A DNA stretch of 64,000 nt, from positions 128,296 through 192,295 of the forward strand of contig JALJOM010000003.1 of NCBI GenBank assembly GCA_024304885.1. The letters run 5' to 3'. Within the stretch, counting starts at the first letter, position 1. Each line of letters begins with the position of its first letter. This stretch comes from Beijerinckiaceae bacterium. GTDB lineage: Bacteria; Pseudomonadota; Alphaproteobacteria; Rhizobiales; Beijerinckiaceae. Positions 1 through 64,000 of the stretch are shown here, one piece after another. Made by a program: the position numbers and the translations under genes. Below the pieces are notes generated by a model. It ran no database searches. It worked only from the letters and a program-made list of their open reading frames with translations, and was not told where the DNA came from.

Positions 1-1100
1 CTGCCAGCGTGACGCCGACCTTCGCGGCGGACGGCACCTTGTGGATCGTGGCGCGGACGAGCGACCGCGTCTTCGTGGCGAAATCCGCCGATCGCGGCAA
101 GAGCTTCTCCGAGCCGGTCGCCGTCACGCCCGAGCCGATGCCGCTCGACACGGGTCCCGACTCGCGGCCGAAGATCGTCGTCGATCGCAAGGGACGCGTC
201 GTCGTTGCCTTCGCCGTGCGCGACAAGAAGTTCAAGGGACGGGTCTTCGTCAGCCGGTCGAGCGACAAGGGCAAGAGCTTCTCGCCGCCGGATCCGATCA
301 CCGCGAGCGACGAGAGCCAGAGATTCGAGACCCTCACCCTCGATGCAGACGGGCGAGTCTTCGCGGCCTGGATCGACAAGCGCAATCGTGCCGCGGCGCG
401 AGAGACGGGGCCGGAGAAAGGCGAGGCGCCCAAAGGTGCGGCGCTCGCCTTCGCCTGGTCGGGCGATCACGGCGCGACCTTCTCGGAGGCTCGGATCGCG
501 CAGGATCAGACCTGCGAATGCTGCCGGATCGCCGTGGCCTTTGCGGGCCCGGGGCGGCCCGTGGTCGTCTTCCGCAATATCTTCGAGGGGTCGGTGCGCG
601 ACCACGCGATCGTGACCTTTGCCGATCGCGAGACGCCTGGCCCGGTGCACCGCGTGAGCACCGATGATTGGGCGATCGAGTCCTGCCCGCATCACGGCCC
701 GAGCCTCGCCGTCGCCAAGAACGGCACCTACCATGTCGCCTGGTTCACCAAGGGACGCGCGCGGCAAGGCCTCTTCTACGCCCGCTCGAGCGATGCCGGC
801 GCCACCTTCTCCGATCCGCTTCCGATCGGCCGGCCCGAGACCGCGCCGGGCCGCCCGAGCCTTCTTTCGGTCGGCGGCACGGCCTATCTCGCCTGGAAGG
901 AATTCGACGGCGCCGTGACCAGCATCACGGTCATGACCTCGCACGACGACGGCGCGCATTGGAGCACGCCGCGCGCAATCGCCACGACGAGCGAGGACTC
1001 CGACCACCCGATTCTCGTCGGGGACGGACGCCGCGCTTATCTGTCGTGGCAGGCACGCGAGGACGGCTATCGCCTGCTTCCGCTCGGAGACGCATCATGA
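1..1100 (+). CDS. Sialidase-fold (BNR-repeat) protein, 5' end outside window
   Basis: The frame is open to the first base, so the start lies upstream; the GTG at position 9 is only the first possible start inside the window. At least four Asp-box (BNR) motifs of the form S-x-D-x-G-x-x-F/W are visible (SADRGKSF, SSDKGKSF, SGDHGATF, SSDAGATF, SHDDGAHW), which is the signature of a six-bladed beta-propeller of the sialidase superfamily. A CECC cluster near residue 171 and CPHHGP near residue 225 are unusual for true sialidases and suggest metal or disulfide chemistry, which is an inference. The stop overlaps the start of the thioredoxin-like gene (ATGA), so the two are probably cotranslated and may act together in the periplasm. 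Sialidase activity itself is not supported; the catalytic Arg triad was not identified. Confidence 0.72.
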   Translation, partial: ASVTPTFAADGTLWIVARTSDRVFVAKSADRGKSFSEPVAVTPEPMPLDTGPDSRPKIVVDRKGRVVVAFAVRDKKFKGRVFVSRSSDKGKSFSPPDPITASDESQRFETLTLDADGRVFAAWIDKRNRAAARETGPEKGEAPKGAALAFAWSGDHGATFSEARIAQDQTCECCRIAVAFAGPGRPVVVFRNIFEGSVRDHAIVTFADRETPGPVHRVSTDDWAIESCPHHGPSLAVAKNGTYHVAWFTKGRARQGLFYARSSDAGATFSDPLPIGRPETAPGRPSLLSVGGTAYLAWKEFDGAVTSITVMTSHDDGAHWSTPRAIATTSEDSDHPILVGDGRRAYLSWQAREDGYRLLPLGDAS

Positions 1101-1594
1101 GGCGGTTTCGTCTCGCGGCTGTTCTCCTCGCCGCGCTCTGCTTTTCGGCGGGTCTCGCCATGGCGGGGCCACTCGAGCCTTTCGGGCGGGGCACCTGGAA
1201 AAGTATCCTGAAGGCCCATGCCGGGCGCCCGCTGGTGGTGCATTTCTGGGGGCTGAGCTGCGCGCCCTGCCGCAAGGAAATGCCCCGCTGGGGCGAGATT
1301 CTGGCGAGGAAGCCGAACGCGCCGATCGTGATGATCAATGCCGATCTCGTCCCCAATCTCGTCGAGGACGCCGAGAAGTTCCTGGAGCAGTCGGGCCTCG
1401 CCGGCGCCGAGAACTGGATCTTCGAGGATCGGTTCGTGGAGCGCCTGCGCTACGAGGTCGATCCGCAATGGCAGGGCGAGATTCCGCTCACCCTTCTGAT
1501 CGCGGCCGATGGAAGACGGACCACGATCGAAGGTGCGGCGCCGGCGAGCGCGGTCCTCGACTGGCTCGATGTGCAGGCCGCTGCCGAGAAGTGA
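1097..1594 (+). CDS. TlpA-like thioredoxin-fold protein with signal peptide
   Basis: A 165-residue protein that starts with a charged MRRFR segment and a hydrophobic stretch ending in LAMAG, a typical Sec signal peptide. The mature part carries the thioredoxin-family sequence VVHFWGLSCAPCRKEMP with a CAPC redox pair, followed by a region resembling the cis-Pro loop (GEIPLTLLI). It is therefore expected to act in the periplasm as a thiol-disulfide reductase or oxidase, like TlpA/ResA family members. It overlaps the upstream sialidase-fold gene by 4 nt (ATGA) and is followed after a short gap by a convergent gene. Its likely substrate is the upstream CECC-containing protein or a metalloprotein encoded outside the window; that link is inference. 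Confidence 0.82.
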   Translation: MRRFRLAAVLLAALCFSAGLAMAGPLEPFGRGTWKSILKAHAGRPLVVHFWGLSCAPCRKEMPRWGEILARKPNAPIVMINADLVPNLVEDAEKFLEQSGLAGAENWIFEDRFVERLRYEVDPQWQGEIPLTLLIAADGRRTTIEGAAPASAVLDWLDVQAAAEK

Positions 1595-1601
1595 GCCGTG
1601 G

Positions 1602-2147
1602 TCACAGGGTCCCGAGGAAGCCCGCGAAGCGCATCAGCCCCTCGGGCCAAGGGCCATGCCCGCTCTCGACATTGATATGGCCGGAGAGACCCGCATCGGC
1701 GAGCTCGGCGCCGAGCGCCCGGGCCAAGGCTTCGCTCTCCTCGAAGGCCGCGAACGGATCGTCGCGGCTCGCGACCACGAGCGACCGAAAGGGCAGCGGC
1801 GCGAGCGGTGCCAAAAAGGCCGGCTCGACCGCATCGAGCGGCGCTAGCCCCTTCGCGGAGGGCGGCGCGACCAAGAAGGCGCCAGCGACCTTACCTTCGA
1901 GACGAGGCCCGGCATGGGCGGACGCCAGAGCGCCGAGGCTATGGGCGACCAGCACCACCGGGCGGGTCGCTCTCGCGACCTCCTCGACGATGCGGGCGCG
2001 CCAAGCCACGAGCGAGGGGTGCTCCCAATCGTCCTGCACGATCCGCCGCGCGGTCGAGAGCTTCTGCTCCCAGCGGGTCTGCCAATGATCCGGCCCCGAG
2101 CCGAAAAGCCCGGGGACGATCAGGATGTCGGCGTCGGACGAGCGCAT
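1602..2147 (-). CDS. RBBP9/YdeN-family alpha/beta hydrolase
   Basis: A 181-residue single-domain protein. It opens with the family hallmark ILIVPGLFGSGPDHWQTRWE and contains the nucleophile elbow VLVAHSLGALAS (GHSLG-type, here AHSLG), a DDPF segment that supplies the acid, and a C-terminal SGHINVESGHGPWPEG block that supplies the catalytic His. This matches the RBBP9/YdeN family of small serine hydrolases, whose cellular substrates are mostly unknown. It is the last gene of a leftward run that includes purB and a ferritin-like protein, with only 9 bases separating it from the upstream gene. Its stop faces the stop of the thioredoxin-like gene 7 bases away. Confidence 0.85.
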   Translation of the reverse strand: MRSSDADILIVPGLFGSGPDHWQTRWEQKLSTARRIVQDDWEHPSLVAWRARIVEEVARATRPVVLVAHSLGALASAHAGPRLEGKVAGAFLVAPPSAKGLAPLDAVEPAFLAPLAPLPFRSLVVASRDDPFAAFEESEALARALGAELADAGLSGHINVESGHGPWPEGLMRFAGFLGTL

Positions 2148-2156
2148 GAAAAGGGG

Positions 2157-2798
2157 TCAGGCCGTTGCTGCTGCACCGACGAACCGGCCGGTCAGCTCGT
2201 GCTCGACGGCGCCGAGGAAGCGCTCGTAGAGCTCCTCCTCGCGTGCGGATAGGTCCGCGGCGGCGATCACGCTCCCTGCACCGGCCTCGGCGAGCCAGGA
2301 TTCGACCTCGCCGAGATGCTTCACCTCCTCGGCGAGCAGGCCTTCGAGCTTGCGGGCGATCTCGGACGTGCCGAGCGCGCGCTTGTAGGCCTCGTAGACG
2401 TCGAGGGCGCGCCGCTCGACGAGGGCGGTCACGCTGGCATAGGCGAGCCTCGAGCGCTCGGCTTCCGCCCGATCCGAGAAAGCCGCATCGCAGGCCGCGT
2501 CGAGATCCTGGAAGTAGCTCTCGGCCGCCTCGCCGCAGAGCAGCGTCTCGGGCTCGTAGGAGTCGAAGCGTGGCCCGCCGAGCTTCACCGCGATCTTGCG
2601 GAGCCCGAGCGCGTGGCGGCCCTCCTCGAGGGCATGGGTCAGCACTGCGAGGCCGAGCGTCTCCGCCCTCTGGCTTTTCACGATCTTGCGGAAGCCGACA
2701 TATTCCAGGAAGGAGAATGTGTTCAGCCAGCGGGCGTGCAGTGTGGGGTCGGCGATGATCGTGGCGACAATCGTCTCGAGCCGGGATTGTGGTGGCAT
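2157..2798 (-). CDS. Ferritin-like di-iron protein, function unknown
   Basis: A 213-residue, strongly alpha-helical protein without signal peptide. It shows the spacing of a four-helix di-iron carboxylate bundle: a Glu at residue 32, an E59-x-x-H62 motif (EEGRH), a Glu at residue 128 and a second E158-x-x-H161 motif (EEVKH). This pattern fits the ferritin-like superfamily, which includes MiaE-type hydroxylases and rubrerythrin relatives; nothing seen here decides between oxygenase, iron storage or peroxide reduction. It lies 22 bases downstream of purB in the same direction, so it is probably cotranscribed. The family assignment rests on the metal-ligand pattern; a tRNA hydroxylase role would be a guess. 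Confidence 0.7.
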   Translation of the reverse strand: MPPQSRLETIVATIIADPTLHARWLNTFSFLEYVGFRKIVKSQRAETLGLAVLTHALEEGRHALGLRKIAVKLGGPRFDSYEPETLLCGEAAESYFQDLDAACDAAFSDRAEAERSRLAYASVTALVERRALDVYEAYKRALGTSEIARKLEGLLAEEVKHLGEVESWLAEAGAGSVIAAADLSAREEELYERFLGAVEHELTGRFVGAAATA

Positions 2799-2820
2799 TT
2801 CTCGTCTCGCTTTTCTGGAG

Positions 2821-4128
2821 TCACGCCTCGCCGAACACGCGGGCGAAGATCACGTCGATATTCTTCAGATGATAGCCGAGGTCGAACAGCGCCTCGAGCT
2901 CGGCCGCGTCGAGCGCCTTTCGCACGTCCGCGTCCTTCTTCAGAAGCGCCAGGAAATCGCCCTCCCCCCGCCACACCGGCATGGCATTGCGCTGGACGAG
3001 AGCATAGGCGTCCTCGCGGCTCACCCCTTTCTGGGTCAGCGCGAGTAGCACCCGCTGCGAATGGACGAGCCCGCCGAGCCGGTCCAGGTTCTTCTGCATA
3101 TTGGCCGGATAGACGATCAGCTTCTCGATCACGTTCGTCAGGCGATGGAGCGCGAAGTCGAGCGTGATCGTCGCGTCGGGCGCGATCATACGCTCGACAG
3201 AGGAATGGGAAATATCCCGCTCGTGCCACAGCACGACATTCTCGAGGGCGGGTAGCACCATGCCGCGCACGAGCCGCGCGAGGCCGGTCACGTTCTCGGT
3301 CAGGACCGGATTGCGCTTGTGCGGCATGGCCGAGGAGCCTTTCTGCCCTTCCGAGAAATATTCCTCCGCCTCGTAGACCTCGCTGCGCTGGAGGTGCCTT
3401 ATCTCGGTCGCGAGCCGTTCCATGGAGGAGGCGATCACCGCGAGCGTGGCGAAGAACATCGCATGACGGTCGCGCGGGATGACCTGCGTCGAGGCCGGCT
3501 CGACGGCGAGACCGAGCTTCGACGCGACATGGGCCTCGACCCGCGGGTCGATATTGGCGAAGGTGCCGACCGCGCCCGAGATCGCGCAGGTCGCGATCTC
3601 CTCGCGCGCATTCACGAGCCTCTCGCGGGCGCGGGAAAACTCGGCATAGGCCTGCGCGAGCTTCAAGCCGAAGGTCACGGGCTCGGCATGGATGCCGTGG
3701 GAGCGGCCGATCATGGGCGTCAGCTTGTGCTCGAAGGCGCGCCGCTTCAGGGCCGCGAGCAGGGCATCGAGATCGGCGAGGAGGATATCGGCGGCTCTCG
3801 AGAGCTGCACCGCGAGGCAAGTGTCGAGCACGTCGGAGGAGGTCATGCCCTGATGGGCGAAGCGCGCCTCGGGCCCGACGATCTCGGCGAGATGGGTCAG
3901 GAAGGCGATGACGTCGTGCTTCGTGACCGTCTCGATCTCGTCGATGCGCGCCACGTCGAATTCCACCGCGCCGGCCTTCTCCCAGATCGCGCGCGCGGCC
4001 TCCTTCGGGATCGTCCCGATCTCGGCCAGAGCGTCGCAGGCATGGGCCTCGATCTCGAACCAGAGCCGAAACCTCGACTTCGGCTCCCAGATGGCGACCA
4101 TCGCGGGGCGGGCATAACGCGGGATCAT
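2821..4128 (-). CDS. purB: Adenylosuccinate lyase
   Basis: PurB catalyses two fumarate-releasing steps: SAICAR to AICAR in purine synthesis and adenylosuccinate to AMP. The 435-residue product begins MIPRYARPAMVAIW, the usual start of this family, and contains the HQGMTSSDVLDTC block, the IGRSHGIHAEP His region and the fumarase/aspartase signature loop GSSAMPHKRNP. Length is normal for the family. The frame stays open for a further 113 codons upstream, but that extension overlaps the neighbouring peptidase gene and has no homology character, so the ATG at 4128 was chosen. It lies 13 bases after the P1 peptidase stop and 22 bases before the ferritin-like gene, in a leftward run. Confidence 0.97.
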   Translation of the reverse strand: MIPRYARPAMVAIWEPKSRFRLWFEIEAHACDALAEIGTIPKEAARAIWEKAGAVEFDVARIDEIETVTKHDVIAFLTHLAEIVGPEARFAHQGMTSSDVLDTCLAVQLSRAADILLADLDALLAALKRRAFEHKLTPMIGRSHGIHAEPVTFGLKLAQAYAEFSRARERLVNAREEIATCAISGAVGTFANIDPRVEAHVASKLGLAVEPASTQVIPRDRHAMFFATLAVIASSMERLATEIRHLQRSEVYEAEEYFSEGQKGSSAMPHKRNPVLTENVTGLARLVRGMVLPALENVVLWHERDISHSSVERMIAPDATITLDFALHRLTNVIEKLIVYPANMQKNLDRLGGLVHSQRVLLALTQKGVSREDAYALVQRNAMPVWRGEGDFLALLKKDADVRKALDAAELEALFDLGYHLKNIDVIFARVFGEA

Positions 4129-4141
4129 GGGCGAGCGACTT

Positions 4142-5137
4142 TCAGCGAGGGGAACCGAACTTGGTGCGCCAGCTCGGCAAGGTGCCGGGGAAGGGCAGGG
4201 GCGTTGCCTCGTACACTGCGCGGGCGATCGCGCGCGCCAGGCAATCGGCGGCACGCGCGCCGATCTCGGTCCTTTCGCGCAATGTCGGGGCTTTCGCCGC
4301 ACGCCCGGTCGCGGCGGCGAAGATCGTGTCGCCGTCCATTGCGGCATGGGAAGGGCGGAGCGCCCGCGCCAACCCGTCATGGGCCATGATCGCGAGTCTC
4401 TTGGCCTCGGCCTTGGCCAGCGGCGCATCCGTCGCGACGACCGCGATCGTCGTGTTCTCGGCCGCATCGCCCTTCATCCGGATATCCGTTGCCGTTGCCG
4501 GCCAAGGCGAGGGCAGGCCGAGCCCGCCGAATTCGCCGTCGTGCTCGTAGGGCGCGGCCCAGAAATGCGGGCCGTCGCCGATGGTCGCACGTCCCAGCGC
4601 ATTGACGGCGACGAGCGCGCCGACCGCGAAGCCCGCCGAGGTCACGTCGCTCGCCGAGCCGAGACCGCCTTTGAGGTCGGCTGTCGTCGCCCCCAGGCCG
4701 GCGCCCACGCTGCCGAGCGGGAAATCCGTCGCCGCGGCCTCGGCCGCCCGAAGTCCGAGGTGCCAGTAGATCGGCGCCCGGCCGAAGGCCTTGTCGCCGC
4801 CGTTGGCGAGATCGAACAGGATCGCTCCCGGGACGATCGGGACCCTCGTGTCGCGGACGGGAAAGCCGCGGCCCTGCTCGCGCAGGTAGGCCATGACCCC
4901 TCCCATCGCATCGAGACCGAAGGCCGAGCCGCCCGAAAGAACCAAGGCATCCACTGTCTCGACCGTCATCTCGGGCTCGAGCAGGCCCGTGTCGCGCAGC
5001 CCCGCTGCGCCGCCGTGCACGGCGATCGAGGCGACCGCCGGCTCGGCGAAGATCAGCGCCGTCACGCCGGAGGCGAGCCTCGAGTCCTGCGCATGGCCGA
5101 CGCTGATCCCGTCGAGATCGGTGATGAGGTTCCTCAC
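4142..5137 (-). CDS. P1 family peptidase (DmpA/S58-like)
   Basis: The product resembles the P1/S58 family, N-terminal-nucleophile enzymes related to the aminopeptidase DmpA. Features include the start NLITDLDGISVGHA, the ALVLSGGSAFGLDA block, PIVPGAILFDLANGG, and the segment GGLGSASDV around the expected autocleavage and nucleophile region. GTG at 5137 was chosen because it places V-R-N-L-I-T-D at the N-terminus, the standard family start; the frame stays open upstream, but there it reads through a palindromic repeat (5145-5281). About 331 residues. The gene is 13 bases upstream of purB and probably heads that leftward run. Substrate is unknown. The repeat immediately ahead of the start may have displaced or become part of its leader. 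Confidence 0.87.
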   Translation of the reverse strand: MRNLITDLDGISVGHAQDSRLASGVTALIFAEPAVASIAVHGGAAGLRDTGLLEPEMTVETVDALVLSGGSAFGLDAMGGVMAYLREQGRGFPVRDTRVPIVPGAILFDLANGGDKAFGRAPIYWHLGLRAAEAAATDFPLGSVGAGLGATTADLKGGLGSASDVTSAGFAVGALVAVNALGRATIGDGPHFWAAPYEHDGEFGGLGLPSPWPATATDIRMKGDAAENTTIAVVATDAPLAKAEAKRLAIMAHDGLARALRPSHAAMDGDTIFAAATGRAAKAPTLRERTEIGARAADCLARAIARAVYEATPLPFPGTLPSWRTKFGSPR

Positions 5138-5144
5138 AGGCTCA

Positions 5145-5281
5145 CTAGAGCATTTTCCAGCGAAGTCGACACCGGTTCGCGTTTCGATGGCGAAGCTTCG
5201 CAACAGCGAGATCGATGCGAGAATGCGACAATACAAGACGTGGAGCCGCATTCCGATTCCATAGGGCCGGAAAGCGGCTCA
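5145..5281. repeat. Interspersed palindromic repeat, A module
   Basis: The element starts CTAGAGCATTTTCCAGCGAAG and continues with ACCGGTTCGCGT, an AATGCGACAATACAAGA stretch, and a terminal hairpin of the form GGAGCCGC..TTCCG...CGGAAAGCGGCTC. The same order of blocks recurs near 29.79, 31.44, 45.84, 56.43 and 60.5 kb. This copy has an extra GATCGATGCGAGAATG segment, also seen in the 45.8 kb copy. It lies just upstream of the leftward P1 peptidase start. Confidence 0.85.
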
Positions 5282-5469
5282 TGGGGGACGCGGTCCTCGC
5301 GGTGGCGAAAGCTCCGCAGTCGTCGAAGCTCGCGCTGCGTAACAACGTCGCATGCTGTAGTATATACCATATCACCGTAAAGTATATAGCGAGGGCCAGG
5401 CCACCGATGGTCGGTCACCGTCGCCCGAAAGCGTCGCCGGCACGCTGCTCTCGCGCACTACTTCTATGC

Positions 5470-5497
5470 CTTGCTCGGCACTGCAGTGCCGAGCAAG
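5470..5497. promoter_or_regulatory. Perfect 28-bp palindrome upstream of a small conserved gene
   Basis: Arms CTTGCTCGGCACTG and CAGTGCCGAGCAAG meet with no spacer at 5483/5484. No T-run follows, so it is unlikely to be an intrinsic terminator. It sits 8 bases upstream of a candidate -35 box and about 120 bases before the start at 5618, which fits a dimeric operator or an RNA hairpin. No second copy was noticed in the window. Confidence 0.5.
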
Positions 5498-5504
5498 ACC
5501 AGGC

Positions 5505-5534
5505 TTGACCACGACTTCCCCGCATGCTTATGGT
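5505..5534 (+). promoter_or_regulatory. Candidate sigma-70-type promoter
   Basis: TTGACC at 5505-5510 matches the -35 consensus at five of six positions. TATGGT at 5529-5534 follows after 18 bases and matches the -10 consensus at four of six. It would drive the gene at 5618 with a leader of roughly 75 bases, and lies just downstream of the 28-bp palindrome. Confidence 0.4.
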
Positions 5535-5617
5535 CGCGCCGCTTTGCGTTTGCGCAGCATGTGGATCGACATCCATCCCATCGCTAACCCAAACTTAGAA
5601 AGAGTCGGCGGGTCAAC

Positions 5618-5917
5618 ATGGTACGAGAATTCAATTACAAGGGGGAGGTCTTCCGGGTCAACGCGCACGGCGCTCCAGGGCACGAGGAAGTCTTCATCAT
5701 GCATCTGATCGACGGCGAGGAATTCGGCGAGATGTCGATCGATCGCATGACCGAGGAGAACGACCAGGACGCTCCCCTGGAAGACATCATCGTGATGTTG
5801 TGCGAGAAGCTGATCGTCGAGCGCGAGATCGAGGTCGCGGATCCGAATGCCGGCTTTGCTTGGGTCGAAGGCAAGGTCCTCGCCAGGGTGCACAACGGTA
5901 TCCAGGATCATCACTGA
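5618..5917 (+). CDS. Small conserved acidic protein of unknown function
   Basis: A 99-residue soluble protein beginning MVREFNYKGEVFRVNAHG and ending in two His residues. It is rich in Glu and Asp (segment FGEMSIDRMTEENDQD) and has no signal peptide, Cys pair or recognisable catalytic motif. The coding case rests on normal high-GC codon use, a candidate promoter and palindrome upstream, and a strong hairpin terminator shortly after the stop, which together make it a free-standing single-gene unit. The intergenic stretch before it (5282-5617) is richer in A and T around 5350-5390 and otherwise holds only the palindrome and promoter described separately. I do not recognise a function. Confidence 0.75.
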   Translation: MVREFNYKGEVFRVNAHGAPGHEEVFIMHLIDGEEFGEMSIDRMTEENDQDAPLEDIIVMLCEKLIVEREIEVADPNAGFAWVEGKVLARVHNGIQDHH

Positions 5918-5990
5918 GCTTCGTCGCGTCTGTCCGTGGGGCCGGGGCCGCACTCGGCTCTGACGGCCCGGCTCGTGCTGCGCGCCAGAT

Positions 5991-6035
5991 CAGCCCGCCA
6001 CGACGCGCCGCCCGGCACGTCGTGGCGGGCTGTTT
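5991..6035 (+). terminator. Hairpin terminator after the 5618-5917 gene
   Basis: Perfect 15-bp arms CAGCCCGCCACGACG (5991-6005) and CGTCGTGGCGGGCTG (6018-6032) flank a 12-base loop and are followed by TTT. The T-run is short, but the stem is very GC-rich and lies about 75 bases beyond the stop, with no other candidate nearby. Confidence 0.65.
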
Positions 6036-6084
6036 GCGTGTGTACGTCCCGTGCCGACGCACCCCGCCCCGGTAGGGCTCGCGG

Positions 6085-6199
6085 CTAGATCACGATGACT
6101 TTGGATCGAATTGATCCAAAGTCATGAAACGTGATCGATTGCAAAAGTTCAGAGCGGGATGCGCAGATGAGTTTACGCAATCTGCGTATCCCGCTCTAG
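6085..6199. repeat. Composite palindromic repeat, C plus B modules
   Basis: The C module pairs GACTTTGGATC (6097-6107) with GATCCAAAGTC (6113-6123) inside outer arms GATCACG and CGTGATC. It is followed by a B module whose ends AGAGCGGGAT (6151-6160) and ATCCCGCTCT (6188-6197) are inverted copies. The same pair occurs in the opposite orientation at 10739-10893. The whole unit is bounded by CTAG at both ends and lies between two gene tails. With the terminator above, this accounts for most of the 5918-6236 gap. Confidence 0.85.
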
Positions 6200-6236
6200 G
6201 GTTCGATGTCGCTCCGTCGTCGCGGGTCGGGCGGGG

Positions 6237-6782
6237 TCACGAGGATCCGTAGCGATCCACGACGTCGCGAGCGATGCGTCTCCCCTCGTCGAGAAAGCGG
6301 AGGAGGGCCGACCGAGCGTTCGTGGTGCAGGCGCGGTAGGTCATCCGGTAGCCGCGGTAGCCGCGATTGAAGGCTCCCGCCATCTGGCTCTTCTCGAGCT
6401 CGGTTCGGGATTGCGCCTCCAGAAGCGCCTGCATCGACGCCCGCCAGTCGTCGACTTGCCCTTTCGAGCAAAGCTCGTCGAGATAGCTCACGGCACCCAG
6501 AATCTCTGCGAGGCGCGCGACCTGGGGGCGGAAGGGCTCCGGCTCTGGGGCCGTCGCCGTTTCCTCTTGCGCGCTGGCGGGAGGCGGGGCCTTTGCCGCG
6601 CGCTTCGGGCGGGCCTCCGTGGGCATGCTCGCGCAGGCAAGAGCAACCAGGGCTGCCAGCAGCATCCTTGCCCAAGCGGGCCGGGATCGAGTGCGCACGA
6701 AAAGCGCCGGCCCACGCGGTCCCGTGGTCCGTGACGGCGACCTTTCCTCGCGGCTGCGCGCGGGAGCCGGGACGCTGCTCAT
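6237..6782 (-). CDS. TIGR02301-type exported protein
   Basis: A 181-residue protein whose C-terminal half (RLAEILGAVSYLDELC, then MQALLEAQ, AGAFNRGYRGYRMTYRACT and RIARDV) matches what I recall of the TIGR02301 family, a conserved uncharacterised group in Rhizobiales. ATG at 6782 was chosen because it overlaps the stop of the NUDIX gene as ATGA. An internal Met about 37 codons in (MLLAALVALACASMP) would give a cleaner signal peptide and is a possible alternative start. The Pro/Ala-rich linker after the hydrophobic segment suggests an exported or membrane-tethered protein. Function is unknown. It is the last gene of a pdxH-NUDIX-TIGR02301 leftward operon. Confidence 0.8.
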   Translation of the reverse strand: MSSVPAPARSREERSPSRTTGPRGPALFVRTRSRPAWARMLLAALVALACASMPTEARPKRAAKAPPPASAQEETATAPEPEPFRPQVARLAEILGAVSYLDELCSKGQVDDWRASMQALLEAQSRTELEKSQMAGAFNRGYRGYRMTYRACTTNARSALLRFLDEGRRIARDVVDRYGSS

Positions 6783-7234
6783 CGTCGCGCCCTCACAATC
6801 TCCGCCGCGGCAGAGACGACGGCCTCGAGCTGCGGCGTGCCGTCGAGGCTGCCCAGCTCCGCGGGGTCGGCCCAGAGGATCGCGCCGGCCTCCGGCCCCG
6901 GTGTCCCGTCGCCGGAAAGCCATTCTCCGACGAACGACGCGATCACGTAATGATGGCTGACCTCGCCGCTCGCGCCGCGCGCGATCGCTTCCACATGGCG
7001 GTTGAAGCCGACGATCCGGGCCTCGACCTTCACCTCCTCGGCGAGCTCGCGCAGGGCCGCGGCCTCGAGCGTCTCGCCGGCCTCGACTCGTCCGCCCGGA
7101 AGCGAGAAGGCGCCGGCATAGGGCGGCGCCGTGCGGCTCGCGAGGAGGACCTTGCCGTCCCGGAAGACGGCGAGGCTCACGCAGAGGCAGGGGCGAAGCT
7201 CGGTGCCCCCCTTCGCGGACTCCGGGGCGATCAC
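6779..7234 (-). CDS. NUDIX hydrolase
   Basis: A small enzyme of about 151 residues with a clear Nudix box, [24 protein letters not shown], which binds the metal that hydrolyses nucleoside diphosphates linked to another moiety. The preceding SLPGG and following sequence resemble the ADP-ribose pyrophosphatase-type and MutT-like branch, but the substrate cannot be read from sequence. GTG at 7234 was chosen because it overlaps the pdxH stop (GTGA) and has AAGGAG upstream; a TTG at 7258 is an alternative. It overlaps the following gene by ATGA, so three genes are translationally chained. Confidence 0.88.
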
Positions 7235-7845
7235 GGATAGAGTCGCTCCTTCATCCAAGGCTCGCCCGCTGCCGCCCGTCGAAACACGAGGCGATCATGG
7301 AGCCGGAACGCGCCCTCGGACCAGAACTCGAGATAGAGCGGCACGATCCTGTAGCCGACCCAGCAGGGCGGGCGCGGGACGACTCCGAAGGCGAACTGCG
7401 CGGCATATTTGGCAACGGCGGCCTCGAGCGCGAAACGGCTCTCCAGCGGGCGCGACTGCTTGCTCGCCCAAGCGCCGATCCGGCTCTGCAGGGGGCGGCT
7501 CGCGAAATAGGCGTCCGCCTCCTCGTCGGCGACCCGCGAGACCGGTCCGCGGAGCCGGACCTGCCGACGCAGCGACTTCCAATACAGGACCGCAGCGGCC
7601 TTCATGTTCGCGTCGAGCTCCGTGCCCTTGGCGCTCTCGGCGTTGCTGTAGAAGACGAAGCCCGACGGATCGGCGGACTTCAAGAGCACCATCCGCACGT
7701 TCGGCAGCCCGTCGCCGTCGACGGTCGCGAGCGCCATCGCATCGGGATATTCGGGCTCGCTCTTCTGCGCGGCGGCGTACCAGCTCGCGAAGAGCGTGAA
7801 AGGCTCGGAAGCATCGCCGAGGTCACCCGGTGTTAACTCATTCAA
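7231..7845 (-). CDS. pdxH: Pyridoxamine/pyridoxine 5'-phosphate oxidase
   Basis: PdxH oxidises PNP or PMP to pyridoxal phosphate using FMN and O2. The sequence has the FMN-binding [19 protein letters not shown] region, the [18 protein letters not shown] block, [16 protein letters not shown] and the typical C-terminal ending ERLYP. No ATG or GTG is available near the expected N-terminus; TTG at 7845 gives LNELTPGD as MNELTPGD, lies 10 bases after GGAG, and yields a normal 204-residue length. The frame runs far upstream without homology. The gene is divergent from the surface lipoprotein at 8041 across about 195 bases that should hold both promoters. Confidence 0.93.
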
Positions 7846-8040
7846 GGGAGAGTCGCTCCAGAACCACGTGCAGAGGCGGGTTCGGACAGCTCCACTCGTA
7901 GTGCGCGTCCAAATCGGCCGGTTGCTGCGCCAATTCGAAAGTCCGAGTGCGGCGGTCCGACAGCGTCGAGGCGGGTGTCGGGGTCGGTGCACCGGAGCGG
8001 GCCGAGCGCGCTCGGGGGGAAATCTTGACCCGGTAGCTTC

Positions 8041-8547
8041 ATGAGCCTTCCTATCGCGAAACCGATCGGGGCACGACTCGAAACGACGGGCGTGCGCCTT
8101 CTTTGCGTGCTCGGAGCCGTGAAGCCGGTGCTCGTCGTCGCGCTCGCCGCGCCTCTCGGCGCTTGCGCCATCTCCATGCCGATCGCCTCGCTCGTCACCC
8201 CGATCTCGCACGACGCCAAGACCGGCACGATCGAGAAACCGACCCTCGCCCGCCTGCTCGACGGCGAGGACCTGCGCCGGGCCGAGGCGGCCATGGCCAC
8301 GGCGCTCGACCCTCAGGCCAATGGCGCGCTGGTCGCCTGGGAGAATCCCCAATCCGGAGCCAAGGGCTCGTTCACGCCGCGGGGCACCGCCTATCCCGAC
8401 GACGCAAAGATTTGCCGAGCCTTCTATGCCGAGATCGACCGCAAGGGCGACACCAGGATCTTGAAGGGGACGGCCTGCGCCGCCAAGGCCAGCGAATGGA
8501 CCGTCGCCGAGATCGATCGCTTGAAGCCGAGCGGAGCCCTCGACTAG
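8041..8547 (+). CDS. RT0821/Lpp0805-type surface lipoprotein
   Basis: A 168-residue protein with a hydrophobic stretch ending in PLGAC, a lipobox that places a lipidated Cys after signal cleavage. The C-terminal part contains the pattern ALxxxxxGxxVxWxNPxxGxxG, then CRAFYAEI and [11 protein letters not shown], which is the signature of the RT0821/COG4520 surface-antigen family found in Rickettsia and Rhizobiales. It is probably an outer- or inner-membrane-anchored periplasmic protein of unknown role. It is divergent from pdxH and precedes a DnaJ-like gene, an arrangement I recall from other Rhizobiales. Its TAG stop lies in the first bases of a repeat (CTAG at 8544-8547). Confidence 0.82.
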
Positions 8548-8593
8548 ACCATTTTCAGCGAAGTGCTGCCCACTCAGCCGGAAAATGCTCTAA
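8544..8593. repeat. Short A-module palindromic repeat
   Basis: A reduced copy: CTAGACCATTTTCAGCGAAG then a short spacer and CGGAAAATGCTCTA. The ends are near-inverted copies of each other. The TAG stop of the preceding lipoprotein gene is formed by the element's opening CTAG. Confidence 0.75.
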
Positions 8594-8716
8594 ACTCCCG
8601 GCCGGTGCCTTCGAGCGACTTCCGCTCCGCCTTGCGGTGCGCTAGCGGACCTCCCAAGTTCCACGAGACATCGGTGCTCGAGCCGGTCGGCGGCGGGCAC
8701 AGGAGCGACCTCATCG

Positions 8717-9694
8717 ATGCGTGATCCCTATACGGTCCTCGGCGTCAGCAAATCGGCGGACACCGCCGAGATCAAGAAGGCCTTCCGCAAGCTCGCGAAG
8801 AAATATCATCCGGATCAGAGCAAGGAAGCGAAGGCCGCGGAGAAGTTCGCCGAGGTCAATTCCGCCTACGAGATTCTGGGCGACGAGAAGAAGCGCGCGG
8901 CTTTCGATCGCGGCGAGATCGATGCCGAAGGCAAGCCGCGGTTCCAGGGTTTCGAGGGGTTCGACATGGGCGGGCCGGGCTTCGGGCGGCGCGGCCATGC
9001 CGGCGGTGGACCGGGCTTCGAGCATTTCGAGTTCAATTTCGGCGGCCGTCCGGCCGGGCAAGGCTTCGACGCGAGCGATCTTTTCAGCGAGCTCTTCGGC
9101 GGCGCAGCGGGTCCCGGCGGAAGGCGCGGGGCGGCACGCGGCGGCTTCGGCGGGCCGGCGCCGCGCGGCGAGGACATCACGGCGAGCGTCACGATCGGCC
9201 TCGCCGAGGCGGTGAAAGGGACGACGACCCGCGTGACCTTGCCGACCGGTCGCACGCTCGATGTCGAGATCCCCGCCGGGATCGAGGACGGCAAGGCGAT
9301 CCGGCTCAAGCGGCAGGGCCAGCCGAGCCCCTATGGCGGCGAGCCCGGCGACGCCATGATCCATGTGCGGGTCGCGAAGCATCCATATTTTCGTGTCGAG
9401 GGACGCGACCTCAGGCTCGACCTGCCGATCACCCTCTACGAGGCCGTTCTCGGCGCCAAGGTCAATGTGCCGACGCTCGATTCGAAGGTGGAGCTCGTGG
9501 TTCCGGCGGGGTCGAACGGCGGGCGCACCTTGCGCCTGCGCGGCAAGGGCTTGCCGACGCCGCAAGGGACGCATGGAGACCTCCTCGTGACCTTGCGGAT
9601 CGTGCTCCCCGACGAGGCCGACTCCGAGCTCGCGACCATCATGCGAAAATGGGAAAGCCAGAAGCCCTATAATCCGCGCAGCGACCTCGGCTGA
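8717..9694 (+). CDS. DnaJ-like co-chaperone of the CbpA class
   Basis: A 325-residue protein with an N-terminal J domain (residues 3-67, HPD tripeptide at 31-33, the part that stimulates DnaK ATPase), a Gly/Phe-rich linker (about 75-140) and a DnaJ C-terminal substrate-binding domain ([20 protein letters not shown], then [20 protein letters not shown]). It lacks the four CxxCxGxG zinc-binding repeats of DnaJ proper, so it is of the CbpA/DnaJ-II type, in keeping with its shorter length. It follows the surface lipoprotein by about 170 bases with a repeat in between, so it probably has its own promoter. The client is unknown. Confidence 0.92.
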
Positions 9695-9797
9695 GGCGCG
9701 GGACGAGGCGAGCGAGATCGCGCGTGCCCGGGGGCGAGCGGCCAGTGGAGTCCGTTCGCCCCGCTCTAGCGCGTCTCGTCCGGGTTCGGGAGGCAGG

Positions 9798-10202
9798 ATG
9801 CTCGGTCGGCTCGCTCATGTCGCCATCGCGGTCGCCGACCTCGACGCGGCGAGCGAGGTCTATCGCTCCCGGCTCGGCGCCACGGTCAGCGCGCCCCGGG
9901 CCTTGCCGGAGCATGGCGTCCGCGTCGTGCTCGTCGACCTCCCCAACACGCGGATCGAGCTCATGGCGCCGCTCGGCGAGGACTCGCCGATCGCGAAATT
10001 CGTCGCGGCGCATCCGCGCGGGGCGGTCCATCATCTTTGCTTCGAGGTCGACGACATCCTGGCTGCTCGGCAAAGGGTGACCGAGGCGGGCGGCCATGTC
10101 CTGGGCGGAGGCTGTCCGATGCCGGGGGCGCATGGCAAGAGCGTGCTGTTCCTCGATCCCAGGGATTGCGCCGGCGTCTTGATCGAGCTGGAAGAGGCTT
10201 GA
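9798..10202 (+). CDS. mce: Methylmalonyl-CoA epimerase
   Basis: A 134-residue member of the vicinal-oxygen-chelate (glyoxalase) fold. Candidate metal ligands are His7 in RLAHVAIAV, the His pair in AVHHLCFEVDD and the Glu in GVLIELEE. The sequence NTRIELMAPLGEDSPIAKF is typical of methylmalonyl-CoA epimerase, which interconverts the (2S) and (2R) forms so that the B12-dependent mutase can make succinyl-CoA from propionyl-CoA. The ATG follows GGGAGGCAGG, a good ribosome site. The mutase is not in this window. The cobalamin uptake locus 8 kb away serves the same pathway, though nothing shows they are coregulated. Confidence 0.88.
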   Translation: MLGRLAHVAIAVADLDAASEVYRSRLGATVSAPRALPEHGVRVVLVDLPNTRIELMAPLGEDSPIAKFVAAHPRGAVHHLCFEVDDILAARQRVTEAGGHVLGGGCPMPGAHGKSVLFLDPRDCAGVLIELEEA

Positions 10203-10226
10203 CAAAGCGTTTGTTCTTATTATGTT
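10199..10226 (+). promoter_or_regulatory. Candidate sigma-70-type promoter
   Basis: A perfect TTGACA at 10199-10204, overlapping the mce stop codon, is followed after 16 bases by TATGTT (10221-10226). It could serve the small gene at 10456 with a leader of about 220 bases. The leader is locally AT-rich around 10375-10440, unlike the rest of the window. Confidence 0.35.
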
Positions 10227-10455
10227 CGACTATGTTCCGTGTTAGTTCGTATGCACGGGGGCCGGACCGAAGAGTGTCAACTTAAGCTGTTCGCATCGGT
10301 TCGCAAGCTGTTCCTTTATCCGGGAAGGGCCGACCCCGATGTGCCGCCTCGACACCTCCGGGTCGAACGATCACAAAATATCTCGTGATAGTTGTATATA
10401 TCGTGCTATGGTTGCATATTGGTCGAACATAGCAGCATATACGCGAAGGTCTCCG

Positions 10456-10689
10456 ATGGTGTCTGGAGGGAAGCGGGAGCGCTCGAGCCCGCAGGGCGAG
10501 ATCGCGGCGGATGCCGAACGCCTCATCGCTCGATTTGCGGAGCGTGCTTATTTCGAGGCCCGGGACCGGGTGGCAGGGCGATGCATCGACGGGACGAAGT
10601 CCCGCCGTTACTGGACTCGGGTCAAGCTGGAGATCGCCGCGCGCCAAGGACGCACCATCGGCCTCGCCGGAACCGACGCCTGGGCGTGA
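10456..10689 (+). CDS. Small basic protein of unknown function
   Basis: A 77-residue basic protein starting MVSGGKRERSSPQGEI, with a helical core ERLIARFAERAYFEARDRVAGR and a C-terminal segment RYWTRVKLEIAARQGR. ATG at 10456 was chosen because GAAGG lies 6 bases upstream; the frame extends back to 10339, but that part is AT-rich and has no ribosome site. No Cys pairs, signal peptide or known motif are present. The many Arg residues would allow nucleic-acid contact, but that is speculation. The preceding 250-base gap (10203-10455) contains only the candidate promoter. Confidence 0.5.
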   Translation: MVSGGKRERSSPQGEIAADAERLIARFAERAYFEARDRVAGRCIDGTKSRRYWTRVKLEIAARQGRTIGLAGTDAWA

Positions 10690-10738
10690 GCCGTCGCGCC
10701 TGAGTTCCATATGACCGCGTGAGGCGATTGCCATACGA

Positions 10739-10893
10739 CTAGAGCGGGATGAGGAAAAGTTTGCAGCGGTTTTCCGGCGCAGTCACGTTTACGCAGCTTG
10801 CGTAAACTTATCTGCCTATCCCGCTCTAAGCTTTTGGACTCGATCACGTTTCATGACTTTGGATCGATTCGATCCAAAGTCGTCGTGATCTAG
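10739..10893. repeat. Composite palindromic repeat, B plus C modules
   Basis: This is the inverted counterpart of the 6085-6199 unit. A B module with ends AGAGCGGGAT and ATCCCGCTCT contains an internal GTTTACGCA..TGCGTAAAC hairpin. It is followed by a C module GATCACGTTTCATGACTTTG...CAAAGTCGTCGTGATC. The closing CTAG supplies the TAG stop of the leftward permease gene. It fills the gap between the tails of two convergent genes. Confidence 0.85.
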
Positions 10894-13502
10894 AGCTCGC
10901 GCAGGAAGCGTGCCGGCTTGCGACCGAGGATGTGCCACGTTCCGGCGAGGCCGAGGACGATCGTGAGGCCGAGAGCGGCCGTCGCCGCGCCGAGCGCGGG
11001 AACGAGGACGAAGACGAAGTCGAGCTTCATGACGTGCTCGACGACCGCGAAGGCTGCGAGGGCTCCGGCCGTGAGGCCGAAGATCGACGTCATCAGGCCG
11101 ATGAGGCCGAACTCGTAGACGAAGGTGCCGGCAATGGCCCGTCGGGTCGCCCCGAGCGTCTTCAAGACGACGGCATCGTGGGTCCGGGCCTGCTGGCCGG
11201 AGGCGAGCGCGCCGCCGAGAACGAGGATCGCGGCGAGGATCGCGACCGCCGCGACACATTCGACCGCGGCGCTGACCTGGCCCATCGTCGCCGCGACCGA
11301 GTCGAGCGCGTCCTTCATGCGGATGGTGGTCACCGCGGGAAAGGCCTGTGCCGTCTCGCGAAGGAGAGCCAGCTCGCGGGGGGTGTCGAGCGCTCCCGGC
11401 AAGGTCAAGGTCGCGATCTCGCCGAACGGCGCGCCAGCGAACGTGCTCGGCGAGAAGACGAGGACGAAGTTGATCCCGAGATTGCGCCAGTTCACCTTGC
11501 GTAAGTTCGCGATCGTCGCACTGATCTCGCGCCCGAGGACATTGACGGTGATCGTGTCGCCCTGCGCGAGGCCGAGGCCTTCGGCGATCTCGGCGTCGAG
11601 CGAGACGAGCGGCGGGCCGTCGTAATCTTTCGGCCACCACGAGCCGGCGACGAGCGTGGAGCCGTCGGGCACGGTCGCGGAAAAGGAGATCCCGCGATCG
11701 CCGCGCAGGACCCAGGCGGCGTTCTCGGTCGGCACCGCCGCGTCGGCGCGCAAGCCGTTCAGCTCGACGATCCGGCCGCGAAGCATCGGGACGTGCTCGA
11801 TGCGGCCCTCCGGCGCCCGCGCCCTCAGGAACTCGGCAAAGGCCTCGGACGAGGCCTTCTGGACATCGATGAAGTAGAGGCTCGGTCTCTCGCCGGGCAA
11901 TCCGTCGCGCAGCTCCTTGCGCAAGTCCGCGTCGATCAGCGTGAGCGCGACGACGAGCGTGAGGCCCAGCCCGAGCGACACCGCGATCGACGGCGTGAGC
12001 GCGCCCGGCCGGTGGATGCTCACGATCGCGAGCCTGAGCGGGACATTGCGCGGATGCGGGAGCCTCCGCGCGCCCGCCATGATCGCCCAGCCGAGCGCGC
12101 GCAGCAGCACGAAGGCGGCGAGCGTCGCGGCGACATAGATCGAGGTCAGGAAGCGGTCCGCCGAGAGCGCCAAGGTCACCGCCAGGAGCACGGTGCTCGA
12201 GGCCGCGATGAGGGCAATGTAGCGCTTGCGAGGCCTCGTCCTCGTCGGCGCGATGCTCTCGCGGAAGAGGGCCTGGATCGGCACGTCGTGCACGCGGCCG
12301 AGGGGCCAGATCGAGAAGGTGAAGGCGGTCAGAAGACCATAGAGGATCCCCGCTCCGATCGCGCTCGGGTGGAGCGCCGCGGTGATCGGAAACGGGATGT
12401 CCGAGCCGAGGGTCGCGGCGACGAGGAAGGGCAAGGTGACACCGGCCGCGGCACCCGCGACGACGGCGATCGCCGCGACGAGCATGACCTGAGTGAGAAC
12501 GAGGGCGAACACCGTGGCGCCGGAGGCACCGAGCGTCTTGAGGACCGCGATCGACACGCGCTTGCGCTCGACGAAGCCGGCGATCGCATTGGCGACGCCG
12601 ACACCCCCGATGATCAAGGACGTCGCGCCGACGAGCTCGAGGAAGGTCGTGAGGCGCTCGAGGTTGCGCGACAGCTGCGGGGCAATGGTGCTGCGGGTCC
12701 GAATTCCCCAGCCGGCCCGAGGCGCGGCGTCGCGGAGAAGCTCCGCGACGCGAGCGACCTCGGCGTCGCTCGCGGGCGCGCCGGCTCGCTCGAGCGCGAC
12801 ACGGTATTGCCAGCGCACGAGCGCGCCGGGCTCGACGATGCCGGCGGACGCGAGACCTGCGCGCGACATCAGCACGCGGGCGCCGAGCCCAATGCCGGCC
12901 GCGAGCCGATCCGGCTCGGCCGCGAGACGTGCGCGAAGCTCGAAGGTCGTGTCGCCGATCTCGACGAGGTCGCCCAACGCCAAGCCGAGCTTTGCGATCA
13001 GCGCCGCATCGGCCGCGAGTCCGAAGCGCCCGTCGCGAAGCTCGAGTGCTGCAGTGAGCGCCAGAGGCGGATCGAGCCCGATTTGCCCGACCAGGGGATA
13101 AAGGGCATCGACAGCCTTGATTTCCACGAGCGCCGCCTCGCCGTTGGCGCGTCGGGCCATGGCACGCACGATCGCGACCTCGGCGACGCGCCCTTGGCGC
13201 TCGAGCAGCTCGCGCTCCTCCGCGCCGATCTCACGCTGCGCCACGTCCGCGGAAATATCTCCCCCGAGGATCACGCGACCTTCGCCGGCGAGGCCATCGG
13301 CGATCGACAAGGACAGCGAGCCGATCCCCGTGATCGCCGCGACGCCGAGGGCGATCGCGGCCACGAAGATCCGGAAACCCGCGAGGCCGCCGCGAAGCTC
13401 GCGCAAGGCGATCGGCAAGAGGCGCGGCCGCTGCCGGCCGGCATCGACGGAGTCGTCGAAACGGGAGGGTCGCGCCCGGGGGCGCAATGGACAGACCGTC
13501 AT
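10890..13502 (-). CDS. FtsX-type ABC permease of the YbbP class
   Basis: An 870-residue membrane protein built as two FtsX/MacB permease domains: an N-terminal helix (residues 38-62), a large periplasmic loop, three helices around 285-400, two central helices near 430-480, another single helix near 510, a second periplasmic loop and a final three-helix block ending at residue 860. This duplicated layout and the sequence AIALREL..FRIFVAAIALGVAAI match YbbP-like predicted permeases, which normally pair with the LolD-type ATPase YbbA. No ATPase gene lies next to it here, so the partner must be elsewhere or lost. Lipoprotein or lysophospholipid-ester handling is known for relatives but not shown here. 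Its TAG stop is formed by the flanking repeat. Confidence 0.87.
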   Translation of the reverse strand: MTVCPLRPRARPSRFDDSVDAGRQRPRLLPIALRELRGGLAGFRIFVAAIALGVAAITGIGSLSLSIADGLAGEGRVILGGDISADVAQREIGAEERELLERQGRVAEVAIVRAMARRANGEAALVEIKAVDALYPLVGQIGLDPPLALTAALELRDGRFGLAADAALIAKLGLALGDLVEIGDTTFELRARLAAEPDRLAAGIGLGARVLMSRAGLASAGIVEPGALVRWQYRVALERAGAPASDAEVARVAELLRDAAPRAGWGIRTRSTIAPQLSRNLERLTTFLELVGATSLIIGGVGVANAIAGFVERKRVSIAVLKTLGASGATVFALVLTQVMLVAAIAVVAGAAAGVTLPFLVAATLGSDIPFPITAALHPSAIGAGILYGLLTAFTFSIWPLGRVHDVPIQALFRESIAPTRTRPRKRYIALIAASSTVLLAVTLALSADRFLTSIYVAATLAAFVLLRALGWAIMAGARRLPHPRNVPLRLAIVSIHRPGALTPSIAVSLGLGLTLVVALTLIDADLRKELRDGLPGERPSLYFIDVQKASSEAFAEFLRARAPEGRIEHVPMLRGRIVELNGLRADAAVPTENAAWVLRGDRGISFSATVPDGSTLVAGSWWPKDYDGPPLVSLDAEIAEGLGLAQGDTITVNVLGREISATIANLRKVNWRNLGINFVLVFSPSTFAGAPFGEIATLTLPGALDTPRELALLRETAQAFPAVTTIRMKDALDSVAATMGQVSAAVECVAAVAILAAILVLGGALASGQQARTHDAVVLKTLGATRRAIAGTFVYEFGLIGLMTSIFGLTAGALAAFAVVEHVMKLDFVFVLVPALGAATAALGLTIVLGLAGTWHILGRKPARFLREL

Positions 13503-13562
13503 CGCCGTCGCTCGCTGCGCAAGAACACCGTGCCGTCTCCATGCAAGGTAGGGGAAGACCCG

Positions 13563-13910
13563 TCAGGAAAGGTGCACCGCGAGCCAGATCGTGGGCCGGG
13601 TCGCGTCGGTCCACTCGACCCGATGGCGTCGGTGCGCGGAAATCAGGACATGGTCGCCCGGCCGCAGCTCCAGGATCTCGGGGCAATCCTCGAAGCGAAG
13701 GCCGGCGGAGCCTACGAGCACCGCGACCCATTCGTCCTGATCCTGATCGTACCAGAACCCGGGCGGGCTCGCTTGGCCCTGCGAGACGATCCGCTCGATC
13801 CGAGCGCCTTTCCTATCGAGGACAGGAAAGACATGCTCCTGCGTCAAATCGTCCGGGATCGCCTCGAGCAAGTTGTCGGGCGGTCGGTGGAGCCCATCAG
13901 ATCTGCGCAT
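13563..13910 (-). CDS. Cupin-domain protein
   Basis: A 115-residue single cupin domain. The segment QDQDEWVAVLVGSAGLRFED corresponds to cupin motif 1 (normally GxxHxHxxxxExxxVLxG, here D-x-D-x-x-E), and LRPGDHVLISAHRRHRVEW to motif 2 (PGDxxxIPxxxxHxxxW). The motif-1 His residues are replaced by Asp, so metal binding, if present, would use a changed ligand set. The gene overlaps the 3' end of the YeeE-like gene by 14 bases, so it is probably the last member of that leftward unit. Substrate and role are unknown. Confidence 0.8.
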   Translation of the reverse strand: MRRSDGLHRPPDNLLEAIPDDLTQEHVFPVLDRKGARIERIVSQGQASPPGFWYDQDQDEWVAVLVGSAGLRFEDCPEILELRPGDHVLISAHRRHRVEWTDATRPTIWLAVHLS

Positions 13911-14409
13911 CGAGCTCCTGCTGCGCGGGCGCCGGACCCTGCGCCGGGCTTCTCTCCTTGGCGCGGGCCCGATAATCGTGAAGCAGGATGCCGGCCAGCA
14001 TCATCGCGGTGAAGACGAAGGTTTGCGGCAGGCCGAGGGAAAGCGAGGCGATCGCGGGTCCGGGGCAGAACCCGGCCATGCCCCAGCCGGTCCCGAAGAG
14101 CGCCGCGCCGCCGAGGAGCTTGCCGTCGATGTCGCGCCGGGCCGGCAGATGATAGGCCGTGTCGAGGAGCGGGCGAGGGGTTCGGCGGGAGAAAGCATAG
14201 CCGAGGCCGGACACGGCGAGCGCACCGACGAGAACGAAGCCGAGGCTCGGATCGAAAGCTCCGGCAACATCGAGAAAGCCGCGCACCCGGGTCGGATCCA
14301 TCATGCCGGAGAGCGCCAGGCCGAAGCCGAAGATCACGCCGGCGAGTAGCGCGGTCACGCCTTGCGCGGCCGCGTCGCGGAACGTCGAGGCGCGCGGGAT
14401 ATTGCTCAT
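13897..14409 (-). CDS. YeeE/YedE-family half-transporter (second half, DUF6691-like)
   Basis: A 170-residue membrane protein with about four hydrophobic helices. It contains [18 protein letters not shown] near the N-terminus and [18 protein letters not shown] near residue 110, the latter carrying the conserved Cys of the YeeE/YedE fold. In YeeE/TsuA a line of Cys residues passes thiosulfate or related sulfur species; in many Proteobacteria the fold is split over two adjacent genes, as here. The start overlaps the stop of the upstream half-gene by ATGA, so the two are translationally coupled and should assemble together in the inner membrane. The sulfur substrate is inferred from the family only. 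Confidence 0.87.
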
Positions 14410-14840
14410 GGCACCCCCAGGGCATTCATCGTGGCGACGGTGAGAACGCCCGTCGAGAGAAAGACGGCGACGGCGACGATCGAGCGTCGCGACAACCGCG
14501 CCATGCCGCAGACGCCGTGGCCGCTGGTGCAGCCAGAGCCGAGGCGCGTGCCGAAGCCCACGAGGAGCCCGGCGAGCGCGAGGATCCCCCATGTGGCGTC
14601 GATACGGACCAAGGGCCAGGCCCCGAATGCGAGCCGATAGGCGACCGGGCCGAGGAGGAGCCCGACCAGGAAGGCCGTATTGCGCAGCTGGTGCCGGTCG
14701 AAGCGCGCGAACGTGCCGCTGATGATGCCGCTGACCCCTGCGACCCGGCCGTCGAGGAGCAGGAACAAGGCCGCGGCGAGGCCGATCAGGGCGCCGCCCT
14801 CGAGCGATTGCAGGTATGCCGGCCAGTCGAGGCTCGTCAT
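14406..14840 (-). CDS. YeeE/YedE-family half-transporter (first half)
   Basis: A 144-residue integral membrane protein beginning [20 protein letters not shown], with four hydrophobic helices and the hallmark [20 protein letters not shown] carrying two conserved Cys residues. This is the first half of a split YeeE/YedE transporter; relatives take up thiosulfate or other sulfur compounds, and the pair is often next to sulfide- or persulfide-handling genes, which are not seen here. It heads a leftward unit with the second half-gene and the cupin. It is divergent from the helicase gene, leaving roughly 185 bases for both promoters. Confidence 0.88.
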
Positions 14841-15024
14841 GTCGGTCCCGGAATGATGCGCGATGTCTCTCTCTAGATCCGAACGACCATGGTCGGATGC
14901 AAGAGGTCGATCGACCGAATCGAGCGCGGGCCTCCGAGCAGCGACCATCGATCGACAGAAGCGCCGGAAAGCGCCACATTGGCGGAAACGATTCGTGGTT
15001 CGTTCCGATCGGAGCTTCGAGACC

Positions 15025-17385
15025 TTGACCGATCAATTCACGCTCGCCGACCTCGACGCCCCCGCGCCGCGTCCGGGCGGCATCGCCGCGCGTGCCCGAG
15101 CCTCGGCCGCCGCAAGGCCCTATCTCCAAGGGCTCAATGCCGAGCAACGCGCCGCCGTCGAGGCGACGGACGGCCCTCTCCTGGTGCTCGCCGGCGCCGG
15201 CACCGGCAAGACCCGCGTGCTCACGACGAGGCTCGCCCATCTTCTCGCCGAGGGCCGCGCCCGTGCCCACGAGATTCTCGCCGTGACCTTCACCAACAAG
15301 GCCGCGCGCGAGATGAAGGAGCGCGTCGCGCTTCTCGCCGGGCCGGTCGCCGAAGGCATGCCCTGGCTCGGCACCTTCCATGCGATCTCGACCAAGATCC
15401 TGCGTCGCCATGCCGAGCTCGTGGGGCTGAAGTCGAGCTTCACCATCCTCGATACCGACGACCAGATCCGGCTCCTGAAGCAGGTCCTGCAGGCCGAGAA
15501 CATCGACGACAAGCGCTGGCCCGCACGTGCGCTCGCCTTCCAGATCGATGCCTGGAAGAACCGCGGTCAGGACCCCGCCCATGTGCCGGCGGGCGAGGCG
15601 GCGAGCTTCGCGGGCGGCAAAGGCGCGCGGCTCTATGCGCTCTACCAGGAGCGGCTGAAGACCCTCAACGCCGCCGATTTCGGCGATCTTCTCCTCGAAG
15701 GCTTGCGGCTCCTGCGCGAGAACCCGGACGTCCTGAAGCTCTACCAGGACCGGTTCCGCACCATGCTGGTGGACGAGTACCAGGACACCAACTCGGTGCA
15801 ATATCTGTGGCTGCGCATCCTCGCGCAGGGACGCAACAACATCTGTTGCGTCGGCGACGACGACCAGTCGATCTACGGCTGGCGCGGCGCCGAGGTCGAC
15901 AACATCCTGCGCTTCGAGCGGGATTTTCCGGGCGCGCGAGTCATCCGGCTCGAGCGCAACTATCGCTCGACCGGCCATATCCTCGCGACCGCGGCGGGCC
16001 TCATCGCCCATAACCAAGGCCGGCTCGGCAAGACGCTTTTCACCGACGGCGAGGCCGGCGTGAAGCCGACCGTCACCGGCGTGTGGGATTCGGAGGAGGA
16101 GGCCCGTGTCATCGGCGAGGAGATCGAGGAGCTGCAACGCCGGCAGCACGAGCTCGACGAGATAGCGATCCTCGTGCGGGCCTCGTTCCAGATGCGCGAG
16201 CTCGAGGAGCGCTTCATCACGCTCGCCCTTCCCTACAAGGTGATCGGCGGCCCGCGCTTCTACGAGCGGGCGGAAATCCGCGATGCGCTCGCCTATTTGC
16301 GCTGCGTCGCCCAGCCGGCCGACGATCTCGCTTTCGAGCGCATCTTCAACTTGCCGAAGCGCGGTCTCGGCGACGCGACATTGCAGCTCCTGCACGACCA
16401 TGCGCGGCGGGCGAAGATGCCGCTCACGCAGGCGGCGCGCATAATGGTCGAGACGGAAGAGCTGAAGCCCAAGCAACGCCAGACGCTACGTGGTCTTCTC
16501 GACGATCTCGAGCGCTGGGCGAGCCTGATCGACGTGAAGCCTCAGGGCGAGCTGACGGAGACGATCCTCGAGGAGTCGGGCTATACCGACATGTGGCGCA
16601 AGGACCGGACCGCGGAAGCCACGGGCCGGCTCGAGAACCTGAAGGAGCTCGTCCGCTCCATGGAGGAATTCCCGGATCTCGCTTCCTTCCTGGAGCATGT
16701 CTCGCTCGTGATGGACGCCGAGACCAAGGACGCGGGACCGCGCGTCTCGATCATGACGCTCCATGCCGCGAAGGGCCTCGAGTTCGAGACGGTTTTCCTG
16801 CCGGGCTGGGAGGAGGGGCTGTTTCCGCACCAGCGTTCGATCGACGACAACGGCAGGGCAGGGCTCGAGGAGGAGCGCCGCCTCGCCTATGTGGGGCTCA
16901 CGCGCGCCAAGCGCCGCGCGAAAATTTCCTTTGCGACCAACCGCCGAATCCACGGGCTGTGGCAAACCACCGTGCCCTCGCGCTTTCTCGACGAATTGCC
17001 GGCGAGCCATGTCGAGGTGGTGGAGGCCGCGACGGGCGCGGCCTATGGCGGCTATGCGCAATCGCGCTTCGCCAATATGGATTCCTACGGTTCGTCCTAC
17101 ACGACACCCGGCTGGCAGCGCGCCAAAAGCCGGATGGACGAGAGCCGTCAGGGCGCATCGACCGAGAGCTCGAGGACGAAGCGCGCGCGCGGCGGGCCGC
17201 GGGAGATCGAGGGCGAGCTCGTGGCGAGCTCCAGCGCCGAGTCGGGGTTCGCGTCGGGGACCCGAGTCTTCCACATCAAGTTCGGTCCCGGCACCGTGGC
17301 GGCTGTGGACGGCAACAAGCTGACGGTGGATTTCGACAAGGCCGGCCGCAAGATGGTGCTTTCGAGCTTCGTGCAGGCGGGGTAA
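15025..17385 (+). CDS. uvrD: UvrD/PcrA-type ATP-dependent DNA helicase
   Basis: A superfamily 1A 3'-5' helicase that unwinds DNA in nucleotide-excision and mismatch repair and removes RecA filaments. Motifs occur in order: the Q-motif region LNAEQRAAVEATDG, Walker A LAGAGTGKTRVL, motif Ia FTNKAAREMKERV, motif II DEYQDTN, motif III GDDDQSIYGWRGA, motif IV ERNYRSTGHIL, motif V TLHAAKGLEFETVFLPGWEEG and motif VI EERRLAYVGLTRAKRR. A PcrA-like C-terminal domain (VFHIKFGPGTVAAVDGNKLTVDF) follows. TTG at 15025 was chosen because it gives MTDQFTLADLDAPAPRPGG with GGAG 10 bases upstream; the frame stays open to an ATG at 14863. About 786 residues. Confidence 0.96.
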   Translation: MTDQFTLADLDAPAPRPGGIAARARASAAARPYLQGLNAEQRAAVEATDGPLLVLAGAGTGKTRVLTTRLAHLLAEGRARAHEILAVTFTNKAAREMKERVALLAGPVAEGMPWLGTFHAISTKILRRHAELVGLKSSFTILDTDDQIRLLKQVLQAENIDDKRWPARALAFQIDAWKNRGQDPAHVPAGEAASFAGGKGARLYALYQERLKTLNAADFGDLLLEGLRLLRENPDVLKLYQDRFRTMLVDEYQDTNSVQYLWLRILAQGRNNICCVGDDDQSIYGWRGAEVDNILRFERDFPGARVIRLERNYRSTGHILATAAGLIAHNQGRLGKTLFTDGEAGVKPTVTGVWDSEEEARVIGEEIEELQRRQHELDEIAILVRASFQMRELEERFITLALPYKVIGGPRFYERAEIRDALAYLRCVAQPADDLAFERIFNLPKRGLGDATLQLLHDHARRAKMPLTQAARIMVETEELKPKQRQTLRGLLDDLERWASLIDVKPQGELTETILEESGYTDMWRKDRTAEATGRLENLKELVRSMEEFPDLASFLEHVSLVMDAETKDAGPRVSIMTLHAAKGLEFETVFLPGWEEGLFPHQRSIDDNGRAGLEEERRLAYVGLTRAKRRAKISFATNRRIHGLWQTTVPSRFLDELPASHVEVVEAATGAAYGGYAQSRFANMDSYGSSYTTPGWQRAKSRMDESRQGASTESSRTKRARGGPREIEGELVASSSAESGFASGTRVFHIKFGPGTVAAVDGNKLTVDFDKAGRKMVLSSFVQAG

Positions 17386-17418
17386 CGCATGGTCTTGGCT
17401 TAACATCGGATTTCCAGC

Positions 17419-17568
17419 ATGAATGAATGTCCAATTTGTAGCGAGGCGCTCAATAGTGAGGTCGAACGGACTGTAGAAGGTCCAACTGCTACATTACCAA
17501 CCGCTAAAGCGAAATTGACTGCGACGATCCGAAATACATTCTTTGCGGAAGCGAAGATGGCGGATTGA
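17419..17568 (+). CDS. Possible 49-residue ORF of atypical composition
   Basis: A short frame starting MNECPICSEALNSEVERTVE and ending FFAEAKMAD. It has one CxxC pair (CPIC) and codon use much richer in A and T than its neighbours (17400-17560 is visibly less GC-rich), which suggests transferred or non-coding DNA. There is no clear ribosome site. It may be a fragment of a zinc-ribbon protein or chance. The rest of the 17386-17770 gap holds a TTGACA at 17739-17744 that could be the -35 box for the riboswitch transcript. Confidence 0.25.
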   Translation: MNECPICSEALNSEVERTVEGPTATLPTAKAKLTATIRNTFFAEAKMAD

Positions 17569-17769
17569 GCCACGCATGACCCACTTCATGGCGATCGTCG
17601 AGGAGGAGCAGTGCACAGGCGTCGGAGCCTTGATCCTCTCACGGCGGACGTCGAAGCGGATCATTGGCTCGGCGTCCTTGGCGACGCGGCGCGAATGCCA
17701 CAGAGGCGTCCGCCGTGGACGGCGGCCCGGGAAACGTGTTGACATCCAGGCTTTGCCGGTGCCACCCTG

Positions 17770-17945
17770 ACGACGATGGTTCCCTTCGGGGATGAAAAGG
17801 GAACACGGTGCGGCGTTTCGCCAAATCCGTGGCTGCCCCCGCAACTGTCAGCGGCGAGCCGCGCGCCAAGATGCCACTGGGCCCCGACTGGAGCCTGGGA
17901 AGGCGGCGCAAGGCGATGACCCGCGAGCCAGGAGACCTGCCATCG
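17770..17945 (+). ncRNA. Cobalamin (B12) riboswitch
   Basis: The leader upstream of btuB contains the conserved cobalamin aptamer blocks in order: GGTTCCC paired with GGGAACACGGTG (17778-17810), ATCCGTGGCTGCCCCCGCAACTGT (core, 17825-17848), CCACTGG (17874-17880), GGGAAGGCGGCGCAAGGCGATGAC (17897-17920) and the B12-box ending GAGCCAGGAGACCTGCC (17925-17941). Binding of adenosylcobalamin normally shuts off the downstream gene, here by an expression platform within the 115 bases before the btuB start. TTGACA at 17739 is a plausible -35 box. Key positions rather than the whole sequence are given. Confidence 0.95.
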
Positions 17946-18060
17946 GCCGTGGTCACGTGCGAGCGCATCGGGCGGGGTGTCCTGGTGGAGCCGAGGAGCC
18001 GCGCCGTCGCGCGCCCCGGGGCTTGGTTCGCAGTGACGTGTCACGTTGCTGCGAGGCTCG

Positions 18061-20007
18061 ATGCCGTCCCGCTCCCTCCGATCGGCGCCCTGCGCGCTGG
18101 CTTTTCTCGCTTGCTCCTCAGTCTCGCCCGTCGTCGCCGAGCCCGCTCCGGCACCGCAAACCGGCTCGAACGAAGTCGAGCTGCCCCAGATCGTCGTCGG
18201 CGCAACCCGTGTGCCGACCCCCGAGCGCGAGCTCGGCACCAGCGTCACCGTCATCACCGCCGAGGAGATCGCCGCGAAGCAGGAGCGCACCCTGCCCGCG
18301 GCCCTTCTCGACGTGCCGGGGCTCAATGTGGTGCAGACCGGCAGCCCCGGGGGGCTCACCTCCGTCTTCATCCGCGGCACCAATGCGAACCACACCAAGG
18401 TCTTCATCGACGGCATCGAGGCGAGCGACCCGAGCTCGCCCAACGGCGCGTTCGACTTCGCGCATGTGCTCGCCTTCGACCTCGGTCGCGTCGAGGTCCT
18501 GCGTGGGCCACAGAGCGGGCTCTACGGATCCGACGCGATCGGCGGCGTGATCAATATCATAACCGACACCGGCGAAGGCCCGACGCGTGTGCGCGGCAGC
18601 CTCGAAGGCGGCTCGTTCCAAACCTTCAACCAAACCGCGAAAGTGGGGGGCTCGACGGACACCCTGAGCTATTTCCTCGGCTTCGGTCATTTCCATGTGG
18701 GCGCGACGCCGGTCACGCCGCTGAATCTCATCCCCCCGGACCGCCGCTTCAACCCGGATTCCTACGACAACCGCACCTTCTCCTTGCGGCTCGGCGCGGC
18801 TCTCGGCGATCAATTCGACGTCGGCCTCGCCGCCCGCACGATCGAGACCTCGCTCCTGTCCACGAGCGACGATTTTCTCGGGCCCGAATCGCTCAGGAGC
18901 CGCAATACGACTCGCCAGCTCTTCACGCGAGGCTTCGCCCACATGACGCTCCTCGACGGGAAATTCGATCATACGCTCGGCCTCGCCTATACGAAGTCCG
19001 ACCGCAGCTTCCTCGATCCGAGCAATCCGCCTCTCGGGCCGAGCCTGTTCGGCGGCGATCGGGTCAAGCTCGATTGGGTGGGTCATCTCCACGCCCTCGA
19101 CGGACAGATCCTGACCTTCGGCGCCGAGCGAGAAGAGGACAGCGTCGACGACGGCAGCCGGTTTCGAGCCCGCAACGGCTACACGGCGGGATTCGCGACG
19201 CTGCAGTCCGAGATAGGGGGGCGGCTCTTCAACGCCGCCAGCTTGCGCTACGACGCAAATGACCTGTTCGGCGGAAGGGCGACCTACCGGATCGCGCCGG
19301 CGCTCCTCGTTCCCGAGACGGGGACGAAGCTCGAGGCGAGCATCGGGACCGGCTTCAAGGCGCCGAGCCTTTCTCAGCTCTACGAGGATTTCCCGGCCTT
19401 CGATTTCTTCGGCAACCCGAATCTCAGTCCGGAGACGAGCACGGGACTCGACGGCGGGATCGAGCAGCGCCTCGCCGAGGATCATGTCGCGGTCGGCGCA
19501 ACGGCGTTCTTTAACCGCATCGAGAACCTCATCGAGATCAACGATACGTTCACGTCCTACACCAATATCGGCATGGCGCGGACCTATGGTATCGAGAGCT
19601 ACATGCGCCTCGTGCCTCGGGAGGGCTTTTCCCTACGCGCCGACTATACCTACACCGTCGCGAAAAACGAGATCACGCATCAGGACCTGTTGCGCCGTCC
19701 GCGCGACAAGGTGAGTATCAGTGCGACGCTCCAGGCGACGCCTGAGCTGCTCCTCTCGGCGACCCTCGTCTATGTGGGACCGTGGCGGGACGTCAATCGC
19801 GACGGCAGCCGGTCCGGCCTGCTGGCGAACGGCTACACGATCGTCAATCTTGCCGCTTCGCATGATTTCGGGCAGGGTATGAAAGCTTTCGCGCGCATCG
19901 ACAACCTGCTCGACCGTCAGTATCAGAACCCGATCGGCTTCCGGCGGCCGGGCCTCGGGGTGATCGGCGGGCTCGAGATCCAATTCGGCCCGGGCGGACT
20001 TCTGTGA
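18061..20007 (+). CDS. btuB: TonB-dependent vitamin B12 receptor
   Basis: An outer-membrane receptor of about 648 residues that imports cobalamins with TonB energy. It has a signal peptide (SAPCALAFLACSSVSPVVA), a TonB-box-like ELPQIVVGATRVPT near residue 45, a plug domain (SVTVITAEEIAAK...GLNVVQTGSPGG, IRGTNANHTKVFIDGIE, VEVLRGPQSGLYGSDAIGGVINI) and a 22-strand barrel ending with the terminal aromatic-rich strand LGVIGGLEIQFG. ATG at 18061 follows GAGG; a TTG at 18046 is an alternative. The B12 assignment rests on the cobalamin riboswitch directly upstream plus BtuB-like plug motifs. Its stop overlaps the GTG start of the next gene (GTGA), so that gene is under the same riboswitch. Confidence 0.95.
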   Translation: MPSRSLRSAPCALAFLACSSVSPVVAEPAPAPQTGSNEVELPQIVVGATRVPTPERELGTSVTVITAEEIAAKQERTLPAALLDVPGLNVVQTGSPGGLTSVFIRGTNANHTKVFIDGIEASDPSSPNGAFDFAHVLAFDLGRVEVLRGPQSGLYGSDAIGGVINIITDTGEGPTRVRGSLEGGSFQTFNQTAKVGGSTDTLSYFLGFGHFHVGATPVTPLNLIPPDRRFNPDSYDNRTFSLRLGAALGDQFDVGLAARTIETSLLSTSDDFLGPESLRSRNTTRQLFTRGFAHMTLLDGKFDHTLGLAYTKSDRSFLDPSNPPLGPSLFGGDRVKLDWVGHLHALDGQILTFGAEREEDSVDDGSRFRARNGYTAGFATLQSEIGGRLFNAASLRYDANDLFGGRATYRIAPALLVPETGTKLEASIGTGFKAPSLSQLYEDFPAFDFFGNPNLSPETSTGLDGGIEQRLAEDHVAVGATAFFNRIENLIEINDTFTSYTNIGMARTYGIESYMRLVPREGFSLRADYTYTVAKNEITHQDLLRRPRDKVSISATLQATPELLLSATLVYVGPWRDVNRDGSRSGLLANGYTIVNLAASHDFGQGMKAFARIDNLLDRQYQNPIGFRRPGLGVIGGLEIQFGPGGLL

Positions 20008-20603
20008 CCCTCGTTGACGCGACCCCGAACACTTCGAACGAGCCGCGCCGTGTGGTGGAGCCCGACGGCGCGCGCGTCGATATCTTTCCTCTGCCCACGG
20101 ACGAAGCGACGCTCGAAGCCGTGCTGCGTGAGCTTTTCGTCGATCACTGGCAGGAGATCACCTTCGGCCCGATCATCCAAGGCGCGGCCTACGAGCTGAA
20201 GGCACCGGCGCCGCCGACCTATGTCGGCACGACCGACGGCTATCTTACGATCGCTTTCGGCGCGCCGCATTTCCACCTCTGCATCGGCGAGCACAAGGGC
20301 AGCCCGAGCAACCCTGTCTCGCCCGAGCTCGCTCGTCACCGACGAACGGCGCGCGCCGAGCTCTATCGACGGCTCGATCGGATCGGCGCCCCGGTCTCGT
20401 GGGGCTTGCGCCTCTTCAACGGCGCGGGCGAGCAGCAGATTACGATCCTCCTGCCCAATCCGTTCCTCGAGCCGGGCACCGACAAGCTTGTCGCTGTGCC
20501 GGACTGGTCGCGGCTCGCGCTCTGGGACGAGATCCGCGCGCGCCGGTTCGGGCAGCAGCCCGACCCGCTCGACCGATCCGGCGCGGGCTTTCGCCACGAA
20601 TAG
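20004..20603 (+). CDS. Uncharacterised protein under cobalamin-riboswitch control
   Basis: A 199-residue soluble protein without signal peptide. It contains LFVDHWQEITFGPIIQGAAYELK, GAPHFHLCIGEHKG (an HxHxCxxxxH-like cluster) and WGLRLFNGAGEQQITILLPNPF. The His/Cys cluster could bind a metal such as cobalt, but this is inference. The GTG start overlaps the btuB stop by 4 bases, so translation is coupled and expression should follow B12 supply. I do not recognise a characterised family. Possible roles are cobalamin or cobinamide processing, cobalt chelation, or a B12-independent substitute enzyme. Confidence 0.8.
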   Translation: MTLVDATPNTSNEPRRVVEPDGARVDIFPLPTDEATLEAVLRELFVDHWQEITFGPIIQGAAYELKAPAPPTYVGTTDGYLTIAFGAPHFHLCIGEHKGSPSNPVSPELARHRRTARAELYRRLDRIGAPVSWGLRLFNGAGEQQITILLPNPFLEPGTDKLVAVPDWSRLALWDEIRARRFGQQPDPLDRSGAGFRHE

Positions 20604-20651
20604 CCGGAAGACCTCGAACAAGCTATCATGCGCGTGAAGGAGACAGAGCCG

Positions 20652-21206
20652 ATGCCGACACCCCTCCCGATGTCCCTCGGGACACGTCCTACCCCCTGGA
20701 TCGTATTCGTCGTCTCGGCGAGTGTCGTGCTGAGCTACGGCCTCGCCTGCGCCGTGCCCTTCGCCGCCTTGGCGGCGATCGCGGCCCTCACGCTCGAGCG
20801 CCGTGATGCGCTTCTGCTCGTCGGCCTCGCCTGGCTCGCGAACCAGGCCGTGGGCTTCGGGCTGCTCGCGTATCCGTGGGAGCCCGAGACGTTGGCTTGG
20901 GGCTTCACGCTGCTCGCCGTCTCGGTCCTTGCGACGCTCGGCGCCGGAGCCTCGGCTTCCCGCCTCCAGGCGCTTCCACGGATGGCTGTCGCGCTCCTCG
21001 CCTTCTTGTCGGCCTTCGCCGTCTACGAGGGCTTGCTGGTGCTCGTCACCGTCGCGCTCGGGAGCGATACGGAGGCGCTGAGGCCGGTCGTCGTCGCGAA
21101 AATATTCGTGGCCAATGCTTCGGCCTTCGCCGTGCTCGTCGCTGCCGGCTGGTTGCACCTGATGCGCGGGAGACGGGCTCCGGAAGCCACTCGGTCGGCC
21201 GCATAG
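20652..21206 (+). CDS. Small integral membrane protein in the btuB operon
   Basis: A protein of about 184 residues with five or six hydrophobic helices (for example PWIVFVVSASVVLSYGLACA, ALLLVGLAWLANQAVGFGLL, TLLAVSVLATLGAGA, MAVALLAFLSAFAVYEGLLV and ANASAFAVLVAAGWLHL). ATG at 20652 was chosen because AAGGAG lies 9 bases upstream; the frame also contains an ATG at 20628. It follows the previous gene by about 48 bases in the same direction and so probably belongs to the B12-repressed operon. The size and topology would suit an inner-membrane cobalt or cobalamin uptake component, such as an ECF-type S unit, but no diagnostic motif was found. Confidence 0.75.
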   Translation: MPTPLPMSLGTRPTPWIVFVVSASVVLSYGLACAVPFAALAAIAALTLERRDALLLVGLAWLANQAVGFGLLAYPWEPETLAWGFTLLAVSVLATLGAGASASRLQALPRMAVALLAFLSAFAVYEGLLVLVTVALGSDTEALRPVVVAKIFVANASAFAVLVAAGWLHLMRGRRAPEATRSAA

Positions 21207-21252
21207 CGGCCGCTCGGCCGAAAGTCCGAACACGGCCTTCGAGCTCGCCCTC

Positions 21253-22104
21253 TCAGAGCCGTTTGATCGAGCTGATCGGCGCGCCGGCCTTGGCGAGGAT
21301 CCGGTCCCTCGCCTCGGCCAAGGGCTCGCTCGTGACCAGCATATGGTGCGCATTGGCGTGCAGCAGGGTCTCGGCGTCGCGCATGATCCCGACATGGCAG
21401 CGCCAGAACACGAGATCGCCGCGCCGCAGGCCCGCGAGCCCCTCGTCGAAGGCGAGGTCGAGGCCGAGCGCCTTCTCCTGAAGGTCGGTGTCGCGCGGCG
21501 CGAGGATCCCTGCCTCGCCGAGCGAGACCTGCACGAGGCCGGAGCAATCGATCCCGAGGCTCGTCTTGCCGCCCCAGAGATAGGGCGCATGGAGCAGGCG
21601 CTCGGCGACGCTGACGAAATCTTCCGCTTTCTCGTGGATCGGCACGAGATGATCGGCGAAGACGAAGCCCGCATCGGCGATCCGGGCGAAGCCGCGGGCC
21701 ACCTCGCGCACGCACACGAGTGCTCCGAGCGGGAGCGCGTCGAGCGCCGGCTGCTTCAGGTCGTGCCACGGATAGACGAAGGTCCGGTTGACCGCGACGC
21801 GATGGGTCGCCTGGGGCGTTCCCTCGGCGAGCGCCGCGGTCGAGACATAGCCGACATAGCCGTCGCGGGCGAGCTGGACCCAGCCCCAGCCCTCCTCCTC
21901 CTCGTAGAGCGTGGCGCCTTCGCCGAGCAGCGCCTGGGTGTCGATCGGCGCATCGTGCGAGGGCGACCGCCGCAGGTCGGCGATCGGGCTCACGATCGTC
22001 ATCTTGCAGCCTTGCGCGTAGCGCTCGGCCGAAACGATGCCCTCGAGATGCGCGGCGGCGAGGTCGGCGCGGGCGGGTGTCAGGCGCGGGTCGAAGGCGG
22101 TCAT
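21253..22104 (-). CDS. NlpC/P60 (C40) peptidase with SH3-like domains
   Basis: A 283-residue protein with SH3-like segments (residues 35-100 and about 105-155) followed by an NlpC/P60 catalytic domain. The nucleophile is Cys187 in GIDCSGLVQ, the His is His237 in CHVGIM, and a third polar residue probably lies in HANAHH. Such enzymes cleave gamma-D-glutamyl-diamino acid bonds in peptidoglycan fragments and often recycle cell-wall peptides. No signal peptide is evident, which points to cytosolic recycling or export by another route. It lies 15 bases downstream of the M17 aminopeptidase gene in the same direction. This pair is consistent with joint breakdown of cell-wall peptides. Confidence 0.9.
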   Translation of the reverse strand: MTAFDPRLTPARADLAAAHLEGIVSAERYAQGCKMTIVSPIADLRRSPSHDAPIDTQALLGEGATLYEEEEGWGWVQLARDGYVGYVSTAALAEGTPQATHRVAVNRTFVYPWHDLKQPALDALPLGALVCVREVARGFARIADAGFVFADHLVPIHEKAEDFVSVAERLLHAPYLWGGKTSLGIDCSGLVQVSLGEAGILAPRDTDLQEKALGLDLAFDEGLAGLRRGDLVFWRCHVGIMRDAETLLHANAHHMLVTSEPLAEARDRILAKAGAPISSIKRL

Positions 22105-22119
22105 GCCGAGACGTTCCGA

Positions 22120-23610
22120 TCAGGGCACGAGGTCATCGAAGACGCTTCCTTCCTCTTCGGGCGAATCGGGGATGAGGGCGACGCGACGGATGATCCGGCG
22201 CTCCGGCAGTACCGGCACCTCGATCTTGGCGCCGATGCCGTAGCGGGCCTCGACGAGGTCGTGGAGCAGGCGCGCCGCCTGCACCTCGGCGCCTTCTGGG
22301 CAGCCGGATTTCGCGCTCGGGGTCCAGGCGTAGATGTCGAAATGCGCCCAGGCCTTGGCCTTCTCGACGAAACGGCGCAGGAACAGCGCCGCGGTGACGG
22401 AGCCGGCGAAGGTTCCGCTCGAGACGTTGACGAGATCGCTGACCTTGCCCTCGATCATCCTGTCGTAAGGATCCCACAAGGGCATGCGCCAGACCGGGTC
22501 GAAGGCGGCCGTCCCCGCACGCGCGATCTCGGCCGCGAGATCCTCGTCCTCGGTATAGAAAGGCGGCAGGTCGGGGCCGAGCGCGACCCGCGCCGCGCCC
22601 GTCAGGGTCGCGAAATCGACCAGAAGCTCGGGAGCCTCCTCGTCGGCGAGGGCGAGCGCATCGGCGAGCACGAGGCGGCCTTCCGCGTCCGTGTTGCCGA
22701 TCTCGACGGTCAGGCCCTTGCGGCTCGGATAGATGTCGCCGGGCCGATAGGCCGTGCTCGAGATTGCGTTCTCGACGATCGGCAGGAGCACGCGCAGCCG
22801 GACCGCGAGGTTGCCCTCCATGATCATGGCCGCGAGGGCGAGCGCCGCGGCCGCGCCGCCCATGTCCTTCTTCATGAGCAGCATGCCGGAGGAGGGCTTG
22901 ATGTCGAGCCCGCCGGAATCGAAGCAGACGCCCTTGCCGACGAGCGTCACCTTCGGCGCTTTCGGATCGCCCCAGGTGATATCGACGAGGCGCGGTGCCT
23001 TGTCCGAGGCGCGGCCGACGGCATGGATCAGCGGCAGGTTGGTCTGCAGGAGCTTGTCGCCGCGGGTGACGGAGCATTTCGCCTTGTATCGCGAGGCGAG
23101 CTTCAAGGCCGCGGCCTCGAGCGCATCGGGGCCCATGTCGTTGGCCGGCGTGTTGACGAGATCGCGTCCGAGCGCCACCGCCGCCGCGATGCGCTCCACG
23201 CGCGCCACATCGACGCCCGCCGGAGCATGCAGTGCCGGCCCCTCGGCACCGGACTCCTTGTAGCGGGTGAAGCGATAGGACGAGAGCAGCCAGGAGAGCG
23301 CGGCCAGCGTCGGGTCGTGGGGTGCATTGGCGAAGCGATAGGTTCCCTTCGGAAGCAGGGTCGCCAGGCGGCCGGGCAGGAAGGGATCCTTCGCGCGCGC
23401 AGACGTGCGTTCGAGCCCGAACAGGACCGCGGCGATCGCGCCCGAGGAGTCGGGCAGGATCTGGGTCTTGCCCGGCGCAGCGACGAAGCCGCAGGCCCCG
23501 GCGAAGGCACGCGCCGCCGCGGGGAGCTCCGCCTCGACTGTGGGCCAGGTGTCCTTCGTGACGAACCAGATCGGCACGGCATCGGCCGACGGCTCGCAGG
23601 CTAGCAACAT
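22120..23610 (-). CDS. Leucyl aminopeptidase family (M17) protein
   Basis: A 496-residue cytosolic metallopeptidase. The M17 catalytic signature NTDAEGRLVLADA is intact, as are the metal-binding segments VGKGVCFDSGGLDIKPSSGM and MKKDMGGAAAALALA. The N-terminal part (residues 1-150) is the usual divergent macro-like domain. The enzyme removes N-terminal amino acids from peptides with two divalent metals. It is cotranscribed with the NlpC/P60 gene 15 bases downstream. The 250-base stretch upstream, shared with the divergent patatin gene, should hold its promoter, but no clear boxes were picked out. Confidence 0.94.
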   Translation of the reverse strand: MLLACEPSADAVPIWFVTKDTWPTVEAELPAAARAFAGACGFVAAPGKTQILPDSSGAIAAVLFGLERTSARAKDPFLPGRLATLLPKGTYRFANAPHDPTLAALSWLLSSYRFTRYKESGAEGPALHAPAGVDVARVERIAAAVALGRDLVNTPANDMGPDALEAAALKLASRYKAKCSVTRGDKLLQTNLPLIHAVGRASDKAPRLVDITWGDPKAPKVTLVGKGVCFDSGGLDIKPSSGMLLMKKDMGGAAAALALAAMIMEGNLAVRLRVLLPIVENAISSTAYRPGDIYPSRKGLTVEIGNTDAEGRLVLADALALADEEAPELLVDFATLTGAARVALGPDLPPFYTEDEDLAAEIARAGTAAFDPVWRMPLWDPYDRMIEGKVSDLVNVSSGTFAGSVTAALFLRRFVEKAKAWAHFDIYAWTPSAKSGCPEGAEVQAARLLHDLVEARYGIGAKIEVPVLPERRIIRRVALIPDSPEEEGSVFDDLVP

Positions 23611-23859
23611 GGCGCACTCCAGGAATTCGGCTTTGTGACATCTCGCGGACTGGACTTAATAGGGGAATGCGCCGGCAAAGCAAAGGAGCGCGGGGGAGCG
23701 GCTCGGGTACTCGGATCCTGCGCTCGGGGGATGCGATTCCGGGGACCGTGCCGGTACGATTGACGGATCGCCCGGCGCTTGCGGAAGCCTCGGCCCGGTG
23801 CCACGCTCACGGCACCGTTCGAGCCGGAACCCCAGGCCTCGGCGGATCGGAGGGGGACG

Positions 23860-26478
23860 ATGACGGGGCAACCCACGGCTGGAGCCGCGGCCGCCGCGCC
23901 GAGCCAAACGAGCGACCGAGCGACCGAGCGGAAAGAGACCCTGCTCGACTTCACCGACGAGGTCCTGCCGGCCGAGCGCAGGGCGATCCAGGAGCGGCGA
24001 GAGCGGATTCGGTGCGAGGGCCGCAGGAACCGCACCACATGCTCCATCACCGGGGTCGCGATTTCCGGCGGGGGCATTCGCTCGGCGTCCTTCGCGCTCG
24101 GGGCGCTCCAGGCTCTCGAGGCTCGTGCCGGCACCGAAGGAGTCGATTCCGGGATCGAAGGGGTGGATTACCTGTCCACGGTCTCGGGCGGCGGCTATAT
24201 CGGCTGCGCGCTCACCGCCGCCATGCAGAAGAACGGGGGGCGCTTCCCCTTCACGGACGAGAAGGGCACCTTCAAGGATCCTCCCGCGGTCCGGCATATC
24301 CGAAACTACTCGAACTATCTGATGCCGCGCGGCTTCCTCGATGCCGTGACGGCCTTCGGGCTGATCGGCCGCGGCCTCGTCGCCAACGTGCTCGTCGTCG
24401 CCCCGGTCCTCCTCTTCTTCGTCGCGCTCACCCTGCTCATTCACCGCGACGTCGAGAGGCTCGACGAGCCGAGGTTCCTGTTCTGGAACGTGGTGGAGCT
24501 CGTAGGCGACGTCTGGCCCGAGGCGGCGGGATGGCTCGCGATGCTGCCGGGCTTCTGGGTGACCGTGTCGCTCGTCGCCGTCAATATCCTGTTCCTCGCG
24601 CTGTGGGTCTTCGTGAAGTCGGTCTCGGTGTCCTGGACCGGTCGCAAGCTGGCCACGTGGCTCACGGGCACCGGCCTCTACCGGCGATACCGCGCATGGC
24701 AGCCGAGACATCTCCTCGGCCGGATCGTGAAGGCCGTGGTCCCGGCCGACGGCAGCGCCGAGCTCAACGGCGGCCTCGTCCTCGTGTCGAAGCTTCTCTT
24801 CTTCGCGACCATGCTCGCATTCTGGTTCGAGCTCCAGCCCTACATCCTCCTCGCGATGGTGGATTTCGGCGCGCGGGCCGAGCCCACGTTAGAGCGGGGC
24901 ACCCTCGGCGCGATCGTGAGCGGGGCCGTCTCCGCCGCGGCGCCCTATATCCCCTCGATTCTCGCGGCGCTCGGAGCCGTCTTCGCCTTCTTCTCGAAAT
25001 TTCTCGGCCACGTCATCGAGGCTGCCGGCAAATCCGAGGCCTGGAAGCCCTGGCTCGGCAAGATCGCGGCCACCGCCGCCCTGTGGTTCGCGGCGGTCGT
25101 CATTCCGCTCTTCTTGTGGTATGCCTATCTCGTCCTCGCCTATCTCGGGCTGACGCATCCCTTGTTCTTTCCGCTCGCGCCGTCCTGGGTCTATCCGTTC
25201 GTCGAGGAGCACGACCTGACTCCGGCGGGCCTCCTCGCAGCCTGCGCCTTCCTCGCCGCCCTCGCGGTCGCGTGGTTCATCAACCCCAACGCGACGTCGA
25301 TGCATCGCCTCTACCGCGATCGGTTGAGCAAGGCGTTCCTGTTCGATCCCGGCGCCGACAAGCGCGACGAAAGAAATGATCTCTACGCCTACGAGCCGGA
25401 GCTCGATGCGATCGACACGACGCTCTGCCCATACCCGATCGTCAACACCGCGCTCAACATTCAAGGCTCCCGCCACGCCAACAAGCGCGGCCGCAATGCC
25501 GACTTCTTCGACTTCACGCCGAAAGCCGTCGGCAGCGAGGCGACCGGCTACATCGAGACCGACCAGCTCGGTGCGGCCGATGCCGCGCCGGACCTCGGCA
25601 CCGCAATGGCGATCTCCGGGGCCGCGATCTCCTCGAACATGGGCGCCCAGTCCGTGCGCCCCCTCGCCTTCACGCTCGCGCTCCTGAACCTCAGGCTCGG
25701 GTTCTGGATGCGCAACCCGAGGATCGCAGCCAGCGCGCCGCCTTGGTATCGTCAGCTGCTGTCGTGGTTCGTCGACAGGCCGATCGTCTTCCTCTTCCGG
25801 GAAATGTTCAGCCAGCTCGACGAGAACAGCTCGGTGATCTACCTGACGGACGGCGGCCATCTCGAGAACCTCGGCATCTATTCGCTGATGAAGCGCAAGT
25901 GCAAGATCATCATCGCGATCGACGGCGAGGCGGACCGGCAGATGAGCTTCCCTTCGCTGCTCGCGCTCGAGCGCTATGCGCGGATCGACCTCGGCGCCAC
26001 GATGCGCCTGCCCTGGGAGCCGATCCGCGACCACGCGCACAAGATCGACGAGGCCTTCGAGCGGGCCGAGACGGACGGCACGCCCATCCCCTGCGAGGTC
26101 GGGCCGCATTGCGCGGCGGCGGAGATCAAGTTCAGCCGCAACGAGGACGAGACCGCCCTCCTGCTCTACGTCAAGGCCTCGGTGAGCGGCGACGAGGAGG
26201 ACTATATTCTCGACTACAAGCGCCGCCATCCGGCCTTCCCGCACGAGACCACCAACGACCAGTTCTTCAGCGAGGAGCAGCTCGAGGTCTATCGCGCGCT
26301 CGGGTTCCACATCATGAAAGGCCTCTTGACCGGGGCCGAGCCCTTCGCGGTGTGTCCTCGCGAGAAGGAGACGGAAGATCGTGCCCGCCAGCGCATCCTC
26401 GATATTGTCCGCGCGGCCCTGCTCGGAGCACCGCCGCCCGCGGACGCCGAGGCGACGCCGGCGCGGAAGGGACGGTAG
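23860..26478 (+). CDS. Large membrane-embedded patatin-like phospholipase
   Basis: An 872-residue protein in which a patatin-like lipase fold is interrupted by membrane helices. The oxyanion loop is GVAISGGGIRSASFALG (residues 65-81), the nucleophile is Ser109 in STVSGGGYIG, and the catalytic Asp is Asp664 in YLTDGGHLENLG; between them lie about six or seven hydrophobic helices (residues about 170-480). Lipid acyl hydrolase activity is therefore likely, at the inner membrane. ATG at 23860 follows GGAGGGGG; the frame is open further back. It stands alone between the divergent M17 peptidase and zwf. Its substrate is unknown. Much shorter patatins act as abortive-infection effectors, but no nucleotide-signal synthase is adjacent here. 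Confidence 0.88.
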   Translation: MTGQPTAGAAAAAPSQTSDRATERKETLLDFTDEVLPAERRAIQERRERIRCEGRRNRTTCSITGVAISGGGIRSASFALGALQALEARAGTEGVDSGIEGVDYLSTVSGGGYIGCALTAAMQKNGGRFPFTDEKGTFKDPPAVRHIRNYSNYLMPRGFLDAVTAFGLIGRGLVANVLVVAPVLLFFVALTLLIHRDVERLDEPRFLFWNVVELVGDVWPEAAGWLAMLPGFWVTVSLVAVNILFLALWVFVKSVSVSWTGRKLATWLTGTGLYRRYRAWQPRHLLGRIVKAVVPADGSAELNGGLVLVSKLLFFATMLAFWFELQPYILLAMVDFGARAEPTLERGTLGAIVSGAVSAAAPYIPSILAALGAVFAFFSKFLGHVIEAAGKSEAWKPWLGKIAATAALWFAAVVIPLFLWYAYLVLAYLGLTHPLFFPLAPSWVYPFVEEHDLTPAGLLAACAFLAALAVAWFINPNATSMHRLYRDRLSKAFLFDPGADKRDERNDLYAYEPELDAIDTTLCPYPIVNTALNIQGSRHANKRGRNADFFDFTPKAVGSEATGYIETDQLGAADAAPDLGTAMAISGAAISSNMGAQSVRPLAFTLALLNLRLGFWMRNPRIAASAPPWYRQLLSWFVDRPIVFLFREMFSQLDENSSVIYLTDGGHLENLGIYSLMKRKCKIIIAIDGEADRQMSFPSLLALERYARIDLGATMRLPWEPIRDHAHKIDEAFERAETDGTPIPCEVGPHCAAAEIKFSRNEDETALLLYVKASVSGDEEDYILDYKRRHPAFPHETTNDQFFSEEQLEVYRALGFHIMKGLLTGAEPFAVCPREKETEDRARQRILDIVRAALLGAPPPADAEATPARKGR

Positions 26479-26584
26479 GGCATCTCCGGATCCCGAACCG
26501 CTCCCCTGCATTCTCCAACAGGGCGAAATCGGCTCGCGTCGTCACGATGCGGGCCCGAGACGCGGTCGAGCGGAGGGGTGAGCC

Positions 26585-28057
26585 ATGGTGTCGCGGATCG
26601 TCAAGGTGGACCCGTTCGATCTCGTCGTCTTCGGCGGGACGGGAGACCTCGCGCGGCGCAAGCTCTACCCGGCGCTGCTGCGCCGCTTCCTCGACGGGCA
26701 GCTCGCCGAGCGAACCCGGATCATCGGCGTGTCTCGCCAGCCTCTCGACATCGACGCCTATCGGGCGAGGATCGCCGAGACCCTGCTGCCGATCCTACAC
26801 GAATCGGGCAAAGCCGAGGTCCCGGACCCGTTTCTGCGCATGCTGGACTATGTCGCGCTCGATGCCACGGTCGACTCCGGCTGGGACCGCTTGCAGCGCA
26901 TGCTCGACGGCACGAGTCCTGCGGTGCGCGCTTTCTATCTCGCGATGGCACCGGACACGTTCGGGCAGATCGCGACGCGTCTCGGCGCGCAAGGCCTCGT
27001 GACACCCACCTCGCGAATCATCGTCGAGAAGCCGATCGGCCGGGACGCGGCCTCGGCGAAGGCGATCAACGACGCGATCGGCGCCGTGTTCGCGGAGCAT
27101 CAAATCTATCGGATCGACCATTACCTCGGCAAGGAGACGGTCCAGAACCTCATGGCCTTGCGGTTCGCCAACGCGCTCTTCGAGCCGTTGTGGAACTCTT
27201 CTCACGTCGACCATATCGAGATCACCGTCGCGGAATCGATCGGCGTCGAGGGTCGCGGCGCCTATTACGAGCATGCCGGTGCGCTGCGCGACATGGTGCA
27301 GAACCACCTGCTGCAGCTCCTCTGCCTCGTCGCGATGGAGCCGCCGGCCGCCTTCGAGGCGGATTCGGTCCGGGACGAGAAGCTGAAGGTCCTGAAATCG
27401 CTCGCGACGATCGACGCGAGCAATGCTGCGGCGCTGACCGTGCGCGGCCAATATTGCGCCGGCGCCAGCATGGGCGAGGCGGTGCCGGGCTATGCCCAGG
27501 AGGTCGGCAACAAGGAGAGCACGACGGAAACCTTCGTCGCCCTCAAGGCGGAGATCGCGAGCTGGCGTTGGGCCGGGACGCCGTTCTACTTGCGGACCGG
27601 AAAGCGGCTGCCGCGCAGGATTTCCGAGATCGTCATCGCCTTTCGCGAGATTCCGCATTCGATCTTCGCCGCCGAGGCGGGTCGGATCAAGCGGACGCGG
27701 CTCGTCATCACGCTCCAGCCGGACGAAGGCATCAAGCTCTGGCTGATGCTGAAGGAGCCAGGGGCCGGCGGCATGAGGCTCCGCCACGTTCCGCTCGACA
27801 TGAGCTTCGCCGAAACCTTCGCGATCTACACGCCCGACGCCTACGAGCGCCTGCTGATGGACGTGATTCGCGGCAATGCCACGCTCTTCATGCGCCGCGA
27901 CGAGGTCGAGGCGGCCTGGCACTGGATCGATCCGATTCATCAGGCCTGGAGCTTGTCGAACGATGCGCCGCGTCCCTATATCGCCGGAACCTGGGGGCCT
28001 GCGGCCTCGATCGCCCTCGTCGAGCGGGACGGTCGCAGCTGGAACGAGGAAACGTGA
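26585..28057 (+). CDS. zwf: Glucose-6-phosphate 1-dehydrogenase
   Basis: Oxidises glucose 6-phosphate to 6-phosphogluconolactone with NADP+, opening the pentose-phosphate and Entner-Doudoroff routes. The 490-residue protein has the nucleotide-binding motif FGGTGDLARRKLYPAL (residues 16-31), the active-site signature RIDHYLGKETVQNL and the downstream EKPIGRD. ATG at 26585 follows GAGGGGTGAGCC. In many bacteria zwf is grouped with pgl and edd, but neither is present here; a class II aldolase gene follows after 45 bases instead. The 106-base gap after the patatin gene leaves room for its own promoter. Confidence 0.97.
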   Translation: MVSRIVKVDPFDLVVFGGTGDLARRKLYPALLRRFLDGQLAERTRIIGVSRQPLDIDAYRARIAETLLPILHESGKAEVPDPFLRMLDYVALDATVDSGWDRLQRMLDGTSPAVRAFYLAMAPDTFGQIATRLGAQGLVTPTSRIIVEKPIGRDAASAKAINDAIGAVFAEHQIYRIDHYLGKETVQNLMALRFANALFEPLWNSSHVDHIEITVAESIGVEGRGAYYEHAGALRDMVQNHLLQLLCLVAMEPPAAFEADSVRDEKLKVLKSLATIDASNAAALTVRGQYCAGASMGEAVPGYAQEVGNKESTTETFVALKAEIASWRWAGTPFYLRTGKRLPRRISEIVIAFREIPHSIFAAEAGRIKRTRLVITLQPDEGIKLWLMLKEPGAGGMRLRHVPLDMSFAETFAIYTPDAYERLLMDVIRGNATLFMRRDEVEAAWHWIDPIHQAWSLSNDAPRPYIAGTWGPAASIALVERDGRSWNEET

Positions 28058-28102
28058 CGGTGCCGGCGTACTCGCCCGCGCTACCGAGAGGAAGCAAGGC
28101 CG

Positions 28103-28759
28103 ATGGAGAAGGAATGCCGGGCGCGCCAATCGCTGATCGATGCCTGCCGCGCCATGAACGCCTCCGGCCTCAACCAAGGCACCGCGGGCAATATCTCGCT
28201 ACGCTGGAAGGACGGGCTGCTCATCACGCCCTCGGGGCGCCCCTATGACGAGCTGCAGGCGGACGACATCGTCTTTCTGCGCATGGACGGCTCCAGCGAG
28301 CACGAGCTTTCGCCCTCCTCGGAATGGCGCATGCACCGCGACATCCTCGCCGCGAAGGCCGACGTCGGCGCTGTCGTGCATGCCCATTCCGTCCATGCGA
28401 CGGCCTTCGCGATCTGCGGCATGGAGATCCCGGCCGTCCACTACATGATCGCGATCGCGGGCGGGCCCGACATCCGCTGCGCACCCTATGCGACCTATGG
28501 GACGCCCGAGCTGTCCGCCCTCGTGCTCGAGGCCCTCGAAGGGCGCAGCTGCGCGCTGATGGCCAATCACGGGATGGTCGCGACGGGTGCCGACCTGCGC
28601 CAAGCCATGTGGCTCGCGGTCGAGCTCGAGACGCTCTGCAAGCAATATGCCTTGGCGCTCCAGATCGGCACGCCGCGCTTGCTGAGCGACGAGGAAGTCG
28701 CGATCAACGTGGCGAAATTCAACGACTACGGGCTGAAGAAGAAGCCCCGCGCGGCGTGA
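28103..28759 (+). CDS. Class II aldolase/adducin-family protein
   Basis: A 218-residue member of the zinc-dependent class II aldolase fold, close in layout to L-fuculose- or L-ribulose-phosphate aldolase/epimerase. Zinc ligands are visible in VVHAHSVHATAF and MANHGMVATG, and the N-terminal GLNQGTAGNISLRW and ITPSGRPYDEL blocks match the phosphate-binding loop of the family. It lies 45 bases downstream of zwf and is probably cotranscribed, which hints at sugar-phosphate cleavage or isomerisation, but the actual substrate cannot be told from sequence. Confidence 0.9.
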   Translation: MEKECRARQSLIDACRAMNASGLNQGTAGNISLRWKDGLLITPSGRPYDELQADDIVFLRMDGSSEHELSPSSEWRMHRDILAAKADVGAVVHAHSVHATAFAICGMEIPAVHYMIAIAGGPDIRCAPYATYGTPELSALVLEALEGRSCALMANHGMVATGADLRQAMWLAVELETLCKQYALALQIGTPRLLSDEEVAINVAKFNDYGLKKKPRAA

Positions 28760-28987
28760 GCAGCATCGGTGGATCGAGCGCCGCCTACGGAAAGGGAGGT
28801 CGGCTGCAGGGGTGCGGTAGCGCACGTTATCCGGATTTCAGTCATGCGATAGCAACGGTGCGGTGAGATTTTCGATAGCCCGGTGCCGACCGTCGGGCGC
28901 CTGCGGCAGGGACATCCTTGTCCCTCGAGATCTGCGTCTCTCGATCCGGAATGCGCAGTCCTGCTCGCGGGAAACGGAGTGGCCGAG

Positions 28988-29794
28988 ATGAATGTGGCGG
29001 TTACGGCCCGGACTTTCGGCCGCACCTTGGCGGGTGCCATGGTGGCGATCAGTGTCTGCATGGGCGCAACCCACGCGGAGGTCGCTTCCTACGGGTCCGG
29101 CTTGATCCTCCGCGGGACCATCACCGACCACGATGCCGACGTCCTGGACGCGAGCCTGCCGCATAACGGCACCCTGTTCCTTTCCTCCCCCGGCGGAATT
29201 CTCGGAGCCGGGCTCCGCATCGCCCAGCTCGCGAACCTGCGGCGTGCCTCGGCGGTTGTCGTGGGCAATTGCGCGAGCGCATGCAGCCTGCCGTTCTTCG
29301 CCGCGACGCGAAGGGTCGTGAGGCCCGGCGCGCGTGTCGGCGTGCACTCGAGCGCCAAGGCGGACGGCCGCGAGGACGACGAAACCCTCGCGACGACGGC
29401 GAGGATCGTGCGGATGCTCGCCGACCACGGGGTGCCGCAGACCGTCGTGGCCGGCATGATGACCGCGACGCCCGACAAGATGTATTGGCTGAACGACCAG
29501 GAGTTCGCGCTGCTCGGCGCCACGCAGGTCAACACGACCACGGCGGCCGCCGCTTCCTGCACCGGGTGGAGGATCGAGGCGCCGGCGGGGTTCGGCCGTA
29601 TCCGCTCGGCGCCGAGCCTTTCGGCCCCTGTCGTCGAGCGGGTGGCGAACGGTTCCCGAATCGAGAGCTGCAGCGAGAGCCGAACCGATGCGCGCGGCGT
29701 CGTGTGGCACAACGTGACCGCGTCCTATCGGGGTGAGGCCGGGCAACAGCTCGAAGCCAGAGGCTGGGTCAGCGGGCTGATCCTCGCCCGGTAG
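28988..29794 (+). CDS. Exported ClpP-fold protein with C-terminal SH3-like domain
   Basis: A 268-residue protein with a signal peptide (TLAGAMVAISVCMGATHAE). Residues 35-185 resemble the ClpP/crotonase fold found in COG3904-type periplasmic proteins: FLSSPGGILGAGLRIAQL, then VVVGNCASACSLPFFAATRR, where the Ser in CASAC sits where ClpP has its nucleophile. His and Asp partners were not assigned with certainty. Residues 195-268 (GWRIEAPAGFGRIRSAPSLSAPVVERV) form an SH3b-like module that may bind cell-wall or protein partners. The role is unknown. Its TAG stop coincides with the start of an A-module repeat. Confidence 0.78.
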   Translation: MNVAVTARTFGRTLAGAMVAISVCMGATHAEVASYGSGLILRGTITDHDADVLDASLPHNGTLFLSSPGGILGAGLRIAQLANLRRASAVVVGNCASACSLPFFAATRRVVRPGARVGVHSSAKADGREDDETLATTARIVRMLADHGVPQTVVAGMMTATPDKMYWLNDQEFALLGATQVNTTTAAAASCTGWRIEAPAGFGRIRSAPSLSAPVVERVANGSRIESCSESRTDARGVVWHNVTASYRGEAGQQLEARGWVSGLILAR

Positions 29795-29965
29795 AGCAAT
29801 TTCCAGCGAAGTGGACACCGGTTCGCGTCGCGAAATTGCGACAAGACAAGAATGTAGAGCGGCTTTCCGATTCCACCGGATCGGAAGCTGCTCTAGAGCG
29901 ATTTCCGGCGAAGTAGATCGCGGTTCGCGTCGCCAAACCGCGATAGAACAAGTATGTAGAGCTGC
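29791..29965. repeat. Two tandem A-module palindromic repeats
   Basis: The first copy (about 29791-29896) reads TAGAGCAATTTCCAGCGAAG, ACCGGTTCGCGTCGCGAAATTGCGACAAGACAAGAATG, then an AGAGCGGCTTTCCGAT / ATCGGAAGCTGCTCT hairpin. The second (29894-29965) starts AGAGCGATTTCCGGCGAAG and stops after GTATGTAGAGCTGCCC. They share the junction CTAGAGC. The opening TAG is the stop codon of the preceding gene. Confidence 0.88.
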
Positions 29966-29989
29966 CCACGAGAACAAGCGGAGACCACG

Positions 29990-30445
29990 ATGCCCGATAC
30001 GGATTGGTCATTCTTCGAGAACGGCATGCCGGGGCTGCACTTGACTCTCAACCCGCAGAAGCCGCTGCCGCCGGAAGCCCGCATCAACCGGCAATTCATC
30101 GATCACGGCCTGACGCTCAGCGACAAGGAGCTGCAGTCGCTGCTCCGCGGGCGCGCCGCGGGCATCGCCACCATCAATAACCTGTTGGGCCATCTTCTGC
30201 CGCCGGGGTTCACCTTGGGCACGCGACAGAAGTTCGCGACCCAGATCGCCGATGCGCTCCTCGACAAGAGCCTGTCGGCGCAATTGTCGCGCGAAGCTCC
30301 CACCTCGCAGGAGCGGCTCGAGCAGCGCGACGAGATGCTGAAGCAAATGTTCGAGCAAGCGCCTCCGCCCGGCGCGAAGCGGGCTCCGGCGCCGTCGCTG
30401 CTCGAGCACGTGCCGGTCGGGGTTTCCCTCACCATTCACTTCTGA
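29990..30445 (+). CDS. Hypothetical protein
   Basis: A 151-residue soluble protein beginning MPDTDWSFFENGMPGLHLTL. It has a basic, Leu-rich middle section (SLLRGRAAGIATINNLLGHLLPPG) and a helical region with mixed charge near its end (QERLEQRDEMLKQMFEQAPPPG). No signal peptide, Cys or metal motif is present. It is preceded by two tandem repeats and separated from the following gene by about 246 bases, so it is probably a single-gene unit. I do not recognise the family. Codon use matches the neighbourhood, which supports it being real. Confidence 0.6.
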   Translation: MPDTDWSFFENGMPGLHLTLNPQKPLPPEARINRQFIDHGLTLSDKELQSLLRGRAAGIATINNLLGHLLPPGFTLGTRQKFATQIADALLDKSLSAQLSREAPTSQERLEQRDEMLKQMFEQAPPPGAKRAPAPSLLEHVPVGVSLTIHF

Positions 30446-30691
30446 CGTGGTGGTCGAGCCGGCCCGAAGGTCCCGACCCCGCGCCCATGTGAGATCCTCA
30501 GGTCGCAGGCACCCACAAGGATGGGATCCTTCTGGGCTGAAGCTGCGATGGGGACCTATCCGATCAATCGCGAAATGGAGTAGATGCCGAGCTGAAACTT
30601 GTTGCTCCTCTCCTTCGAGCCGGGCATAACGCCGAGCTGCCGCTTGATACGGTCAACGGCCCGAAAAACCAAAACAAGGGGAGCAACAATA

Positions 30692-31438
30692 ATGAACAAG
30701 CATCACTTGCTGCGCGCCGCTCTTGCTGCAAGCACCGCTCTCGCTCTCGTCACGGTGACGGCGGCGGCCAATGCCGCCTCTCCTCACTGCCCGGTTACCC
30801 ACGCGCAGCTCAAGGCCAAGCTCGTGGCGGCCGATAGTGCCGACTCGACCGGCTTCGACAATCACTACTGGGGCGTCGTCGTCAATTCCGAAGGTGTCGT
30901 CTGTGCGGTCGCCTATTCGGGCTCGTCGGTCCAATCTCAATGGATCGCCAGCCGGCAGATCGCCGCGGCAAAAGCCTTCACGGCCTACGGCCTGAGCCTC
31001 GATATCGGCGCGGCCGGTACGAGCGCTTTCTCGACCGCGCAATTCTATAACCTGGTCCAGCCCGGAATCAATACCGGCGTTGCGCCTCTGTATGGCCTCG
31101 CGGGTGGTAATGTGCTCGAGTCGGCTGCTGCCTACAAAGGCCAGTTCCGCTTGTTCGGAACCGCGAACGATCCCATGGTCGGCGAGCGCGTCGGCGGCAC
31201 GATATCCTTCGGTGGAGGTGTCGCGCTCTACTCCGGGAACATCCGTGTGGGCGGCCTCGGCATCTCCGGCGACACGGCTTGCGCCGATCATTCCGTGGCC
31301 TGGCGCACGCGGGAAAGCCTCGGCTTGGTGCCTGCGGGCACCCCCGACATGCTGACCTTCGCGACCGTCGCCGATCCGCTGAACGGTCATCCTCGTTGTC
31401 ACAACGATGGTGGTACGCAGGGCGCAACAAACCCCTAG
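30692..31438 (+). CDS. Exported GlcG/HbpS-like (heme-binding family) protein
   Basis: A 248-residue protein with a clear Sec signal peptide (LLRAALAASTALALVTVTAAANAA) and a GlcG/HbpS (DUF336) domain: WGVVVNSEGVVCAVAYSG, QIAAAKAFTAYGLSLD, GGVALYSGNIRVGGLGISGD and TACADHSVAWRTRESLGL. HbpS from Streptomyces binds heme extracellularly and signals oxidative stress; other members are of unknown function. ATG at 30692 follows AGGGGAGCAACAAT, a strong ribosome site. Four Cys residues in the mature part could form disulfides. The TAG stop overlaps the opening CTAG of a repeat. The 246-base upstream gap holds no feature I can support. Confidence 0.82.
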   Translation: MNKHHLLRAALAASTALALVTVTAAANAASPHCPVTHAQLKAKLVAADSADSTGFDNHYWGVVVNSEGVVCAVAYSGSSVQSQWIASRQIAAAKAFTAYGLSLDIGAAGTSAFSTAQFYNLVQPGINTGVAPLYGLAGGNVLESAAAYKGQFRLFGTANDPMVGERVGGTISFGGGVALYSGNIRVGGLGISGDTACADHSVAWRTRESLGLVPAGTPDMLTFATVADPLNGHPRCHNDGGTQGATNP

Positions 31439-31573
31439 AGCAATTTCCAGCGAAGTGGACGCCACGTCGCATCTCGATCTCGATGTTTCGATAGATCGCC
31501 AGCGATACGAAATTGCGACAACACAAGAATAGAGCCGGTTTCCGATTCAGTCGGATCGGAAACCGGCTCTAGA
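31435..31573. repeat. A-module palindromic repeat
   Basis: CTAGAGCAATTTCCAGCGAAG, a GATCTCGATGTTTCGATAGATC insert, GAAATTGCGACAACACAAGAAT, then a hairpin AGAGCCGGTTTCCGAT / ATCGGAAACCGGCTCT and final CTAG. The first CTAG gives the TAG stop of the upstream gene. The remaining 266 bases to the yicC start show nothing I can name apart from a possible weak promoter. Confidence 0.88.
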
Positions 31574-31839
31574 CGACGCGCACGCGCAGGATCGATGCCA
31601 TCCCCGCGGCGCAGCGGCGATGGCTCGCCGGCCGCGGCACTCGTGCGAAATGTGAATCCACACGGCGGCCGCGACGGCAGCGTCCCCCGTCCGGCGTTGT
31701 CACTTGCGCGACACTCCGCGAAGTGCCGGCTCTGGCCGAACGGGCATCGACCCGAATTGCAATACGAACTATAGGGACTGAGCGTCGCCTTCCGCGGCGC
31801 AGCGCAAAGCGGATCGAGCGACGAGGCCCTGTCCCGAAG

Positions 31840-32724
31840 ATGTCCACCGCCAGCATGACGGGCTTCGCTCGTGTTTCTGGGGCAAGCCGGCTCGGGCCTT
31901 TCGCTTGGGAGATCAAGGCCGTCAATGCGAAGGGCCTGGATGTCCGGCTGCGCCTTGCGCCGCAGCTCGACCGGGTCGAGCCCGAGGCCCGGGCGCTGAT
32001 CGCGCGCCGGCTCGCGCGCGGTACCGTCAATGCGACCCTCTCTCTTCAGCGGGAACCCGGAAGCCCGGAGGTTCGCGTCAACCGCGATCTCCTGCAAAAG
32101 CTCGCTGCCGCGGTGGCCGGTATCGACCTGTACGGCGCGATCGCCCCGGCGACGCTCGACGGCCTTCTGGCCGTCCGCGGCGTCGTCGAGGTCCATGACG
32201 CCGAGGAGTCCGAGGAGGAGCGCCGCGATGCGGGCGCCGACGTCCTCGCGAGCCTCGACGAGGCGCTCGACTATCTCGTCGCGATGCGGATCCAGGAAGG
32301 TACGGCGCTCTGCACGATCCTCGTCGCCAGGCTCGCCCGGGTCGAGGCGCTCGTCGAGGCCGCGGATCGATGCCCGGGGCGCCGGCCGGAGGCGGTCCGG
32401 GCGCGTCTCGCCCAATCGATCGCGCTCCTTGCAGGGAACGGGAATTTCGACGAGAATCGGCTCTGTCAGGAAGCACTCCTCTTGGCCGCCAAGGCCGACG
32501 TCAGGGAAGAACTGGATCGTCTCATGACTCATGCGACCGCGGCGAGAAAGCTCCTCGTCGAGGGCGGGGCCGTCGGGCGCAGGCTCGACTTTCTCGCTCA
32601 AGAGCTCGGTCGCGAGGCCGGAACGCTCTGCGCCAAGTCGAACGATGCCGCGCTCACCGCGATCGGGCTCGAGCTGCGCGCGGAGATCGAGCAATTCCGC
32701 GAGCAGATCCAGAATATCGAGTAG
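31840..32724 (+). CDS. yicC: YicC/YloC-family endoribonuclease
   Basis: A 294-residue protein with the N-terminal YicC block SMTGFARVSG and the EIKAVNAKGLDVRLRL signature, and the C-terminal DUF1732 block GRRLDFLAQELGREAGTLCAKSNDAALTAIGLELRAEIEQFREQIQNIE. Both ends are canonical. YicC/YloC proteins are RNA-binding endoribonucleases that affect RNA turnover and, in E. coli, small-RNA stability. It is followed 7 bases later by gmk, the usual arrangement in Proteobacteria and Firmicutes, which supports cotranscription. Confidence 0.94.
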   Translation: MSTASMTGFARVSGASRLGPFAWEIKAVNAKGLDVRLRLAPQLDRVEPEARALIARRLARGTVNATLSLQREPGSPEVRVNRDLLQKLAAAVAGIDLYGAIAPATLDGLLAVRGVVEVHDAEESEEERRDAGADVLASLDEALDYLVAMRIQEGTALCTILVARLARVEALVEAADRCPGRRPEAVRARLAQSIALLAGNGNFDENRLCQEALLLAAKADVREELDRLMTHATAARKLLVEGGAVGRRLDFLAQELGREAGTLCAKSNDAALTAIGLELRAEIEQFREQIQNIE

Positions 32725-32731
32725 GCACAGG

Positions 32732-33421
32732 ATGCGGCATGACGATCGTTTCGAGCGTGGGCCCGGGACGAGCCCGCGTTCCGCGTCTCGCCTCGGCCGG
32801 CGCGGGCTGATGCTGATCCTGTCGTCGCCGTCCGGCGCCGGCAAGACGACGCTCACCCGCATGCTGCTCCAGACCAAGGAGCTCGATCTCACCTTGTCGA
32901 TCTCGGTGACGACGCGGCCGCGCCGCTCGAGCGAGGTCGACGGCATTCATTACAGCTTCATCACGCACAAGCAGTTCGATGCCCTGCGCGACGGCGGCGA
33001 CCTGCTCGAATGGGCCGAGGTGCACGGCAATTTCTACGGAACGCCGCGCGAGCCGGTCGAGAAGATCCTGGCCCAGAGCCGCGACGTCCTGTTCGACATC
33101 GACTACCAAGGCACGCTTCAGGTGAAGCAGAAGGCGGCCGAGGATTCGGTGACGATCTTCATCCTGCCGCCTTCGATGCGCGAGCTGCGCGCGCGGCTCG
33201 AACGTCGCGCTGAGGACCCGCCCGAGGCCATCGCGAGGCGGCTCGACAATGCCCGCAACGAGATTCGCCGCTGGACGGCCTACGACTATGTCCTCGTCAA
33301 CGACGATCTGCAGGCGACCTTCGACGATCTCCTCGCGATTCTGACCGCGGAACGCAGGCGCGTCGGGCGGGTTCAGGAGGGTACCGCTCGCTTCGTCGAG
33401 AAATTGCTGGCCGAGCCCTAG
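32732..33421 (+). CDS. gmk: Guanylate kinase
   Basis: Phosphorylates GMP to GDP with ATP, feeding nucleotide and (p)ppGpp metabolism. The 229-residue protein has the P-loop LSSPSGAGKTTL (about residues 30-41), the GMP-binding segment SVTTRPRRSSEVDGIHY and the lid region ERRAEDPPEAIARRL. ATG at 32732 gives a 26-residue N-terminal extension over the MLILSS start at 32810, normal for Rhizobiales, though the ribosome site is weak. It lies 7 bases after yicC. Its TAG stop is part of the CTAG that opens the following repeat cluster. Confidence 0.95.
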   Translation: MRHDDRFERGPGTSPRSASRLGRRGLMLILSSPSGAGKTTLTRMLLQTKELDLTLSISVTTRPRRSSEVDGIHYSFITHKQFDALRDGGDLLEWAEVHGNFYGTPREPVEKILAQSRDVLFDIDYQGTLQVKQKAAEDSVTIFILPPSMRELRARLERRAEDPPEAIARRLDNARNEIRRWTAYDYVLVNDDLQATFDDLLAILTAERRRVGRVQEGTARFVEKLLAEP

Positions 33422-33577
33422 CGCATCTTCCTGCGAAGCGGAAACCAGCTCTAGCGCGGGATGAGGAAAGGCGGACACCGGTTTTCCGCCCGCATCCCGC
33501 CCTGAACCTTCAGAATCGATCATGGATCACGATCTCGGATCGAACCGATCCGAGATCGTGATCTGGAGCAGTCTCGT
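33418..33577. repeat. Composite repeat cluster, degenerate A plus B plus C
   Basis: A degenerate A remnant (CTAGCGCATCTTCCTGCGAAG...AGCTCTAG) is followed by a B module (GCGGGATGAGGAAAGG...CCGCATCCCGC) and a C module whose 17-base arms GATCACGATCTCGGATC (33535-33551) and GATCCGAGATCGTGATC (33557-33573) are perfect inverted copies. It lies between convergent gmk and the HPF gene and may act as a bidirectional terminator. Confidence 0.85.
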
Positions 33578-33579
33578 CC

Positions 33580-34146
33580 TCAGTCGAGGTGATGCTTGCC
33601 GACGAGCCGCACGGTGCTCGCCTGCGCGCCTTTCTCCCCGATCTCCTCGACGAATCGCACCTCGGCGCCGACCTCGAGACGGTCGAAACCGCCGTCGAGC
33701 ACGCTGTTGCGATGGAAGTAGATCTCCCGGCCGTCGGCGGTCTCGATGAAGCCGCACTGCTCGCCCGCGAGGAACTTCGTCACGCGGCCATGGTCCTCGA
33801 CCTCGTGCGGCTTCACGTCGCCGCGCATCGTGCGCACGGCGTCCTCGATCTGCCGTTGCGCGAGCGCGAAGGCGTTCTTGATCGCCACCGAGGCATGCTC
33901 GTGCTCCGGGACGTCGCCGTGGGTCTTGTTGACGATGATGTCCTTGTGCTGCGGCATCGCGACGCGAATCCCGACCTCGAAGAGGCCGCCTTGCCGGTGC
34001 CGCGCGCTCGGCGCCTCGACGGTCACGTGGCAGCTCGTGATCCGGTCGTGGAACTTCTCGAGCCGCCGGGCTTCCCGTTCGACCTCGGCACGCAATGCCT
34101 CGGAGGGCTCCATGTTCTGGAAGGTGATGTCGAGCGGCACTTGCAT
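33580..34146 (-). CDS. HPF/RaiA-type ribosome-associated protein with cold-shock domain
   Basis: A 188-residue protein with an N-terminal HPF/RaiA (S30AE) domain (residues 1-105: PLDITFQNMEPSEALRAEVE, SCHVTVEAPSARHRQGGLFEV, then ASVAIKNAFALAQRQIEDAVR) and a C-terminal cold-shock domain (residues about 120-185, with GRVTKFLAGEQCGFIETADG and EIYFHRNSV carrying the RNP1 and RNP2-like aromatic residues). HPF/RaiA proteins bind the 30S subunit in stationary phase; the cold-shock domain binds single-stranded RNA. ATG at 34146 follows GAAAGGA. The usual long-HPF C-terminal dimerisation domain is absent and replaced by the cold-shock fold. Confidence 0.9.
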   Translation of the reverse strand: MQVPLDITFQNMEPSEALRAEVEREARRLEKFHDRITSCHVTVEAPSARHRQGGLFEVGIRVAMPQHKDIIVNKTHGDVPEHEHASVAIKNAFALAQRQIEDAVRTMRGDVKPHEVEDHGRVTKFLAGEQCGFIETADGREIYFHRNSVLDGGFDRLEVGAEVRFVEEIGEKGAQASTVRLVGKHHLD

Positions 34147-34298
34147 GGCGCGGTCCTTTCCTCGGCCTCGGCCCCAACGGGGCATTCGGCACGAATCTAG
34201 GGCGCGCAAAGCGCGGGGCCTTGCGTCAAATCAAGAAAGGGCGACCGTCTGACGTCGCCGGCGGCGTCTCGAGGCGCGTGGCCCGCCGCGCGTGCCGG

Positions 34299-35294
34299 CT
34301 ATTGCAGCCCGACGGGATCGACGATCCCCCTCGGGCAGCCCGGGTCGCGCGGCGGCGCGGAGGCCGCCATCAGCGGGGCGAGCGCGGGGCTATCCCCGAT
34401 CTCGCCGACGAGACCGATCGTGAGCTCCTTGATCAGCCTACGCTCGCCGTCGTCCTGGCAAGCGACCATTACGCGCGCCCCGGCCCCGGCGCCGAAGGAG
34501 TCGTCGAAAGCCTGCCGGATCGCCTCTCGCGTGATCTCCGCGCCGATATTGCTCGCGAACAGGTCGCGGACCCGCGACGCGTTCAGCTGGCTCACGAGCG
34601 CGATGGTGCGGGCGAAATAAGCTTGCGGCGGCTCGCCCCCGAAGCAGGTGCCGTGCTTGATCCATTCGTGACGATCGAGCTTCGACATGGCGCCCGGCAT
34701 GACACGCTCGAGCTCTTGCCGCGTCTGCGTCTCCAGATCGAGCGCCGGAAGCTTGTCCCAAGCACGGCGATCCGTCCGGCTGCTCTTGTCGATGGCGACG
34801 AGGTCCGGGGGGACGTTGCAATAGTCGCGGCCTTGCGGCCAGAGCCCGTGCAAGGCGAAATGCGCCGCATCGAATCGTGTCTCCGACTGCGTGATGCATT
34901 CGACCTTGCCTTCGCCCGCGGGACTTTCACAAAAAGCCGGCTGCCAGCTCACCGCGAGCACATATTCGGCCTTGCGCGGCCCCGAGCCGTCGGGCGCCGA
35001 GCCATCGGCAACGACTTCCGTATCACCACAGCCGACGGCGACCCAGCGCCGCAGCGGCTCGGCGCCCTCGACGTCGATCAAATAATGCGTCGCGTCCGGC
35101 TTGTTCTTCGCGCGCAGAGGGTAGGTTCTGTCGGGCTCGGTCTGGATCGACCCCGGATTCGTCTCGGTGCGGATCGACTGCAAGGCGGGGCAGGCTTTGC
35201 GCGCGATGAATGTGCCCTCCAAGCGCACTTCGGCCGCCGCGGGTGCGAGGGACAAGGAGACGACGACGCCGACGAGAGCTATGAACTTGCGCAT
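34299..35294 (-). CDS. Secreted ribonuclease T2
   Basis: A 331-residue exported endoribonuclease. The signal peptide is MRKFIALVGVVVSLSLAPAAA. Both catalytic blocks are intact: CAS I FALHGLWPQGRDY with one catalytic His, and CAS II HEWIKHGTCFGG with the Glu and second His. RNase T2 cleaves single-stranded RNA without metals through 2',3'-cyclic phosphates, in the periplasm or outside the cell, probably for phosphate or nucleotide scavenging. An N-terminal extension of about 90 residues precedes the catalytic domain (LEGTFIARKACPALQSI...YLIDVEGAEPLRRWVAVGCG) and resembles extensions of other proteobacterial T2 enzymes. Confidence 0.93.
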   Translation of the reverse strand: MRKFIALVGVVVSLSLAPAAAEVRLEGTFIARKACPALQSIRTETNPGSIQTEPDRTYPLRAKNKPDATHYLIDVEGAEPLRRWVAVGCGDTEVVADGSAPDGSGPRKAEYVLAVSWQPAFCESPAGEGKVECITQSETRFDAAHFALHGLWPQGRDYCNVPPDLVAIDKSSRTDRRAWDKLPALDLETQTRQELERVMPGAMSKLDRHEWIKHGTCFGGEPPQAYFARTIALVSQLNASRVRDLFASNIGAEITREAIRQAFDDSFGAGAGARVMVACQDDGERRLIKELTIGLVGEIGDSPALAPLMAASAPPRDPGCPRGIVDPVGLQ

Positions 35295-35478
35295 AGAAGC
35301 ATCCCGCCCTTTGGATCTATGTGTAAACGAGCTTGTCCGTAGCTTATCGGTCCTCGGGCGAATTTCAACACTCGAAACATTTCCGAAGCCAGCAGGTAAA
35401 CGCCCTCGGCGCGAATGGGGCTGACCGGCGCCGAGCCCGGCCCTATGATCGGCACCGGCCGCAAGGAACACACCCTCC

Positions 35479-36837
35479 ATGGAAATCGCCACGAGCCCGC
35501 TGCTCACGGATCTCTACCAGCTCAACATGATGCAGGCCTATCTCGACCACGGCGAGGTCGAGACGGCGACCTTCGAGTTCCTCGTGCGCAGCTTGCCCGC
35601 AGAGCGGGGGTTCCTGGTCGCGGCGGGGCTCGACCCTCTGCTCGACTATCTGGAGACGCTACGCTTCTCCGAGGACGACATCGCCTGGCTCGCCTCCACG
35701 GGGCGGTTCAAGACCAATTTTCTCGATTGTCTCGCGACCTTTCGCTTCTGCGGCGATGTCCACGCGATGCCGGAAGGCACAATCGTCTTCGGTCACGAGC
35801 CGATCCTGCGCATCACCGCGCCCTTGCCGCAGGCCCAGCTCGTCGAGACGCGCGTCATCAATCTGTTGCATTACCAGTCCCTGATCGCATCGAAGGCCGC
35901 CCGGATGGTGCTCGCCGCACCGGACAGGCTCCTCGTCGATTTCGGGCTCCGGCGCGCCCATGGCGGCGAGGCCGGCCTCATGGCGGCGCGGGCGAGCTAT
36001 ATCGCGGGGCTCGCCGGCACCGCCACGCTGCTCGCGGAACGGCTCTGGGGCATCCCGACCTACGGGACCATGGCGCATTCCTTCATCGAGGTGCACGACG
36101 ACGAGGCCACGGCCTTCGAGACCTTCGCGAGCTCGCGGCCGGAGCATCTCACGCTCCTGATCGATACCTATGATACGGAAGCCGCCGCGCGAAAGGTCGT
36201 CGCCCTCGCCCCGGGGCTCGAAGCGCGTGGGATCCGCATCTCGGGTGTCAGGCTCGACAGCGGCGATCTCGTCGCCTTGTCCAAAAGCGTCCGACACATC
36301 CTCGACGAGGGCGGGCTCGGCGAGGTCACGATCTTCGCGAGCGGCGGCCTCGACGAGAGGGACCTCGCGCGGCTCGTCGCGTCCGGCGCGCCGATCGACG
36401 GTTTCGGCGTCGGCACTTGCCTCGCCACCTCGTCCGACGTCCCGGCCCTCGATTGCGCCTACAAGCTGCAGGTCTATGCCGGTGTGGCGCGACGCAAGAA
36501 ATCGACCGGCAAGGCGACCTGGCCGGGCGTGAAGCAGGTCTTTCGGCGCTATGGTCCGGATGGGCGTATGGCGGGCGACGCGGTGTCGCTCGAAGGCGAT
36601 GCACAACAAGGCGAGCCCTTGCTGCAGCCGGTCATGCGCGCGGGACAACGTGTGGTGCCACGCGAGACGCTCGCGACCTGCCGGCAGCGCGCCGCCGACA
36701 ATCTCGCGCGCCTGCCCGACTCGTTGCGAGGCCTCGAGCCGAAGGCGCCCTATCCGGTCGAGATCGCCCCGGCTCTCTCGAGCCTCGCCGATGAGGTCGA
36801 TCGTCGGTTGGGATTGAAGGCGCCGGCCGCGCCATGA
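35479..36837 (+). CDS. pncB: Nicotinate phosphoribosyltransferase
   Basis: Converts nicotinic acid and PRPP to nicotinate mononucleotide in the Preiss-Handler NAD salvage route. The 452-residue protein begins SPLLTDLYQLNMMQAY, a family hallmark, and contains DFGLRRAHGGEAGLMAARASY (containing the catalytic His), SVxLDSGDL as ISGVRLDSGDLVAL, and GVGTCLATS. ATG at 35479 follows AAGGA at about 12 bases. Its stop overlaps the pncA start (ATGA), so the two salvage steps are translationally coupled. Confidence 0.96.
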   Translation: MEIATSPLLTDLYQLNMMQAYLDHGEVETATFEFLVRSLPAERGFLVAAGLDPLLDYLETLRFSEDDIAWLASTGRFKTNFLDCLATFRFCGDVHAMPEGTIVFGHEPILRITAPLPQAQLVETRVINLLHYQSLIASKAARMVLAAPDRLLVDFGLRRAHGGEAGLMAARASYIAGLAGTATLLAERLWGIPTYGTMAHSFIEVHDDEATAFETFASSRPEHLTLLIDTYDTEAAARKVVALAPGLEARGIRISGVRLDSGDLVALSKSVRHILDEGGLGEVTIFASGGLDERDLARLVASGAPIDGFGVGTCLATSSDVPALDCAYKLQVYAGVARRKKSTGKATWPGVKQVFRRYGPDGRMAGDAVSLEGDAQQGEPLLQPVMRAGQRVVPRETLATCRQRAADNLARLPDSLRGLEPKAPYPVEIAPALSSLADEVDRRLGLKAPAAP

Positions 36838-37466
36838 CCACGTTGCCGGAGCCTGGCGGCGGTGACCTTCTCCTGATCATCGACGTCCAGAACGATTTTT
36901 GCCCGGGCGGCAGCCTCCCTGTTCCCGGCGGGCACGAGGTCGTGCCGGTCATCAACAGGCTCGCAGGGAAGTTCGCCGATGTGGTGCTGACCCAGGATTG
37001 GCATCCGCCGGGCCACCATTCCTTCGCGTCTTCCCACCCGGGCCGACAGCCGTTCGACCGGATCGAGACGGTACACGGCCCCCAGGTCCTGTGGCCGGAT
37101 CATTGCGTGCAAGGGACGAGCGGCGCCGCACTCCACCCGGATCTCCACATTCCCCACGCGGCCCTGATTATCCGCAAGGGCATCCACAAGGAGATCGATT
37201 CCTACTCGGCCTTCTTCGAGAACGATCACGCGACACCGACGGGGCTCACCGGCTACCTGCGCGAGCGCGGGTTCACCCGCGTCATTCTCGTCGGCCTCGC
37301 GCTCGATTTCTGCGTGCGCTACTCCGCCGAGGATGCCGTGAGCAGCGGCTTCTCCGCTGTTGTCGTGGAGAATGCTTGCCGTGCGATCGATGTAGAGGGC
37401 TCGCTCGCGGCAGCACGGAACAGCTTCTCGGCGCTGGGGATCCATTGCTACAGGCATCTCGAGTGA
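36834..37466 (+). CDS. pncA: Nicotinamidase
   Basis: Deamidates nicotinamide to nicotinic acid, which PncB then uses. The 210-residue isochorismatase-fold enzyme carries the catalytic Asp in IIDVQNDFCPGG, the Lys in IRKGIHKEIDSYSAF and the Cys in GLALDFCVRYSAEDA; metal ligands are in TQDWHPPGHHSF. All are intact. The start overlaps the pncB stop as ATGA. It ends 14 bases before the stop of the convergent methyltransferase gene. Confidence 0.96.
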   Translation: MTTLPEPGGGDLLLIIDVQNDFCPGGSLPVPGGHEVVPVINRLAGKFADVVLTQDWHPPGHHSFASSHPGRQPFDRIETVHGPQVLWPDHCVQGTSGAALHPDLHIPHAALIIRKGIHKEIDSYSAFFENDHATPTGLTGYLRERGFTRVILVGLALDFCVRYSAEDAVSSGFSAVVVENACRAIDVEGSLAAARNSFSALGIHCYRHLE

Positions 37467-37480
37467 ATATCGATCTGCCG

Positions 37481-38083
37481 TCAGCGCGACCGCGCGAGCC
37501 AAACCGTGTGGTCTCCACAGGCCGGATCCTCCGCTACGTAGGATACGACATCGAACCCATTCTCGTCGAGCAACGCGCGGTACTCGCTCGGATCGAGGCT
37601 CGCATGATACAATGGCTCGCCGCGGTAGGTTCCGATCGATTCTCCGCGCCTCGGGCCGCTCGTGAACATCACGGCGGCACGCCACGCGGCATGCTGCCTG
37701 AAAATTCCGAACATCCGGGTCTGGTCGTCCGGACAGAGGTGGAAGAAACTGTCCCAAGCGAGGATGCCGTCGAAGCCTCGGTTCAGGGCGAGGCTTCGCA
37801 TATCCGCGACAATCCACTCCCTCGCGGGAAAGGATGCCTTGCACATTTCGACGAGCGCCGGCGAGGAATCGACCCCCGTCACACGATGGCCCTGTTCCAT
37901 GAAATAGCGTGCGAGAGGTCCAGCGCATCCACATCCGAGATCGAGAATCGAGGCCCCACACGGCAGGAGCGCCGCAAATCGATCGAGCCACGACCGCTCG
38001 AACAGGCTCTTGTCCCGATCCCGTGCCCATTCGGTGGCGTGTCGCTGGTAGAGTCCGATGACGGCCTCGGACTCGGGCGTCAT
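37481..38083 (-). CDS. Class I SAM-dependent methyltransferase
   Basis: A 200-residue methyltransferase with motif I ILDLGCGCAGPLARYF, an acidic motif II region VTGVDSSPALVEMC, and post-I WIVADMRSL. It ends DHTVWLARSR. It is the last gene of a four-gene leftward operon (acyl carrier protein, ketosynthase, hotdog protein, methyltransferase), overlapping its upstream neighbour by ATGA. This placement suggests that it methylates the acyl product or a linked group made by that mini fatty-acid pathway. The substrate cannot be deduced from sequence alone. Confidence 0.87.
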   Translation of the reverse strand: MTPESEAVIGLYQRHATEWARDRDKSLFERSWLDRFAALLPCGASILDLGCGCAGPLARYFMEQGHRVTGVDSSPALVEMCKASFPAREWIVADMRSLALNRGFDGILAWDSFFHLCPDDQTRMFGIFRQHAAWRAAVMFTSGPRRGESIGTYRGEPLYHASLDPSEYRALLDENGFDVVSYVAEDPACGDHTVWLARSR

Positions 38084-38496
38084 TTTCGCGGCACTCCGGC
38101 GGCGCCACCGCTTGCGAGGCCGACGAGCCTCAGCACTGTCTCGAATCGCACGCAGATCTCGCCTTCGGGCGACGAGACCTCGGCCCGAAGCGTCAGGCGC
38201 TCGGGCGCGGAGGTCCGGGTGATGTCCACGGCAAGCAGATAATCGCGGTCGAGATCGAGACGTCGCTCGGTGGTGAAGCTCTGCGATTCGTGCACCGGCA
38301 CCATGTCGCCGCCGGCTTCGGCGAGCAGGCGCGCGTGCACCTCGGGCAAGGCGAGCCAGCGGATCGGGAAGATCGTCGGTACGCCCGGGACAGGCTCGCC
38401 GCCGCTGGCGCGTTGGAAGGTGCGGACCGTCGCAGGGTCGGTTCTGACCGCGATCGGGCCGATCCGTGCCGCGCCTGGCCCGGCTTCTGACGTCAT
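38080..38496 (-). CDS. MaoC/FabZ-like hotdog-fold protein
   Basis: A 138-residue protein resembling a single hotdog domain. Segments FPIRWLALPEVHARL, MVPVHESQSFTTERRLDLDRDYLLAV and the following beta strands recall the N-terminal dehydratase-like (MaoC_dehydrat_N) type of hotdog proteins. No clear catalytic Asp/His pair of a hydratase could be placed with confidence (the HESQS His is a candidate). It is translationally chained to the ketosynthase upstream and the methyltransferase downstream by ATGA overlaps, so it probably dehydrates, thioesterifies or simply holds the acyl chain built by the operon. Confidence 0.72.
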   Translation of the reverse strand: MTSEAGPGAARIGPIAVRTDPATVRTFQRASGGEPVPGVPTIFPIRWLALPEVHARLLAEAGGDMVPVHESQSFTTERRLDLDRDYLLAVDITRTSAPERLTLRAEVSSPEGEICVRFETVLRLVGLASGGAAGVPRK

Positions 38497-39716
38497 GCCG
38501 CCTCGGCGCGGCGGACCACGAGGCTCGCGTTGATGCCGCCGAAGGCGAAGGAATTGGAGAGAGCGACGCGGATCGGCACCGGCCGCGCCTCGTTGGGCAC
38601 GGCATCGACGGGGCACTTGAGGTCGGGCTCGGACCAATTGATCGTCGGCGGCGCGACATTCTCGCGGATCGCGTTGATCGTCACGACGAGCTCGAGCGCG
38701 CCCGCGGCACCAAGCCCATGGCCGTGAATCGGTTTCGTCGAGGAGACCGGCAGCTCACCGAGCCGATTGCCGAAAACGAGGCCGAGCGCGGCCGATTCCG
38801 TCATGTCGTTGACGGTCGTCCCGGTCCCGTGGGCGTTGACATAGTCGATCTCGTCGGCCGCGACCTCGGCGTCCGCGAGCGCATTGCGCATGCAGGCGGC
38901 GGCACCCTCCACGTCGGGGCGCACCTGATCCTTGGCATCGGTCGAGCAGCCGTAGCCGGAGAGCTCCACGAGCGGGACCGCACCTCTCGCCCGCGCGACC
39001 TCTTCCGCCTCGAGCACGAAGGCTCCCGCCCCGGCGCCGAGCACCATCCCGTTGCGGCCTTTCGAGAAGGGACGGCAGAAATCGGGAGTCAGCACGCGCA
39101 AGGCCTCCCAGGCGAGCATCGCGCTGTTGGTAATGCAGTCTTCCGTCCCGCCCACGATCGCGCGATCGACGACTCCCGAACGGACGAGAGTCATGCCGAT
39201 GCCGATCGCCTGGTTCGCGGAGGAGCACGCGCTCGAGACGGCAAAGCAGGGACCGTTGATCCCGAAGCGCAGGCTCACATTGGCCGGGGCGGCGCTCGGG
39301 ATGAGCCGCGGAATGGTCAGCGGGTCCGGCCGAGTCCCCTCGATCATCGTCTTGTGGAGCCCTTCCTCGATCGAGCTCATGCCGCCGATGCCGGTGCCGA
39401 TGATCGCTGCCGTGCGAGGACCCATGGGCTCGGACCGCGAGAGGCCCGCCTGGGCCATGGCCTCGTCGGCGGCGGTCAAGATGAATTGCGTGACCGGATC
39501 GCAGAACGGCAAGATCGCTTCTTCGAGATGGGCGGTTGGATCGTAATCCTTGACCTGGGCGGAATATTTGATTCGTCCCCGATAGGGTCGCGGGAACCTC
39601 GTCTCGGCGACCCCGGAACGGCCGTCCCGTGCCGCCCGCCAAAGGACATCGGCTCCGATCCCGACCGCGGAGACCGCGCCCATGCCGGTCACCACGACGC
39701 GCCGCGATTGCGCCAT
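38493..39716 (-). CDS. Beta-ketoacyl-ACP synthase (FabF/NodE-like)
   Basis: A 407-residue condensing enzyme with the complete Cys-His-His triad: Cys164 in SSACSSANQA, His296 in NAHGTGT and His333 in KPIHGHGLGAAG. It extends an acyl chain on an acyl carrier protein with malonyl-ACP. Length and motifs are of the FabF class. The acyl carrier protein gene ends one base upstream and the hotdog gene overlaps its stop, so it forms a dedicated acyl-building module rather than the housekeeping fab cluster. No acyltransferase or ketoreductase lies in this operon, so those steps must come from elsewhere. Confidence 0.92.
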   Translation of the reverse strand: MAQSRRVVVTGMGAVSAVGIGADVLWRAARDGRSGVAETRFPRPYRGRIKYSAQVKDYDPTAHLEEAILPFCDPVTQFILTAADEAMAQAGLSRSEPMGPRTAAIIGTGIGGMSSIEEGLHKTMIEGTRPDPLTIPRLIPSAAPANVSLRFGINGPCFAVSSACSSANQAIGIGMTLVRSGVVDRAIVGGTEDCITNSAMLAWEALRVLTPDFCRPFSKGRNGMVLGAGAGAFVLEAEEVARARGAVPLVELSGYGCSTDAKDQVRPDVEGAAACMRNALADAEVAADEIDYVNAHGTGTTVNDMTESAALGLVFGNRLGELPVSSTKPIHGHGLGAAGALELVVTINAIRENVAPPTINWSEPDLKCPVDAVPNEARPVPIRVALSNSFAFGGINASLVVRRAEAA

Positions 39717-39717
39717 A

Positions 39718-39987
39718 TCAGCTTTTTTCTTTGACGATATAGGCCGCGATGGCCTCGATCAGGTCCTTGACGCTCTTCGCCTCGTGAAACGGCCCGTCCA
39801 TCGGGATATAGACGTCGAACTTCTCCTCGAGCGCAGTCAGGATCATGACGATGTCGATCGATTTCAAGTCGAGGCTCTCGATCGTCGCGTCCATCGTGAC
39901 CTTCTCGCGATCGACCATGCCTTCCTTGACGATCACGTCGATGACCTGGTCGACGAGCTGGGCTTGATCGAATTCCTTGATGTCCAC
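39718..39987 (-). CDS. Acyl carrier protein (specialised)
   Basis: An 89-residue acidic four-helix protein with the phosphopantetheine attachment Ser43 in ESLDLKSIDIVMIL. The usual DSL motif is changed to KSI, a deviation typical of specialised carriers such as NodF- or polyketide-type ACPs rather than housekeeping AcpP. It is the first gene of the leftward operon, ending one base before the ketosynthase start. It should carry the growing acyl chain for the downstream enzymes and needs a holo-ACP synthase from elsewhere. Confidence 0.9.
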   Translation of the reverse strand: MDIKEFDQAQLVDQVIDVIVKEGMVDREKVTMDATIESLDLKSIDIVMILTALEEKFDVYIPMDGPFHEAKSVKDLIEAIAAYIVKEKS

Positions 39988-40396
39988 CGATTACCCCCAA
40001 ACCGCAGAAACCCGCGTCGGCACCGGATGCGGCCCTCGCCCGAGCCCGCCCGGACGGCGACCCCGAGAGTGCCGCTGGACCAGTCGGCTCGCGGGATCGA
40101 GACGGTCACGCTCGGCTTCGACCTTGGAGCACGCCTGAGTCGAAAGAGTCGAGCAACTTTTTTCGCGACGGTTCGCGTCGGCTCGAGGAATCGAGCACAT
40201 CCGGCCGGCTCCGGTCAACCCTGCGGCTCGTTTTTGCCTCGGCACCATGGACATGCCTGGGGACAGGACGGGACAGGCCTGGCAACCGATGCCCGGCTCT
40301 CGGAGACATGGCATAAGGAGAGCCCGGCACGGGCTCCGCTGGAGCTGCCGACGTCATCCGCCGAGCAGGATTCGCAAAACCTCGGGAGGTCATTCA
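39988..40396. other. Divergent intergenic region
   Basis: About 409 bases between the divergent acyl carrier protein operon and the cyclase-family gene. It must hold both promoters, but I could not pick out convincing boxes. Several short frames cross it on both strands without ribosome sites. GGAGGT at 40385-40390 is the ribosome site for the rightward gene. Confidence 0.5.
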
Positions 40397-41203
40397 ATGG
40401 CAAGGTTCACGCCAGTAGCTGTCTTGCTCGAAGCTGCGCTGCTCTTCGGATGCCTATGTCCGGCATCCGGCCAGAGCTTCGACCTCGCCACGGCGAGGAT
40501 CGTCGATCTCAGCCATTCCTTCGACGCCGACACGATCTATTGGCCGACCTCGCCGTCGGGCTTCGAGCTGAAGCCCGTGCACAGGGGACCGACCCAGCGC
40601 GGCTTCTTCTATTATGCCAATACATTTTGCTCGCCCGAGCATGGCGGCACGCATCTCGACGCCCCGATGCATTTCGCCGACGGACGCTGGACGAACGCCG
40701 AGATGCCACCCGAGCGCTTCATCGGTCCCGCGGTCGTCATCGACGTCACCGAGAAATCCGCGCGAGATCCGGACTATACTTTGACGCCCGGCGATGTCGC
40801 CGCTTGGGAAGCCGCGCATGGCCGCATTCCTGAGGGTGCCATCGTTTTGCTGCGAACCGGCTGGAGCGCGCGTTGGCCGGACAAGAAGGCCTATCTCGGG
40901 GACGACAGGCCGGGAGACGCGTCGAACCTGCATTTTCCCTCCTTCGGCCCCGAGGCGGCGGCTCTGCTCGTCGACGAGCGCCGAGTTCGGCTCGTCGGCG
41001 TCGATACGGCGAGCGTCGATCACGGCCCCTCCAAGGATTTCCTCGTTCACCGGATCGTGGCGGCAGGTAATGTCGGGGGCCTCGAAAACTTGACAAATCT
41101 CGACCGGCTGCCTCCGACCGGGGCATGGGTCATCGCGCTACCGATGAAGATCGCCGCTGGATCGGGTGGACCGGCTCGCGTTGTCGCGCTCCTGCCGCCC
41201 TGA
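40397..41203 (+). CDS. Exported cyclase-family (KynB-like) metal hydrolase
   Basis: A 268-residue protein of the cyclase/kynurenine-formamidase family, identified by HGGTHLDAPMHF (the metal-binding HxGTHxDxPxHF signature) and the opening IVDLSHSFDADTIYWP. A signal peptide (AVLLEAALLFGCLCPASGQ) makes it periplasmic, which is unusual for kynurenine formamidase but common among the uncharacterised branches. ATG at 40397 follows GGAGGT by 6 bases. The enzyme probably hydrolyses an amide, ester or lactone with a divalent metal. The substrate is unknown and no tryptophan-degradation gene is nearby. Confidence 0.88.
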   Translation: MARFTPVAVLLEAALLFGCLCPASGQSFDLATARIVDLSHSFDADTIYWPTSPSGFELKPVHRGPTQRGFFYYANTFCSPEHGGTHLDAPMHFADGRWTNAEMPPERFIGPAVVIDVTEKSARDPDYTLTPGDVAAWEAAHGRIPEGAIVLLRTGWSARWPDKKAYLGDDRPGDASNLHFPSFGPEAAALLVDERRVRLVGVDTASVDHGPSKDFLVHRIVAAGNVGGLENLTNLDRLPPTGAWVIALPMKIAAGSGGPARVVALLPP

Positions 41204-41220
41204 ACCTCGAATCGGTCGTC

Positions 41221-41799
41221 TCACGGGACGGCGATCACCCGCGTGCCCACACGCACACGGTGGAAAAGATCGAGAACATCCTCGTTGTACATCCTTATGC
41301 ACCCATAGGAGGCGGCGGTGCCGACCGAACGGCGCATGCCGCGCGTGGTGCCGTGGATCGCGACCTCGTCGCGATTGAGGACGATCGCAGCCGCCCCCAT
41401 CGGGTTGCGGGGTGACCCGCCGGGAATCAGGGCGGGAAAATGCGGGTGATCCTCCCGAACCACGGCCGGGGGCCTCCAGGCCGGTGCGAGAAACTTCCCC
41501 GAGACATAGGCCTCGCCGTACCACTCTCGTCCGGACCTGCCGACGGCGATAGGGTAGCGGATCGCCATGCCCCAGCCGGTGGTGAAATAGAGCCTGCGCT
41601 CGGCCTCCTTGATGATGATCGTGCCCGCAGGATAAAGCCCGGGAAAGGCCACGGTCTCGCGTGCCAGGGCGCTACCCGTAATGCAGAGGCCCGCCAACAG
41701 CCCGCCGAGGACCGCGAGCCGTCCGAAGGCTCGCGCGGGGCTCGTAGCGAAAATCGAATACCCGCATGCAGCGCCGATGTTGCTCATGGCTGCCACCAT
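41221..41799 (-). CDS. L,D-transpeptidase (YkuD)
   Basis: A 192-residue exported protein with a hydrophobic signal segment (FGRLAVLGGLLAGLCITGSALA) and a YkuD catalytic domain: LYFTTGWGMAIRYPIAVGR, AIHGTTRGMRR with the conserved His and SYGCIRMYNEDVLDL with the nucleophilic Cys. It forms 3-3 peptidoglycan crosslinks or attaches proteins to peptidoglycan. Two starts are possible, at 41799 and 41787; neither has a strong ribosome site. It is convergent with the cyclase-family gene. The 287-base gap upstream (41800-42086) separates it from acs, and nothing else was found there. Confidence 0.9.
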   Translation of the reverse strand: MVAAMSNIGAACGYSIFATSPARAFGRLAVLGGLLAGLCITGSALARETVAFPGLYPAGTIIIKEAERRLYFTTGWGMAIRYPIAVGRSGREWYGEAYVSGKFLAPAWRPPAVVREDHPHFPALIPGGSPRNPMGAAAIVLNRDEVAIHGTTRGMRRSVGTAASYGCIRMYNEDVLDLFHRVRVGTRVIAVP

Positions 41800-42086
41800 C
41801 GAGAAGGGACCGGATCACGGACACGACGAGCGCTCCATGGCTACGGCCCCTACCAAAGGTTGCGTCGAAAAGGATCGAAGCATCGCGCAAAACGCAACCA
41901 ATGTCGAAAATATGGCTCCACCGGTCCGTGTCGATCCGAGCGTCCGGCCAAATCGCCAGCACATTTCTGTGAAATGAAGCCGCGCGGGCTCTGGCGTCTC
42001 CCGACCGAACCGGAGCACTCTCACTTGGGTCCGAATCACTTTCGTGACCGGCACCTGCCCGACGCGGTCGAGATCGAGCTACAGGC

Positions 42087-44024
<1,938 letters not shown>

Positions 44025-44216
44025 TTTGGAGTCTCGGCTGGCTGGATGGCCCTCGGATGCCGCCGAGGAAACCCTTTGGGACGATTAGACCCCGTTCCGC
44101 GTCCTAGGGCAAAGGTTTCAAGACGTGGCTGACGAGGAACATGGTGCCGGCCAGGCCGACTCGACCTCCAGGGCTCGCGCAAGAGCTTCGAGCGTTTCTG
44201 TCCTGTGATTCGGTTC

Positions 44217-45251
44217 TCACGCCGCCTTCGGCTTCGGGGCGATCAGCTTGCGGTTGATCAGCATTTCCGCGATCTGGACCGCGTTCAGCGCCGCGCCCTT
44301 CCTGAGATTGTCGGCGACGACCCAGAGCGAGAGCCCGTTCTCGACCGTCGCATCCTCGCGAATCCGCGAGATATAGGTCGCGTCCTCGCCGGCCGCCTCG
44401 TGCGGGGTAATGGATCCGCCCGGCTCGCGCTTGTCGATCACGAGGCATCCTGGAGCCTCGCGCAGAATCTCGCGGGCCTCCTCGGCCGTGATCGGCGCCT
44501 CGAACTCGATGTTCACCGCCTCGGCATGGCCGATGAAGACCGGCACCCGCACGCAAGTTGCGGTGAGCTTGATCTTCGGGTCGAGGATTTTCTTGGTCTC
44601 GGCCATCATCTTCCATTCCTCCTTCGTGAACCCGTCCTCCATGAAGACGTCGATCTCCGGGATCACGTTGAAGGCGATGCGCTTCGAGAACTTCTTGGGC
44701 TCGACGGGATCGGAGACGAAGATCGCACGGGTCTGCGCGAAGAGCTCGTCCATCGCGTCCTTGCCCGCGCCCGACACGGATTGATAGGTCGCGACCACGA
44801 CGCGCTTGATCCTCGCCTTGTCGTGGAGGGGCTTCAGCGCCACGACGAGCTGGGCGGTCGAGCAATTGGGGTTGGCGATGATATTCCTCTTCGAGAAGCC
44901 CGAGAGCGCGTCGGCATTGACCTCGGGTACGACGAGGGGCACGTCCTGGTCGTAGCGCCAGGCGGAGGAATTATCGATGACGACGCAGCCGGCCGCCGCG
45001 ATGCGCGGCGCCCATTCCTTCGCGACCGCGCCGCCGGCCGACATGAGGCAAATGTCGGTGCCGGTGAAGTCGTAGGTGTCGAGCGCCTTGCATCTCAGGG
45101 TCTTGTCGCCGAACGAGACTTCCGTGCCAATCGAGCGCGAAGAGGCGAGGGCGACGACCTCGCCGACCGGAAACTGCCGCTCGGCGAGGATATCGAGCAT
45201 CTCGCGCCCGACGTTGCCCGTCGCGCCCGCGACTGCGACCTTGAAACCCAT
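44217..45251 (-). CDS. asd: Aspartate-semialdehyde dehydrogenase
   Basis: Reduces aspartyl phosphate to aspartate semialdehyde with NADPH, the branch point to lysine, diaminopimelate, threonine and methionine. The 344-residue protein has the NADP-binding VAGATGNVGREMLDIL near the N-terminus, the catalytic Cys in NPNCSTAQLVVALKPL and the substrate-binding RVPVFIGHAEAVNIEFE. All are intact. It is divergent from the small exported protein gene at 45462, with about 210 bases between them that include an AT-rich AAGAAAAAATTAGG stretch. Confidence 0.96.
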   Translation of the reverse strand: MGFKVAVAGATGNVGREMLDILAERQFPVGEVVALASSRSIGTEVSFGDKTLRCKALDTYDFTGTDICLMSAGGAVAKEWAPRIAAAGCVVIDNSSAWRYDQDVPLVVPEVNADALSGFSKRNIIANPNCSTAQLVVALKPLHDKARIKRVVVATYQSVSGAGKDAMDELFAQTRAIFVSDPVEPKKFSKRIAFNVIPEIDVFMEDGFTKEEWKMMAETKKILDPKIKLTATCVRVPVFIGHAEAVNIEFEAPITAEEAREILREAPGCLVIDKREPGGSITPHEAAGEDATYISRIREDATVENGLSLWVVADNLRKGAALNAVQIAEMLINRKLIAPKPKAA

Positions 45252-45461
45252 GATCTTCTCCCGGCCGATTGCCCGCGGCCTTCGTTTATCCGGCTCCGGC
45301 GATGCGGCAAGAAAAAATTAGGCCTGCGACCATTTCCCTGTCGACATATTGAACCAAAACGTGGCGGTTGCGTTGTAAGCTCCGTCGCGAAACGCGCGCC
45401 CGCGGCCTTCGGAGAGAACGACGCGCCATCAATGAGAGCGAGCAGCAAAGGACCTGCGACC

Positions 45462-45830
45462 ATGCGCCTTCGGACCCTTCACCATATGGCGATCCTCGCC
45501 TCGACCGCAGCGGCGCTCGCGGCCGCGAGCGGCGACGCCTTTGCGCAGTCGCAGTCCAGGACGAAGCCGCACCGCTCGCCTCTCGTGCAGCAGTTCGCCA
45601 ACGAGGCTCCCCCGATCACGGTCAAGAAGCGCAGCTTCCTCGACCCCGGCCCCGTGGTTCCGGTCGGCAGCATGTCCAATTACGTCGCGGTCAGCACGAT
45701 CTTCAACCGCACGGAGGATCAGACCTTCAAGCGCTCGCTCTACGGAAACGAGGCCCTGCCGGCGCCGCTCGAGATTCCGGCGCGCGCGCAACCTCTCGTC
45801 GTCTTCGAGCCTCTCGACACGGGCAATTGA
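45462..45830 (+). CDS. Small exported protein of unknown function
   Basis: A protein of about 122 residues with a signal peptide (MRLRTLHHMAILASTAAALAAASGDAFAQ) and a short mature part rich in Pro (FANEAPPITVKKRSFLDPG, PLEIPARAQPLVVFEP). ATG at 45462 was chosen because AAAGGA lies 9 bases upstream; the frame also contains an ATG at 45432. No Cys or known motif is present in the mature part. Probably periplasmic. It is followed after 12 bases by an A-module repeat. Confidence 0.65.
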   Translation: MRLRTLHHMAILASTAAALAAASGDAFAQSQSRTKPHRSPLVQQFANEAPPITVKKRSFLDPGPVVPVGSMSNYVAVSTIFNRTEDQTFKRSLYGNEALPAPLEIPARAQPLVVFEPLDTGN

Positions 45831-45842
45831 GGCGCGAGCCGC

Positions 45843-45978
45843 TCGAGCATTTCCGGCGAAGTGGACGGCTCTTCGCATCTCGATCTCGATGCTTCGGTCG
45901 ATCGACATCGATGCGAGTATGCGACGAGACGAGAACGGAGAGCCGTTTCCGATCCGGCCGGATCGGAAACGGCTCTAG
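45843..45978. repeat. A-module palindromic repeat
   Basis: GCATTTCCGGCGAAGTGGAC at the left, a GATCTCGATGC / GCATCGATG insert, TATGCGACGAGACGAGAA, then a strong hairpin AGAGCCGTTTCCGAT / ATCGGAAACGGCTCT with final CTAG. The final CTAG encodes, on the minus strand, the TAG stop of ettA. The element lies between convergent gene tails. Confidence 0.88.
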
Positions 45979-47627
45979 CGCGCGAACTTCTTGTACTTGA
46001 GCCGATGCGGGATCACGCTGTCGATTCCGAGCCGGCGCTTCTTGTCCTCCTCGTAGTCGGCGAAATTGCCCTCGAACCATTCGACGTGGCTGTCGCCTTC
46101 GTAGGCGAGCATGTGGGTCGCGATGCGGTCGAGGAAGAAGCGATCGTGCGAGATGATGACGGCGCAGCCGGCGAAGTCGTTCAGCGCCTCCTCCAGGGCG
46201 CGTAGCGTATCGACGTCGAGGTCGTTGGTCGGCTCGTCGAGGAGCAGGACGTTGGCGCCCGACTTCAGCATCTTGGCGAGATGCACGCGGTTGCGCTCGC
46301 CGCCCGAGAGCTGTCCGACCTTCTTCTGCTGATCGGACCCCTTGAAGTTGAACGCGGACGTGTAGGCGCGCGAGTTGATTTCGCGCTTGCCGAGGTAGAT
46401 CACCTCGTTGCCGCCCGAAATCTCCTCCCACACGGTCTTCTTGCCGTCGAGCGCGTCGCGGGATTGATCCACATAGCCGAGCGTGACCGATTCGCCGATC
46501 GTGATCGTTCCCGAGTCCGGCTTGTCCTGGCCGGTGATCATGCGGAACAAGGTCGTCTTGCCTGCGCCGTTCGGCCCGATGACGCCCACGATGCCGCCGG
46601 GCGGCAGCTTGAACGACAGGTCATCGATCAGGAGCTTGTCGCCGAAGCCCTTGGAAAGGTGCGAGAACTCGATGACGTTGTTGCCGAGCCGCTCCGCGAC
46701 CGGGATGATGATCTGGGCTGTCGTCGGCGCCTTCTCGTTCTGCTTGGCGACGAGGTCCTCGTAGCGCTGGATACGTGCCTTCGACTTGGCTTGGCGCGCC
46801 TTGGGGCTCGAGGCGATCCAATCGGCCTCGGCCTCGAGCTGGCGCTGGCGCGCCTCCTCCTCGCGGCCTTCCTGCGCGAGGCGCTTCTGCTTCTGCTTCA
46901 GCCAGGCCGAGTAGTTGCCCTCGTAGGGGATGCCGCGGCCGCGATCGAGCTCGAGGATCCAGCCGGTCACATTGTCGAGGAAATAGCGGTCGTGGGTCAC
47001 GATCAGGATCGCGCCCGGGTAGCTGCGCAGGTGGCCCTCGAGCCAGTTCACCGTCTCGGCGTCGAGATGGTTCGTCGGCTCGTCGAGGAGCAGCATGTCG
47101 GGCTGCTCGAGCAAGAGCTTGCAGAGCGCGACGCGGCGGCGCTCGCCGCCGGACAATTTCGCGACCGGCCAATCGTCGGGCGGGCAACCGAGCGCGTCCA
47201 TGGCCTGGTCGACCTGGGCGTCGAGATCCCAGAGACCCTTCGCCTCGATCGCGTCCTGGAGCTTCGTCATCTCGTCGGCGGTCTCGTCGGAATAGTTCAT
47301 CGCGAGATCGTTGTAGCGATCGAGGATAGCCTTCTTCTCCGCGACGCCCTGCATCACGTTGCCGCGCACGTCGAGGCTCTCGTCGAGCGGCGGCTCCTGC
47401 GGCAGATAGCCGACCTTGGCGCCCTCGGCGACGAAGCCCTCGCCGGTGAACTCCTTGTCGATCCCCGCCATGATCCGCAAAAGCGTGGACTTGCCTGCAC
47501 CGTTCACGCCGAGCACGCCGATCTTGGCGTCGGGATAGAAGGAGAGGTTGATGTTCTCGAGGACCTTCTTGCCGCCCGGATAGGTCTTGGTCAGGCCTTG
47601 CATGTGATAAATGAATTGCCGCGCCAT
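45975..47627 (-). CDS. ettA: Energy-dependent translational throttle protein EttA
   Basis: An ABC-F protein with two nucleotide-binding domains and no membrane helices. It sits in the ribosomal E site and gates the first peptide bond in response to ADP/ATP. The 550-residue product has two Walker A motifs ([32 protein letters not shown]), two ABC signatures ([30 protein letters not shown]) and two Walker B regions ending in [11 protein letters not shown] and [11 protein letters not shown]. Start [20 protein letters not shown] is canonical. The frame extends upstream without homology. Its TAG stop is supplied by the repeat at 45843-45978. Confidence 0.96.
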
Positions 47628-47830
47628 GGGGCTCGTGTCTCTCTTTGGTCGAAGGTGAGGTTGCCGGGTTGTAGCGGCGCCGGAGGGGCGGGTCCAGACC
47701 GGCGACATCGCGCAGCCATTCGAACTGCCTGCCGCTCCGGCGGGCGTGGGAGGCCTGTCGCCTGCCGGAGGTGGGCTCGCGGCCACGATCCTGCAACCCC
47801 CTGCGGCGCGGCCGCGACATCGGAAGGACG

Positions 47831-49864
47831 ATGCCCTTGCCTGACCACGGATTGCGCGATTTCGGATCGATCGTTCCCGGCGATACGCTCACCGCGCCGG
47901 TCCCCGCCGAGCCTTCGGCACGCACGCCCCCACGAGCACCGGAGCAGAGCTCGTCCGGCCGCGCTCGGTCGATTCTCGCCGCCGATCGTGCCTGCGAAAC
48001 CGACCTCCTCGGGCTCGACGCGCCGCTCGCGGTGCTCGGGGCGCTGGCGGTTCATCCGCGCGCCGAGACGCCCTCGGCGATCGGGCTTCTCGGCGGGCCG
48101 GGCGCCGGCAAGACCTCGGCCTTGCGCATGCTCCTTTGGAGGATCTCGGCCGCGGGCCGCGCGGCGCAGACCGGTTCCGGCGCGGGCGCGCAGGGCAAGG
48201 TTCTCGTCGTCGAGATCGATGCGGCGGCCCTCGAGGGGCCTCCCGTCGTCGCCCTCGCGGACCGGCTCCACACGAGCCTCGCCGGCCGCTATCCGGCCCT
48301 CGTCGGCGAGGCGATCCATGCGTCGCGGGATTCGCGTCTCGCCGCCCGAGAGGCTTTCGACGCGCTCGATGCGGCGCGCCGCAAGCTGTCCGGAGAGCGG
48401 CTCGCGCTCGAGAACGAGGAGGCACGGCGCGCCGGCCTCGTGGAGACCGTCCTCTTCGAGGCCGCGGGCACGCGGATCGACGCCTATGTGCGGTCCAATC
48501 GCGGCCGCCTGAAAAGCCGCCTCGCCGGGCTCGGTGTCGAAGGCGAGCCGATCCGTGCCTTCAAGCAGCTCGTCCTTCGGACCGCGGACGGCGCCCTGGC
48601 CAAGGCCTCGCTCGTGCTGCAGGCGGTCTGGGCCTTCAAGGGTCAGGCCAGCCTCGTCGTGCTTGCCGCGCTGCTGGCTCTTGCGGCTTTTGGCCTCGAC
48701 TGGGCCGCTGCCGAACGTGCCGCTTGGCTCGGCCGGCTGCGCGAGATCGACTCGACGCGCGCCGCGGCGGATTGGCTCGAGGCCAATGTCGGCCTTCTCG
48801 AAACCGCTCGCCATGCCCTCCTCGTCGGGGCGGGCCTCGCCCTCGCCGCCAATGTCATCCGCGCCTTGCGGCTCGTCCTGCCGGTGTTTCGCGCCGGCGC
48901 CCTGTTGAAGGAGGATGTCGCCCAGCGCCGGCGCCAGGCCGATGTCGAGTTCGGGCACGAAATCCGCCGCGTCGAGACTCTCGCGGCCGAGGTGGATGCG
49001 CTCGCCTCGAGCGCCGCCGAAGCCGAGCGGCGCGCGGCGGAGGAGCGGGAGGGAAACGCGGCGCTCGCGGAAGCCTCGCCTTTTCTCGACGATCCCCTGA
49101 AGCGCCGGGCCGAGCGCTTCATCGCTGCGGTCGGTCGTCTCGTTGCGCTGGCCGGCGGCTCGCGGCAGGACGCGAAGGGGCAGGTGATCGAGGCGCCACA
49201 TCGGATCGTGGTCGCTCTCGACGGCCTCGACGCCTTGGACGATGCGCAGGCGCGCGACACCCTCGCCGCGGCCCATGCGGCTTTCGGCCCCGGCTTCGTC
49301 CTGCTGATCGCGGGCGATCCGACCCGGTTGAAGGCGGCCGCCGGCGCGCATGGCCTCGACGCCTGGATCCAGATCCCGTTCCAGGTCGGCGAATGTTTCG
49401 CGCGGAGCGACCCTTCGGCGCTCGTTCGTTCGATGCTGGACGAGACGCCGGATCCGGGTGCAGAGGGAAAGGATCGAGGCCTGCCGCGGGTCGATCTCGA
49501 TGCGCAGGTCACGGAAGGCGAGGCAGGTCTATTGGCCGCGCTCGCGCCCTTGGCCGGCCGCTCGCCGCGTGCGGTGAAGCGCTTCGTCAACCTCTACCGC
49601 CTCGCGCGCTTCCTGTGCCCCGAGCACAAAGGCATGCTCGCCTTGATGCTCGCGATCGACGCCGGCGCCACCGAGGCCGAGATCGAGGCCTTCGAGGAGG
49701 CGCTCGGCTCCACCGAGAAGCGCCTCGACCTCGATCATCTCGGCGCCGGGCCGCGGCTCGGGGCCGCTATGGCCGCGGTGCGGAGGCTCTCGGGCGACGA
49801 CAGCCTCGAGGGCGCGCGGCGTGCCGCCGAGACGGCGCGGCTCTTCTCGTTCGGGCGGCGGTGA
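47831..49864 (+). CDS. KAP-type P-loop NTPase with two membrane helices
   Basis: A 677-residue protein with Walker [15 protein letters not shown] (residues 88-101), two hydrophobic helices inserted between Walker A and B (about residues 277-295 and 333-352), a charged coiled-coil-like stretch (about 375-425) and Walker [12 protein letters not shown] (about 458-468). The C-terminal [19 protein letters not shown] resembles the winged region of KAP NTPases. In this family (which includes the F-plasmid phage-exclusion protein PifA) the helices are placed exactly so. ATG at 47831 follows GGAAGG. It is divergent from ettA and stands alone. A defence or membrane-complex role is possible but unproven. 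Confidence 0.82.
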
Positions 49865-50106
49865 GGGTCAGCGCGTGATATCGTTGTCGGTACGCCTTTC
49901 GGGCTTGCTTTCATCGTCGAGGAACGAGCCATGACCGTGATCATCGAAATTCCTGCACTCCATAATCGGTCAGCCTATAATGGCCACGTATGACGCCGGT
50001 TGGTACTTCCGGTGTATCCCTATAAAGCCCCCTCTGCTCGTCGGCTCCAAAAATATCTGCCTGATCTGTTGCCGCGAGCACTCTCTGACGTGCTCACACC
50101 TACTCG
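49865..50106. other. Unassigned intergenic stretch
   Basis: Between the KAP gene and the leftward yjbQ gene. It contains a 20-codon frame starting MTVIIEIPALHNRSAYNGHV (49931) with GAGGAACGAGCC upstream, and a segment with locally lower GC. Neither resembles a known element. This may be debris of a lost gene. Confidence 0.3.
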
Positions 50107-50526
50107 CTACTCCCCCACAATATGCAGCACCACCTCACGGCGATGGGGCCGAGCGCGATGCTCGAAGAGATAGAGCCCCTGCCAGGTGCCGAGGACCATG
50201 TGCCCGCCGCTCACGGGGATCGAGAGCTGAGACTGCGTCAGCGCGGATCGGATATGGGCCGGCATGTCGTCCAAGCCCTCGGTCTGGTGGATGTAGAGCC
50301 GCCGATCCTCAGGTACGACCCGCTCGAAGAAGCTTTCGAGATCCGCACGCACGTCCGGGTCGGCATTCTCCTGGATCAGGAGCGAGGCCGAGGTGTGGCG
50401 GCAGAAGATCGTCAGAAGCCCCGTGGCGATCCCTTGCGCGCGCACGAAATCGGCGGCCTCGCGGGTGAATTCCACGAGCCCCTTTCCCCGCGTCGCGATG
50501 GTGAGGCTCTGCTGCGCTTGGCGCAT
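50107..50526 (-). CDS. yjbQ: YjbQ family (UPF0047) protein
   Basis: A 139-residue single-domain protein with the conserved blocks GLLTIFCRHTSASLLIQENADPDV, SALTQSQLSIPVSGGHMVLGTWQGLYLFEHR and a final RREVVLHIVGE. The conserved His and Asp/Glu residues of the family's metal-binding site are present. Members show weak thiamine-phosphate synthase activity when overproduced, but the physiological role is unclear. ATG at 50526. It follows the VanX-like gene by 11 bases in the same direction, so cotranscription is likely. Confidence 0.93.
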   Translation of the reverse strand: MRQAQQSLTIATRGKGLVEFTREAADFVRAQGIATGLLTIFCRHTSASLLIQENADPDVRADLESFFERVVPEDRRLYIHQTEGLDDMPAHIRSALTQSQLSIPVSGGHMVLGTWQGLYLFEHRARPHRREVVLHIVGE

Positions 50527-50537
50527 CGGCTCCGCCC

Positions 50538-51206
50538 TCACCTGATCTCGTCGTCGCTCGGCTCGGCATCCGGCAAGGGAAGCGAGAAATGCCACCATTC
50601 CTGCGGGAGATTGATGAACCCGTGCCGCTGCATCAAGGCGAGCAGCGTCTCGCGATTGCGCCGCGCTTGCCCTTCGATCGCCGGATATTTCGTGGCGGAC
50701 GCTTCGTCGAAGAGATCGAACGGCGTCCCGAAGTCCTTGCCGACGAGGCCGAGATCGACTGCGGTCCCGGTCGAATGCATTGACTCCTTCGCGATATAGC
50801 CGAGCTCGAAGAGCCGGGCCTTGTCGATACGGGGATAATAGGTCGCCTTTTGCGCTTGGTCTGCGGCATCTCGGGCCCAGGCGACGAAAGCTCTCGTCGC
50901 GCGCTGCGGCCGGTAGCAATCGTAGACGACGAGGGTCAGGCCGGCCGCCTCGGCATCCTTCTGCACCGCGGCGAGCGCCTCGGCCACCTCGCGGCGCAGC
51001 CAGCAGCGCGGCGCGCGATAGCCCGGCACGGGCCGGCCGGTGAAATTCTCGGGCGTCGCATAGCGGATGTCCTCCACGATGCCCGGCACGACATCGGCGA
51101 GGCGCACGAAGCCTCGAGGCATCGTCGCCGCCGCGCCGCCCGGCCAGCACAAGGCCAGGAGTGAAACCGTCAAAGGGCGAAGGTCTCGCATCGCTCGTCG
51201 TTCCAT
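50538..51206 (-). CDS. VanX-like D-alanyl-D-alanine dipeptidase (M15), exported
   Basis: A 222-residue zinc peptidase of the M15D group. Zinc ligands are in KESMHSTGTAVDLGLVG (His and Asp) and QEWWHFSLP (Glu and His), and the VVYDCYRPQRAT segment carries the Arg of the VanX active site. A hydrophobic leader LRPLTVSLLALCWPGGAAA suggests export, so it probably trims peptidoglycan peptides in the periplasm rather than conferring vancomycin resistance. ATG at 51206 was chosen because AAGGAGG lies 7 bases upstream; a second ATG at 51191 is possible. Confidence 0.9.
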   Translation of the reverse strand: MERRAMRDLRPLTVSLLALCWPGGAAATMPRGFVRLADVVPGIVEDIRYATPENFTGRPVPGYRAPRCWLRREVAEALAAVQKDAEAAGLTLVVYDCYRPQRATRAFVAWARDAADQAQKATYYPRIDKARLFELGYIAKESMHSTGTAVDLGLVGKDFGTPFDLFDEASATKYPAIEGQARRNRETLLALMQRHGFINLPQEWWHFSLPLPDAEPSDDEIR

Positions 51207-51330
51207 CTGCGCGCCTCCTTCCGGCGCATCCCGGGCCTTGCGTCGCGCGCAAGAACGGCCGCATCATGATGCGCCTGTCGTCGGACGACGCCGCAAGGCC
51301 TGGCGCCCGGCGCCGCACGAGGACCGAGAG

Positions 51331-51804
51331 ATGAGCGAATATCGAAACTTCGACCGCCGGCCCGGCCCGCCGCCGCCTTTCGCGCCGCTCTATCTTCCGC
51401 GGGAGGCGCTCGAGGGGGTCCGGACCCGGAGGATCCTCGCGCTCTGCCTCGACCTCGTCCTCGTCACGTTCCTTTCGATCGCGCTCTTTATCGCGCTGCT
51501 CGTCCTGACCGTGGGCTTGTCGGCCCTGATCCTGCCGCCGCTCTTTCCGCTGGTCGCCTTCTTCTACAACGGCTTGACCGTCTCGGGCCCGCGCATGGCG
51601 ACTCCCGGCATGGCGGCGATGGATCTCGAGATGCGCCTCACCGACGGGACGCGGGTTCCCTTCCTCAATGCTGCGGTGCACGCGGTACTCTTCTATGTGA
51701 GCACCCTGTTTCCCCCGATTTTCCTCGTCTCTCTTCTGAGCTATGATAAGAGATGCTTGCACGACATATTCGCCGGTGTGATCGTCACCCGGCGTGCGAT
51801 GTGA
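51331..51804 (+). CDS. RDD-family membrane protein
   Basis: A 157-residue membrane protein of the RDD family with three hydrophobic helices: LALCLDLVLVTFLSIALFIALLVL, SALILPPLFPLVAFFYNGLTV and FLNAAVHAVLFYVSTLFPPIFL. The family's first-helix Asp is present (RRILALCLD), and the end KRCLHDIFAGVIV is the typical RDD tail. ATG at 51331 follows CCGAGAG. Function is unknown, although some RDD proteins act as Na+/H+ antiporters. It precedes the leucyl transferase gene by about 77 bases, an arrangement I recall as common in Rhizobiales. Confidence 0.88.
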   Translation: MSEYRNFDRRPGPPPPFAPLYLPREALEGVRTRRILALCLDLVLVTFLSIALFIALLVLTVGLSALILPPLFPLVAFFYNGLTVSGPRMATPGMAAMDLEMRLTDGTRVPFLNAAVHAVLFYVSTLFPPIFLVSLLSYDKRCLHDIFAGVIVTRRAM

Positions 51805-51881
51805 GACACTGACTTTCTCGAGGCTCGACGGGCGCGCGATCCGGCTGCGGGGACCGGTTCGGGCGGCGACCGGCCTGCAGG

Positions 51882-52655
51882 GTGACGACAGTGGAAAACA
51901 GGGGCCGAAGACCTTTGACGCGAGAACCGCGCGACGCTCCGCAGTTCTATCTGACCGCGCCCTCGCTTTGCCCCTACCTTCCCGATCGCCAGGAACGCAA
52001 GGTCTTCACCCATCTGATCGGCGGCCGCGCGGTCGCCCTGAACGACCAGCTCACCTTGTCGGGATTCAGGCGGTCTCAGACGATCGCCTATCGTCCGGCC
52101 TGCGAGCATTGCCGCGCCTGTGTCTCGGTCCGGGTGAAGGTCGACGAGTTCCGCCCGTCGCGCAATTTCCGCCGCGTCCTCGAGCACAATCACGATCTCG
52201 TCGGCACCGTCGTGCGCGCCGAGCCCACCTCGGAGCAATATTCGCTGTTTCGCCGCTATCTCGACAGCCGCCACGGTGACGGCGGCATGGCCGATATGAC
52301 GGTGCTCGACTATTCCATGATGGTGGAGGACAGCCATGTCGAGAGCCGCATCGTCGAATATCGGCAGCGCGCCGAGGCGACCCGCGGCTCGGCGGAGCTG
52401 CCGCTCGTCGCCGCCTGCCTCACCGACCTCCTGGCCGACGGTCTCTCCATGGTCTATTCCTTCTTCACGCCGTCGGCGCCGCAGCGGTCGTTCGGGACCT
52501 TCATGATCCTCGACCATATCGAGCGGGCGCGCCGGCTCGGTCTGCCCCATGTCTATCTCGGCTATTGGGTCGAGGGCTCCCAGAAGATGGCCTACAAGGC
52601 GAGGTTCCTGCCGCAGGAACGGCTCGGCATGAGCGGCTGGGAGCGGGTCGGCTGA
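51882..52655 (+). CDS. bpt: Leucyl-tRNA-protein transferase (Bpt type)
   Basis: Transfers leucine from Leu-tRNA to N-terminal Asp or Glu of proteins, making them N-degrons for ClpAP. The 257-residue product begins with the ATE-type N-terminal domain: [22 protein letters not shown] and [24 protein letters not shown] with the conserved Cys cluster. The C-terminal domain includes [21 protein letters not shown] and [20 protein letters not shown]. All family blocks are intact. It is downstream of the RDD gene and convergent with the AarF-type kinase gene 15 bases away. Confidence 0.94.
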
Positions 52656-52670
52656 CCGGCCTCGGGCCGA

Positions 52671-54347
52671 CTAGTACTTGCCCGAGCTGACGACGAGCCA
52701 GATCAACGCCAGGCCGAGCATCGAGCCGACCGCGAAGACGCCGAGCCCGATGCTCGTCATGCCCCACATCAAGGGGCCCTTGTCGGCGAGGAGCAGGAAG
52801 CTCGAGCCGATGATCAGCGCGGCGATGACGAGGGCGACGGCGATCCGATTGCTCGAGCGGTCGAGCTCGCCGACGAGATAGTCGAAGCCCTGGCGGCCGA
52901 AGTCGATCGAGAAGCGCCCGGCGGTGAGCGTCTTGACGAGGTCCTCGACCTCGCGCGGCAGGCGGCGGGCGAGGCCCGCCCATTGCTGCACCTCGGCACC
53001 GGCGGCCCGAGCGAGGCTCACCGGCTTGCGCGCCGCGGCGATCTGCTCCTCGGCGAAGGCCTTGCAGGCGTCGATGACGTCGAAGTCGATGTAGAGCCAG
53101 CGCAGCAGTCCCTCGATCTCGGCGATGGTGCGGAACACGAGGAAGAGCTCGCTCGGGAGCCTCAAGCCGTGGCGGGCGCCGTTGTTCATCATGCCCATGA
53201 ACATCTCGCCGACCTGCACGCGGCCGCGTGGCTGGTTCAGCTGCTTCAGCAAGATCGGCTTCAACCCGCGCAGGAACGAGTTCCACTCGACCTCCGGCCC
53301 GGCATGGGCGAGCTCGAGCCAGATCCGCGCCACACGCTCGAAGTCCTCCGAGATCGCCGCCACGAACAGGTCGGCGAGGGCCTGCCGCTCCGCTTCCGTG
53401 ACATAGCCGACGAGGCCGAAATCGATGAAGGCGATGCGGTTGTCCGCCAAGACCAGAAAATTTCCCGGATGCGGATCCGCCTGGTAGAAGCCGAACTCGA
53501 TGATCTGCTTCAGGAAGGCGTTGAGCAGCCGCTCGGCAGTCTTCTTCAGGTCCACGTTCGCCGCGAGCAGGCGATCGATATCGTCGAGCGGAATGCCGTC
53601 GATATAGTCCATGACGAGGATCTGCGGATGCGTGTAGTCCCAGTGGATTTTCGGCGTGAAGACGAAGGGATCGTCTGCGAAGAGCTGGGCGAAGCGCGCC
53701 ATGTTGGTCGCTTCGCGGACGAAGTCGAGCTCCTGGTCGATGGCCGTGGCGAATTCCTCGACCATCTGCACGGGGTTCAACGAGCGGCTTTCAACGAGGT
53801 ATCGTTCCATCATCGAGGCGAGCATGCGTAGCACGACGACGTCGGACGCGATCACCTTGGCGATCCCCTGACGCTGGATCTTGATTGCGACCTCACCGCC
53901 GGATTTCAGCGTGGCGCGGTGGATCTGCGCGATGCTCGCCGAGGCGAGCGGCGCCTCGCGAATAAAAGCGAATGGCGAATCCTCGGCCGTGTAATAGTCC
54001 GGCAAGGTCGCCTTGATCTCCTCCCAAGGGACGGGACTCGTATGCCAGAACAGCCGGCTCAGCTCCCTGGCGAAGGTTTCCGGGATAAGATCGTGGCGCG
54101 TCGACAGCAGCTGGCCGAACTCGATGAAGGAGGGCCCGAGCTCCTCGAAGGCCTGGCGCAGCCGCACCGCCGTGTGGCGGTCTTCCTCCTGATGCTGCCT
54201 CGCGTATCGGATCCGGTCGAGCGGCGAAAGCTGGCCATGCAAGGACAGGCGCTTGACGACGCTGTAGAAGCCGTGGCGCGCGAAGACGACCAGAATCTGC
54301 CGCAGGCGCATGACCACCTGTGAGCGTTCGTGCAATGACTTGAACAT
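52671..54347 (-). CDS. ABC1/AarF/UbiB-family atypical kinase
   Basis: A 558-residue protein with the ABC1 kinase-like fold: LGPSFIEFGQLLSTRHDLIP (KxGQ-like motif, here EFGQ), PLASASIAQIHRATLKSGGEVAIKIQRQGI (Ala-rich loop and Lys), FGFYQADPHPGNFLV (catalytic loop with the Asp and Asn) and FIDFGLVG (DFG). Two C-terminal hydrophobic helices anchor it in the inner membrane. UbiB supports ubiquinone synthesis through an atypical ATPase activity; this paralogue may do the same or act in another lipid pathway. ATG at 54347 follows GAAAGGTGG. It lies downstream of the STAS gene in the same direction by about 100 bases. Confidence 0.93.
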   Translation of the reverse strand: MFKSLHERSQVVMRLRQILVVFARHGFYSVVKRLSLHGQLSPLDRIRYARQHQEEDRHTAVRLRQAFEELGPSFIEFGQLLSTRHDLIPETFARELSRLFWHTSPVPWEEIKATLPDYYTAEDSPFAFIREAPLASASIAQIHRATLKSGGEVAIKIQRQGIAKVIASDVVVLRMLASMMERYLVESRSLNPVQMVEEFATAIDQELDFVREATNMARFAQLFADDPFVFTPKIHWDYTHPQILVMDYIDGIPLDDIDRLLAANVDLKKTAERLLNAFLKQIIEFGFYQADPHPGNFLVLADNRIAFIDFGLVGYVTEAERQALADLFVAAISEDFERVARIWLELAHAGPEVEWNSFLRGLKPILLKQLNQPRGRVQVGEMFMGMMNNGARHGLRLPSELFLVFRTIAEIEGLLRWLYIDFDVIDACKAFAEEQIAAARKPVSLARAAGAEVQQWAGLARRLPREVEDLVKTLTAGRFSIDFGRQGFDYLVGELDRSSNRIAVALVIAALIIGSSFLLLADKGPLMWGMTSIGLGVFAVGSMLGLALIWLVVSSGKY

Positions 54348-54449
54348 CGTTCCACCTTTCGTCCCCGCTCGAGCACCGCATCTCGCGCCGCGTAAGCGCC
54401 ACCCGACGGTGCGCAACGCGAGCGCGTTCGTCATCCACACGACGACGGC

Positions 54450-54788
54450 TCAGGACCGGAAAGCCTCGACGGCCTCCCCCTTGCTCGCGTAGATGTCGAA
54501 GATCCGGTTCATGCGGACGAGCTCGAAGGTCTGGTAGACCGCGCTCGACAGGCCACAGAGCTTCAGCTCGCCGCCCTTCATCGCCAATTGGCGCAGGCAG
54601 GACAGGAAGGCGCCGAGCCCAGACGAGTCGATGAAGCGCAGGCGGCTCAGATCCAGCACCACCTTGGTATGGCGTTTGAGGACAGGCGCGATGTCGGCCT
54701 TGAATCGCTCCGAGCTCGCGGCGTCGAGGTCCTTGCCCGGCAGCACCACCACGGCCACATCGTCAACATGCTCGATCGTCAGCTCCAT
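54450..54788 (-). CDS. STAS-domain anti-sigma-factor antagonist
   Basis: A 112-residue protein of the SpoIIAA/RsbV class. The phosphorylatable Ser is in RFIDSSGLGAFLSCL (Ser55/56), after the typical VVVLPGKDLDAASSERF opening. In partner switching the unphosphorylated form binds an anti-sigma kinase. Its start overlaps the 3' end of the upstream SpoIIE-phosphatase/ATPase gene by 26 bases, so the two are produced together. The sigma factor or other output is not in this window. Confidence 0.92.
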   Translation of the reverse strand: MELTIEHVDDVAVVVLPGKDLDAASSERFKADIAPVLKRHTKVVLDLSRLRFIDSSGLGAFLSCLRQLAMKGGELKLCGLSSAVYQTFELVRMNRIFDIYASKGEAVEAFRS

Positions 54789-56415
54789 GGTCGGCCTCCC
54801 TCACGGGCTTTCGCTTCTTGACGAGGCAGATGCAATTGCGGCCGCGCTCGTCGCGCAAGTAGCGAACCTCGTCGACGAGCCGGGCGATCATGTAGACGCC
54901 GAAGCCGTTCTCCCGCGAGCCGTTGAAGACGGGCAGCGGGACGGCCGCGGGATCGAAGGGCTCGCCGAGATGGTGCAAGCGAAACACCACGCGGTCGGCG
55001 AAAGCCTCGGCGCCGATCTTGATCCGCTGGTCGGTGCGGCCCCGGTAGGCGTGCTTCATGATGTTGCTCAATGCCTCGTTCACCGCGAGATCGAGCTCCT
55101 TCGTGGCCTCCTCGGCGAGCGCCGCACCCGGGATGGTACGGCAGAAGGCATGGACGAAGGCCCGGGCCTCGGCGAGCTCGCCGAGGCGGCTCGGGATCTC
55201 GCGCTCCATACGTGCGAGCGGCAGCTTGCGCTCCTCGATCTCGACCACGACGCAGGTCAGGTCGTCGGAGAACGTCTCCACATTGGAGAAGGCGACCACC
55301 GCGCCGCGGATCTTCGCGATCAGATCCATGGCGTCGAGCCGACTGTTGAGCCGCACGCATTCGGCGAGCCGGCCGAGCCCGAAGAGCTCGCCGTCATTGT
55401 TGCGGGCCTCCGTGATCCCGTCCGAGTAGAAGACGAACAGGTCTTCCGGCTCGAAGCTCTCCGTGATCTCCTCGTAGATTTCGCCTTCGCTGACGCCGAG
55501 CGGCACGTGGGATCCGCGCAAGGTCGCGCAAGTTCCGGTGGCGTTGCGATAGTGGATCACCGGCATATGGCCGCAATCGACGAGCTCGACCCGGCGGCGC
55601 TCGAGATCGAACCGCGCATAGGCGACGGTGACGAAGCTCTCGAGGTCGATGAGCTGGCGCACGATCTTGGCATGGGCGAGGGTGACGATCTCGGCGGGCC
55701 TCGGCAGGGTTCCGTGATCCGCGAGCGAAAGGGTCTCGCTCAAGGCCTGGAGGAAGGTGCTCTTCGAGGCCGCGCCGAGGAGCGCGGCGGGAATGCCCTT
55801 GCCCATGACATCGCCGACGATGACATCGAGGCATTGATCGACGTGGCGGAAGAAATCGTAGAAATCGCCGCTGATCCGCTTCGAGGGAATGGTGAGCGCC
55901 GCCACGCGCGCGCCCGGAAAGTCGCGCGGCGGCTGATCGAGCAGCAGCGTCTGCTGGATCTTGAAGCCGATCTCGACCTCCTGCTCGCGCGCCCGCGCGG
56001 CTTGCTCCTCGGCCTGCTTGCGCTCGGTGACGTTGGTCCAGAACCCGACAATCTCCCTCGGTCGGCCGTCGGCATCGCGCAGGAGGCTCGCCTCGTCCTG
56101 CATCCAGAGGTAATGCCCGTCCTTCGACCGGAATCGATACTCCTGGACGAGGTGGCCTTCGCTCATCAGGATGGTGGTTTTCTCGACTGCCGCGTCCTTG
56201 TCGTCCGGGTGGAGGTGGTGGAGCCACCAGTCGGGTGCGAGGGCCTCGTCCACCTCGAAGCCGAGAATGCGCTTCACGCTGTCGCTCACCCATTCGCTGT
56301 CGAATCCCCTGGGCGTGACCGTGAGCACGTAGATGACGGTCGGGATCGCGTTCAGGATGTGACGCGAGCGCGCCGGAGATACGGCAAAGGCCGTGTCGGT
56401 TTTCGTCTCGACCAT
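54763..56415 (-). CDS. PAS - SpoIIE phosphatase - HATPase fusion (partner-switching regulator)
   Basis: A 550-residue cytosolic protein with three parts: an N-terminal PAS/PAC sensor (about residues 18-135; ILNAIPTVIYVLTV and the PAC end EIVGFWTNVTERKQAEEQ), a PP2C-like SpoIIE phosphatase (about 150-370; RISGDFYDFFRHVDQCLDVIVGDVMGKG, then LVDCGHMPVIHY and FYSDGITEARN) and a C-terminal GHKL ATPase (about 400-540; ELDLAVNEALSNIMKHAYRG and GVYMIARLVDEV). It therefore joins the phosphatase and kinase of a partner switch in one chain, acting on the STAS protein encoded by the overlapping downstream gene. ATG at 56415 lies 12 bases from a repeat. Confidence 0.92.
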   Translation of the reverse strand: MVETKTDTAFAVSPARSRHILNAIPTVIYVLTVTPRGFDSEWVSDSVKRILGFEVDEALAPDWWLHHLHPDDKDAAVEKTTILMSEGHLVQEYRFRSKDGHYLWMQDEASLLRDADGRPREIVGFWTNVTERKQAEEQAARAREQEVEIGFKIQQTLLLDQPPRDFPGARVAALTIPSKRISGDFYDFFRHVDQCLDVIVGDVMGKGIPAALLGAASKSTFLQALSETLSLADHGTLPRPAEIVTLAHAKIVRQLIDLESFVTVAYARFDLERRRVELVDCGHMPVIHYRNATGTCATLRGSHVPLGVSEGEIYEEITESFEPEDLFVFYSDGITEARNNDGELFGLGRLAECVRLNSRLDAMDLIAKIRGAVVAFSNVETFSDDLTCVVVEIEERKLPLARMEREIPSRLGELAEARAFVHAFCRTIPGAALAEEATKELDLAVNEALSNIMKHAYRGRTDQRIKIGAEAFADRVVFRLHHLGEPFDPAAVPLPVFNGSRENGFGVYMIARLVDEVRYLRDERGRNCICLVKKRKPVREADHGADDRAC

Positions 56416-56426
56416 GGCGTTGCGTC

Positions 56427-56540
56427 CGAGCCCAGGGCATTTTCCAGCGAAGTGGCGACCACCTCGCGTCACGAAAATGCGACCAAACAAGGAGTTGAAG
56501 CCGCGATCCGATTCTGTGCATCGGATGGCGCTCCGGTGAG
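56427..56540. repeat. A-module palindromic repeat
   Basis: GGGCATTTTCCAGCGAAGTGG, ACCTCGCGTCACGAAAATGCGACCAAACAAGGA, then a degenerate hairpin. Unlike most copies it lies at the 5' end of a gene (the PAS-SpoIIE gene). The rest of the 56416-56831 gap holds no supported element beyond the expected divergent promoters. Confidence 0.8.
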
Positions 56541-56831
56541 CCGACGCACACGATATAGGGCGCGGGCGGCGCGGGACCATGGGATGTGAGATTTGTCACC
56601 GCGTTCCGGTCGGCGCGCCGCTATGTGGGAGATCTCGAGGCTCGCCGTGCTCGACGGCTTGCCTCGAGATTTTGCTCCGCGTCCTCGGATCGCCATGGGC
56701 AGCGCCCGAGCTTGGCGCGTGATCCGGGATTTCCTATAGTTCGTCCACGGTCACGGTATCGCCGAAAGCTCCGGAGACTATTCTCCTGAAGAGGCGGATC
56801 GGGCCAGGAGCGGACCGCCCGCCAATCCGGG

Positions 56832-57503
56832 ATGATCGTGCGCATGGTGTCGGAAGAACCACCGAGTGCTGCGGTCCCTGCGTCGGCGCATTGCCCTACG
56901 CAGGGACGCAAGCTGTCCGAGATTCTATGGGACATTGCCGGCGATTCCGGCCGGGACCGCATCGCCGTGCGGGATCTGCTCGGCGTCATGCAGGATCGCG
57001 CCATGGCGACCTTGCTGTTCGTCTTCGCGGTGCCGAATATCCTGCCTACGCCTCCCGGGACCTCGTCGGTTCTGGGAACCCCTTTGATCTTCCTGTCCTT
57101 GCAGCTCATGCTCGGGGCTCGGCCTTGGCTGCCCGACGTCATCGGCGCGCGATCGATCGCGCGCAAGGATTTCGTCTCCGTCGTCGCCCAAGTCTCGCCT
57201 TGGATCGTGAGGGCGGAGGCGCTGCTGCGGCCGCGGCTCGAGTTCCTGACCGATGCGCTGGTCCTGCGCTTGATCGGCGGGCTCTGCCTCACCCTCGCCG
57301 TGATCCTGGCCTTGCCGATTCCGCTCGGCAACATGCTGCCGGCCTTCGCAATCTGCGTGTTCTCGCTCGGCATGCTCGCGCGCGACGGCTATTGGATCAT
57401 CGCCGGCACCCTCGCCGCGATCGGCGCGGTCGCCATCAGCTCGGCCGTCGTCTTCGCGATCGTCGAAGGCGCGCTTCTCGTCATCGCTGAAGCTTTCGGC
57501 TGA
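56832..57503 (+). CDS. ExoD-family membrane protein
   Basis: A 223-residue inner-membrane protein of the exopolysaccharide synthesis ExoD family. Conserved blocks include DRIAVRDLLGVMQDRAMATLLFVFAVPNILPTPPGTS and LGTPLIFLSLQLMLGARPWLP, followed by a pair of hydrophobic helices toward the end (LCLTLAVILALPIPLGNMLPA). ExoD mutants of Sinorhizobium are affected in exopolysaccharide and alkali sensitivity, but the molecular role is unknown. Two in-frame starts (56832 and 56844) are possible. It is divergent from the partner-switch gene and followed by a gap of about 130 bases that is richer in A and T. Confidence 0.92.
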   Translation: MIVRMVSEEPPSAAVPASAHCPTQGRKLSEILWDIAGDSGRDRIAVRDLLGVMQDRAMATLLFVFAVPNILPTPPGTSSVLGTPLIFLSLQLMLGARPWLPDVIGARSIARKDFVSVVAQVSPWIVRAEALLRPRLEFLTDALVLRLIGGLCLTLAVILALPIPLGNMLPAFAICVFSLGMLARDGYWIIAGTLAAIGAVAISSAVVFAIVEGALLVIAEAFG

Positions 57504-57635
57504 GACGAATCGGCTGTTTCGTGATCCCTCGAACAGGATGAACTACGCGCAGGACCAAATAGAGAATTTAATTTATCGACAAAACTGTATGAATCATCGG
57601 CGTTCGAAGCCCACACAACGACGAGGCCCACGATC

Positions 57636-59045
57636 ATGCCGAAGACCTTGCCGAACATTTCGATCCTCGCGTGCTCGTGGCCGCGCGTTGCAGTCGTCGC
57701 GATGGCCTGCATGGGACTTGCCGCTCCGGTTGTCGCGAGCCCGAGTGTCTTCCCGACCGGCACGACGCGCTACGACCCGAGCAAGGCCTATAATTCCTTC
57801 GTGCTCTTTACCGGCGGGGACGATATCACGCGACTGATCGATCCCAACGGTAATGTTGTTCACGAGTGGAAATATCGCGGCTTCCCGCCGGTCTTCCTCG
57901 ATCCGGCGCTCGTCGGGGGCAAGCGCGGCCACGTCCTGGTGACGCTCGAAACCGTAGAGGGTACCGGCACGGATCTCGTGCCCGGGCGCGTGAGCCCGAG
58001 GATCGCAAAGACCATCGGCGAGGTCGGTTGGGACGGCGACACGCTCTGGACCTTCGGGGATCGGGCGCCGGGCGGCCGTGCCCAGCAACATCACGATGTC
58101 ACACGATTGCCCAATGGCAACACGATCGTGCTCGCCAACATCACCCAACCGGTCGAGGGATTCGACCAGCCCCTCGTGCTCGACGACGTCGTCTATGAAG
58201 TGGACCCGAAGGGCGCGGTCGTCTGGACCTGGACGGCCTCGGAGCACCTCGAGGAATTCGGCCTCGCCCCGGAGGAGCTGCAGCTCGTGCGTGCCTCGAA
58301 ATCGGCGGATTACCTCCACGTCAACAACCTGAAGCCCATCGGACCCAATCACCGGTTCGACGCTGGCGACGAAAGGTTCCATCCGGATAATCTGATCTTC
58401 GATTCGCGGCAAGCCAACTTCATCGCGATCATCGAGAAGAAGACCGGCAAGATCGTCTGGACTCTCGGGCCGCATTTCCCGCCGATCGCCGAGACGGGGG
58501 CGGCGACGAACCGGACCGTGCCGCGTCCGGTCGATCAGATTTCCGGCCAGCACGACGCCCATATCATTCCGGCTGGCCTGCCCGGTGCGGGAAACCTGCT
58601 CGTCTTCGACAACCAGGGGGCCGGCGGCTATCCGCCGGCCCCTCTTACGGTCACGGGCGGCTCGCGGGTCCTCGAAATCGATCCGATCACGAAGGAGATC
58701 GTCTGGCAATATATCGGCCCGGACTCTGGCGACCCGGGGTGGAGCTTCAAGAGCACCCATATCAGCAATGCGCGGCGCCTACCGAACGGCAACACCTTCA
58801 TCGTCGAGGGCCAATACGGTCGCTTCTTCCAAGTCACGCCGAAAGGCGAGATCGTGTGGGAATACGTCAACCCGTTCCCGCGCCGCTCGACCGACCAGGC
58901 TACCGGGCGCACCAATGTGAACTACCAAATCTATCGCGCCCAGCCGGTCCCCTACGAATGGGCGCCGGAGGGTACGCCCCATTCCGAGCGAGCCGTCGTG
59001 CCGCCGGACAATACGACGTTCAGGGTCTGGGCGACAATCAATTGA
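57636..59045 (+). CDS. Exported arylsulfotransferase (ASST)-fold protein
   Basis: A 469-residue protein with a signal peptide (SWPRVAVVAMACMGLAAPVVA) and repeated beta-propeller blades such as LPNGNTIVLANITQ, VVYEVDPKGAVVWTW, SRVLEIDPITKEIVWQY and RLPNGNTFIVEGQYGRFFQV. These match the ASST superfamily, in which a PAPS-independent sulfotransferase sits on a six-bladed propeller. The catalytic His of true ASST may correspond to one of the His residues in QQHHDV or QHDAH, but this is not certain. ATG at 57636 follows GACGAGG. It stands alone and could as well be a scaffolding propeller as an enzyme. Confidence 0.8.
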   Translation: MPKTLPNISILACSWPRVAVVAMACMGLAAPVVASPSVFPTGTTRYDPSKAYNSFVLFTGGDDITRLIDPNGNVVHEWKYRGFPPVFLDPALVGGKRGHVLVTLETVEGTGTDLVPGRVSPRIAKTIGEVGWDGDTLWTFGDRAPGGRAQQHHDVTRLPNGNTIVLANITQPVEGFDQPLVLDDVVYEVDPKGAVVWTWTASEHLEEFGLAPEELQLVRASKSADYLHVNNLKPIGPNHRFDAGDERFHPDNLIFDSRQANFIAIIEKKTGKIVWTLGPHFPPIAETGAATNRTVPRPVDQISGQHDAHIIPAGLPGAGNLLVFDNQGAGGYPPAPLTVTGGSRVLEIDPITKEIVWQYIGPDSGDPGWSFKSTHISNARRLPNGNTFIVEGQYGRFFQVTPKGEIVWEYVNPFPRRSTDQATGRTNVNYQIYRAQPVPYEWAPEGTPHSERAVVPPDNTTFRVWATIN

Positions 59046-59245
59046 CAAGCCCGGGCTCGAAGCCAGTAGAGCCGATGTGGCAGGTTTCGAGCCCTCGGGT
59101 CGGGTGTTCGTCCGTGAACGGGAGCCGGAGCACGTAAGGATCGGCGTCGTGGACGGATCGAACCAAAACGAGCGCGATTTCCTGCGCCGCTCCTATGCCA
59201 TCCCGGCAATGTCCGCTTCACTCCAAGAGGTTTAGTCCGACGTTA

Positions 59246-59401
59246 TCATGGTACTGATTCGGCTTCGATCGACACGGACGAATTATGGGCCTGGTACTTC
59301 TTGTGAGCGCCCGCACGAAAGAGGCGGTGGGTCGAGTGATACAAAATCGTCAAGAGAGCATAAGGGCGCTTGCCCGCCGGTAGGGGATCGAGGCCTTCCA
59401 T
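59246..59401 (-). CDS. Possible 51-residue protein
   Basis: A short frame on the minus strand starting MEGLDPLPAGKRPYALLTIL and ending in SIEAESVP, with GAGGAAAA directly before the ATG. The PYALLTILYHSTHRLFRAGA core resembles small uncharacterised proteins I recall from Bradyrhizobium-like genomes, but that is memory, not a search. It would be downstream of the cyclic-nucleotide-binding gene. The remainder of the 59046-59438 gap shows nothing else. Confidence 0.3.
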   Translation of the reverse strand: MEGLDPLPAGKRPYALLTILYHSTHRLFRAGAHKKYQAHNSSVSIEAESVP

Positions 59402-59438
59402 TTTTCCTCGACCTCCAATGCTCGCGAATCCGCGCCTT

Positions 59439-59915
59439 CTACGCGCGCGAAGCATCTGTCAGCTCGGCAATGCGATCGTCCGCGCGGCGGAGCCGCCGAC
59501 AGAGCTCACGGTTGATGTTCAGCATCACCATAACATAAGCGTGGATGTCTGCCTTGTAGTATGCGTAGAGGTTTCGGGCCGTGAGCTCGTACAGCACGGT
59601 TGGACTTTCGGCGACGACAGTGGCCGATCGGTTCTGCATCTCGATGAGCGTCATTTCGCCGAAAAAATCGCCCGGCCCGAGGCTCGCCATGCGAATCACG
59701 CGTCCGGAATTCCCGAGCTTGCTCACCGCGAGCGCTCCGGAGTGAACAATATACATCGAGCGCCCCAGCTCTCCTTCCGACACGACCATAGCGCCGACGT
59801 CGAACCGGCGCTCGACCAGCATCGAGATCAGGAGATCGAGACTCGAATCCGGGAGACCACCGAAGAAAGGTGTGGAGATCAAGAATGCTCCGAGATCGGG
59901 CGTGCCGACAGCCAT
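59439..59915 (-). CDS. Stand-alone cyclic-nucleotide-binding domain protein
   Basis: A 158-residue protein consisting of one cNMP-binding domain: RRFDVGAMVVSEGELGRSMYIVHSGALAV, then LGPGDFFGEMTLIEMQNRSATVVAESPTVLYEL, which is the phosphate-binding cassette with FGEM and R-S-A-T. A short C-terminal helical tail (NINRELCRRLRRADDRIAELTDASRA) follows. No DNA-binding domain is present, so it is not a Crp-type regulator by itself and probably acts by protein contact. It is transcribed leftward and lies next to the decayed CRISPR-Cas region. Confidence 0.87.
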   Translation of the reverse strand: MAVGTPDLGAFLISTPFFGGLPDSSLDLLISMLVERRFDVGAMVVSEGELGRSMYIVHSGALAVSKLGNSGRVIRMASLGPGDFFGEMTLIEMQNRSATVVAESPTVLYELTARNLYAYYKADIHAYVMVMLNINRELCRRLRRADDRIAELTDASRA

Positions 59916-60276
59916 GAGACCAATTCAACTCCACTCTCGAGCCGTGACGGCATCTTATCACCTTCGGCCGGCGGCGCGACCCGCTCTCCACGGGTCGCTC
60001 GCCTATCCCGAAGTCTGGTTCGCCTCGGCGGCGGTCGACCCTCGAGCGGATCTCGTGAATGGAAAATATGCGCGAAGTCCCGACTTTGGCTCGATCGAAC
60101 GGCGGAGCCGGCGTCTCGCGCACAGGCGACCTCGCGCGCGACGCAGTGCCCGGTTTCGTCCTGGCGGCCAGTGCTTTGGCGCGCCGCCGTAGGCGATGAT
60201 GAGAGCTACGTTTTCGCCATAGCACTATGAATTCGCCAACCCCGCGACGGTCGGCCCCTCGAAGCCCAAGCGCGGT
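59916..60276. other. Gene-free stretch beside cas1 remnant
   Basis: About 360 bases between the cyclic-nucleotide-binding gene and the truncated cas1. In an intact type I-E operon the rest of cas1, cas2 and the CRISPR array would lie in this direction. I found no repeat-spacer pattern and no cas2-like frame here, only short unsupported frames. Confidence 0.5.
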
Positions 60277-60423
60277 GACCGCGGGGAGATCGCTGCCCCC
60301 GGCAGTGACGAACCGGAGGCAGCCGTCTTCCACATCGAGGCGGCCGCGCTCCAGCCAGATCAATCCATGCCTGTCGGCGTGAGGAATGCGCGCCTTTTCC
60401 AGCCCGAGGCGTCCCGAGAGCAT
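60277..60423 (-). pseudogene. cas1: cas1 (type I-E) N-terminal fragment
   Basis: The first 49 codons read MLSGRLGLEKARIPHADRHG, then LIWLERGRLDVEDGCLRFV and TAGG, which is the N-terminal beta-hairpin domain of type I-E Cas1 (the usual start is MLKGRLGLExARIPHADRHGLLWL). After about residue 49 the resemblance ends, and the frame runs on into unrelated sequence. Cas1e is normally about 300 residues, so most of the integrase, including the catalytic Glu/His/Asp residues, is lost. It follows the cas6e remnant with an inserted repeat between them, in the gene order of an intact type I-E operon. Confidence 0.72.
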
Positions 60424-60432
60424 GACGTTCTC

Positions 60433-60550
60433 CTAGAGCGGGACGAGGAAAAGTGGACAGCGGTCTTCCGCCCGCATCCCGCTCTACATTCTTGTTTTGT
60501 CGCAATTTCGCGACGCGAACCGGTGTCCGTTTCGCTGGAAATTGCTCTAG
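60433..60550. repeat. Composite repeat B plus inverted A inside cas remnants
   Basis: A B module (AGAGCGGGACGAGGAAAAGT...CCGCATCCCGCTCT) is followed by an A module in inverse orientation (ATTCTTGTTTTGTCGCAATT, CGCGACGCGAACCGGTGT, TTCGCTGGAAATTGCTCTAG). It separates the cas6e fragment from the cas1 fragment, and its closing CTAG supplies the cas6e TAG stop on the minus strand. Confidence 0.88.
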
Positions 60551-60918
60551 CGCGCGGGGCGGAGCAGCAGCATTCCATAGCCATAGGCGGAATGCCGACC
60601 GACCCCGGCCGCCAGCCGGGCCGCGAATTTGTCGCCGTCGAGAACCGTCAGCTCGCCGTGCCAGGTCACATCGGGGCCTTCGTGGGCTCGCCCGCCCCGC
60701 AACACGTTGCGGCGCTCGAAATCGACCATGCGCGCCTCCTCCAATCGCGCCGCCTCTCTCAATCTTGCGCTCAGCCATTGGCGATAGACTTCTTCCCTCT
60801 CAATGTTGCCGTCGGTCGGCGAGCCGTCCGGAAATCGGCGTAGGGCTTCCACGAGAAAAGCATCGACTTCCGCACCGTTCGGGAAGACGCCAGCGGGCTT
60901 CAGCAGACGCTTCGACGA
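60547..60918 (-). pseudogene. cas6e: cas6e (casE) C-terminal fragment
   Basis: An open frame of about 123 codons with no start codon of its own at the upstream end, joined directly to the interrupted cas3. It reads PAGVFPNGAEVDAFLVEALR, REEVYRQWLSARLREAARLE and VDFERRNVLRGG, and ends with ELTVLDGDKFAARLAAGVGR and HSAYGYGMLLLRPAR. The final glycine-rich loop G-x-G-x-x-x-A-x-G-x-G-x-L-x-L is the C-terminal hallmark of Cas6e, the CRISPR-RNA processing nuclease; about the last half of the normal ~210 residues is present. The assignment rests on this motif and on its position between cas3 and cas1. Confidence 0.62.
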
Positions 60919-62041
60919 TATCTAGGCTTTGCTCGAGCGTTTGCGTGCCGATGACGATGACGTCATGGGGTGATCTTTTTTCCTTTTGCGGCGAAAGTGC
61001 CGCCTCGACGGCTTCGTCGAGAAGCTTGCGGTCTTCCGGCGCGAAGCGGCTGTGGATGGCGGCAGCGCGCGTGGGCAGCGCGAAATAGAGCGAATCGACG
61101 CGCCGGCCCTCGAAGAGGCGAGCGAACCGCCAAAGAGCTGCTTCCGTCTTTCCGGAGCCTGTTTCGGCCTCGAGAACGACAATGCGCTCGTCGAGTGAAT
61201 ATTCCGCAGCCTGTTGTTGTTGTGGACGAGGCTTTTCGAGTCCGGTCAGAACAGGAAAGGTGGCACGGCCGCTTGCGGCGATTTCGAGCGCGGTAGTGTC
61301 CAGGCCAATATCCGACACCGCGCGACGAGCCTTCTCACGCGCTTGGATGATATAGTCGGGATCGAGCACCTCGACAAAGTCGAAGATGCGCTGGTCCGAT
61401 CCGATCCAGTCGGCGAGCGAGACCAAGCCGCAGAAGTAATGCTGAAAATCTTCCGTCGCAGGCAGAGGCTCCTCTACTGGAGCGAAAGCGGCCGGGAACC
61501 AGCGGCGCATCATTGCGCCCATCTCGGCGGTTGCCGCGAAAGGGTCATAGCCACCGACGCGATACCAAAGGTTTTCGGCGGCGTAATTGATTTTCAGCGG
61601 ACGCCCGTGATGGGAGAGGGACGCGTAGAGCAGATTTGGGTCGACACCCCATTCCCGAAGGTCGTGGAGGCAGAGGCTAGCCGCAATTTTTGCCGGGCCA
61701 TCATGCTCGAAGATCAAGGTGCCTTCGACGACATGTCCGTGGACACTACCTTTCCAGAGGCCTTGCGGCCATCCCTTGGCCTGGAAGCCCGGATGTAGTT
61801 TGCCGGCGTCATGCAAGAAGGTCAGAACGCCGAGGCGGCCGATGAATGTCTGCGAAAGCCGAGCTTCGGCGGACCGCTCGAGGCGTTCCCGAATGGCCGG
61901 TAGAGAGACGAGCGCCTCGAAGCAAGCAGCTACGTCCGCCGTGTGATGAACGAGTCGGTGACTGCGGCCTTCACGAGACGTTCCCCACGCAACCGGGGAT
62001 TGCACACTGGCTGGCAATTGATCCGCTTCTATGGTGCACAC
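60917..62041 (-). pseudogene. cas3: cas3 with internal deletion (HD nuclease-helicase)
   Basis: The N-terminal HD nuclease domain is well preserved: LVHHTADVAACFEALV, TFLHDAGKLHPGFQAKGWPQ, GHVVEGTLIF and SLSHHGRPL carry the expected His/Asp ligands. The helicase part begins normally with Walker A VVLEAETGSGKTEAALWRFA and YFALPTRAAAIHSR. It then jumps directly to FAPEDRKLLDEAVEAAL and VIVIGTQTLEQSLDI (motif V), so motif II (DExH) and all of the intervening region are missing. After LEQSLDI the reading frame leaves homology and the cas6e fragment follows. Normal Cas3 is about 850-950 residues; here about 375 remain. The likely start is GTG at 62041 or one slightly downstream. Confidence 0.82.
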
Positions 62042-62313
62042 AAATCACTTTGATCACTATGCAACCGGGCAATGAGAGTATCGAGTCTCCGCTGGCGACG
62101 GCAGCGCCATCGACACTACGTGACGCAGTACCGGGAAAGCGCGCTTTGGCGCAGGACAGACGACCGGAGCCGGGCCTTCAAGCTTTCTTTCGGCACTATT
62201 GGCAGTCGAACCCAAGCTCCCTTTCTTGGATTGCCACGCGTGCCCACCGGCTGAATTGGCGCGTGGCGGCGCGGCACGGCTACATTATCAAGCGATATGA
62301 CCGCGGTCCGGTG

Positions 62314-62433
62314 TCATTCCGACCCGGCCTTCAACTTATCGAGATATTCCGCCCATTGTTCCATCATCTTCCGCCTTTCCGCGAGATGCGCTGTCCGATT
62401 GTAAGCGCGTCCATTCAGATCGCGTACGGCGAG
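62314..62433 (-). pseudogene. Tyrosine integrase C-terminal fragment
   Basis: The last 39 codons before a TGA read VRDLNGRAYNRTAHLAERRK and MMEQWAEYLDKLKAGSE. The pattern AYxRxxHxxERxxMMxxWAxYLD is what I recall as the C-terminal tail of P4-type site-specific integrases in alphaproteobacteria, directly after the catalytic Tyr region. Nothing upstream in the frame extends the match (GRCALPRRHRCLVALSQS is not integrase-like), so this is a stump. It lies about 270 bases upstream of the cas3 remnant. The 62042-62313 interval between them holds no supported gene. Confidence 0.5.
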
Positions 62434-62532
62434 GCTAGGGTCTAGACTCGATTGGCTCAAAGCCACTAGGCAACGGTGGCGACGAGGCAGAGCGCAGCGG
62501 CCTCTCATCGGGGCAACAGAAAGGAGCGATAT

Positions 62533-63224
62533 ATGTCAGCCTACGACCTCCATGGCGCTGCCTTGCTCGACTGCTTTCGCGGCGAGACCTCGGCAATGCT
62601 GATCTGCCATCAGGACGGCGGGCGCGACGATGTGCCGGCCGCCTTCTGGCTGAGGGAGACGATCGACCCGCTCGAAGCGCTTGCTCTCGATCTGTGTTGT
62701 GGGCGCGTACTCGATGTCGGCGCCGGCGCTGGTCTTCATGCTCTCGAATTGCAGCGTCGGGGGATCGAGGTCACGGCGATCGACATCGCGCCGGAATGCG
62801 TCATGATCATGCGAGAGCGGGGCGTGCGTAGCGCGGAATTGGCCGACCTCTACGAGTTCGGTGGCGGCGGTTTCGACACGATCATCTGTCTCTGCAACGG
62901 CTTGGACAAGGTCGGCCGGCTTGCCGACCTGCCGAGATTTCTGGGGCGCATTCGCGAACTGCTCGCGCCAGGCGGCCAGCTCATCGCGGACTCGTTCGAC
63001 CTGCGCGTCGGCGCTGACGCGGCCCGCCTTGCCGAGCTCGCTCGAAAGGAGACCACCGGGCGCTACTTCGGCGAGACGGATACAAGGGCCGCTGCGGGAC
63101 TCCGTTCTCGGTCCTCCAGATCGACTACGAAACCCTGGCGCAAATTGCAGAACGCAATGGCTGGCGGTGCGAACTGGTGGATGGCGAGGGCGGCCATTAT
63201 CTCGTTCGCGCTCGACCGGCATGA
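62533..63224 (+). pseudogene. SAM-dependent methyltransferase with frameshift
   Basis: ATG at 62533 follows AAGGAG by 6 bases. The first 180 codons encode a class I methyltransferase: GRVLDVGAGAGLHALELQRR (motif I), VTAIDIAPECVMIMRERG, FDTIICLCNGLDKVGRLADL and LLAPGGQLIADSFDLR. Near 63080 the frame breaks. The sequence expected next, YKGRCGTPFSVLQIDYETLA and QIAERNGWRCELVDGEGGHY, then LVRARPA and TGA at 63222-63224, is intact in another frame. A single missing base, or two extra ones, would explain this. It may be a real decay event or a sequencing error. Confidence 0.75.
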
Positions 63225-63452
63225 CAGCTGCCGCCAAGCAATCGGTCTCATGCCAATTCCCCGTGAGCATGGCTCGGGTGGGGATTGCGGGAGCGGCTTG
63301 AATTCGATTCCTGATGGCGATGGGGGGAGATTCGCCATGCCGGTTCCGCTTCGCGCCGATTTCGTCGTGACGCAAGGCGAGAGCCGAGGCGTCGACGATC
63401 TGGACCAGGAGAAGCTCGGCGTGCTCATCAGCCCGAGATAGGGCTCGAGCCC
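63225..63452. other. Unassigned stretch after the methyltransferase
   Basis: A frame continuing from the shifted methyltransferase ends at 63441, and a short ATG frame from 63337 codes for MPVPLRADFVVTQGESRGVD and so on; neither has convincing start signals. No repeat, terminator or known element was recognised. Confidence 0.35.
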
Positions 63453-63917
63453 TCAGCCGATCGCTGCCGCCGCGGCAAACGGGAGGATCGCGGCGAGAAG
63501 CCAGGCCGCGGCGATGCAGGGCGCGAATGGAATCTTCGGCCGCGAGGCGACCAGCTTGCGCGGCAGGAGTCCGAGCTTGCTCAGCGCCGCATAGCCCAGC
63601 GTGAAGCCGAGGAGGAACAGCGAGAAGACGAAGGCATTCTCGAGCCCGAGCCAGAGAAAGGCCACGGCGAGCAGCTTCACGTCACCGCCCCCCATGGCCC
63701 CTTTCTGGTAGAAGACGAGTAGGATCACGGTGATGAACGCCGCGAAGGCCGCATGGGCCGAGGCCTCGCGGTAGTTCCCGGTCAGCGCCACGCTCGCCAG
63801 GTACAGGACCATGAGGGCCAGGACAGCATTGTTCTGAATGCGATAGCTACGCAGATCGTCCTGGACGACGAAGGCGAGCAGGGCCGCGAGCGCGGCCAGG
63901 ATCATCCCCTCGATCAT
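63453..63917 (-). CDS. cpaA: CpaA-type prepilin peptidase (A24)
   Basis: A 154-residue membrane aspartyl protease with only the catalytic domain, as in CpaA/TadV, which process Flp-type (tad) prepilins. The two catalytic Asp residues are in VVQDDLRSYRIQN (near residue 20) and MGGGDVKLLAVAFLWLG (near residue 78, GxGD motif). Six hydrophobic segments are visible. ATG at 63917. It is transcribed leftward away from the window edge; its tad partners would lie upstream beyond 64000. No gene was seen in 63918-64000. Confidence 0.88.
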   Translation of the reverse strand: MIEGMILAALAALLAFVVQDDLRSYRIQNNAVLALMVLYLASVALTGNYREASAHAAFAAFITVILLVFYQKGAMGGGDVKLLAVAFLWLGLENAFVFSLFLLGFTLGYAALSKLGLLPRKLVASRPKIPFAPCIAAAWLLAAILPFAAAAAIG

Positions 63918-64000
63918 CGTCGCGCCTCGCCTGCGCGCAGAAAAGCCGATGCCGGCACCCCCGAGGTCCCCGCGTGTCGAGGGACGGGCGTCGGCGGATG

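Follow-up and report, generated by a model that had tools for sequence, protein, structure and literature searches.

A locus on the minus strand of the window (the whole 64-kb stretch of DNA that was analysed) is confirmed as the remains of a type I-E CRISPR-Cas operon. Three pieces are left: a cas3 relic, a cas6e reduced to its 3' half and a cas1e cut off after codon 48 (Table 1). Very probably, these derive from a redundant and possibly mobile-element-associated I-E operon that was inactivated by a few deletions, recently by comparison with its divergence from relatives. Among the papers listed in literature searches, we recognised no description of this locus.

Table 1. Features of the relic operon and its immediate surroundings (window coordinates)
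Feature	Position	Strand	Basis
First 48 codons of cas1e	60280..60423	-	PADLOC Cas1e 3.6e-20
Palindromic dispersed repeat, CTAG-flanked (by eye), just upstream of the cas1 start	60433..60550		Own-genome search
3' part of cas6e with stop codon	60547..60912	-	Pfam 8.4e-16; identity to L068
Open frame of the cas3 relic, 413 aa from a GTG at 62041	60800..62041	-	ORF list, Pfam, PADLOC, alignment
Junction 2: gap of about 5.05-5.35 kb, running from cas3 motif V into mid-cas6e	60905..60917		Coordinates of L006, L068, L069, L070
cas3 block up to helicase motif V (TQTLEQSLDI)	60917..61054	-	Identity to relatives
Junction 1: about 744-756 nt deleted in frame, as measured on L068, L070, L006, L005	61053..61055		Collinear alignment
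Helicase start: ETGSGKTE, PTRAAA	61058..61234	-	Pfam, alignment
Complete HD nuclease domain; HH, HD, GH, HH, D motif residues all present	61382..61978	-	Pfam Cas3_HD; invariant alignment columns
Tyrosine integrase C-terminal remnant, just upstream of cas3, same strand	62314..62430	-	Identity to L045 integrase

The cas3 frame scores best with PADLOC Cas3e out of 26 families (7.5e-62). Its HD domain is intact, as the first-pass annotation had claimed: Pfam Cas3_HD matches residues 22-220 (E = 1.2e-28), and the motif residues, whose roles in the domain we assume, are conserved in the alignments. In the helicase start, we take ETGSGKTE to be Walker A and PTRAAA to be motif Ia. The following block is 62-74% identical to its counterparts in L005, L006, L068, L069 and L070 over 46-60 residues. 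With the Cas3 of Stappia (L006, 862 residues) as query, the relic covers residues 11-329 and 581-629, and about 251 central residues and the C-terminus are missing; the helicase core with its DEAD-like box has gone with residues 330-580. Homology to Cas3 stops at residue 375 of the relic frame, which then reads out of frame across cas6e DNA for its final 38 residues, up to the stop at 60800. Among solved structures, Cas3 4q2c (E = 3e-11) is the sole chain with a sequence match. A word resembling a CRISPR repeat at the 5' end of cas3 (61980-62005) was rejected as a chance match: one match was found against 0.48 expected in shuffles, 39 of 100 shuffles of the window have such a site, and the relatives are coding there.

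The Cas6e piece corresponds to positions 132-223 of the 223 in the Pfam profile, that is, to the C-terminal part of the protein, and is 70% identical to L068 over 121 residues. The Cas1e piece matches PADLOC positions 1-47 of 288 and is 93% identical to L068 over 46 residues, with cas1 homology ending at about 60280. A truncated cas1e start is thus present as annotated before, but it is 48 codons long, not 49. By the family models, Cas6e and Cas1e stand in I-E order, collinear with L006, L068, L069 and L070. Model searches for Cas3, Cas6e and Cas1e all gave matches, and together with the collinear blocks in the operons of relatives they bear out the type I-E origin and the gene order that had been proposed.

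Alignment to the type I-E operons of relatives placed the deletion endpoints, relative to homologues of at most 62% Cas3 identity, a same-species copy being unavailable. Six-frame tblastn without composition correction returned many spurious matches, and we used only those that a further comparison confirmed. In a Kiloniellales MAG (L005), whose contig ends inside cas3 and is informative for this gene alone, window positions 62005-61055 correspond to 10001-10957 and positions 61054-60917 to 11714-11845. In Stappia, cas6e and cas1 (window 60912-60280) lie at 16954-17508, and the three same-family operons L068, L069 and L070 show the identical three-block collinearity. Junction 1, at which about 3 nt can be assigned to either side, removed some 250 cas3 codons in frame. 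In Stappia, the stretch corresponding to the gap at junction 2 contains a cas8e that scores below the curated cut-off, then cas7 and cas5; cas6e, cas1 and cas2 come next. Neither cas8e, cse2, cas7 nor cas5 is found at the relic locus, and there is no space for them at the join (60905-60917). We infer the loss of cse2 from the usual gene order, because this gene was not recognised in L006 in the frame tried. The alignments, with the family models, uphold the earlier view that genes were lost between cas3 and cas6e, that two deletions touch cas3 and that cas1 is truncated. The direct fusion of cas3 to cas6e described in the first-pass annotation stands as to its position, at about 60905-60917, but cas6e lies in a different reading frame and therefore no protein fusion results.

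A dispersed repeat lies between the cas6e and cas1 pieces and had gone unmentioned before. The distance from the cas6e stop to the cas1 start is 123 nt in the relic versus 3-12 nt in L068, L070 and L006, and the repeat is absent between these genes in all three. With 60425-60570 as query, at least 62 matches were found in the same genome, the locus included (40 of the 442 first-look candidates were scored), and segments of the repeat also match in relatives of the genus. As single-stranded DNA, 60432-60555 folds better than each of 200 shuffles (z = -3.3).

The relic cannot run CRISPR immunity, because it is without the Cascade genes, an ATP-driven Cas3, complete Cas6e and Cas1, and any repeat of its own class that could be found in the genome; a full Cas1 is absent from the locus, where the reading stops after the 48 codons. 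A second type I-E system stands in the same genome, 1.87 Mb away (C3:2057506-2067802, within L015, G000:C3:2053000-2070500). It is of the same subtype as the relic but differs in having 8 of 8 I-E genes recognised, an array (22 repeats GTGTTCCCCGCACACGCGGGGATGAACCG, the last ones varied), another repeat and distant proteins, its Cas3 being 28-33% identical to the relic and 34% identical to the Stappia Cas3. Genome-wide searches for the relic's clade covered Cas3, Cas7, Cas1 and repeats. For the missing Cas3 parts, the genome gave no other match than the distinct Cas3 of the second system, which also holds the only Cas7 match and the only Cas1 by PF01867 (C3:2065194-2065805). The repeat of the clade, GGTTCCCCC...GGGGATAGGCCC, is carried in arrays by L006, L068 and L070 and has 0 matches in this genome at up to 3 mismatches. 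Judged from these comparisons, the relic is taken to be a separate acquisition and not a copy of the second system, because that system is distant (Cas3), has another repeat, and the clade repeat was not found. At the gathering threshold, Rfam reports nothing in the second-system locus (L015) or in the 14 kb around the relic (L016).

The region just upstream of cas3 carries the tail of a tyrosine integrase gene. The stretch 62288-62430 is 81% identical in DNA, over 144 nt, to the end of a gene that encodes a 402-aa integrase in another genome of the genus (G004, L045:1518-2726), and a further 23-nt exact match to this locus lies downstream of the tail (window 62184-62206). Arm, central and catalytic domains were found in the L045 integrase, of which the remnant keeps the C-terminal tail only. 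Searched alone, the tail gave no Pfam match; it is 65% identical over 37 residues to the best phage integrase among 94 phage records. Adjacency is the one link between the integrase and the operon, which was possibly associated with a mobile element. No tRNA that could serve as integration site was found in the 14 kb around the locus. An empty site within the genus was considered and set aside. On the left flank, a cNMP-binding gene (59439-59915) has 87-88% DNA matches in two genomes (G014 and G002) that end at 60017, and the right-flank leader-peptidase gene (Pfam Peptidase_A24) has only weak matches, at 33-35% identity, in three other genomes; because of these two results the left boundary is placed only between 60018 and 60280. 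At 62530-63226 there is a methyltransferase gene (Pfam Methyltransf_25) with an apparent frameshift near 63077 and, as judged by eye, a plausible C-terminal continuation in another frame.

The first-pass annotation read the lesions as prolonged decay. Our analysis does not support this: the relic has no excess of changes at codon positions 1 and 2 versus relatives, in a test that is not tight, and no stop codon or frameshift across the three pieces (525 codons). In comparison with L068 and L006, lineage-unique changes at positions 1/2/3 number 58/36/106 for the relic and 44/36/108 for L068 (p = 0.46); when L070 is used, the counts are 58/33/103 for the relic versus 42/45/92 for L070 (p = 0.11). 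The totals are 200 versus 188 for L068 and 194 versus 179 for L070. With L005 and L006, over 309 codons, the relic has 34/28/77 such changes versus 25/20/60 in L005. A five-row comparison on fewer sites (relic 36/21/45 versus 47/34/55 for L005, L068 and L070 pooled, p = 0.71) is a weak test, because the relatives alone do not depart significantly from 1:1:1 (p = 0.08). As a point against our preferred reading, unique amino acids in the first cas3 block of the five rows number 17 for the relic, 8 for L005, 10 for L068, 6 for L070 and 19 for L006, the counts of L068 and L070 being lowered because these two are close to each other. For the share of neutral changes in the relic, the comparison with L005 gives a median of 7%, with about 48% as the upper bound. 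The third-position share is 0.55 (0.53 with L070) in the cas6e and cas1 pieces versus 0.52 (0.53) in the cas3 part. Since the cas6e and cas1 pieces are unable to work and show it too, this share is a memory of past coding and hence says nothing for present function of the HD piece. Overall, the collapse looks recent relative to the divergence from relatives, because the frames are open and the relic is like its relatives in number of changes and codon-position bias, even in the pieces that cannot work.

Starting from the observed identity and collinearity of the pieces, the missing parts, the open frames, the codon signature and the complete second system, we suggest the following history. The lineage would have acquired a further operon of type I-E, lying next to the tail of an integrase gene. 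The operon may then have turned redundant or costly and been inactivated through a few deletions: one within cas3, one from cas3 motif V to cas6e, and one taking cas1 from codon 49 onward together with whatever followed. The order and cause of these deletions, the mobile-element origin and redundancy as the reason for the loss are conjectural elements of this scheme. The relic has the look of ordinary gene loss. That CRISPR loci can undergo large deletions at little or no fitness cost in vitro is documented (PMC3784566).

Long decay by many small events would agree with the several separate lesions (two deletions, a truncation and a repeat insertion) and with the apparent frameshift in the adjoining methyltransferase gene. 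We nevertheless consider it improbable, given the uninterrupted frames and a codon-position pattern and total change like those of relatives; the estimate is not a tight one, since neutral changes could make up as much as about half of those in the relic. Still less credit goes to an assembly error that joined distant parts of an intact operon. Three junctions fall within 1.8 kb, and a word of 12 nt at junction 2 (60910-60921) has counterparts of 83-92% identity at 61342, 61723 and 63390, probably by chance. However, the locus is internal to a 2.85-Mb contig, and no long repeat lies at junctions 1 and 2 among the largest 20 of 33 direct and 25 of 40 inverted repeat families. Moreover, the Cas3, Cas7, Cas1 and repeats of the clade are nowhere else in a genome that is 99.94% complete; that the missing Cas3, Cas7 and Cas1 parts have counterparts only in the distinct intact system speaks against a misjoin. 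Equally far-fetched is CRISPR self-targeting, in which the intact I-E system would have made the deletions through its Cas3. A complete I-E system with 22 repeats is at hand in the genome, and self-targeting can give large deletions, also joined at microhomologies (PMC6990116). However, the array spacers (20 between-repeat stretches, one with two spacers, compared with the 64-kb window) share no word longer than 15 nt with it.

The truncated Cas3 might instead be a kept gene with a new role, either as a free HD nuclease or as a partner of the intact I-E system. Such a gene would be expected to retain its HD motif residues, as this one does; the frame is open over 413 codons, junction 1 is in frame and the third-position share of the cas3 part is 0.52. 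In a predicted model (4-row alignment, mean pLDDT 52), the HD core is the best-predicted part, blocks of about 30-80 and 170-240 being mostly at pLDDT 75-93. However, the cas6e and cas1 pieces, unable to work, have an equal share (0.55); the frame ends in 38 residues of out-of-frame cas6e, and pLDDT is below 50 over residues 270-413; and the K of the WGK/WAK start shared by six aligned relatives is T in the relic. No ribosome-binding site was seen by eye, and no sigma-70-like match was found, the latter being weak evidence. Among the matches listed in the surveys of 99 and 397 genomes (2 candidates per genome in the latter), no second genome has the two-block pattern. Retention of the gene thus appears very unlikely, and its expression as a free HD nuclease serving the cell or the complete I-E system, e.g. 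in priming or DNA turnover, would be a shade less likely again. If true, a CRISPR effector that lost its motor to a deletion would have become a stand-alone nuclease. A two-block cas3 was found on none of the best 20 of 69 plasmids, and peptide patterns revealed no relative in viral contigs. A Bosea plasmid, considered as a case of the same truncation, was rejected: it covers 86% of the query in one piece, but its cas3 is full length (2598 nt).

With inactivation of a redundant operon by a few deletions as the preferred reading, the locus offers a clean snapshot of a multi-gene CRISPR operon vanishing: few deletions, leftover pieces without scars, and one complete system of the same subtype kept. 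An internal control is built in: the cas6e and cas1 pieces show that an open frame with codon bias is no evidence of a working gene. The relic frame is also an annotation trap, as it would be called a cas3.

Relatives of the operon are scattered. The relic Cas3 as query has a match in 5 of 99 genomes; with the full Stappia Cas3, 29 of the 397 genomes of the family give one (both counts include the genome of the relic; 2 candidates per genome were scored in the latter). Among the family matches there are short or broken cas3 rows, e.g. in G136, G412, G129, G052, G004 and the second locus of G234, and the weak rows, with identities of 24-32%, may represent other helicases. Such a scattered distribution, in which broken copies are frequent, fits a system that is mobile and often lost. 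Further cas3 frames that are split or fragmentary, from this genus or family, were seen at L049 (G003), L050 (G052) and L071 (G129). The operons of Stappia sp. TSB10P1A (L006), G193 (L068) and G124 (L070) are like the relic in their order cas3 ... cas6e-cas1, with identities of 54-62% in Cas3, 56-70% in Cas6e and 81-95% in the Cas1 N-terminus. Unlike the relic, they have full-length cas3 frames (862, 845 and 869 aa) and arrays, whereas the approximately 6 kb that separate cas3 from cas6e are missing from the relic, as is most of cas1, and it has no array. MJ0384 is a separate Cas3 HD nuclease, with the HD domain on its own chain. Compared with such nucleases, that of the relic would arise by truncation and would carry a broken helicase and an out-of-frame tail. 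In Zhang and Ye 2017 (PMC5294841), isolated cas loci without a companion array are regarded as remnants or as partners of remote arrays; these loci have at least three cas genes by definition, whereas the three of the relic are all partial.
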